33,283 nt of DNA. It comes from Pirellulales bacterium. Its GTDB lineage: Bacteria > Planctomycetota > Planctomycetia > Pirellulales > UBA7805. Positions 1 through 33,283 of the stretch are shown here, one piece after another. The stretch's first letter is position 1; every line of letters starts with the position of its first letter. Where the stretch lies: assembly GCA_029245145.1 (NCBI GenBank), contig JAQWPY010000020.1:1-33283 (forward strand), given 5' to 3'. Both the position numbers and the translations under genes were made by a program. A model generated the notes under the pieces. It was not told where the DNA came from. It did not search any database and worked only from the letters and a program-made list of their open reading frames with translations.

Positions 1-74
1 CAACCGTTTTTTTTGTCTTCTTCTGCACCGACCGGTGATGGACTTGGGGGTCGTCCGGAGTCGATCGTGCCTTG

Positions 75-1019
75 CTAACTTGATATTGATCCAGCGCTTG
101 AAGATTCCTCCGTATCGCTGCGATCCACTAAGTTTTGCAACTGCTGTGGCGCTATTACGACCCCACAGCTCACGATAAATTGAACGGCCTGATCGATCGA
201 AATATCCAAATCGACCGCTTCGCTCTTTTTGATCGTGACTGTATAGCCCGTGAAGGGAGCAGGTGACGTAGGAATTAAAACAGAAAGCACAGGCTCGTTC
301 GCGACCGAGGCAATGTCCAGCATGCTTTCGCCCGTGACCAAACCCAGCGACCAAATCCCTTTGCGCGGATATTCGATGGCCACAACCCGAGTGTATTCCA
401 CATTGGTGCCGCTAAAAATGAAATCGGTTATTTGTTTAACCGAACCATAGACATTACGAATTAGCGGAAGTTGCTCAATCACCTTGTCGAGACCGGCGAC
501 CGCCATGCGGCCGATACGGGCAGCCAGAAACTTGCCCAGCAGATACATAGTTAAAATAAAAATACAGGTAAAAACCGGAATGACAACTTGAGGGGTCAGA
601 TAGCGAAGGTCGACGTAACGTTGAAGTACCGATTTTCGCGTTGTGGGAATGGGCTTCCCGGCAAGATTTTCTGGATCCGTAACGAGACTGTAAATTTTTT
701 CAGGGACCCACAAAGGATTCGTCCGTCCATCGGGTTGAGCCGGTAAACGGTGATATTCCTCACCATCTTTAGTCGCTAAGTAAATATTGGGGTGAACTCC
801 TGGAAAAGTTGTCACGTTTTCATCGATTGCCCAGACGAGAGCCTGCCGGGTGATGTTTTTAACCGGTTGCATGACGTAGGTGTTCACGGTGCTGCCGATC
901 CAGACAAAAATGACAATCGTCAGCAGGGGTGGCAGAATGACTCCCAACCCGCGAATGAACGCTCGGCGGAAGGGACGCAGCGGTTCGTTACCGTTCTTGG
1001 ATGAGGCGGATCGACTCAT
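75..1019 (-). CDS. DUF502 family membrane protein
   Basis: 314-aa ORF; N-terminal 'RAFIRGLGVILPPLLTIVIFVWIG', second TM segment and 'LPLIRNVYGSVKQITDFIF' resemble DUF502 proteins. Confidence 0.85.
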   Translation of the reverse strand: MSRSASSKNGNEPLRPFRRAFIRGLGVILPPLLTIVIFVWIGSTVNTYVMQPVKNITRQALVWAIDENVTTFPGVHPNIYLATKDGEEYHRLPAQPDGRTNPLWVPEKIYSLVTDPENLAGKPIPTTRKSVLQRYVDLRYLTPQVVIPVFTCIFILTMYLLGKFLAARIGRMAVAGLDKVIEQLPLIRNVYGSVKQITDFIFSGTNVEYTRVVAIEYPRKGIWSLGLVTGESMLDIASVANEPVLSVLIPTSPAPFTGYTVTIKKSEAVDLDISIDQAVQFIVSCGVVIAPQQLQNLVDRSDTEESSSAGSISS

Positions 1020-1179
1020 AATGGCTCGAAGTTATAGGGATGGGGTTTTGTGCGAAGACGAATCTGCGCAAAAGACACGCGCGGAAACGCGTCCGCCGTA
1101 CCGCTTTTCTATTATTGGCCTAGGTTCCAAGGCTGCCAATCGGGGGCAGACCAATCAACTCCTCGTTATACGGTCACAG

Positions 1180-1962
1180 TCACGCATTCACACTAGCGCG
1201 CGACAGAACAGCGACAGCAATATCGGCGGCCCCCGCCCACCGCAGGACGCGGGCTGCCTCACTACAGGTCGCTCCAGTGGTCAGAACATCGTCAACGAGC
1301 AGAATTCGGGCACCGACCACCCGTTTTTTCGAGCGTACATGAAATGCGCCCCTAAGATTTTTTTTACGATTTAATTTTCCCAGATGGATTTGCGCGGCAG
1401 TGACGCGATTACGAATCAGAGTCCGACGACACGAACCGACACCTAGATATCTGCGGATTGCGGCGGCCATTGCATCTGGCCCATTGACTCCCCGTTTGAA
1501 TCGCCGAACCCAGTGCATCGGAATCGCCAGAATAATATCGGGAGCGAATGAGCGTATTGCTTCTTCGTGCATGCTGGCGAGCAGTCGCCCCAACGATTCT
1601 GCCAGGGGGTGTCCATCGGAAAATTTTGTTTGCAGGACCGCGGTCCGCAAAACCTTTTCGTAGGGACCTAGAGTAAAAACCTGGGAATAAGGATACTGTG
1701 CGCCGGCACATTGAGGACAAAGACACTCTGTGCTAACGACCGAATTGCGGTAGCCGCAGCGAGCACAAAACGATTTATCGCAAATCAATAATGACTCGCG
1801 ACAGTCGCCGCACAATCCCAAAGAACGGTTTGTTTCTTCAAGGTCCCGGCGACACAAATTACACACGGGAGGAAGGATCAGATCGATCGAGGTTTGAAGA
1901 AAACTCAAACTCGAGAAGAATTCTGAAGTAGACGTCAAAATCTTTTGCGAACTCCCATGCAC
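1180..1962 (-). CDS. ComF family protein (phosphoribosyltransferase-like)
   Basis: N-terminal zinc-finger Cys pairs (CNLC..CGDC..CARC..CPQC) and C-terminal PRPP-binding motif 'ARILLVDDVLTTGAT'. Confidence 0.9.
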   Translation of the reverse strand: MHGSSQKILTSTSEFFSSLSFLQTSIDLILPPVCNLCRRDLEETNRSLGLCGDCRESLLICDKSFCARCGYRNSVVSTECLCPQCAGAQYPYSQVFTLGPYEKVLRTAVLQTKFSDGHPLAESLGRLLASMHEEAIRSFAPDIILAIPMHWVRRFKRGVNGPDAMAAAIRRYLGVGSCRRTLIRNRVTAAQIHLGKLNRKKNLRGAFHVRSKKRVVGARILLVDDVLTTGATCSEAARVLRWAGAADIAVAVLSRASVNA

Positions 1963-2106
1963 TTCATCGACTCTCCAATAAAAATCACAACGGGGTTATG
2001 TTGTAAGCGTAACACAATGAGATATTAAAAAACATGAATGCGTCTTGACCCCATGATTCCTCGTTTTCTATGCTCGCGAGAACCCACCCCTTTTTAAGGT
2101 ATTGAT

Positions 2107-3393
2107 ATGCCGCCCTTTTCGCGACTCGCCCGAAATACCGTCGAGGCGCCGATAAGCTTTTTGATGCGCGAGGCACTTGCGCGACCGGAATTAATTTCTC
2201 TGGCCGCAGGTTTTGTCGATCAAGCCAGTTTGCCGCTCAGCGAAACGCTCGAGGCCGTGGGACAGTTGCTGAATTCCTCAGCGCAGGGTCGGGCTGCGCT
2301 ACAGTACTCGAGCACCATGGGTGACGGCGCGGTCCGGGAGGCGCTGTTATCGCGACTCCTCATCGCAGATGGTCGATCCGGAGAGGGACCTTCAGTCGAT
2401 CAGGTCATTATGACGGCAGGCAGCAACGAATTACTTTACCAATTGGGGCTCATTCTGCTTGATCCCGATGACATCGTTCTCTGCGCGGCGCCCAGCTACT
2501 TTGTATTTTTAGGGGCGCTGCAGGGGATGCGAGTACACGCTGTCGGCTTGCCGGTGGATGAGGATGGTGTGCTTCCGGAAGCCTTGGATCAGACGCTGAA
2601 AAAAGCGCGTGCAGAGGGAGATGCGGAGCGCATCAAAGCCCTCTATCTGACCACCTATTTTGACAACCCGAGCAGTATCACGACTTCGCAATCGCGACGG
2701 GAACAGATTTTCGAGATAGTTGATCGACACAATCAGGCGAGTCAGCACCTCTATATTATTGAGGATGCGGCATATCGCGATTTACGATACTTTGGCGATG
2801 ATATTCCCAGTCTCCATTCACTGGATCGAAAACAGACAACCGTTATTCATACGAGTTCTTTTTCGAAGTCGTACTCTCCCGGCCTGCGTGTGGGCTGGGG
2901 CGTGTTGCCGAAAGATCTGGTTCAACCGCTAAGCAACCACCAAGGCAATGTAAATTTTGGTGCACCTCATTTCAACCAACAGGTTATTCTTAAGGTCGTG
3001 CAGTCGGATGCCTTTGAATCTCATCTGGAAACGCTTCGAATGACCTACCGCGATAAACTAGAGACGATGGTTTCGGCTGCTCAGAAGTATTTGGGCGACC
3101 TGTCGGAGGTGGCTTGGTTGCCGGCACAGGGGGGATTGTATATTTGGATGCAAATCACCGGGGCCAACACGGCAGAAGATGGCGATCTGTTTTCGCGTGC
3201 GGTTGAGAAAGGCGTACTCTATGTTCCTGGCTGCCACTGTTACCCTCAACGTGGTGCGACGCGTCAGAACGACAAGATTCGATTGAGTTTTGGTGTGCAA
3301 TCGCCCGAACGTATCGAACGTGGCATGCAATTGTTATCCGAGGCAATTCGGGAAACACTCAGCAAAAAAGAATGCCAATCAGTGGCACGGTAG
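2107..3393 (+). CDS. PLP-dependent aminotransferase (class I/II, 2-aminoadipate aminotransferase-like)
   Basis: 428-aa ORF with 'TAGSNELLYQLGLILLDPDD', 'YFDNPSS', and PLP-lysine motif 'SSFSKSYSPGLRVGW'. Confidence 0.9.
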   Translation: MPPFSRLARNTVEAPISFLMREALARPELISLAAGFVDQASLPLSETLEAVGQLLNSSAQGRAALQYSSTMGDGAVREALLSRLLIADGRSGEGPSVDQVIMTAGSNELLYQLGLILLDPDDIVLCAAPSYFVFLGALQGMRVHAVGLPVDEDGVLPEALDQTLKKARAEGDAERIKALYLTTYFDNPSSITTSQSRREQIFEIVDRHNQASQHLYIIEDAAYRDLRYFGDDIPSLHSLDRKQTTVIHTSSFSKSYSPGLRVGWGVLPKDLVQPLSNHQGNVNFGAPHFNQQVILKVVQSDAFESHLETLRMTYRDKLETMVSAAQKYLGDLSEVAWLPAQGGLYIWMQITGANTAEDGDLFSRAVEKGVLYVPGCHCYPQRGATRQNDKIRLSFGVQSPERIERGMQLLSEAIRETLSKKECQSVAR

Positions 3394-3409
3394 AATCACA
3401 GGCAAGTAT

Positions 3410-4543
3410 ATGGCCATCATCGACCGCTATCTCCTGAAAAACTTTTTGGGCGTGTTTATGGTCTTTTTCCTGAGCTTCTTCGGTCTGTTTGTGGTGGGTG
3501 ACACCGTAAATAATTTTGGGGAACTTCATCGATATGCCGAATCGAATGGCGGATTGTTCCGCACGGTGCTGGGATATTATGGCCTCCGCTCTCTCGTTTT
3601 TTTCGATTGGATGAATCCCCTCCTGATACTCGTCGCGGCCATGTTCACCATCGCGACGTTCCGCAGGCATAACGAAATGACTGCCTTGATGGCCGCCGGG
3701 ATCCGGAACTTACGGATGATTCGACCGCTGTTGATTATGGCCAGCGTTTTGGTGCTGCTCGCGGTGATCAATCGGGAATTTATACTTCCCTCTCTACGGC
3801 AAGAGTTGAGTCTCGATATGAAGCAGCAGCGCGATCAGAAATCGGATGCCCTCACGCCGGTCTACGACAATCAAACAGATATCCTTCTCAGCGGCAAAGG
3901 ATTGATTTTATCGAATGAAAAAATTGTGCAGCCTAATTTTTTTCTGCCGCGAAATTTGGATCGTTACGGAGTTCAATTGCTTGCCGATGAAGCGTTGTAC
4001 CAAAGAGCGGCGGAGGGGCGTCCTCGGGGGTATTTGCTTTCCGGGGTGCGACAACCGGAGGGACTCGTCACGGAGGCATCACTCCAAGTGGAGGGCGTAC
4101 CCACGCTGCTTACGCCTCGAGATACTGCGTGGCTCGAAAAGGACGAGTGTTTTGTTGTCAGTGGCGTGGAGCCCAAACTCCTCGCAAGCGGGGGAACCTG
4201 GCAGCAATTTTCGTCGACCTCAGAACTTGCCGATGCGCTGGAAAACCCGAGTGTGAAACACAATCCGAGCGTCGAGGTCGAACTGCATTCGCGCTTTGTA
4301 CAACCTTTTCTCGACATCAATCTCCTGCTACTGGGATTGCCCTTGGTGCTGACTCGACAATCGCGGAGTTTGTTTTTTTCAGTCGGGCTTTGTGTTTTAT
4401 TGATTGTGGTATTCATGGCGGTGATTATGCTCTGTCACAGTCTGGGAAGTGCTGCCATGCTCAGTCCGTCGCTTGCCGTCTGGCTGCCGCTGATGTTTTT
4501 CGTTCCTTTGGCGGTTGCAACGAGTCTTCCGCTCAGCGAGTAA
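3410..4543 (+). CDS. LptF/LptG family (YjgP/YjgQ) permease
   Basis: 'MAIIDRYLLKNFLGVFMVFFLSFFGLFVV' start, TM helices, periplasmic region, C-terminal TM block. Start placed at 3410 rather than the upstream ATG at 3290, which overlaps the aminotransferase. Confidence 0.85.
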   Translation: MAIIDRYLLKNFLGVFMVFFLSFFGLFVVGDTVNNFGELHRYAESNGGLFRTVLGYYGLRSLVFFDWMNPLLILVAAMFTIATFRRHNEMTALMAAGIRNLRMIRPLLIMASVLVLLAVINREFILPSLRQELSLDMKQQRDQKSDALTPVYDNQTDILLSGKGLILSNEKIVQPNFFLPRNLDRYGVQLLADEALYQRAAEGRPRGYLLSGVRQPEGLVTEASLQVEGVPTLLTPRDTAWLEKDECFVVSGVEPKLLASGGTWQQFSSTSELADALENPSVKHNPSVEVELHSRFVQPFLDINLLLLGLPLVLTRQSRSLFFSVGLCVLLIVVFMAVIMLCHSLGSAAMLSPSLAVWLPLMFFVPLAVATSLPLSE

Positions 4544-4661
4544 TCCATCTTCCGGCGTCGTGCGGCGGCAATAAGTAAATAGTCTCAGCGTCTACCAGCC
4601 ACACGTTCCTGCCGCTATCGCCCGTTGTGGTGATTACACTGACGAGGTAACGTAGTGCTCC

Positions 4662-5255
4662 ATGGAAGCAGATGCAAATTATTCAGAGGCGATTGTCCGA
4701 TTCCAAGAACTTTTCTCTCGGGCATCGGAAGGTGGTATGCGAGAGCCGGCTGCGATGTCGCTCGCGACGGTCGATCAGAATGGTGGTCCGTCGATACGCA
4801 TTGTTCTGTTGAGAAAAATCGATGAGCGGGGTTTTGTGTTTTTCACAAATTCTCAGAGTCGCAAAGGACAGCAACTCGCAACCAATCCGCAGGCTGCCCT
4901 CTGCTTTCACTACGATTCGTTGGGTGAACAGGTGCGGGTCGAAGGAAACACAGAGAAAATCGACGACTCGGAATCCGATGTTTACTGGACCTCACGTCCG
5001 CGAGAAAGCCGGATTGGAGCGTGGGCTTCTCAGCAGTCAGAATTACTTGTTGACCGCGGCGAACTGGAGGCGCGAATCAAAGAGTATGAGGAAAAATTCG
5101 CAAATCAGGACGTTCCCCGCCCTCCACATTGGTACGGTTATCGTCTTGTACCCCGGCGAATTGAATTTTGGAAAGAGGGCGCGTACCGTCTACATCAGCG
5201 AACGATTTACGAGAGGGGCGAAGCGGATTGGAATCGCTTCGAACTCTATCCCTAA
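4662..5255 (+). CDS. pdxH: Pyridoxamine 5'-phosphate oxidase
   Basis: 'RIVLLRKIDERGFVFFTNSQSRKGQQLATNPQAALCFHY' and C-terminal 'VPRRIEFWKEGAYRLHQR..W...LYP' typical of PdxH. Confidence 0.95.
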   Translation: MEADANYSEAIVRFQELFSRASEGGMREPAAMSLATVDQNGGPSIRIVLLRKIDERGFVFFTNSQSRKGQQLATNPQAALCFHYDSLGEQVRVEGNTEKIDDSESDVYWTSRPRESRIGAWASQQSELLVDRGELEARIKEYEEKFANQDVPRPPHWYGYRLVPRRIEFWKEGAYRLHQRTIYERGEADWNRFELYP

Positions 5256-5502
5256 ATAGTCATCTTCACCCGCAAGTCTCCCGGGTCACCCGTGTGTGGA
5301 TTGCCATCAGGCAGTGCCGAAACCGCACCGGGAAACCATGATAATATCTTGCCGTATGCTGCCCTTTTTCCGGCAAAACAACTTAAAACTGACGTTGTGA
5401 GCCGGTGTGCAGTCCTCTAGAATCCGCCACCCTCCTATTTTTGTACCGGGGCTTTTTAGGAGGAATGTCTTCTCACCGATCGCGCTTGCGAGGTTGCCTT
5501 CT

Positions 5503-7347
5503 ATGTGGCACGTCGACCGTACTGTCTTTCTCCTCATCGCTATCGCTTTTTTGGCATTGTTCGTTCGTCTCGACGGCTCGCGGCTCTGGGACCGCGATGA
5601 GACCCGCAACGCCCGCTGTGCGGTCGAAATGCAACAGCGCGATGATTGGGTGGTTCCCACGTTCAACGACGAATTGCGCGATGCCAAGCCCGTATTGCTC
5701 TACTGGCTGATCCGCTGTTCTTACGCCATTTTCGGAATCAATGAGTTTGCGGCGAGATTTCCTTCCGCCCTGTTAGGGCTGGGGACCATTTTGGCGACCT
5801 ATATGATCGGGCGCCGCTTATTCAATGTCCAAGTCGGCTTCATTGCCGGGGTGATCCTCTCCACTAGTCTCATGTTTGAAGTGGCCAGTCATGCCGCGAC
5901 CCCGGATGCACCGCTTATTTTTTGCTCGACGGTGGGTTTGATGATTTTTGTACTGACCACCTTCAAGCCGAGTGAGGCGTCGTCTGCGAATCGCACGGCA
6001 CCGGAGACTCGAATACCTGGAAAAATGTTTAGTCCGTCGTGGCGATCAGCGATTGCACTCTACGCGGTTCTTGGTTTGGGAATTCTGGCGAAGGGTCCCG
6101 TGGGCCTGATTCTCCCGACGGCGGTGATCGGTATGTTTTTATTGATTGTGAATTTACCGGAACGCAACAATGCCCCTGGGCCTGCAAAACGGATCTGGAA
6201 TCGCGTGAGGGTACGACTGACCGGTGCACTTCGCTGTTTTGCTCCGGCACATTTTTTCAGAACGTGTATGCAAATGCGTCTGCTCACTGCGACACTCGTT
6301 GCCCTGGCAGTGGCCGGACCTTGGTTCTATCTGGTGGGGATCCGAACCGAGGGTGCGTTTTGGAGGGGATTTTTTATCGATGAACACTTCGGCCGCGCGA
6401 CAAGTGCCATGGAAGGGCATTCAGGCGGACCATTTTATTATGTGGTCGCAATCCTGGTCGGCTTTTTCCCCTGGTCGATTTTTGCCACACCGATGTTCGT
6501 CAGTGCGTTTTGCCGCACCGCGCGCCGCGATCCTTGGCGGGTGGGATATCTCTTCGCCTTGTGTTGGGTTGGGGTCTACTTGGCGCTCTTTTCACTGGCG
6601 GCAACCAAATTACCGAGCTACGTGACACCCTGTTATCCGGCGCTGGCCCTATTGTGCAGTTGTTTTTTGTTTCATTTTGCCAAGCGAACTTCTCTCATCC
6701 CTCAGGGCTGGGTCACCAGCGGATTGCTCGTTCTTTTGGTCGTCGGCATTGTCTTTCTCGTGGGCCTCCCCATTACGGCCCATTTTTTCCTTCCTGGCGA
6801 AATGTGGATCGGAGTCTTGGGGGTTCTTCCGTTGGCGGGTGGGGTCCTCTGTTTTTTATTGCTTCGACGCGATCGTCCGCGGGCATTTGTTGTCTCGTAT
6901 GCCACGATGGCGGTCTTGATATTTGTGACGGCATTCGGCTTTGTCGTGCCTTCCGTTGATCGCCACCGCTCCAGTTTTTTGCTTACCGATATCATCCATC
7001 GAAGCGGCGCGCAGACTGAGGTGGGCGCCTTCGGGCCTGTGGAACCGAGTCTCATTTTCTATGCCGAGCGACCGGTCCAGGGTCTTCTGAGAGAGAGCCC
7101 GTTGGCACCGGTTGCCGGTGCGGTCAGCGGCTCGCCGCAGACCGTTGCATCGTTTTTGCGTCAACCGAAGCCGACGGTCGTGATTACGACTGATCGTGGT
7201 TATCAGGAAATTGCAGAATTCCTTCCCCCAAAAACTAAGATACTCGCCGAAGTTCCTCGATTTTTTCGTAAGGATAAACTCCTTCTTCTCGGTTCCCCCG
7301 AGCTTCTCGGCGCAGCTGCTCCAAAGGAAGCGTCGGTCCTGCGGTAG
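5503..7347 (+). CDS. ArnT-like / GT39-family membrane glycosyltransferase
   Basis: 'LWDRDETRNARCAVEMQQRDDWVVPTFNDELRDAKPVLLYWLI', multiple TM helices, 'LAKGPVGLILP'. Start chosen at Met 5503. Confidence 0.88.
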   Translation: MWHVDRTVFLLIAIAFLALFVRLDGSRLWDRDETRNARCAVEMQQRDDWVVPTFNDELRDAKPVLLYWLIRCSYAIFGINEFAARFPSALLGLGTILATYMIGRRLFNVQVGFIAGVILSTSLMFEVASHAATPDAPLIFCSTVGLMIFVLTTFKPSEASSANRTAPETRIPGKMFSPSWRSAIALYAVLGLGILAKGPVGLILPTAVIGMFLLIVNLPERNNAPGPAKRIWNRVRVRLTGALRCFAPAHFFRTCMQMRLLTATLVALAVAGPWFYLVGIRTEGAFWRGFFIDEHFGRATSAMEGHSGGPFYYVVAILVGFFPWSIFATPMFVSAFCRTARRDPWRVGYLFALCWVGVYLALFSLAATKLPSYVTPCYPALALLCSCFLFHFAKRTSLIPQGWVTSGLLVLLVVGIVFLVGLPITAHFFLPGEMWIGVLGVLPLAGGVLCFLLLRRDRPRAFVVSYATMAVLIFVTAFGFVVPSVDRHRSSFLLTDIIHRSGAQTEVGAFGPVEPSLIFYAERPVQGLLRESPLAPVAGAVSGSPQTVASFLRQPKPTVVITTDRGYQEIAEFLPPKTKILAEVPRFFRKDKLLLLGSPELLGAAAPKEASVLR

Positions 7348-7464
7348 TGCTGCCGTCAGGAGATACCTTGCGCAATCTTCCGTCGCCCCTCTCGCGCAAA
7401 GGACTTAGCGGCTAGTATATGAACTTCAAGTTCTTGGTCTGCCCTCTGTTTAAGTCATTCATCG

Positions 7465-7998
7465 ATGAGTTTCAGCGATTTTGAACAGGAAGAGATGTTT
7501 TTCGAGGCGTGGCAGTCGGTTGCGATTGTCCGCCCCGTGTACTATTCCCTGTTCACCTTTGGTGAAACAGTCTTGCCGTATTATCTCGTATGCGGCAATC
7601 GTGAGGGAACCGACCCGCTATCGGTGCGGCAGGGCGACGTGCGAATCAATCGCCCCATGATTTTGACTGCGGAGAATGCGCAACCGGAATTCCATAACTT
7701 TTTTGAGTCGAGTGAAGAGGAAGGGTTTGCCGAAATTTTGTTGGCGCGGACGGCCAAATTTTCGAACTTGAAATTTCTGAATCAAAGCCGACAGCAGCAA
7801 GTCGTTTACGACAGCATGGATGGAGCGGTTGATAAAATAAATCGCCGCCTCGACGATGACGAAGAGGATCGCGTGGCCATTTTGACTGCACCGGAGAACC
7901 TGGCGGGGATCGCCGTGTTGCGTTACGCCGCAGAGCGGGTGCTCAAAAGTGCCCCCGACAATATCCAGGAACTTCGCGAGCGGGGATTTTTACCCTAA
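7465..7998 (+). CDS. Conserved protein of unknown function
   Basis: 177-aa ORF with clear coding character, no overlapping alternative; no family recognised with certainty. Confidence 0.75.
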   Translation: MSFSDFEQEEMFFEAWQSVAIVRPVYYSLFTFGETVLPYYLVCGNREGTDPLSVRQGDVRINRPMILTAENAQPEFHNFFESSEEEGFAEILLARTAKFSNLKFLNQSRQQQVVYDSMDGAVDKINRRLDDDEEDRVAILTAPENLAGIAVLRYAAERVLKSAPDNIQELRERGFLP

Positions 7999-8051
7999 GT
8001 CACCCACGCTCCCTGCCACAGTTGCCTCGGGGACTCGATCCGCCACGGTCA

Positions 8052-8780
8052 TTACCCAGATGATTCGACCGAATCATCGCCAGTCCTTCCTCGCGCGTTC
8101 GGAAGCACACCCACCAAATGTGCCACCAGAATTGCCAGGTAAAACTGACCGATCACCGACTGAGTCCAGGTAAGGGTCATTGCCAGCGGCATTCGCGGCA
8201 AGATGTCACCGTAACCGAGCGTCGACATGGTAACGAAACTGAGATAAATCAGTTGCGAAAATGCGGTTTCGGTTGCTCCTGCGCTACCGATTTGAACCTC
8301 GACATGATTCTCGAATTGAAATGCTTGTGGGTCCACCTGAAGCAACGCCCCGTAGAGCATGGTCCAACAAAGCCCAATCAGCAGATAGCCACAAATCGCC
8401 CCAATCATGGATGTCCAGCTTGCCAGATGTTCAGCAAAAACGCGGTAAAGCAGTAGACAAGCCATCACGACAAAACAGGCCGCCTGCAAGATGCAGTTGG
8501 TGACAAAGAGCCAATTTGTTTCGACCAGTAGGCCGGTCCAGACAAAACTGAGCGTCACTCCAAGTGCGGGGATCCCGAACAGTATCCAGATTCGAGATCT
8601 GAGGCTGCCGATGGAACCGAGGATCAGGATGACGGTCACCCCGAGATTTAAAAGTACGGGCCTTTCCGGGTTGCGATCTCGCACAAAAGGCAAAACCAGA
8701 CAGACGAACAGGAGTGCCCCGAAAAGTAGTAACAAAAGAAACTTATCTGAAATGGGTCGTGGCGATACTTTTTTTTCCAC
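8052..8780 (-). CDS. Potassium channel family protein
   Basis: Several TM helices and selectivity-filter motif 'FVTMSTLGYGDILP' followed by a final TM helix. Confidence 0.88.
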   Translation of the reverse strand: MEKKVSPRPISDKFLLLLLFGALLFVCLVLPFVRDRNPERPVLLNLGVTVILILGSIGSLRSRIWILFGIPALGVTLSFVWTGLLVETNWLFVTNCILQAACFVVMACLLLYRVFAEHLASWTSMIGAICGYLLIGLCWTMLYGALLQVDPQAFQFENHVEVQIGSAGATETAFSQLIYLSFVTMSTLGYGDILPRMPLAMTLTWTQSVIGQFYLAILVAHLVGVLPNARGRTGDDSVESSG

Positions 8781-8918
8781 TGGTTCCCTCGCTCGCTTTT
8801 GATTACAACGTGATCGCTGAAGTAGACGAATCTCAGTGTAAAAAAATGACGGTTCCGCGAAAGCCCCAATGTGAAGTGTGAGGTGTTGGGTTCAAAAACG
8901 TTGCGACTTCGTCAAAAG

Positions 8919-9752
8919 ATGTCTCATACCTCGAGGATGCTGTTTATGACTTTTCCACTTCGTCGCGTGTGGCTCTGGACGATTATCGTCGCCCTTTATA
9001 GCAGTCTTGCTTACTTGCGGTTTCAATATCCTCGAATTATTGATATTCCTAACTTCACACTACCGCTCGAAGCAGTGCTTACATTTGCAATGGGCATGTT
9101 GATTTTGTTCCGAATCAATCGTGCATATGAACGCTGGTGGGAAGCGCGTACTTTGTGGGGAGCGTTAGTGAATGCAAGCCGCAATCTTGCAGTAAAAAGT
9201 CGACAGTTCATGACGACTGACAGGGCGGAGTGCGAGGCGATGCGTGATTTGGTTATCAGCTTTTGCTTTGCGCTGAAGAACCATCTCCGGGAGGAGCCCG
9301 ATGTGAGCAGGGGGGTTCGCTCGCATATCCCCGCCAACATTCAGCATGTTCCCAATTACATCACAGGCCAGATCTATGCGCTGTTAAAAAAATGGAATCA
9401 ATCGGGGCAATTGACAGATCAGGAATTTTGGACGCTCGATCGCGAAGCCCGTATTTTTTTAGAGATCTGTGGCGCGTGCGAACGTATTAAGTCAACCTTG
9501 ATGTCTCGGTCTTGGCGGATTCTTACACGGCAGTGCATCGTGCTCTATCTGCTGCTTACGCCGTGGGCGCTGATCGAGGAGTTTGGCTACTGGACGGTTC
9601 CAGTGACCGTTGTGGGTGCCTATTTCATTATCGCGGGAGAAGGCATCGCCCATCACATTGAGGAACCGTTCGGTGTCCAGGAAGACCAACTGCACCTCGA
9701 TACGATTTGCGTCAAGATCGAGTCGTCTGTTTCCGAGATCTGCGATGCGTGA
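8919..9752 (+). CDS. Bestrophin family (UPF0187) ion channel protein
   Basis: 'FRINRAYERWWEARTLWGALVNASRNLA' and 'EGIAHHIEEPFGVQEDQLHLDTIC' are bestrophin-like. Start at internal Met 8919. Confidence 0.88.
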   Translation: MSHTSRMLFMTFPLRRVWLWTIIVALYSSLAYLRFQYPRIIDIPNFTLPLEAVLTFAMGMLILFRINRAYERWWEARTLWGALVNASRNLAVKSRQFMTTDRAECEAMRDLVISFCFALKNHLREEPDVSRGVRSHIPANIQHVPNYITGQIYALLKKWNQSGQLTDQEFWTLDREARIFLEICGACERIKSTLMSRSWRILTRQCIVLYLLLTPWALIEEFGYWTVPVTVVGAYFIIAGEGIAHHIEEPFGVQEDQLHLDTICVKIESSVSEICDA

Positions 9753-9776
9753 TCGGGCACCGAGGCCGATCCGAAT

Positions 9777-10403
9777 CTAAGGCGCTACATTCTCTTGAGG
9801 TGGCGTGAGTAGCTGGGGATGTGCTCCGGGCACCAATACTGGAGGAAGGCGCTGAATCGACGTTTTTTGCGTCGGCGGTTCTGGGGCGATGTGATTTTCC
9901 GAGGAACGGGTTTCTACAGCAGGCGGTATTTTTTGTCCCGGTATGGAAGTTTCTTCGAGAAGGGCGAGGTGGTTTTCCAGGGCGTCGCGCATCACCCGGA
10001 AGGAAGGCATCGTGGCGACCGTCTGGTATTGCTTCTGGGCAGCAACCGCGGAAAAACGCTTGCAAAGCGTTTGGAGTGAATTCATCTTGCGCTCGGTTTC
10101 AAGAGAGGCGAACTCCTTCGGCAAACAGAGAAACGCCTGCCACTCGGCTGCCGTTTCAAAGCGGTCCAAATCGCGATCGAGCCTGCGCGAAGCGACCGAC
10201 AGTCTCAAGCGTTGCCATTCTGTTTTGGCTGGCCGACTTTCAATCCCGATCGCTGCGCGCTGTTGTGGAGACAGGAGTCGCCTTGAAGCCGAATTTTCTA
10301 CCGGCTCGTTTTGGGATTCTGCAATTGCTATCGGGGTAAACCACTGGTCAGAGAGCAGTAGGGCGAGCACGAAAAACCAACAGTGGTTTCTCAAATTGAG
10401 CAT
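9777..10403 (-). CDS. Hypothetical exported protein
   Basis: 208-aa ORF; N-terminal signal peptide-like 'CWFFVLALLLSDQWFTPIAIAES'; Pro-rich C-terminus; no recognised domain. Confidence 0.6.
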   Translation of the reverse strand: MLNLRNHCWFFVLALLLSDQWFTPIAIAESQNEPVENSASRRLLSPQQRAAIGIESRPAKTEWQRLRLSVASRRLDRDLDRFETAAEWQAFLCLPKEFASLETERKMNSLQTLCKRFSAVAAQKQYQTVATMPSFRVMRDALENHLALLEETSIPGQKIPPAVETRSSENHIAPEPPTQKTSIQRLPPVLVPGAHPQLLTPPQENVAP

Positions 10404-10881
10404 GGCAGAATCCTTCCCGCAGACAGCATTCCCTTTTCCGGCATCGATGGGATCGGAAGAAATGCACGTGGGGCTTCACTAGGGGCGGTGCGTACCAGAC
10501 ACCGTTACGTTGCCCGCATGACCGGTGCAAAGCGGCAACGGTCCGATTATGAGGGCGACTGTTACGTTGGCTGGGGCAAAAGGGTTCGTTTGGTACGATT
10601 AAGCGGCCCTCTTAGATCAGATGCGATCTGTATAATATGCACATTCCGTTCTCCCGAGGTCGGTAACGAGTGAGCTTTGGCCGTAGAAAAAGACCAACCG
10701 AGCAGCGGATTGTATCGACTGCGACAGTTAGTCTGAGGCATTCGGGACGGCGGGAAGGCGTTTAGGAAGTCCGGTCATTGCCCTGATTTCGCACCTCTTT
10801 TATCATGCAGTGTCTACCCTTCCATCTGTTCTCCATTTTATGAGATTATGCCGACCGCCGTTGTTATTTTGAGGATTTTCC

Positions 10882-11997
10882 ATGCCCGATCCACGCGTTG
10901 AACGCTTAGCTGAAATACTCGTCGATCATAGTTGCGAGGTTGTCGCGGGCGAAAAAGTTTTGATCGAATCCTTCGACTTACCCGATCCGGCAATCGTCTG
11001 CCGCTTGGTGGAATTGGTCACCGCCCGTGGCGGTATCCCTGTGGTCTCGTACAAAAATAATGAAGTACTCCGGTCGCTCTACCGCCATGCGACGACCGAA
11101 GCGATGACCTTCAGCGGTGCACTGGAGCAAAATTGTATGAAGCAGATGGATGCCTACATCGGTATCCGGGGTGCTGAAAACAGTAGCCAGTTTGCAGACG
11201 TTCCCCAGGAAAAGATGGATCTCTATCAGAAACATTGGTGGTATCCGGTACACAGTGAAATTCGCGTCCCGAAAACCAAGTGGGTCGTCCTCCGCTATCC
11301 GACCCCTGCGATGGCTCAGGCGGCGGAGATGAGTTGTGAGGCGTTTGAAGAATTTTACTTTGATGTCTGCACGGCCGACTACGCCCAGATGGCCAAAGAC
11401 CAGGCTCCCCTTGTGGATCGCATGGAAGCTGCCGATATGATTCGGATTGTTTCTCCCGGAACGGACCTCACTTTTTCGATCGGGGATATTCCCATTCGTC
11501 CCTGCTACGGGCAGCGGAACATCCCGGACGGCGAAGTTTTTACGGCACCCATTCGCGATAGTGCCAACGGTACGATCCGCTACAACACTCCTTCCCGCTA
11601 TCAGGGAACGATGTTCGACGATATTTCTTTTACATTCAAAGATGGAAAAATTGTTTCCGCATCTTCAAACGAAACGGAAAAACTCAACGAAGTACTCGAT
11701 GCGGACGATGGCGCGCGGTATCTCGGGGAATGGGCCATCGGTTGCAACAATCGCGTCCGCCATCCGATGCTCGACACCCTGTTCGACGAAAAGATCGGTG
11801 GCTCGTTTCACCTTACGCCAGGGCAGGCTTACGAGGATGCCGACAACGGCAACCGCAGTGTCGTTCATTGGGATCTGGTTTTGATCCAACGAAACGACTA
11901 TGGCGGCGGAGAGATGTACTTCGACGGTGACTTGATCCGCAAAGACGGATACTTTGTCCCGGACGATCTACAGGGTCTCAATGCGGGGCTCGACTGA
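10882..11997 (+). CDS. M29-family aminopeptidase
   Basis: 'MPDPRVERLAEILVDHSCEVVAGEKVLIES', 'RNIPDGEVFTAP', 'HWDLVLIQRNDYGGGEMYFDGDLIRKDGYFV'. Confidence 0.92.
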   Translation: MPDPRVERLAEILVDHSCEVVAGEKVLIESFDLPDPAIVCRLVELVTARGGIPVVSYKNNEVLRSLYRHATTEAMTFSGALEQNCMKQMDAYIGIRGAENSSQFADVPQEKMDLYQKHWWYPVHSEIRVPKTKWVVLRYPTPAMAQAAEMSCEAFEEFYFDVCTADYAQMAKDQAPLVDRMEAADMIRIVSPGTDLTFSIGDIPIRPCYGQRNIPDGEVFTAPIRDSANGTIRYNTPSRYQGTMFDDISFTFKDGKIVSASSNETEKLNEVLDADDGARYLGEWAIGCNNRVRHPMLDTLFDEKIGGSFHLTPGQAYEDADNGNRSVVHWDLVLIQRNDYGGGEMYFDGDLIRKDGYFVPDDLQGLNAGLD

Positions 11998-12009
11998 AAC
12001 GGCGCATCC

Positions 12010-12513
12010 TTACTTGTCGATTTGCGGTTCCTTGCCTTCATACGCACGATAAAAGTCGTAAATTTTTTCCTTCAGTACTTCCGCGGGTGCCGCTTCGGCG
12101 CTCTGTTTGCACTTCATTGCGGCCACCATCACCGCGTGTGCCGCGGCTAATTTTTTCGCATAGCCTTCTTTGTCGGCCTTGATCCGCTGAGTCATAAAAT
12201 ACTGGCTGATCGTATGCTGAATATTGGTTGCGTGCGCTTCCTTGGTGTTGATCCAGCGCACGGTCTGATTGACCGATTGAGGATCGGAACTTCCTGCCAT
12301 CTCGCGAATTTTGCCGATTCCTTTGGCAATCGTCTCTTGATCTTCGAGCATATCTTCAAATCGCCTTTGATCATCGTAAATTCCACAGGGAACTTCGCAG
12401 TGAGCCAACAGAGAGGAGGAAAAGACGACGAGTAGCATCGGTACGGCACAAAGAACAGAAAAAGTTTTCACGGCTAAACTCCTTGGAAGCGCAAAAGGTT
12501 CATGACTCTGCAA
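12010..12513 (-). CDS. sodN: Nickel superoxide dismutase with N-terminal signal peptide
   Basis: Ni-hook-like motif 'HCEVPCGIYDD' (canonical HCxxPCGxY) directly after the hydrophobic leader 'FSVLCAVPMLLVVFSSSLLA'; downstream helical bundle sequence. Confidence 0.93.
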   Translation of the reverse strand: MQSHEPFALPRSLAVKTFSVLCAVPMLLVVFSSSLLAHCEVPCGIYDDQRRFEDMLEDQETIAKGIGKIREMAGSSDPQSVNQTVRWINTKEAHATNIQHTISQYFMTQRIKADKEGYAKKLAAAHAVMVAAMKCKQSAEAAPAEVLKEKIYDFYRAYEGKEPQIDK

Positions 12514-12653
12514 AATTGTGCAGGATCATCTCGGCTTTGCAAAGGGTACCAATCGGCGAATCTCGTCATCGCTAGCCGGAAACTACCAAAAACGGGGGGC
12601 GGATACCGCATCGGGTTGAAGAAAGAGAGGCAGAAATTTATCACACGAACGTT

Positions 12654-13136
12654 TTATAAAGTTTTCACACAAAACAGCGTGACTTTCTCGGGGACTTCAA
12701 TGTCGGCACCGGCAAAGCCTTTCCGGGTATAGAGCCTGCGTGCGTCGTGGTTGGCTCCTTTCACCTCGAGCGTGATGCGACAGCAATTGGCCGCGCGGGC
12801 TCGGGATTCCACATCACCTAAGAGCGCCGAGCCCACGCCGCGTCCACGGTACGTAGAGCCTACGGCCAAATCGTGAATATTGATGGCAGGCCGCGCCCCA
12901 AAAGTAGAAAATCCCCAAAAGCAGACTGCGATTCCCGCAAAAGTATCTCCGACCTTGGCAAGCAACACGAGCCGCATGGAGGCATTTTGTAATTGATCGA
13001 CCAATCGCGAGAGTACATCCTGAGCCAACCCTTTCCCTCCCTCGAGCGGGTCGTGCGCGTACTCGTCGAGCAGTTTCTCAACGGCTGCCGCGTGCTTTAC
13101 ATCAAGTAAATCGGCTTCAATGATCTGTACTTGCAT
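12654..13136 (-). CDS. GNAT family N-acetyltransferase
   Basis: 'IHDLAVGSTYRGRGVGSALLGDVESRARAANCCRITLEVKGANHDARRLYTRKGF' acetyl-CoA binding motif. Start at Met 13136. Confidence 0.9.
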   Translation of the reverse strand: MQVQIIEADLLDVKHAAAVEKLLDEYAHDPLEGGKGLAQDVLSRLVDQLQNASMRLVLLAKVGDTFAGIAVCFWGFSTFGARPAINIHDLAVGSTYRGRGVGSALLGDVESRARAANCCRITLEVKGANHDARRLYTRKGFAGADIEVPEKVTLFCVKTL

Positions 13137-13306
13137 GGTGCCTCCCTTTTTCACATGTCGGTGACATTGTAGCAAAAGTGCTTTTCGGGGGGTCTGTTTT
13201 ATCTTGCCTTTGCCAACCTGAATGCTTCTCCAGAACTTGAACCTACCCGCTTGTTGGCGATACAATGTGGGGTGTTGTTTTCCTATCTACCAGCGAGACT
13301 TTTGCA

Positions 13307-14644
13307 ATGACGCGACCGAACGGACCCACCAAAAAACCGACGACAACAGAGTCAACCACAGACGATCTCTCGCGGCGATCTTTCCTCAGACAGGGCTCCG
13401 CTCTCTCCGCCGCCGCGTCGTTGGGGATCGCAGCGAGCAGCGCTCGGGGCGATTCGGTTGCTGAAACGCTCAACGTGGGGATTGTGGGAACCGGTGGTCG
13501 CGGTGGAGGTGCTGCACGGGATACCCTTTCGATCAATCCGAATGTGCGGCTTATCGCCATGGCGGATCTTTATCCCGAGAAGTGCCACTCGATGCGAAAA
13601 AAACTTACGCGGCGCTACAGCGATCGGATGGCCGTGACGGATGAGAACATTTTTGGCGGTCTCGACGGTTACCGCCACGTGATTGAACATCCGAATGTCG
13701 ACATTGTGCTCCTGACGACTCCTCCCGGTTTCCGTCCATCCTATCTCAAAGAGGCAGTCGATGCGGGCAAGCATGTGTTTGCGGAGAAACCAACCTGCGT
13801 CGATCCGGCGGGATACCGCGTTTGCCTTGAAGCCGATCGCAAAGCGAGAGCGCAGGGGACGGCCATTGTGACGGGAACACAATATCGGCGGCAAAAGAAC
13901 TACATGGAAGTGATGCGCCGCATCCACGAAGGTGCGATAGGGGATGTGATTTCGGCTACGAGTCGCTACTGCACTTCGGGCATCTGGAACCGTCCCCGCA
14001 AACCGGGAATGAGCGACGCGGAATATCAGCTTTACAACTGGATGCACTTTATTTGGCTCTCCGGTGATCAGATTGTCGAGCAGGCGGTTCACAACATTGA
14101 TGCGATGAATTGGCTCATGGGCGGTCCCCCCGATACGGCCTACGGTTCGGGCGGTCGATTCACGCGGCCGAAGGGAAGCCAAATGTGGGATAGCGTGGCG
14201 ATCGATTATGCCTACCCGGGTGACCGGTTACTTTCCTTCCAGTGTCGTCAAATTCCACATACTCAGGGTGAGAATGGTAGCATCGTCTACGGCAGCGAAG
14301 GAATCGCCATTATCGGCGCAGCAAACAAAGGCGCCTCGATCACCGATCGGGCGGGTAAAGAAATTTGGTCGATGAAGGGCGATATTAATGCCGCCTACCG
14401 GCAAGAGCACAAGGATCTCGTCGATTCGATTAGCGCGGGAAAACCGATTGTCGAATTGGCCGAAACGGCGGCAAGCTCACTCACAGCGGTGATGGGGCGT
14501 TTGGCGGCCTACACCGGCGAGCAGGTCGACTGGGATTTTGTCGCTCAGCAGTCAACGCTTGATCTGTTTCCCAAAGAACTCAAGATAGATGAGTCGCTCC
14601 CGATTGCCTCCTACGCCGTCCCTGGAGTGACGAAGCTGACCTGA
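13307..14644 (+). CDS. Gfo/Idh/MocA family oxidoreductase with TAT-type signal
   Basis: Twin-Arg leader 'SRRSFLRQGSALSAAASLGIAAS'; 'NVGIVGTGGRGGG' Rossmann; 'HVFAEKPTCVDPAGY'. Confidence 0.92.
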   Translation: MTRPNGPTKKPTTTESTTDDLSRRSFLRQGSALSAAASLGIAASSARGDSVAETLNVGIVGTGGRGGGAARDTLSINPNVRLIAMADLYPEKCHSMRKKLTRRYSDRMAVTDENIFGGLDGYRHVIEHPNVDIVLLTTPPGFRPSYLKEAVDAGKHVFAEKPTCVDPAGYRVCLEADRKARAQGTAIVTGTQYRRQKNYMEVMRRIHEGAIGDVISATSRYCTSGIWNRPRKPGMSDAEYQLYNWMHFIWLSGDQIVEQAVHNIDAMNWLMGGPPDTAYGSGGRFTRPKGSQMWDSVAIDYAYPGDRLLSFQCRQIPHTQGENGSIVYGSEGIAIIGAANKGASITDRAGKEIWSMKGDINAAYRQEHKDLVDSISAGKPIVELAETAASSLTAVMGRLAAYTGEQVDWDFVAQQSTLDLFPKELKIDESLPIASYAVPGVTKLT

Positions 14645-14659
14645 GCGACGCGCTTGCGT

Positions 14660-17600
14660 TTATGGCGATCCTGTGTCGTCGAGTACCCTGTCTTTGGGGT
14701 CCGTCGCTTTGAACGCCGAGTCTCTGTGTTCCTTTGGCCGGAACGCCATCGAGGCCTGGACTGCAAAGTGACACGTACACCCGGAACTTGCCTCGGGGAT
14801 CAGCAGCAAGCCCCCGGCCGGAATCATATTAATCCAACAGCCGGGGCGAGAGACTTGGGTGACCTTGGAGTGCTTTTGCGACGCAAGATCGAACATCGCC
14901 GCATGACTGTCGCGAAAAAAGAAAGCACTATTGGATGCAGCAATAGTCCCGCAACCGCCGCGATGTCCTCTTTGCCATCCCCAATCGAAATCGCGCTCCC
15001 CCGTTTTTAAGTCGTAGGCAAACGGTTCTACGTAGAGCCGATCGCCGACAATCACCGGATGATGATCTTGCTCACCGTGATCTCCACCGGCCGCGGTTTG
15101 GTTGTCCTGTGTCGCCTGCCACTTGGTCTTGCCGCTCCCCGCGTCGAGCGCATGGATGTCGTACCACACCGTCGCTTTCTTATTGGACCCGGCCTGATTG
15201 CGTGAGCCGACGGTGATGTACGAGCCGCCGGCATAAAATCCGAAGAGATGATGTTCGATAGCCGCGTAATCGGCCTCCTGCTGCCATAACAGACTGCCGG
15301 TCTGCTGATCGAGCGCTACCACCCGTACCCCGTGATCGAGAGCCTCGTCGAGCTGCACCCGACCCGGATTTTGTTTCCGTTTTGGTCTGGCGATTTCTAC
15401 AAAGTACATTCTGTCGCCACCGAGCGCGATGGTCGGATTGAGAACCAAACGATCAGCCGGCGCATACTGCCATTTTAATTTTTGGGAATCTTGATCGAAC
15501 GCAAACACCGATTCACTTGTCACAATCGGTCGAAAATCCCAGTGCGTTCCCTCGAGAATCGATACGCGACTGTGCCCGCGGCGGATACCGCCGGTCGGTA
15601 CACCGCTGCCGAAGAGGAGCCTCTCGCTACAGGCAACGAGCCCCCATTCCCGAGACGAAAATTTCTCGCTTTGCGGCACTTTCAACCGCTTTGCAAATTG
15701 GCCATCTCGCCGCGCGAGTAAACTGCAGGTATCGCCACTGGCAACGAAGAGACCATCCTCCGCAGCGCACATCGACCCGCAATCGCGCAGCACGCCGATT
15801 CTGCGCGATCCTGGGACTGCCGTTTCCCAGAGAACTGTGCCGTTGTAGGCATCGACCGCATAAATGGTTTCATTGCCCGGGACGTAGAGCGTGCCATCGC
15901 GACAGAGGGGCGCTGCAGTTCGGTGGTGGCGATCGATCATCCCCTGAGGCCCCGGCAGGCCAAACCACTGCGGGGCGAGTTGTCCCCGCACTAGGCGATC
16001 GTCACTGCATGCGGTGTTACCCACGTTTCCGTAGAGGTGCGTCCACTGCCCGGCCCCTTCAAGAGAGTCGCGATAGGTGGGGTGAATCTGTTTCAAATCC
16101 CAGAGGCACCCGCCGGACGGGCGGACGACGCGCCAAATCTCTTCGCGGTCAAAGTTTAGATTCGTCTTTTCCGCATCGGCCACCACGACGAGGTTGAAAA
16201 GCCAATTACCGTAAGGCAAGGTTTTTTTGTCGGCGAGGTTGTGGATGGACACCTGGCCATAAAGATTCATACGATTCAGTCTATTTCGCTCCTGCTCGAT
16301 TTTTACCGCGTCCTGCATACCAAGAATCACTTGCATCTCGGTCGTAAGAGCGATCTGGATTGCCTCTTCCGCCAGATCATCGCCTAAGAGCAGACAGTAA
16401 CCTTGCCTAAGGCCGGTCGTCTCAAGAATCGCGTTTACCGTGCGGGATTCGGAGAAGCTCTTTTGCCCAGCAGGTTCGCTGAACGACGACTCACCGCTCG
16501 ATTCATGTTTCTGCGGAGTAAAACAATAAAGATTGCCCTCTTCGGTGCTGACAATCAGATGGTCGTCAGCAAGTATGAGGCTGCCACAGGTGCCTTCGAT
16601 ATTTTCTTCCCACAGCTTTTGATTTTTATCGCGAGAGAAAGCGGCCACGGTGCCCGGGCCTCCTGCAAAGACCAATGAGCCTGCTGCGATTGCCGTGCGG
16701 TCAAACGGGGCAAGGAGTTGAGGTCGCTGGATCACCGGATCTTTTGTTTTGCCATCGAGCGACTGAAGGACCGCACCACGAAGGTTCCGTCCGGTCGGCG
16801 CAAAGAGCCGGCCACCAAGACGTCGAAGATAACCTTGGGGAGAACGCGACAGATCAGTTTTTTTTAAAAGTGTACCGTCGCGCAAATCGATCGCAACGAG
16901 ATAGACCCCTTGCCGGGGAAAGAGTCCTGCGGTGAACCACACCTTTCCCGCTTCAACAAAAATGCCACTGCGGACCAACTGTGGATGGACCAACCGGCCG
17001 TTTCCAGGAAAATAATCTCCCGCCGGCTTGTACCGCCAGATTTCTTCCCCGCTGTCGGCATCCAGGCAATAAACGCCGCCATCATCCGAGCCGAAGAGGA
17101 CCCTGCCATCGACCACCGTCGGTGCAAGGCGGATAGGGGCTTCGGCAAAGAAACTCCAAAGCTCCTCGCCGCTCGCCAAATCGAAACAATAGAGTTGATC
17201 TTCGCTCGAGGACCCCAGGTACACTTTCCCGTCGGCAACCACCGGTTCAAAGCAGCGATCGAAGGCGACCCGCGGCTTGAGGTTTTCTTTACGATTCCAA
17301 AAGTCTTGCCGTGCCGGAGGTGGCCAGGCCGGTCGGGGGCCGGGTCGAATCTTGCGGGACCAGGCCAAGTGGAGTGGAAGGTCCGGCTCGCTACCCGCAC
17401 GGCGGCTGCGGTGATTGTCGTGGCCGAATGTGGGCCAATCGCGCGAGGCGTCGTACTCGGCCAGAGCGCCAGGGTAGGAAGCATGCTCGGCGGCAAACTG
17501 CGCTTTGATCTCACTTGCCGACAGAACCCGATTCCAAACGCGGATCGCTCCGATTTGACCGGAGAAGAATGTTGGCCCCTTTTGATTTTCATTTCGTGAT

Positions 17601-18214
17601 GGCAGCACCCCGATTTCAATTTCCGGCGAATCGAGAGGCAGTAGACTACCGCGCTGTTCAAATGCTTCGCCCGCTAAGGTGCCGTCGACGTAGATTTTTT
17701 GCTGCTGCCCATCGTAAGTTGCCGTGATCTGGTACCACTGGGCGTTTTGATAAAAGGGTCGGGCGGTGAGTTGCGTCGGTCCTTTTTTATTTTTGCAGTG
17801 GAGTGCGAAGAAAAAATGGTCTCGATCGCCCCCGAGGAGCCAGCCGATCTGGCCAGATTTCTGGCAGCAGATGAAGCCAAAAGACTGTTGGTTCGCCTCC
17901 GGTCGCACCCAGAGTTGCACCGAGAGTGCGTTCTGTGGCAGAGGTGCCGCGAGGGATGTCGTTCTCAGCGCTTCTTGGCTTGCGGAGAAACGGAGGGCAT
18001 GGGGCGGTTGCGGGTCAAAACGCAGTGGGGCCGATGCTGCGCGTTGCAACTCGGAATGACTCCGTCCGATGGAAGTCGACCTCTTTTGCAAGTTCCAATC
18101 GATGATCGGACCGCTCGGTTCATTGGCGGTTGCTGCGAGTGCTCCACATGTCACCAGACAAATGAGTAGTGGCAAAGAGCGACCAATGACGACGGGCAGC
18201 GTGGGGCAGGGCAT
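14660..18214 (-). CDS. Large exported LamG / PQQ-like beta-propeller protein with embedded methyltransferase-like segment
   Basis: 1184-aa ORF; signal peptide; LamG/concanavalin-like region (ATYDGQQQKIYVDGTLAGEAF...IGAIRVWNRVLSASEI); PQQ-type repeats (VYCLDADSGEEIWRY, IYAVDAYNGTVLWE). Confidence 0.9.
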   Translation of the reverse strand: MPCPTLPVVIGRSLPLLICLVTCGALAATANEPSGPIIDWNLQKRSTSIGRSHSELQRAASAPLRFDPQPPHALRFSASQEALRTTSLAAPLPQNALSVQLWVRPEANQQSFGFICCQKSGQIGWLLGGDRDHFFFALHCKNKKGPTQLTARPFYQNAQWYQITATYDGQQQKIYVDGTLAGEAFEQRGSLLPLDSPEIEIGVLPSRNENQKGPTFFSGQIGAIRVWNRVLSASEIKAQFAAEHASYPGALAEYDASRDWPTFGHDNHRSRRAGSEPDLPLHLAWSRKIRPGPRPAWPPPARQDFWNRKENLKPRVAFDRCFEPVVADGKVYLGSSSEDQLYCFDLASGEELWSFFAEAPIRLAPTVVDGRVLFGSDDGGVYCLDADSGEEIWRYKPAGDYFPGNGRLVHPQLVRSGIFVEAGKVWFTAGLFPRQGVYLVAIDLRDGTLLKKTDLSRSPQGYLRRLGGRLFAPTGRNLRGAVLQSLDGKTKDPVIQRPQLLAPFDRTAIAAGSLVFAGGPGTVAAFSRDKNQKLWEENIEGTCGSLILADDHLIVSTEEGNLYCFTPQKHESSGESSFSEPAGQKSFSESRTVNAILETTGLRQGYCLLLGDDLAEEAIQIALTTEMQVILGMQDAVKIEQERNRLNRMNLYGQVSIHNLADKKTLPYGNWLFNLVVVADAEKTNLNFDREEIWRVVRPSGGCLWDLKQIHPTYRDSLEGAGQWTHLYGNVGNTACSDDRLVRGQLAPQWFGLPGPQGMIDRHHRTAAPLCRDGTLYVPGNETIYAVDAYNGTVLWETAVPGSRRIGVLRDCGSMCAAEDGLFVASGDTCSLLARRDGQFAKRLKVPQSEKFSSREWGLVACSERLLFGSGVPTGGIRRGHSRVSILEGTHWDFRPIVTSESVFAFDQDSQKLKWQYAPADRLVLNPTIALGGDRMYFVEIARPKRKQNPGRVQLDEALDHGVRVVALDQQTGSLLWQQEADYAAIEHHLFGFYAGGSYITVGSRNQAGSNKKATVWYDIHALDAGSGKTKWQATQDNQTAAGGDHGEQDHHPVIVGDRLYVEPFAYDLKTGERDFDWGWQRGHRGGCGTIAASNSAFFFRDSHAAMFDLASQKHSKVTQVSRPGCWINMIPAGGLLLIPEASSGCTCHFAVQASMAFRPKEHRDSAFKATDPKDRVLDDTGSP

Positions 18215-18440
18215 GGTGTTGTATTCTGAAGGTAGTCGGGGGGCCGATTTTTCAGCGCAAAGGTGGAAAGCTGTCGTTGTTCTGGCCAGTATATCGGCCC
18301 CCGATTTTCGGAAACATCCGTAATCCTTCGCAGATGCTCTTTTTTGTGCTGCTTTTCGCGAGAGAAATCGCTCCGCTGGTGGCTTTCTTGTGCATTACCC
18401 GACTAGAATAAATGCAATCACCTTTTCCCCGGACTCGCCC

Positions 18441-20552
18441 ATGATCCCTCCCCAGAACAGACTGCCGATTCTCGAGTCTGCCGGCAAGACGGGTGCTGTT
18501 TTAGAGCAGCTTCCTCTCGCGGACGCCGCCGAGCCGCTCCCTATTTCCCGCGCTGAAATGGAGGCTCGCGGTTGGGATGAAGTGGACGTCGTGTTTGTGA
18601 CCGGGGATGCGTATGTTGACCATCCCAGTTTCGCTGCCGCCATCTTGAGCCGCGTCTTGGAGGCAGCCGGTTTCCGCGTCGGCATTTTGCCCCAGCCCGA
18701 TTGGCGGAGCTGTCAGAGTTGGAAAACGTTCGGCAGGCCGCGACTCTTTTTTGCGATCAGTGCCGGAAACATGGACTCGATGATCAACCATTATACGGCG
18801 AACCGGAAGGTACGTAACGACGATGCCTATTCGCCGGGGGGTCGGATCGGCATGCGGCCCGATCGCGCCACGCTCGCCTACTGTCAGCGGGCGAGAGAAG
18901 CCTTTAAAGGGGTGCCGGTGATTGCGGGCGGCGTAGAAGCCTCGCTGCGGCGTCTGGCACACTACGACTACTGGAGCGATAAAGTCCGCCGTTCGATTCT
19001 GCTCGATTGCAAGGCCGATCTTTTGGCGTTCGGGATGGGTGAAGAACTCATTTTGCAGATTGCTCGCCGCCTTGATGCGGGTGAGACGGTCCGCGATTTG
19101 CGCGAAATGCGGGGCGTGGCCTATGCGATGGGGGCCTCCGAGACACCTCCGGCCGATGCGCTTGTGCTGCCCAGTCACGAAGAGGTGCTCGGCGATAAGC
19201 GAGCCTTCGCCCAGGCCACCAAGATGATCCACAACGAAACAAATCCCTACAACGCGCGGCGACTCATCCAGTGGCACGACCGCCAGGCGGTGGTGGCCAA
19301 TCCTCCGACGCTGCCGATCTCGGAAGGGTCGATGGATTCGGTGTACGAACTGCCCTACACCCGCAAGCCCCACCCCTCCTACAGCGAACCGATTCCCGCT
19401 TTCGAGATGATCAAAGATTCGGTCACGATCATGCGGGGCTGTTTTGGCGGCTGCACTTTTTGTTCAATCACGACCCACCAGGGACGCATTATTCAGTCGC
19501 GCTCGCGCGAATCTATCAACCGCGAAGTGCGGGCGATGACCGAGGATGAAGATTTCAAAGGTGTAATAAGCGACATCGGCGGACCAACGGCCAACATGTA
19601 TCAAATGCGGTGTCTCAAGCCGGAGGTCGAGGCGGTGTGCCGTCGGCAGTCGTGCGTCCATCCGACGATCTGCAAATTATTGGGCACCGACCATGGGCCG
19701 CTGGTGCAGTTGATGCAAGATGTCCGAGAGACGCCGGGAGTGAAAAAGGCGCTGGTGGCCAGCGGAATCCGTATGGATTTGGCACGGCGATCACCCGATT
19801 ACATGCGCGACTTAACACGACACCACGTCGGTGGGCACCTCAAAGTCGCGCCGGAGCATACCGATCCGCACGTGCTCGACAAGATGCGCAAACCGAGTGG
19901 CGATGATTTTGATGACTTTGCAGAAATTTTTAACGCCGAATCGAAGCGTGCCAAGAAGAAACAATATTTAATCCCCTACTACATTGCGAGTCATCCGGGA
20001 AGCGATCTCGATGCGATGATTGATCTGGCGCTCTATCTCAAGCGAACCGGATACCGGCCTGATCAGGTTCAAGACTTTATTCCCGCGCCATTCGATGTGG
20101 CGACCGCCATGTACTACACGGGAATCGATCCCTTTACCGGCAAGGAGGTGCATGTGGCGCGTCACCTGCGTGATCGCAAACTGCAGCGTGCGCTAATGCA
20201 ATTTTTTAAGCCGGAGAATTATTTTCTGGTCCGCCGTGCCCTTGAGAAGGCGGGTCGCCAGGATCTCATCGGCAGCGGTTGCGATTGTTTGATTGCTGAT
20301 CGACCACCGCGTGAAGCGATTCTTGCGCGGCGGCGTGCTGCGGTGGGCGAATCGGGCGGCTACGTGCACCAGATGGATAGCAGCGGATCGGCGGTGAAGC
20401 GGCAGTCCCGCAATCGGCCCGGCACAGGTTACCGTCCGGGACGGCAGAGTTCCAAAGAGGGTTCGGCAGCACCGGAAAAGCCTGCGAAAGGAAACACGGC
20501 TAAGTCGCCGAAGTCAAAGAAAAAGCGTGCTCGGCGGAACCGCCCCCGCTAA
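18441..20552 (+). CDS. YgiQ family radical SAM protein
   Basis: '[42 protein letters not shown]'; radical SAM Cys motif '[12 protein letters not shown]'; basic C-terminal tail. Confidence 0.95.
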
Positions 20553-20556
20553 CACC

Positions 20557-20889
20557 CTAATTGACTAATTTCCCGTCAAAACCGGCTTGTTTCAAAGCGT
20601 CGATCAACGTCTGACTATCAAAATCGCTTTCGTCACCTTTGATTTGAACGGTTGCTTCTTTCTTTTTAAAGTCGACCTGGACAGTTTCGACGCCCGGAGT
20701 CTTTTGAAGTGCGGCCTCGACCCGAGGCTTACAGCCGAAGGGTCACGACATGCCGGAAACGACCAGGGTCAAAGACGGTAGCGATGCATTTTGGGTGGCT
20801 TTCGGACTCTCGGTAGAGGCCGACTGCTGGCATCCTGTGAGCCCGACGATTGCGATGACGCAACTAATAAAGAGGGGTTCTCGTCGCAT
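20557..20889 (-). CDS. Putative selenocysteine-containing heavy-metal-associated (HMA) domain lipoprotein; in-frame UGA at 20743..20745
   Basis: Read by me through the TGA: MRREPLFISCVIAIVGLTGCQQSASTESPKATQNASLPSLTLVVSGMS[U]PFGCKPRVEAALQKTPGVETVQVDFKKKEATVQIKGDESDFDSQTLIDALKQAGFDGKLVN*. Lipobox LTGC; HMA motif GMxCxxxC with the first Cys replaced by UGA; 61 sense codons intact after the UGA; SECIS-like hairpin downstream. Confidence 0.75.
20714..20728 (-). promoter_or_regulatory. Candidate bacterial SECIS hairpin
   Basis: RNA sense GCCUCG-GGU-CGAGGC: 6 perfect pairs, 3-nt loop starting GG; loop begins 21 nt after the UGA codon. A weaker extension below the stem is possible (UGU/GCA with an AA/C internal loop). 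Confidence 0.65.
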
Positions 20890-21017
20890 GGAATGCACTC
20901 CGAGGAATTGATGTTTGGGTGACCTCTTCGTTATAGCAACCAACTCCATGCGCCGCCATCTCTTTTTACCTTTGAGGCTCTTTTTCCCATTCGCTTCGCT
21001 GCATCTTCCCTCGATTG

Positions 21018-21866
21018 CTAGCATGCCGCACTTTTCCAGCCCTCCAGATCGGCCACTGAGTCGTCGCTACGCGATCCGAGTGGAATCACCGTCTTCAAGT
21101 TCATCTCGGGTGCGGTGAGGTCGGCCAGCGAATCAATCACGAGATCAGGACGATAGGCATACTTCCCGAGGTCTTCACTTCGCGTGGACCCCGAGAGGAC
21201 GAGGATGGTTCGGTATCCCATGGCGACTCCACCCAGAATATCGGTTTCCATCGTATCGCCGATCATGATCGTTTCCGAGGCAGGCACACCCAGGTCATGG
21301 CGCGCTTGACGCAGCATGATGGGACTCGGTTTTCCCATGTTCATAGCCCGCCTTCCGGTTGCCGTTTCCAAGTAGGCGACCGTTGCACCGCAACCGGCCC
21401 GTGTGCCTCCCTGGGTCGGGCAATTTGGATCGAGGTTCGTCGCAATCAGTTTCGCACCATCTAAAATCAACTGGACTGCGTGGTCGAGCATTGCGTGTGT
21501 AACGGTTCGACCTTCCCCCACCACCACATAGTCTGGATCATGATCGATCACTGCATACCCATTGGTGTGCAGGGCTGCGAGCAGGCCACCTTCTCCAATC
21601 ACAAAGGCAGTTCCCTGAGGGTGCTGCCTGGCAAGAAAGCGGGCGGTCGCCATGGCGCAGGTAAACACCTGATGATCTTCGACTTCAATTCCCATGCGAT
21701 TGAGTTTCGTAACCACATCGCGTCTCGTTCGCTGACTATTGTTGGTCAGGAACATATAGGGAATTTCCTCATGTGCCAGACGATGGATAAATGCCTCAGC
21801 ACCAGGGATGAGTTCTCCACCTCGATAAATAACGCCATCCATATCGATCAAGTAACCGCGACCCAT
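21018..21866 (-). CDS. HAD-IIA family hydrolase (NagD-like)
   Basis: 'YLIDMDGVIYRGGELIPGAEAFIHRL', 'FLTNNSQRT', 'GKPSPIMLRQA', 'MIGDTMETDILGGVAMGYRTILVLSG'. Confidence 0.93.
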   Translation of the reverse strand: MGRGYLIDMDGVIYRGGELIPGAEAFIHRLAHEEIPYMFLTNNSQRTRRDVVTKLNRMGIEVEDHQVFTCAMATARFLARQHPQGTAFVIGEGGLLAALHTNGYAVIDHDPDYVVVGEGRTVTHAMLDHAVQLILDGAKLIATNLDPNCPTQGGTRAGCGATVAYLETATGRRAMNMGKPSPIMLRQARHDLGVPASETIMIGDTMETDILGGVAMGYRTILVLSGSTRSEDLGKYAYRPDLVIDSLADLTAPEMNLKTVIPLGSRSDDSVADLEGWKSAAC

Positions 21867-22143
21867 TGTGATTCTTCACGTTGATAGTGGAACTGGAAAA
21901 CCGAAGGAGATGAGCAAAAAGCGTACCTATTTGCATTTGCCACACAAAAGCTGCAAATCGGTAGGCACGCCTCGGGCTCGGATCGATTTTGCCTACGGAG
22001 CGGGCAACGCGTGTTCAAAAGGCAGCAGCGCAAAGAGCTATTCACTCGTAGCTCACCGATAAGCCAAGCTTACAAAGAGAATTGAAGAACGTGTAAAGCA
22101 GAAATGTTTTTTCGAAAAATGCTCGGTTCCCAGATGAACCTAT

Positions 22144-22932
22144 TCATTTAATTAATTCGACTACACGTCTTTCACTAAAATACTTAAGTGCCGGAATCAG
22201 GCGCAAAATCGACCGATCGATTTTGTTTAAGACTTTCGCGTGCGAGTTTTTTGGAAAAGGTATTCTTCTGATCGCTTCGGTTGTGGGCAGGCTGAAACCA
22301 CGACTCGAATACGAGGAAAACTCTCGCCCGTACTCAATGAGTTCTTTATCTGTCAAAGGTCGCTCAAAAGGAGAAATGTCGTGTAAGCGATAGGGAACCA
22401 TTTTACGTAATAATTTGATCAGGGAAGAATTTCTTACCGGTTCCTGAAAAATAGCACGACCATTTTCTTTCAGTACCCTCCAAATCTCTTCTGCAGATAT
22501 TTTAAGATCGAGATGATGGAGAATGTTGACACCGAAAACAATGTCAATCGACTTGTCAGGTAAAGGGATATCGTGTGCAGATCCTACGATGAATTTCACA
22601 TCGCCCTCGACATGGTTCACTTCAAGACGTTGGCGAGCGACTTGAATTAACTCAGGAGAAATATCGATCGCTATGACTTTGGCCCCTCGAAGCGCAAGGA
22701 GAAGCGTGTTGACTCCATCGCCACAACCGTACTCGAGAACGACCTTCCCGCGGGCATCCCCGAGTAGGGCAAAGCAGTATTCCAACGAGTGCCACGTATC
22801 GAGCGGGGGATTCATATAACGCTGAATGCGGCTATCCGGCGTTTTGAGTGTTTCAGCATCGACGCGGCCCGCTGCACCTGCACTTCGTGCTACTTCCGCA
22901 TTCTCCCATGATCGAATATTTTCTGAGTCCAT
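22144..22932 (-). CDS. Class I SAM-dependent methyltransferase
   Basis: 'VVLEYGCGDGVNTLLLALRGAKVIAIDISPELIQVAR', 'DIVFGVNILHHLD'. Start at Met 22932 because the longer ORF runs through the tRNA-His. Confidence 0.88.
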   Translation of the reverse strand: MDSENIRSWENAEVARSAGAAGRVDAETLKTPDSRIQRYMNPPLDTWHSLEYCFALLGDARGKVVLEYGCGDGVNTLLLALRGAKVIAIDISPELIQVARQRLEVNHVEGDVKFIVGSAHDIPLPDKSIDIVFGVNILHHLDLKISAEEIWRVLKENGRAIFQEPVRNSSLIKLLRKMVPYRLHDISPFERPLTDKELIEYGREFSSYSSRGFSLPTTEAIRRIPFPKNSHAKVLNKIDRSILRLIPALKYFSERRVVELIK

Positions 22933-22993
22933 GCCGAATTGACTAGTTTTGCGGAGACCCGTCGCGGAAAATTGGCGACCAGATTGCGGAAAG

Positions 22994-23068
<75 letters not shown>

Positions 23069-23401
23069 ATAGCTTGAGGTAAATTCAAGTACGCATGCAT
23101 GATAATTGGCCTTGGGCGACCGGTCAACGCGTTGCGCGTTACCCAAACTTACGATCTGGTGTACTCCAGGGTGTGGGCAAATCGCGATTGGTAAAAGCCT
23201 GAGTGCATCCAATCGGCATCGTCGCCTTCGATCTGCGTTCCTCCCCCTCCTATCGCAGCGCTATTCTCGCGATTGCAGATGAGCCGATTGAAGTCGTCTA
23301 CCCCAGTTCTTTCGCACGCGATATAATCCCCATAGACGGGTTTCCGGGTTTTGAGGGCCCGCCCGTCGCTCCTTCCTTGCCGCGCTATTCTATCTCTGCG
23401 A

Positions 23402-24430
23402 ATGGTTCCACGCGACTTTCATCCGCTGTCGGCCGCCGAGCCACCCTTTTTTGTTGGTATCGATTTAGGAGGTACTAATATAAAAAGTGGCGTGGTCGAT
23501 AATGCCGGACACATTCTCGGTTACGCACACCTCAAGAGCGAGGTTGAACGCGGGCCTGAGAAGGGAGCGGGACGCATGGCGGAGGCAGCCTCCCAGGCGG
23601 CTGCCAAGGCGGGGATCGATTTAAGCGATGTCACCCACGCAGGCCTGGTGACTCCCGGCACCATGGATACGGCAGCGGGTATGCTTTTGGAACCACCGAA
23701 TCTTCCCGGCTGGTCGAACTTTCCCATTCGCGACCGCGTTTCAGAGCATACGGGATTGCCAGTGGCGTATGCGAACGACGCCAATGCTGCCGCATATGGT
23801 GAATTTTGGATTGGTAGCGGTTCGGTCTATTCGAGTATGGTGATGCTCACGCTAGGAACTGGTGTGGGTGGTGGGATTATTACCGAAGGCCAGCTACTCG
23901 ACGGAGCAAACAGCCACGGCGGAGAAATTGGGCATATGATCATTGATTCCAGCGCAGACGCTCGTGTTTGTGCGTGCGGTGGGCAGGGGCACTTGGAGGC
24001 TTACTGCAGTGCGACTGGTCTGACTGCGAGAGCGATCGAGGCGATCAATTCACTACCCGAGAGCGAACAAAAGCCGCTCGGTCCGAGAGAGGCGTTGACT
24101 CCCCTGGTCCTGCATCAAGCCGCCGAGTCAGGAAATGCTTTTGCCGAGCGGATGATTTTGGAGACCGCCCGGTATTTGGGAGTGGGAATTACAACACTCC
24201 TCCATATTTTGGACCCCGCCGCAATCGTACTCGGAGGGGCAATGAATTTCGGTGGTGCGACGAACCCGATCGGGCAAAAATTTCTCTCAACCGTTTCCGA
24301 TGAAATTAGATCGCGGGCGCTGCCGATTCCCGCCGAACATGCTGCACTGCACTTTGCAACGCTTGGTGGCGATGCAGGTTTTGTGGGGGCAGCGGGGATT
24401 GCCCGGCTTCATTATCAAAATAAAGAGTAA
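23402..24430 (+). CDS. ROK family protein (glucokinase-like)
   Basis: 'FFVGIDLGGTNIKSGVVD', 'LTLGTGVGGGIITEGQLLDGANSHGGEIGHM', 'CACGGQGHLEAYCS'. Start at 23402. Confidence 0.93.
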   Translation: MVPRDFHPLSAAEPPFFVGIDLGGTNIKSGVVDNAGHILGYAHLKSEVERGPEKGAGRMAEAASQAAAKAGIDLSDVTHAGLVTPGTMDTAAGMLLEPPNLPGWSNFPIRDRVSEHTGLPVAYANDANAAAYGEFWIGSGSVYSSMVMLTLGTGVGGGIITEGQLLDGANSHGGEIGHMIIDSSADARVCACGGQGHLEAYCSATGLTARAIEAINSLPESEQKPLGPREALTPLVLHQAAESGNAFAERMILETARYLGVGITTLLHILDPAAIVLGGAMNFGGATNPIGQKFLSTVSDEIRSRALPIPAEHAALHFATLGGDAGFVGAAGIARLHYQNKE

Positions 24431-24500
24431 ATAGATAGATCTTCACCGAACGTTATCTGAAGGTTGCGTGTGATATTTAATACACGGCAACCCACATGCC

Positions 24501-26315
24501 ATGCTAGACTGTAAACACATTCGCAACTTTTCCATCGTTGCTCATATCGATCATGGAAAAAGCACCCTCGCCGATCGTCTGTTGCAGGCGACCGGCACGG
24601 TCGAGTTGCGCCAGCTTAATGAGCAAATGCTCGACGATATGGAACTTGAGCGGGCACGGGGAATCACAATCAAAGCCCGAGCGGTCACAATGCAGTATGC
24701 CCATCAAGGGCAGCAGTATGAATTAAATCTCATCGATACCCCGGGGCATGTTGATTTCCATTATGAGGTTTCTCGTTCGTTGACATGCTGTGAAGGAGCT
24801 CTGCTTTTGGTCGATGCGTTTCAGGGCGTGGAAGCGCAGACGGTGGCCAACGCCTACGCAGCGATGGAACACAATCTGGAGGTGCTTCCCGTACTTAATA
24901 AGATTGATGTGACGCATGCAAGGCCAGATGAAGTCGCGGAAGAGTTGGAACAAAGCCTCGGTTTCGATGCGGTCGATACGCTGCGGTGCAGTGCCAAAAC
25001 GGGAGTGGGGGTCGAGGAGTTGCTGGCACAAATCGTCGAGCGTATCCCGCCACCGGTGGGCAATCCGGGTGGGCCACTGCAAGCGATGGTTTTTGATTCA
25101 CACTACGATGAATTCCGGGGGGCGATCACCTATATCCGCGTGATCAACGGCACGGTACGCAAAGGGGAAAAAATTTGTTTTCTCCGGTCAGGGACGGAAC
25201 ATGAGGTTCTCGAACTCGGCCACTTTGTCCCGCAACGGAAGGCCGCGAAAACACTCCAAGCCGGTCAGGTGGGCTATCTGATTTGCAATATCAAGCAATT
25301 GGGGAATGTCCATATCGGTGATACGGTTTCCGCCTGTAAAGATACCGGGGTTCAGCCGTTGCCCGGCTATCAAGAGCCGAAGCGGATGGTGTATTGCGGT
25401 CTCTACCCCTCAGACGGCGAAAATTTTGAGCAGTTGCGAGAGGCGCTCAAAAAACTGGCGATCAATGACCCCAGTTTTGAATTCGAGCCCGAGACGAGCG
25501 ATGCGCTGGGCTTTGGTTTCCGCTGCGGATTTCTGGGCCTGCTCCACATGGAGATTATCCAGCAGCGGCTCGAGCAAGAGTCGGACCTCGATCTGGTGCA
25601 GACCGCCCCGAATGTAACCTATGAGATTGATACGGTTAGTGGTGAAACGCTACAGATTCACACCCCCCAAGATGTGCCAGAAGCAGGGGAGATTGAGGAG
25701 TTCCGCCAACCGATTGTGCGTGTGAGCCTGCTTTTGCCAACCGAATACATTGGCCCGGCCATGAAGCTTTGCGAAGATCGCCGAGGCAAATATGTGCGGA
25801 CCGAGTATCTCTCCCCGACGCGGGCGATTCTCATCTACGACATGGCGCTGGCCGAGGTGATTTACGACATGCACGATCGGCTCAAAAGCGCCACCAAAGG
25901 GTTTGGGACGATGGACTACGAGGTTCTCGGATATTTTCCCGCCGATCTGGTACGGCTCGATATCCTTGTGGGGAGCAAGCGTGTCGATGCCTTGAGTATT
26001 ATTTGTGATCGACGCGATGCGGATTCCCGGGGAAGGGCGGTCGTCAAAAAATTGCGTAAGGAAATCGACCGGCACATGTTTGAAGTTGCCTTACAGGCGG
26101 CGATCGGTACACGGATCATCGCTCGCGAGACGATCTCGGCGCTACGAAAAAATGTAACGGCGAAATGTTATGGAGGTGATATCTCCCGGAAGCGCAAGCT
26201 GTGGGCCAAACAGAAGGAGGGCAAAAAGCGGATGAAATCGATCGGCAGCGTCGACATCCCTCAAAAAGCCTTTCTCGCAGTACTCGACACGGGAGAGGCG
26301 GAAGGGAAGAAGTAG
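24501..26315 (+). CDS. lepA: Elongation factor 4 (LepA)
   Basis: 'HIRNFSIVAHIDHGKSTLADRLL', 'DTPGHVDFHYEVSRSL', C-terminal 'KRKLWAKQKEGKKRMKSIGSVDIPQKAFLAVL'. Confidence 0.98.
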   Translation: MLDCKHIRNFSIVAHIDHGKSTLADRLLQATGTVELRQLNEQMLDDMELERARGITIKARAVTMQYAHQGQQYELNLIDTPGHVDFHYEVSRSLTCCEGALLLVDAFQGVEAQTVANAYAAMEHNLEVLPVLNKIDVTHARPDEVAEELEQSLGFDAVDTLRCSAKTGVGVEELLAQIVERIPPPVGNPGGPLQAMVFDSHYDEFRGAITYIRVINGTVRKGEKICFLRSGTEHEVLELGHFVPQRKAAKTLQAGQVGYLICNIKQLGNVHIGDTVSACKDTGVQPLPGYQEPKRMVYCGLYPSDGENFEQLREALKKLAINDPSFEFEPETSDALGFGFRCGFLGLLHMEIIQQRLEQESDLDLVQTAPNVTYEIDTVSGETLQIHTPQDVPEAGEIEEFRQPIVRVSLLLPTEYIGPAMKLCEDRRGKYVRTEYLSPTRAILIYDMALAEVIYDMHDRLKSATKGFGTMDYEVLGYFPADLVRLDILVGSKRVDALSIICDRRDADSRGRAVVKKLRKEIDRHMFEVALQAAIGTRIIARETISALRKNVTAKCYGGDISRKRKLWAKQKEGKKRMKSIGSVDIPQKAFLAVLDTGEAEGKK

Positions 26316-26323
26316 GACGATGT

Positions 26324-26758
26324 TCACTCGCCGAGAATCTTTACCAGGACCCGCTTCTGCCGCCCGCCATCAAATTCATAGTAGAAAATGTGTTCCCACG
26401 GTCCTAAGTGGAGTTTGCCCTCGGTGATGGCAACCACCACCTCGCGGCCCATAATTTGCCGCTTGTGATGGGCATCGGCGTTGTCTTCTCCGGTGCGGTT
26501 GTGCAGATACCCGCCTCGATCGGGGTCCGTTCCGGGGTCGAATGGTACCAGCTCCTCGAGCCAGCGTTCGTAATCGGCATGGAGCCCCGGTTCGTTGTCG
26601 TTGATAAAAACCGAGGCGGTAATGTGCATGGCATTTACAAGCACAAGACCCTCTTGCACACCACTTTTTTTCACCAGGCCCTCCACTTCCTTATGAAGTG
26701 AAACAATCGCCCGGCGAGAGGGTATTTCCATCCAAAGCTCTTCGGTGAGACATTTCAT
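26324..26758 (-). CDS. YjbQ / UPF0047 family protein
   Basis: '[35 protein letters not shown]', '[52 protein letters not shown]'. Confidence 0.92.
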
Positions 26759-26771
26759 GGCCAGTAGCTTT

Positions 26772-27245
26772 CTAGGTTGTCGCGGTCGTGCACGTTTGTA
26801 ATTTCGGGTTTTCCGCATCCCGGTAATCGGTGTATTGCATGCTGATTGAGATGGCATGGTCTCCCGCATTGAAATTAATCCGTTCGTTGTCGCCCAGCGC
26901 GGGATCGCAGATTGTGGCAATGTCAAAAAGGCTTCCAAACGGGGGAATCGATCCGGGCCGCAGCCCGGTTAACTCCCAGACCTCCTCAGCGCTGGCGAAA
27001 CGAAGTTTCCGATAACCCAATTCCCGCCGTACTTCCTTGCTCGCGAGCTTCCGATCGGCTGGCATCACGAACATAACCATCTCCTGATCGCACTTGCAAA
27101 TCAGTGCTTTCGCGCCGCTGGCCAGCGGCACGCCCCGCACGGCCGCCGCTTCGGCGCTGGTGGTGACCGGTGCGTGCCGGAGCGTTTCGTAGGAGATGTT
27201 TTTCGACGAGAGTAAAGATTCAATTTTTTCAAACACAGTACTCAT
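26772..27245 (-). CDS. YbaK/EbsC family (aminoacyl-tRNA deacylase-like) protein
   Basis: '[62 protein letters not shown]'. Start at 27245. Confidence 0.9.
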
Positions 27246-27486
27246 GCAAGGATTTACTTTTCGGAATGTTGTGCGGGAATGCTTTAGGCCGGTCCGATTA
27301 TGGTGCGGATTTTGAAAAATGGAAGCGGTGGGGAACGTGTGGGCAATACCTACCATGGCTTTTGGTGAGCCTGCTAGCACGGATAGCCGTCTCGCGGGGG
27401 CACCCGGCTAATCTCATCTTGCCCTCGCCCCGTAGGACGACTACTCTCCGCACCGCCGGTCGATTGCTAGCAAGTGCGAGAGATCT

Positions 27487-28299
27487 ATGCTGCGTTCCCT
27501 TTATAGACTTTGTTGGATATTACAGGATGCGAGTACGCCTGCGGGTCGTCGCTTCGCGCTGACAATCCAGTTATTTATCCTCTGCTCTCTTGGCTCTTTT
27601 GCCGTTTCGACCCTGCCTAATCTTTCTCCCGGCATACGATCATTTCTTTGGTGGGAGGAACTGGTGGTCGTCGTGATGTTCACCTTCGAATATGCGGTGC
27701 GGTTGATCGCAGCCCCCAAAAAGAGAAGTTACATCTTCAGTTTTTTTGGTCTGATTGACTTGATGTCGATTTTACCTTTTTATATTCGCATGGGCATCGA
27801 TCTGCGTGCACTGCGGGCGGTGCGCGTTGTGCGGATCTTCCAAATCCTCAAATTAGTGCGTTACAGTAAGGCGATCCAGCGGTTCCACCGCGCGTTTTTA
27901 CTCTCCAAAGAAGAAATCGCCCTCTTCTTTTCGATCACCGGTATCATGCTGTTCGTATCGGCGGTGGGTATTTACTATTTTGAACGGGATGCCCAACCCG
28001 ACAAATTTGCCTCGATTTTTCACAGTCTTTGGTGGGCAGTGATTACCTTGACCACGGTCGGCTACGGGGATATCTACCCCGTCACACTCGGAGGCCGCTT
28101 CTTTACGGTGGCTGTCTTGATGGTCGGTATCGGCATCGTCGCCGTCCCCGCGGCCATCGTAACCTCCGCACTCAGTCAGGCGCGACATCTGGAAGGGGAA
28201 GAGGCGGCCGCTGAGAGGACGATACCGGAGGAGAGCGACGAGCCACCCAATCTTCTTAATCTCACTGCGCAGCCTGTCGCGCATCGGGAAGCGGCATGA
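27487..28299 (+). CDS. Voltage-gated potassium channel family protein
   Basis: 6-TM layout; S4-like 'RALRAVRVVRIFQILKLVRYSKAIQRF'; selectivity filter 'TLTTVGYGDIYP'. Confidence 0.93.
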   Translation: MLRSLYRLCWILQDASTPAGRRFALTIQLFILCSLGSFAVSTLPNLSPGIRSFLWWEELVVVVMFTFEYAVRLIAAPKKRSYIFSFFGLIDLMSILPFYIRMGIDLRALRAVRVVRIFQILKLVRYSKAIQRFHRAFLLSKEEIALFFSITGIMLFVSAVGIYYFERDAQPDKFASIFHSLWWAVITLTTVGYGDIYPVTLGGRFFTVAVLMVGIGIVAVPAAIVTSALSQARHLEGEEAAAERTIPEESDEPPNLLNLTAQPVAHREAA

Positions 28300-28802
28300 A
28301 TTTGGAACAGCTGCGTTTGCTCGTTGAAAAACTCCAACGTCTTCAGCACCGACTTGTGCTGGCAGAGAGTTGCACCGGGGGGCTGGTGGCGTCGCGTCTC
28401 ACTTCAATCGCCGGTGCTTCGGAGATTTTTTGCGGTTCAATGGTGACCTACCGCGAAGCGACGAAGCGAGAGTGGCTGGCGATTTCATCAGCCGATCTGC
28501 AAGCATTTACTGCCGTGAGCCGGGAGGTGACTCAGGAAATGGGACGGGCAGTTCTAACCGCAACCCCCGAAGCATCCACTGCGGTAGCAGTGACCGGGCA
28601 CCTCGGTCCGAATGCACCTGAGGGGTTCGATGGCACTATTTTTGTCGCGATCATCCGTCGCGAGATTGCCACTAATGGCGATCCGCTGTTGATCGAGCGA
28701 AAATTTTCGCTCGCGGGCACAGATCGAAAAACGCGGCAGGCCGAGGCGGCAGACTTCGTTCTCGGGTTGATTGACGACGTTTCAGAATCGCCGCCATTCT
28801 AG
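28296..28802 (+). CDS. CinA C-terminal family protein (nicotinamide-nucleotide amidohydrolase type)
   Basis: 'LVLAESCTGGLVASRLTSIAGASEIFCGSMVTY', 'AVAVTGHLGP'; ATGA overlap with upstream channel gene. Confidence 0.92.
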   Translation: MNLEQLRLLVEKLQRLQHRLVLAESCTGGLVASRLTSIAGASEIFCGSMVTYREATKREWLAISSADLQAFTAVSREVTQEMGRAVLTATPEASTAVAVTGHLGPNAPEGFDGTIFVAIIRREIATNGDPLLIERKFSLAGTDRKTRQAEAADFVLGLIDDVSESPPF

Positions 28803-29272
28803 GTTGCCGCTTGGCGGAAAGTGCACTTATCTGTGTTCTCACAGAGAGGGCAATCGGGAGTTTCACCTCGCCCGTGTCCCAGGCATTCGGCAATCCGCTC
28901 GGCAATCACTTCAGCCATCAAGGGATGGGTGCCCAGTGGGGCGGTGACCAGATACGAGGTCTGAGGATGCTGCGCGGCGGCAGTTGCAGCCAACTGTGGG
29001 ATATCGGCATCCCAATGCCGACCTGGAAGGAGAAAGAAGGGGTGGATGACAATCTCGACCGCGCCCTGGCGGACGCACTTGCCGTAGGCGGTCGCAATCG
29101 ACGGTTCGGCCAACTCCATGTGTGCCGGTTCGACAATCGCGTAGGGCGATGAATCTCGAAAGGAATTCACGATCTGCAAGAGTGTTTGATTACTTTCTTC
29201 ACGTCGCGAACCATGGTCGACGATAATTATACCCAACGTTTTGATCGCATCGTTTTCTACCACGTCACTCAT
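28799..29272 (-). CDS. CbiX / sirohydrochlorin chelatase-like protein
   Basis: 'LGIIIVDHGSRREESNQTLLQIV', 'MELAEPSIATAYGKCVRQGAVEIVIHPFFLLPGRHWDADIPQ'. Confidence 0.88.
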   Translation of the reverse strand: MSDVVENDAIKTLGIIIVDHGSRREESNQTLLQIVNSFRDSSPYAIVEPAHMELAEPSIATAYGKCVRQGAVEIVIHPFFLLPGRHWDADIPQLAATAAAQHPQTSYLVTAPLGTHPLMAEVIAERIAECLGHGRGETPDCPLCENTDKCTFRQAAT

Positions 29273-29299
29273 CGTCCAGGAGAAAAAAGGATTTTTAAA

Positions 29300-30325
29300 T
29301 TAAGGCTTCTCGTCGTAACGATTGGCTTGCTCTTCGTGTACTCGCGGGTCAATGTCGAATGCGAGTCCGCGGGTCGAACCATCGCAGAAAACCGCATTCC
29401 AGACTTCGTGCGGGCCACCGAAGTGACGATTCAGTCCATCGCCGTTATCGACTGAATCCCGGAGTGGTAGCAGATCGCGACTGGCGAACCGATTGATATC
29501 AATACAATATCCGGTGTACATGCTTTCGTTATCGCCTTTATCCGATCCATTTTCATAATCACCCTGAAAGAGATATTTTTCGGCAACGAGTAGGGTATTG
29601 CTGTTTCCATCGACCAGCGCACGCGGTCGCACGCGGCTCCTTTGATAACTGACTCCGTTAAATTGACTCATATCCTGCCACGCAAACGTTGCTGCCTCTT
29701 CGATCGAATTGGGGCCCGGCGGAGGATTTTCATCCATCACACTTCCCGCATTGATTGCGTAACAAGCGCGGGCAACCTCCGTGACCGGACCCGAATTGAC
29801 GGGTTGGTACAGGTGAGGCGATGGGCCCGTGATGGGCCATGCACGTGAACCGCGCCGCGAGGGACACGTAAAAGTTGCGATGGGAATTTGATTCCGCTCA
29901 GCGATGGCAGTCAGACGTTCCTCTTCGGAAAGACCGCGTCCCATGCTGTGAATTGCTTCCTGGCCGATAAAGGGCAAAATATTGAAGATCCAACCGCCAG
30001 GCTGTTCCTCGCCACTTCCCCGCCCGGGGTCACCCACCCACTGATAACCCCAGCCACCGGAAGGGTATGAGTAAAATTTTTCCACGTGAGTTTGCGTCGC
30101 CAGTCCGATCTGTCGTAGATGATTGGTACAGGTCGTCCTCTGCGCTGCCTCACGAACCGAACCGAGTGCAGGGAGCAGCAGCGCAATGAGAATGCCTACA
30201 ATGGCGATCACGACCAGTAATTCGACGAGGGTAAAACCGCGCTGTCGAGATATGTGTGATCGCACGCTTCTGTACGCTTTCACTCGGTGTAACGAGATTA
30301 GATTCATACGATTATCGTAATCCAT
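29300..30325 (-). CDS. DUF1559 domain-containing pseudopilin-like protein
   Basis: 'RQRGFTLVELLVVIAIVGILIALLLPALGSVREAAQRTTCTNHLRQIGLA' N-methylation motif; C-terminal 'VFCDGSTRGLAFDIDP'. Start 30325 or 30307 uncertain. Confidence 0.93.
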   Translation of the reverse strand: MDYDNRMNLISLHRVKAYRSVRSHISRQRGFTLVELLVVIAIVGILIALLLPALGSVREAAQRTTCTNHLRQIGLATQTHVEKFYSYPSGGWGYQWVGDPGRGSGEEQPGGWIFNILPFIGQEAIHSMGRGLSEEERLTAIAERNQIPIATFTCPSRRGSRAWPITGPSPHLYQPVNSGPVTEVARACYAINAGSVMDENPPPGPNSIEEAATFAWQDMSQFNGVSYQRSRVRPRALVDGNSNTLLVAEKYLFQGDYENGSDKGDNESMYTGYCIDINRFASRDLLPLRDSVDNGDGLNRHFGGPHEVWNAVFCDGSTRGLAFDIDPRVHEEQANRYDEKP

Positions 30326-30454
30326 CCGCTGAATTCTTGTAGTCTTACAGGGAAAAAATCGTGTTCTTTGTGCCGGACTCCCAATTTTCCTTCCTTTATA
30401 AATTGCTATAATTCCGCGAATTGATCGATAATTTCTTCTGCGGAAAAAAGAGCG

Positions 30455-30928
30455 ATGCGGGCGAAGCATGTTTTTCGATATTTGTTGCTGCCTCTCGGCA
30501 TTGTTTTTCTGTTGTGCTTAGGAGTTTGCCTTATGCCACCACCTCAACCGAGCCGTCTGGGATTGATCGATGGAAAACTCAATGCTTGTCCCGAGTCCCC
30601 CAACTGCGTCTCGAGTGAATCGCTTGATGAGCAGCACCAAGTTACTCCGCTCCCGTTTTCGGGGTCTGCCGACGATGCATTGCAGCGAGTGATTGAGGTG
30701 GTAGGTGCGATGCCGCGAACGCAGTTGATTACTCAGAAAAACAACTATCTTCATTTCGAATGTCGCAGCCGCCTTCTCCGATTCGTAGATGATCTCGAGT
30801 TTTACGTCGATCCAGAGCGGCATGTTATTCAGGTCCGCTCGGCTTCTCGTGTGGGTTACTCCGATTTGGGGGTGAATCGTAAGCGTGTCGAAAAGGTGCG
30901 TGAGGCGCTTCTGGCCAAGGGGCTTTAG
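30455..30928 (+). CDS. DUF1499 domain-containing protein
   Basis: 'LNACPESPNCVSSES', 'FECRSRLLRFVDDLEFYVDPERHVIQVRSASRVGYSDLGVNRKRVEKVR'. Confidence 0.92.
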   Translation: MRAKHVFRYLLLPLGIVFLLCLGVCLMPPPQPSRLGLIDGKLNACPESPNCVSSESLDEQHQVTPLPFSGSADDALQRVIEVVGAMPRTQLITQKNNYLHFECRSRLLRFVDDLEFYVDPERHVIQVRSASRVGYSDLGVNRKRVEKVREALLAKGL

Positions 30929-31165
30929 AGCCCCTGCCCGCTGCTCTCCGAATCCACCTAACGCATTAATGGATTGCCATGTGTTGGTGCGTATCTGAAG
31001 CGGGCAAGTCTGGTCACCGCCCCTTTCCTCTTTTACCCATTCAACGAGAATGAGCCGGTAAAGTCAGCGCCTATCGCCAAAGGGTATACAAACTTCCAAT
31101 CCTACGTGTCTTGTGGATTTTTATACCTGGCGGTTTCGTTTGCCCGGATGAGGAAAGGAACAGAG

Positions 31166-32239
31166 ATGAATCGGCAGCAGAGATGGATCGCATTGTGTCT
31201 GCTTGGGGCCAGTGTCACGAGTGTGCTCCGCGTCAGTGCTCAGGAGACAACGTCCTTTTCCAAGCAAATCGCGGCGAAAGTGGACTCTGATGCCAAGCCA
31301 CTCAAGCCCCTTCCGGTCAGTTTCGACTACGATCCGGCCATCCGCGAGGAGCGACTCTTCGATGGCTCGCTGCGGGTCGGGCTCTGTCTGGGATTGGATG
31401 ATGCAGAAGCACTCAAGGGCCCGCTGGTGGCTGAAGTGAAGCTGATCGACTTGAGTCACTCGCATCGCTCCCATACCCGTTTCGTTCCCATCAAGGTTGA
31501 CCGGGATGTCTTTCGAGGGGACCTCGCCTCTCCCGCATCCGCGCCGCCTCCGACGGCAGGAGAAGATTGGGACGGATATCAATTTCAAATTGTCCGCTAT
31601 GCGCATTTTGATTTACAGAACCTCGGTGAGGAGGCGCCCCTGCTCAATCCGGCCCGTGTGTACCGCCTGTTTGTGAGTTTGCACCGCAAGGCACCTCACC
31701 AGGGCCCCGCAACGCTTCTCGGACAGGTGCCTTATCCCTACTACACGGCGACGTCGGGTTCGACGCGACTGGATCGCGCGAGGCAGAGAATTGTGATGCG
31801 TACATTCAAGGAATTTTATTACCGGCTCAATGGCTGGCGAACGGGTGAAAAATATCCGATGGACTGCTACGCCTATTACATGTGGGCCACCGGGTTTTGT
31901 ACGGTCGGGAGCCAGAACGGGCGCACCCAATTACATAACCTGTTCGACAAAGAGAACCCCTACAACTTGGGAAGCCACATTCCTGATCTCAGTGGCGAAG
32001 GACCGATCCACGGAGACTATGTCCGCATGCCCGGCCACAGTTTTATGCTTCTCAGTTACGATGCGGAGCAGGGCCAGGTCTGGACGATGGAGGGGAACTT
32101 TAACAGCACCGTCGAAGTTGTCGTCAGGACAGTACGCCCGAGTTGGCAAGTGGGACACCTGCGCGACCTCCACATTGTGCCGAATCTATTTCGCGTCTTT
32201 CCGGATCGGCCGCGACTCTTTCCCGGCTGGGGCGGCTGA
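31166..32239 (+). CDS. Exported protein, possible papain-like/NlpC-P60-like fold at C-terminus
   Basis: Signal peptide-like 'MNRQQRWIALCLLGASVTSVLRVSAQ'; C-terminal 'YPMDCYAYYMW...MPGHSFMLLSYDAEQGQVWTMEGNFN' Cys...His...polar arrangement. Fold call is inference. Confidence 0.75.
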   Translation: MNRQQRWIALCLLGASVTSVLRVSAQETTSFSKQIAAKVDSDAKPLKPLPVSFDYDPAIREERLFDGSLRVGLCLGLDDAEALKGPLVAEVKLIDLSHSHRSHTRFVPIKVDRDVFRGDLASPASAPPPTAGEDWDGYQFQIVRYAHFDLQNLGEEAPLLNPARVYRLFVSLHRKAPHQGPATLLGQVPYPYYTATSGSTRLDRARQRIVMRTFKEFYYRLNGWRTGEKYPMDCYAYYMWATGFCTVGSQNGRTQLHNLFDKENPYNLGSHIPDLSGEGPIHGDYVRMPGHSFMLLSYDAEQGQVWTMEGNFNSTVEVVVRTVRPSWQVGHLRDLHIVPNLFRVFPDRPRLFPGWGG

Positions 32240-32325
32240 GATATCTCGTACTGACCGGATCTGATAGCGTGAGTGTCGTCCCGTTCCTGCGACATCGAAT
32301 TCTCAAAGTCGCCAGCAAGCAATAG

Positions 32326-32940
32326 TCATTTTATTGCCACCCCATGGTACATGTATCCGTGCGTCTTGGGCATCTTCTCCATGTAGAAGTTCTTGATCGA
32401 GACTGCACTGAATGCCCGCGACTCAATTAATCCACGAATATCCACATCGAGGCGGCAACCACCCACCAAATGTTTTTGCAATCCATTGAACCGACGCTGC
32501 CACTTATAGATGTTGAGATCCGGGCTCCGGCCATGCTCCAAGAAGAAAAATCGACCACCGGGCCGCAACACTCGGAGCAATTCACTCATTGCTTGCTGAA
32601 CCTGAGGAATACTGCAAAGGGTGACCGTGCTGACGACGCAATCGAATGTTTCCCCGTTAAAGGGAAGTGCTTCGCCACCAAGAATCCGCTGATCGACTTC
32701 GATGCCGGTCGCAGCGATCCGCTTCCGGAGAAGTTTGTTCATCCCCTCGCTCGGTTCGACCGTCGTGATTTTTTGAACATCCGCAGGGTAGCACGGCAGA
32801 TTGAGACCGGTCCCGACGCCGATCTCCAGAATATCGCCCTCCACCGCCGCCAGTTGTTCGGTGCGGTGCTTTGCCCAGTGCGGCGCATCAATCAGCCAGT
32901 CATAGACCCGGGGAAAAATCGCCTCGGCGTAGAATCCCAT
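32326..32940 (-). CDS. Class I SAM-dependent methyltransferase
   Basis: 'GDILEIGVGTGLNLPCYPADVQKITTVEPSEGMNKLLRKR', 'FDCVVSTVTLCSIPQVQQAMSELLRVLRPGGRFFFLEHG'. Confidence 0.93.
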   Translation of the reverse strand: MGFYAEAIFPRVYDWLIDAPHWAKHRTEQLAAVEGDILEIGVGTGLNLPCYPADVQKITTVEPSEGMNKLLRKRIAATGIEVDQRILGGEALPFNGETFDCVVSTVTLCSIPQVQQAMSELLRVLRPGGRFFFLEHGRSPDLNIYKWQRRFNGLQKHLVGGCRLDVDIRGLIESRAFSAVSIKNFYMEKMPKTHGYMYHGVAIK

Positions 32941-33027
32941 GGCATCATCCTGCCGCTACAGACCATCTTTTTCCACCTCCTCTACCGCGTGCAATAAATC
33001 AATAGAGTCCATAGCGCACACTGCAAG

Positions 33028-33283
33028 TGGAGGCGGCGGGAATCGAACCCGCGTCCCGCGACATTTTCATGAAAGCTTCTACGCACATAGTCGATTGTTT
33101 AATTCTCGCTCGCGTGGACTCCAACCGACAGGATGCCACCCGCGCTCGCCAGAAACTAATTAAACCTGAAGCGTGTCCGGCAATGACTTCAGGCGATTCG
33201 GAATTGGTGACCAGCTTTCAGGCCTCTCCGATGAAAGCCATCAGCCGGGGACGCCTATATTTAGGCGGCCAGTGCGAAGTTAC
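33028..33283 (-). ncRNA. ssrA: tmRNA (3' portion, runs off the window end)
   Basis: Minus strand: tag reading frame AAC TTC GCA CTG GCC GCC TAA (NFALAA*) at 33261..33281; T-arm GCGGG-TTCGATT-CCCGC and 3' acceptor strand ending GCCTCCA at 33028. Confidence 0.93.

Follow-up and report, generated by a model that had tools for sequence, protein, structure and literature searches.

A probable selenocysteine-containing HMA-fold lipoprotein with a UxxxC site in a Pirellulales bacterium

We describe a gene of a Pirellulales bacterium that very probably encodes a selenoprotein, an HMA-fold protein of the cell envelope; this confidence attaches to the kind of protein and not to the metal that we name for it below. 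The gene lies at 20557..20889 on the minus strand of the window (the whole stretch of DNA that was analysed, 33,283 nt), and its in-frame TGA at codon 49 (20743..20745) is, judging from the machinery of the genome, the conservation of the codon and the RNA downstream of it, almost certainly read as selenocysteine (Sec).

Read with TGA as Sec (U), the frame 20889..20557 comprises 110 codons with one TGA only (U49) and ends in TAG; the translation begins MRREPLFISCVIAIVGLTGCQQSASTES and runs from the motif to the C-terminus as VVSGMSUPFGCKPRVEAALQKTPGVETVQVDFKKKEATVQIKGDESDFDSQTLIDALKQAGFDGKLVN. This bears out the sequence-only reading, which had described a minus-strand frame with a lipobox leader and an HMA domain interrupted by exactly one TGA. 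ATG 20889 is likely the start of the gene: a GGAG that we read as Shine-Dalgarno-like (20898..20901) lies 8 nt upstream, and a predicted lipoprotein signal peptide (20830..20889) follows, in which residues 17-20, LTGC, fit by eye the lipobox pattern [LVI][ASTVI][GAS]C, with the cysteine at position 20. A lipobox-like GC is also found in the four orthologs described below and in most distant Sec homologs, and with such a leader the HMA domain would be expected to point into the periplasm or away from the cell. The prediction that annotation would leave a 48-residue stub is correct for ATG 20889; the mechanical open reading frame is instead a stub of 93 aa that starts at an in-frame upstream ATG (21024). 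No sigma-70-like promoter or intrinsic terminator was found around the gene.

The TGA is conserved within the genus. Among 58 relatives searched, four other same-genus genomes (G001, G002, G004 and G005) carry orthologs of 51-61% identity in which this codon is the one TGA and the frame is intact on either side of it; no ortholog was found in G003, a same-genus genome that is 70% complete. The order of an upstream HAD-family hydrolase (NagD-like; 21018..21866, minus strand; Hydrolase_6 and Hydrolase_like matches), the HMA gene and a convergent YgiQ-type radical SAM gene (18390..20552, plus strand; Radical_SAM_N and DUF3362 matches) recurs in G002 and G004, and its YgiQ side in G001. We conclude that the frame with its single TGA is not a product of chance, since both recur in the four same-genus genomes. 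Downstream of the TGA, pN/pS among the orthologs is 0.09-0.44 with pS mostly 0.5-0.8, so selection on the part beyond the TGA is purifying.

These observations bear on three other explanations of the TGA. A recent pseudogene, in which an ordinary stop leaves a protein of 48 residues and the rest of the frame decays, would fit a single TGA in an otherwise ordinary HMA gene, the use of TGA to end other genes nearby and the lack of a selB gene in the source assembly; it is nevertheless very improbable given the same TGA in five species, the low pN/pS downstream, frames free of frameshifts, a second position that is also UGA in other lineages, and a genome that holds Sec machinery and other selenoproteins. 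The frame damage in close relatives that decay would predict was looked for, and there is none. An error of sequencing or assembly that turned TGC or TGT into TGA might be suspected in a draft metagenome assembly of 223 contigs that is 65.5% complete, but it is hardly credible when the identical TGA recurs in four separately assembled same-genus genomes and in ten further planctomycete genomes; conserved TGA, intact frames and purifying selection together argue strongly against both pseudogene and error. Bacterial termination is leakiest at UGA, and the codon might be read as another residue or leak without Sec, for example through near-cognate Trp read-through; this, too, is highly unlikely, as the homologs that were read have Cys at this position, a conserved hairpin follows the UGA in a genome with Sec machinery, and UGA terminates other genes of the window. 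The genes ending at 9752, 11997 and 14644 do end in TGA, as had been noted from the sequence, and the code as a whole is therefore not changed. We reject all three on the orthologs, selection, nearby TGA stops and other selenoproteins.

Elsewhere in the window, 12010..12513 (minus strand) encodes a nickel-containing superoxide dismutase (Sod_Ni, 112.5 bits) with an HCxxPCGIYD metal-binding hook, and a DUF1559 protein, of a kind typical of planctomycetes, is also encoded. The phylum Planctomycetota is indicated, too, by a homolog sequence that is identical in a same-phylum genome (L134) and in a record named as Planctomycetota (L104). A mechanical open reading frame at 22144..23127 (minus strand) takes its first residues from the sequence of a tRNA-His gene (22993..23067); the methyltransferase-like gene itself must begin on the downstream side of that tRNA.

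The source genome, a metagenome draft of 2.41 Mb, has a tRNA-Sec with anticodon UCA (70.5 bits), a complete selA (546 bits) and a selD whose gene is cut by a contig end (228 bits). selB was not found in this 65.5% complete assembly; the wing domain of the SelB C-terminus occurs in G001, G002, G004 and G005, all of which have the HMA ortholog, and selA is also present in G003, G004 and G005, of which G004 is 99% complete. The expectation that the genome would hold the Sec apparatus thus stands for tRNA-Sec, selA and selD, and for selB it is borne out in four sister genomes and not in the assembly itself. Two further genes, from known selenoprotein families, are independent evidence that this genome decodes UGA: a SelW-like Rdx protein with a CAMU motif (contig C83; MNVHIKYCAMUNYEPKAL) and an FmdB protein (contig C138; SHTSLUHGPTEI), both having one TGA, in the canonical position (loci L146 and L141, respectively). 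With this machinery, with undamaged TGA-bearing orthologs, and with homologs that have Cys or UGA at the site, the Sec reading of the TGA first proposed from the sequence is upheld.

Folding and identity in five genomes point to a bacterial SECIS hairpin, GCCUCG-GGU-CGAGGC, at 20714..20728 (minus strand). Its 6-bp stem carries a GGU loop 21-23 nt after the UGA with a spacing of 20 nt, within the limits of the published bacterial model (loop of 3-9 nt starting with G, stem of 4-16 bp, spacing of 16-37 nt; PMC13188914); the distance from the UGA to the start of the GGUC is 21 nt here vs. 19 nt in E. coli fdhF. Seventeen nucleotides 3' of the UGA, AAGCCTCGGGTCGAGGC, do not differ among the five species, although silent change is heavy elsewhere, and the pattern of UGA plus hairpin occurs once in each of the five same-genus genomes. 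At codons +5 to +11, 5 of 7 amino-acid-invariant codons are also codon-invariant (the consecutive K-P-R-V-E), vs. 4 of 25 elsewhere (Fisher p 0.01, for a stretch of codons picked after the data were seen). Other observations count against the hairpin: its folding energy is unremarkable (z -0.5 to -1.9), the full stretch has an alternative fold in which the UGA region pairs with the hairpin loop, the conserved codons also encode the most conserved peptide, and Rfam gives no match at the hairpin. Nine distant Sec homologs share a different stem, 91.7% paired, between positions 21-28 and 34-41 (numbering from the U of UGA); its covariation score, for a stem chosen from folds of the same sequences and with a modest count of independent double changes, is not attained in any of 500 shuffles and collapses when the stem is slid.

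The protein belongs to the HMA fold. The Pfam HMA match (PF00403) spans the TGA, covering residues 43-105 (20575..20763) at 45.0 bits vs. a gathering threshold of 24.8. An AlphaFold2 model has the order beta-alpha-beta-beta-alpha-beta, with a mean pLDDT of about 83-93 over the domain and residue 53 at the beginning of helix 1, and the best PDB fold match is MerP (1osd; TM-score 0.87, normalised by target). Model and fold match together place Sec49 and Cys53 (20731..20733, from frame and homolog alignment) at the metal-ligand places of HMA domains. In place of the HMA motif GMxCxxC the protein has GMSUPFGC, with Sec as first ligand and three residues between the ligands, and HMMER alignments to PDB chains show the extra residue. 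The TGA had been placed at the first metal-binding Cys of the family; that placement is correct, and the UxxxC spacing exceeds the usual HMA CxxC by one residue.

We propose the following mechanism. SelB, guided by the hairpin 15-29 nt downstream of the UGA, would insert Sec at codon 49; the 110-residue pre-protein would be exported and, as the leader predicts, lipidated at Cys20, so that its one HMA domain would be anchored to a membrane and lie outside the cytoplasm; Sec49, from the loop that precedes helix 1, and Cys53, the residue with which that helix begins, would form a U-x-x-x-C site; and this site would most likely capture or relay a soft metal ion, e.g. Cu(I) or Hg(II), for which a selenolate may offer tighter binding and faster exchange than a thiolate.

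A search for homologs with Cys or UGA at position 49 had been suggested as a check, and the protein has relatives of both kinds. A search of 398 genomes from the order and 395 from the phylum, in which the motif was read in reported loci with TGA, identified UGA at the same Cys in ten planctomycete genomes beyond the genus. The UxxxC form is found in the genus itself, in G056 (two copies), G390, G593 (two neighbouring genes) and G398; G018, G033, G034, G048, G065 and G372 have UxxxU, with Sec at both positions, the second corresponding to Cys53. Cys forms with the same CxxxC spacing are present in other Planctomycetota and in records of Bacteroidota, Myxococcota, Binatota and Neomarinimicrobiota; they come from a contig scan with a query back-translated with Cys only, which can return Cys and not UGA forms, and the Sec forms were surveyed within the phylum. 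In a tree of both forms, support is too low for a count of Sec gains, while the five genus sequences make one supported group (95/94).

Several individual loci deserve mention. In the second copy of G056 (L025), a TAG also interrupts the frame towards the end of the domain, and this gene may be in decay. In G593 (L135), neighbouring HMA genes on the minus strand near 1612 and 2013 each have their own UGA (GMTUAVGC and GMSUGVNC), and it is possible that they are tandem Sec lipoproteins. In five Myxococcota/Binatota-type loci (L103, L105, L107, L109 and L110), Cys-form CxxxC genes repeatedly adjoin AmpG-like MFS, agmatine-deiminase-like and carbon-nitrogen-hydrolase-like genes (all identified by eye), a conserved setting that has no obvious metal genes.

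We infer an extracytoplasmic role in capture or relay of soft metals as the most likely one, and the UxxxC motif is probably, with appreciable doubt, a metal site rather than a purely redox site. The alternative is a selenoprotein in which UxxxC is a thiol/selenol redox pair, forming a selenenylsulfide and serving redox or peroxide chemistry in the envelope rather than binding a metal. Most selenoproteins are redox proteins (PMC13188914), the CxxxC spacing differs from the CxxC typical of metal-binding HMA domains, and the window copy has no metal-transport genes in its neighbourhood, which leaves room for a redox role; the two Sec residues of the UxxxU homologs are compatible with either role. 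The fold, however, is a standard HMA fold whose nearest structures include MerP and CopZ, the two residues sit at metal-ligand places, and there are no thioredoxin-like features. Moreover, a G056 homolog (L125, 2888..8000), itself without a clear lipobox, follows a MerR-type regulator at a distance of about 0.6 kb and adjoins outer-membrane efflux and RND pump genes, which favours metal handling; among the stretches read for the other Sec homologs, none has recognisable metal genes beside it. On balance, we consider the redox pair a tentative alternative with a minority share of the probability.

Whether Sec in HMA proteins had already been described was a question raised with the candidate, and the answer is yes, in other subfamilies. 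A MerP selenoprotein was reported in the Global Ocean Sampling set (2 sequences, with no motif given; PMC2398784); it resembles the window protein as an extracytoplasmic single-domain HMA protein with predicted Sec, whereas MerP is a soluble periplasmic CxxC protein and the window protein a lipoprotein with UxxxC, which scores 41.4 bits against the MerP model TIGR02052, below its cut-off of 92.55. NF041115 (UxxU_metal_bind) is described as a metal-binding (seleno)protein and 'putative mercuric reductase' with UxxU (PMC13188914, PMC9312934). Its members and the window family are alike in being small and HMA-related, with Sec replacing ligand Cys and up to two Sec; they differ in the motif, UxxU as reported vs. 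UxxxC/UxxxU with one extra residue, and in the lipoprotein leader of the window protein; the latter reaches 38.5 bits (cut-off 95). NF045683, in NCBIfam a MerT/CopZ fusion-like heavy metal transport selenoprotein, also contains Sec and an HMA (CopZ-like) part, but it is a 235-position fusion with a MerT transporter part, which the single-domain window lipoprotein lacks (39 bits; cut-off 375). The MerP structures (1osd, 1afi) and CopZ metallochaperones have the fold and the ligand-residue places in common with the window protein, but have no Sec, and their CxxC has one residue fewer from ligand to ligand (in the alignment shown for ATP7B-type HMA domains). Closest in spacing are the secreted 'GMxCxxxC' proteins of Bacteroidota, Binatota, Myxococcota and Neomarinimicrobiota, which have a single HMA domain and the same CxxxC, with Cys where the window protein has Sec. 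All nine aligned family members match the same NCBIfam families with modest E-values, the scores given here being those of the first member only. We therefore rejected filing the protein under the NF041115, NF045683, MerP or CopZ NCBIfam models, as no cut-off was reached.

No UxxxC/UxxxU HMA selenoprotein appears in the 2026 review, NCBIfam 20.0 or our full-text searches, a scope to which Haft and Tolstoy 2025 and the Olavius symbiont selenoproteome did not belong. Sec in the HMA fold is already known, and what appears new is a small planctomycete branch of CxxxC-spaced lipoproteins. A larger claim, to which we give slightly better than an even chance, is that the planctomycete UxxxC/UxxxU HMA lipoproteins constitute a new family with an unusual affinity for, or choice of, metal (Hg(II), Cu(I)) and with a second SECIS architecture outside the genus; as part of that same claim, and at the same level of confidence, the lengthened loop and one or two selenolates would make the unusual metal site.

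In conclusion, annotation truncates or misses these genes, and a conserved branch of metal-binding selenoproteins in planctomycetes thus appears to have been overlooked. The family adds covarying SECIS elements from a phylum with few described, and its UxxxC, UxxxU and CxxxC homologs on one fold are natural variants through which one may ask what a selenolate adds to a metal site as opposed to a redox enzyme.

Follow-up and report, generated by a model that had tools for sequence, protein, structure and literature searches.

A probable bacterial SECIS element in an HMA-domain lipoprotein gene and its UGA-specific counterparts across Planctomycetota

In the literature on selenoproteins of the heavy-metal-associated (HMA) type we found only UxxU, MerP and MerT/CopZ types, each of which resembles in part the locus described here. 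The NCBIfam family NF041115 (UxxU metal-binding (seleno)protein) comprises a small HMA/MerP-like domain with selenocysteine (Sec) as metal ligand, and NF045683 (MerT/CopZ fusion-like heavy-metal transport selenoprotein) carries Sec in an HMA-type domain fused with a transporter part. The GOS survey (PMC2398784) lists, without a motif, two MerP selenoprotein sequences that likewise have Sec in an HMA-type domain. The metallochaperones CopZ and MerP share the HMA fold but have CxxC ligands and no Sec. The protein examined here falls below every NCBIfam cut-off, the best selenoprotein profiles being NF045683 (39 bits against a cut-off of 375) and NF041115 (38.5 bits against a curated cut-off of 95). 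It differs from NF041115 in its lipoprotein signal and in belonging to a family with UxxxC or UxxxU instead of UxxU, and from CopZ/MerP in having one more residue between the ligands. A review from 2026 covering 119 families of prokaryotic selenoproteins includes neither 'UxxxC' nor 'UxxxU', its nearest entry being the UxxU metal-binding protein; the UxxxC/UxxxU HMA lipoprotein family is apparently uncatalogued, and the supplements with planctomycete lists (PMC4807772) may name a member.

The window, by which we mean the whole stretch of 33,283 nucleotides that was analyzed (contig JAQWPY010000020.1, Pirellulales), harbors on its minus strand, which carries all features of this gene, a predicted HMA-domain lipoprotein selenoprotein gene at 20557..20889, with the ATG at 20889, the stop codon at 20559-20557 and one interrupting UGA. 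A possible ribosome-binding site, GGAG (20898..20901), was recognized by eye 8 nt before the ATG. Reading through the UGA (20743..20745) gives in translation a 110-aa protein (MRREPLFISCVIAIVGLTGCQQS...LTLVVSGMSUPFGCKPRVEAALQKTPGVETVQVDF...) with Sec49, whereas termination there would leave a stub of 48 aa that lacks the HMA domain. Sec49 would take the place of the Cys that serves as first metal ligand in the HMA motif, a position at which the UGA of homologs also aligns, and together with the following codons it forms the UPFGC (U-x-x-x-C) metal-binding or redox motif (20731..20745) in the context GMS-U-PFG-C. The HMA domain (PF00403, residues 43-105, 20575..20763) was matched with 45 bits, above the gathering cut-off of 24.8, and its predicted β-α-β-β-α-β fold was backed by Pfam as well as by PDB sequence and structure matches. 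The single-sequence AlphaFold2 model, of modest confidence with a mean pLDDT of 66 and about 75-82 over most of the HMA domain, exhibits the same fold, in which the loop U49-C53 connects strand 1 to helix 1, and Foldseek matched the protein with PacS, MerP and CopZ at target-normalised TM scores of about 0.78-0.88. The lipobox LTGC (residues 17-20, 20830..20841), judged by motif as L-x-G-C with its G-C invariant across the 8 homologs of the A1 alignment, predicts an exported, membrane-anchored protein.

The gene neighbors, encoding a YgiQ-type radical SAM protein and a HAD protein, are syntenic in the genus, and this neighborhood, examined through genus synteny, gives no pointer to metals and does not decide between a metal and a redox function. 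Also syntenic in the genus is the gene at 14660-18214 (minus strand), which encodes a protein of 1184 aa combining PQQ beta-propeller with laminin-G-like domains and lies divergent from the YgiQ-like radical SAM gene. Elsewhere in the window, a tRNA gene at 22994-23067 (minus strand) overlaps the apparent N-terminus of the methyltransferase open reading frame 22144-23127; the peptide VAVAQLVRAPDCGSGSRGFESP of this reading frame resembles a translated tRNA, so the true start is probably located downstream. A tmRNA gene at 33025-33283 (minus strand) is cut by the contig end.

The initial annotation had placed a SECIS-like hairpin after the UGA, and its sequence, coordinates and spacing proved exact. 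The element GCCUCG-GGU-CGAGGC spans nt 15-29 after the UGA (20714..20728), and consists of a perfect 6-bp stem with the 5' arm GCCUCG at nt 15-20 (20723..20728) and the 3' arm CGAGGC at nt 24-29 (20714..20719), which enclose the apical loop GGU at nt 21-23 (20720..20722). The published model of bacterial SECIS elements (bSECIS; PMC13188914) describes a stem-loop directly after the UGA with an apical loop of 3-9 nt and an upper stem of 4-16 bp, within which the 3-nt loop and 6-bp stem fall. The further criteria of the model comprise a G within the first two bases of the loop, often as GG or GU, a distance of 16-37 nt from the UGA to the apical loop and a free energy of -7.5 kcal/mol or lower; the hairpin has GGU, 20 nt and -8.2 kcal/mol, respectively, and lies inside all limits, as is typical of a bSECIS. 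The E. coli fdhF SECIS has a bulged U. The window element likewise stands directly after its UGA and is shorter than that of fdhF; the parallel drawn by the initial annotation between its GGU loop and the fdhF loop accords with existing knowledge.

The statistical weight of this hairpin was evaluated against several backgrounds. Among the 982 TGA trinucleotides of the window, 14 (1.4%) were followed by a comparable hairpin, defined as a perfect stem of at least 6 bp with a 3-8 nt loop beginning at nt 16-25, and 0.8% qualified when a G was also demanded at the first or second loop base. Shuffles of the hairpin's own 60 nt gave a comparable hairpin in 1.9% of cases, and 5.4% of synonymous recodings that kept the amino acids fixed yielded a hairpin passing the SECIS model. 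The single-sequence folding energy was unexceptional (z of -0.08 and -0.89; codon-shuffle z of -0.92) and, lacking significance, was dropped as evidence. The window hairpin alone is only mildly improbable, and the strength of the observation derives from comparison. The frequency of about 1.4% after a random TGA and the unexceptional energy are also what can be said in favor of the UGA being a true stop, created by a nonsense mutation or a sequencing error, with the hairpin a product of chance in GC-rich coding sequence.

Conservation within the genus bears directly on this alternative. The HMA gene was found in five of six genus genomes, with the UGA at the same position in 5/5 and the SECIS-like stem keeping 6/6 pairs in every member. 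The stem codons +5 to +9 (AAG CCU CGG GUC GAG) were identical in all five, as compared with 0/14 of the other degenerate codons from -12 to +21 whose amino acid is invariant (p about 9e-5 for the arrangement), and pairwise codon agreement amounted to 50/50 in the stem codons versus 73/176 in the neighboring ones. The third base varies at codon +4, where nt 12 precedes the stem, and again at codon +10, where nt 30 follows it, so the synonymous constraint coincides with the stem edges. This confinement of the constraint to the stem, the reading frame that stays intact past the UGA, the UGA recurring at the same aligned position in the genus and in 87 homologs overall, and the co-occurrence of the UGA gene with SelB all argue against a true stop, which we consider highly unlikely and, on these alignments, in practice already refuted by conservation.

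The same comparison separates the hairpin from a competing fold with the UGA in its stem, which the initial annotation had noted as mutually exclusive with it and as either an alternative conformer or chance. This fold is real in the window sequence: it is the minimum free energy structure once the UGA is included (50 nt starting at the UGA) and is stronger there than the hairpin. It is not preserved among genus members, in which it keeps 9, 8, 6, 8 and 8 of nine pairs, and as a conserved structure it was rejected, given that the other four members lose one to three pairs. The likeliest view is that it arises secondarily from nucleotides held constant for the sake of the SECIS stem. The predicted minimum, together with a few pairs below the stem that can lengthen the hairpin in the window, could be taken to mean that the UGA does encode Sec but that the signal is another or larger structure, such as the fold that includes the UGA or an extension of the stem, to which the 6-bp hairpin is incidental. 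We regard this as very improbable, since the alternative fold loses pairs outside the window (three in L011) where the hairpin loses none, and the synonymous constraint stops at the hairpin edges. Moreover, a ribosome decoding the UGA would melt any stem containing it.

Homologs well beyond the genus were gathered by searching samples at order, class and phylum level with profiles, and these provided the UGA- versus Cys-bearing comparison that the initial annotation had called for. They comprise 87 non-identical sequences with a UGA at the first ligand Cys (in a couple of them misaligned, next to the Cys) and 83 with TGC or TGT at that position, which places the UGA opposite a functional Cys in multiple species, as expected of a selenoprotein. 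Their motifs include UPxGC-like UxxxC, UxxxU, whose second UGA comes four codons later, and, in some, UxxC. A separate contig scan, based on Cys-codon patterns only, returned Cys homologs from other phyla and no UGA forms. On some stretches HMA genes stand next to one another: L157, L191 and L202 include at least two copies with a UGA, and in L054 a CxxC copy comes after a UGA-bearing one.

The hairpins in this collection were enriched in UGA-bearing homologs and not in Cys-bearing ones, as is expected of a bacterial SECIS element. The hairpin-energy z from synonymous shuffles was -1.68 in UGA homologs (n=87), -0.36 in CxxxC homologs (n=39) and -0.48 in CxxC homologs (n=44), with p 5e-10 for UGA versus CxxxC; this and the other phylum-wide enrichment and covariation statistics ignore phylogeny, which renders exact p-values only loosely meaningful. 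After removal of the genus and reduction of redundancy at 75%, the strict bSECIS model was passed by 28/63 UGA sequences (44%) versus 4/72 Cys sequences (6%), the shuffle expectation being 4% (Fisher p 7e-8); the remaining 56% of deduplicated UGA homologs fail the strict model. The loops of homologs cluster at nt 20-22, the class to which the window belongs, and at nt 25-27, where most relatives have theirs as opposed to nt 21 in the window. When 3' arms were swapped between species, own arms fitted best, with z 5.9 for the later register and z 4.1 for a register that differs from the window's by one unit, and Cys homologs never exceeded z 2.1. Genus members do not differ in the stem, and the covariation signal comes from relatives whose hairpins mostly lie about 5 nt further on. 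The absence of stem conservation and covariation in UGA homologs, which had been named in advance as the outcome that would speak against a SECIS, was thus not what we observed.

Covariation was also evident in the UxxxU group. Its later-register stem showed, across 27 sequences, 15 extra pair types versus 10.4, a level reached in 0/500 shuffles, and outperformed all slid registers. The UxxxU homologs (L016, L020, L053, L054, L055, L058 and others) have two in-frame UGAs four codons apart and one covarying hairpin, the loop of which occupies nt 26-30 counted from the first UGA and is about 10 nt past the second, a gap from the second UGA that is below the usual SECIS minimum of 16 nt. As a tentative reading, to which we assign somewhat less than even odds, both UGAs may encode Sec, with a single SECIS driving two close insertions or the second UGA decoded by a different rule. 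If true, this would constitute an extracytoplasmic metal site made of two selenocysteines.

The distribution of the selenocysteine machinery was consistent with UGA decoding as Sec in this lineage. The host assembly contains a tRNA-Sec (70.5 bits, anticodon UCA), SelA (546 bits) and a SelD fragment without the region holding the UGA; no SelB above cut-off was found in this assembly, which is 65% complete, and SelB is present in four congeners (G001, G002, G004 and G005). In G002-G005 the SelD gene contains an in-frame UGA. In the three of them in which this region was resolved (L106-L108), the SelD UGA lies at about nt 1528 in the context CAG-U-AGKLP and is followed at nt 9-23 by a 6-bp hairpin, GCUUCC-GCA-GGAAGC or ACUUCC-GCA-GGAAGU, whose GCA loop at nt 15-17 is nearer the UGA than that of the HMA hairpin. 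An in-frame UGA with such a hairpin in SelD indicates that in this lineage UGA stands for Sec beyond the HMA gene as well. Across 61 further genomes, SelB was detected in 29/30 with UGA-type HMA genes versus 5/31 with Cys-only genes (p 3e-11). In some organisms UGA read-through can be independent of a SECIS, and one could accordingly suppose that near-cognate suppression, or a reassignment of UGA to Trp or Cys in this lineage, decodes the codon here; the presence of a dedicated tRNA-Sec, SelA and SelD, the specific alignment of the UGA with the ligand Cys and the retention of the hairpin only in UGA-bearing genes render the chance of this next to negligible.

Taken together, the invariant genus stem, the UGA-specific hairpin enrichment, the family-wide covariation and the Sec machinery support the SECIS reading, and we put the probability that the hairpin is a genuine bacterial SECIS element, inserting Sec at residue 49 of the HMA lipoprotein, at roughly 0.93. 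With the UGA in the ribosomal A site, the stem-loop, starting 15 nt downstream, would be situated just outside the mRNA entry, and from the parts present we infer that it would bind SelB and recruit SelB-GTP-Sec-tRNA(Sec) by the standard bacterial mechanism, so that the UGA would be read through. Sec would enter a small, presumably secreted lipoprotein with one HMA domain in place of the first of two metal-ligand cysteines. The Sec/Cys pair occupies the site at which soft metals are bound in HMA proteins. The most likely predicted role is to bind or hand over a soft metal ion (Cu+, Hg2+ or the like) on the outer side of the cytoplasmic membrane, with Sec-Cys redox chemistry as the second choice.

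These proteins would represent a large family of HMA-domain lipoprotein selenoproteins widespread in one phylum, presumably the Planctomycetota to judge from DUF1559/pseudopilin-type proteins and the overall style of the genomes, and conventional gene prediction would end their reading frames at the UGA. With SECIS hairpins in two registers and both single- and double-Sec proteins, the family would offer a natural series for probing the tolerance of SECIS spacing, and it suggests that selenium serves as a ligand for metals on the outer side of the cytoplasmic membrane.
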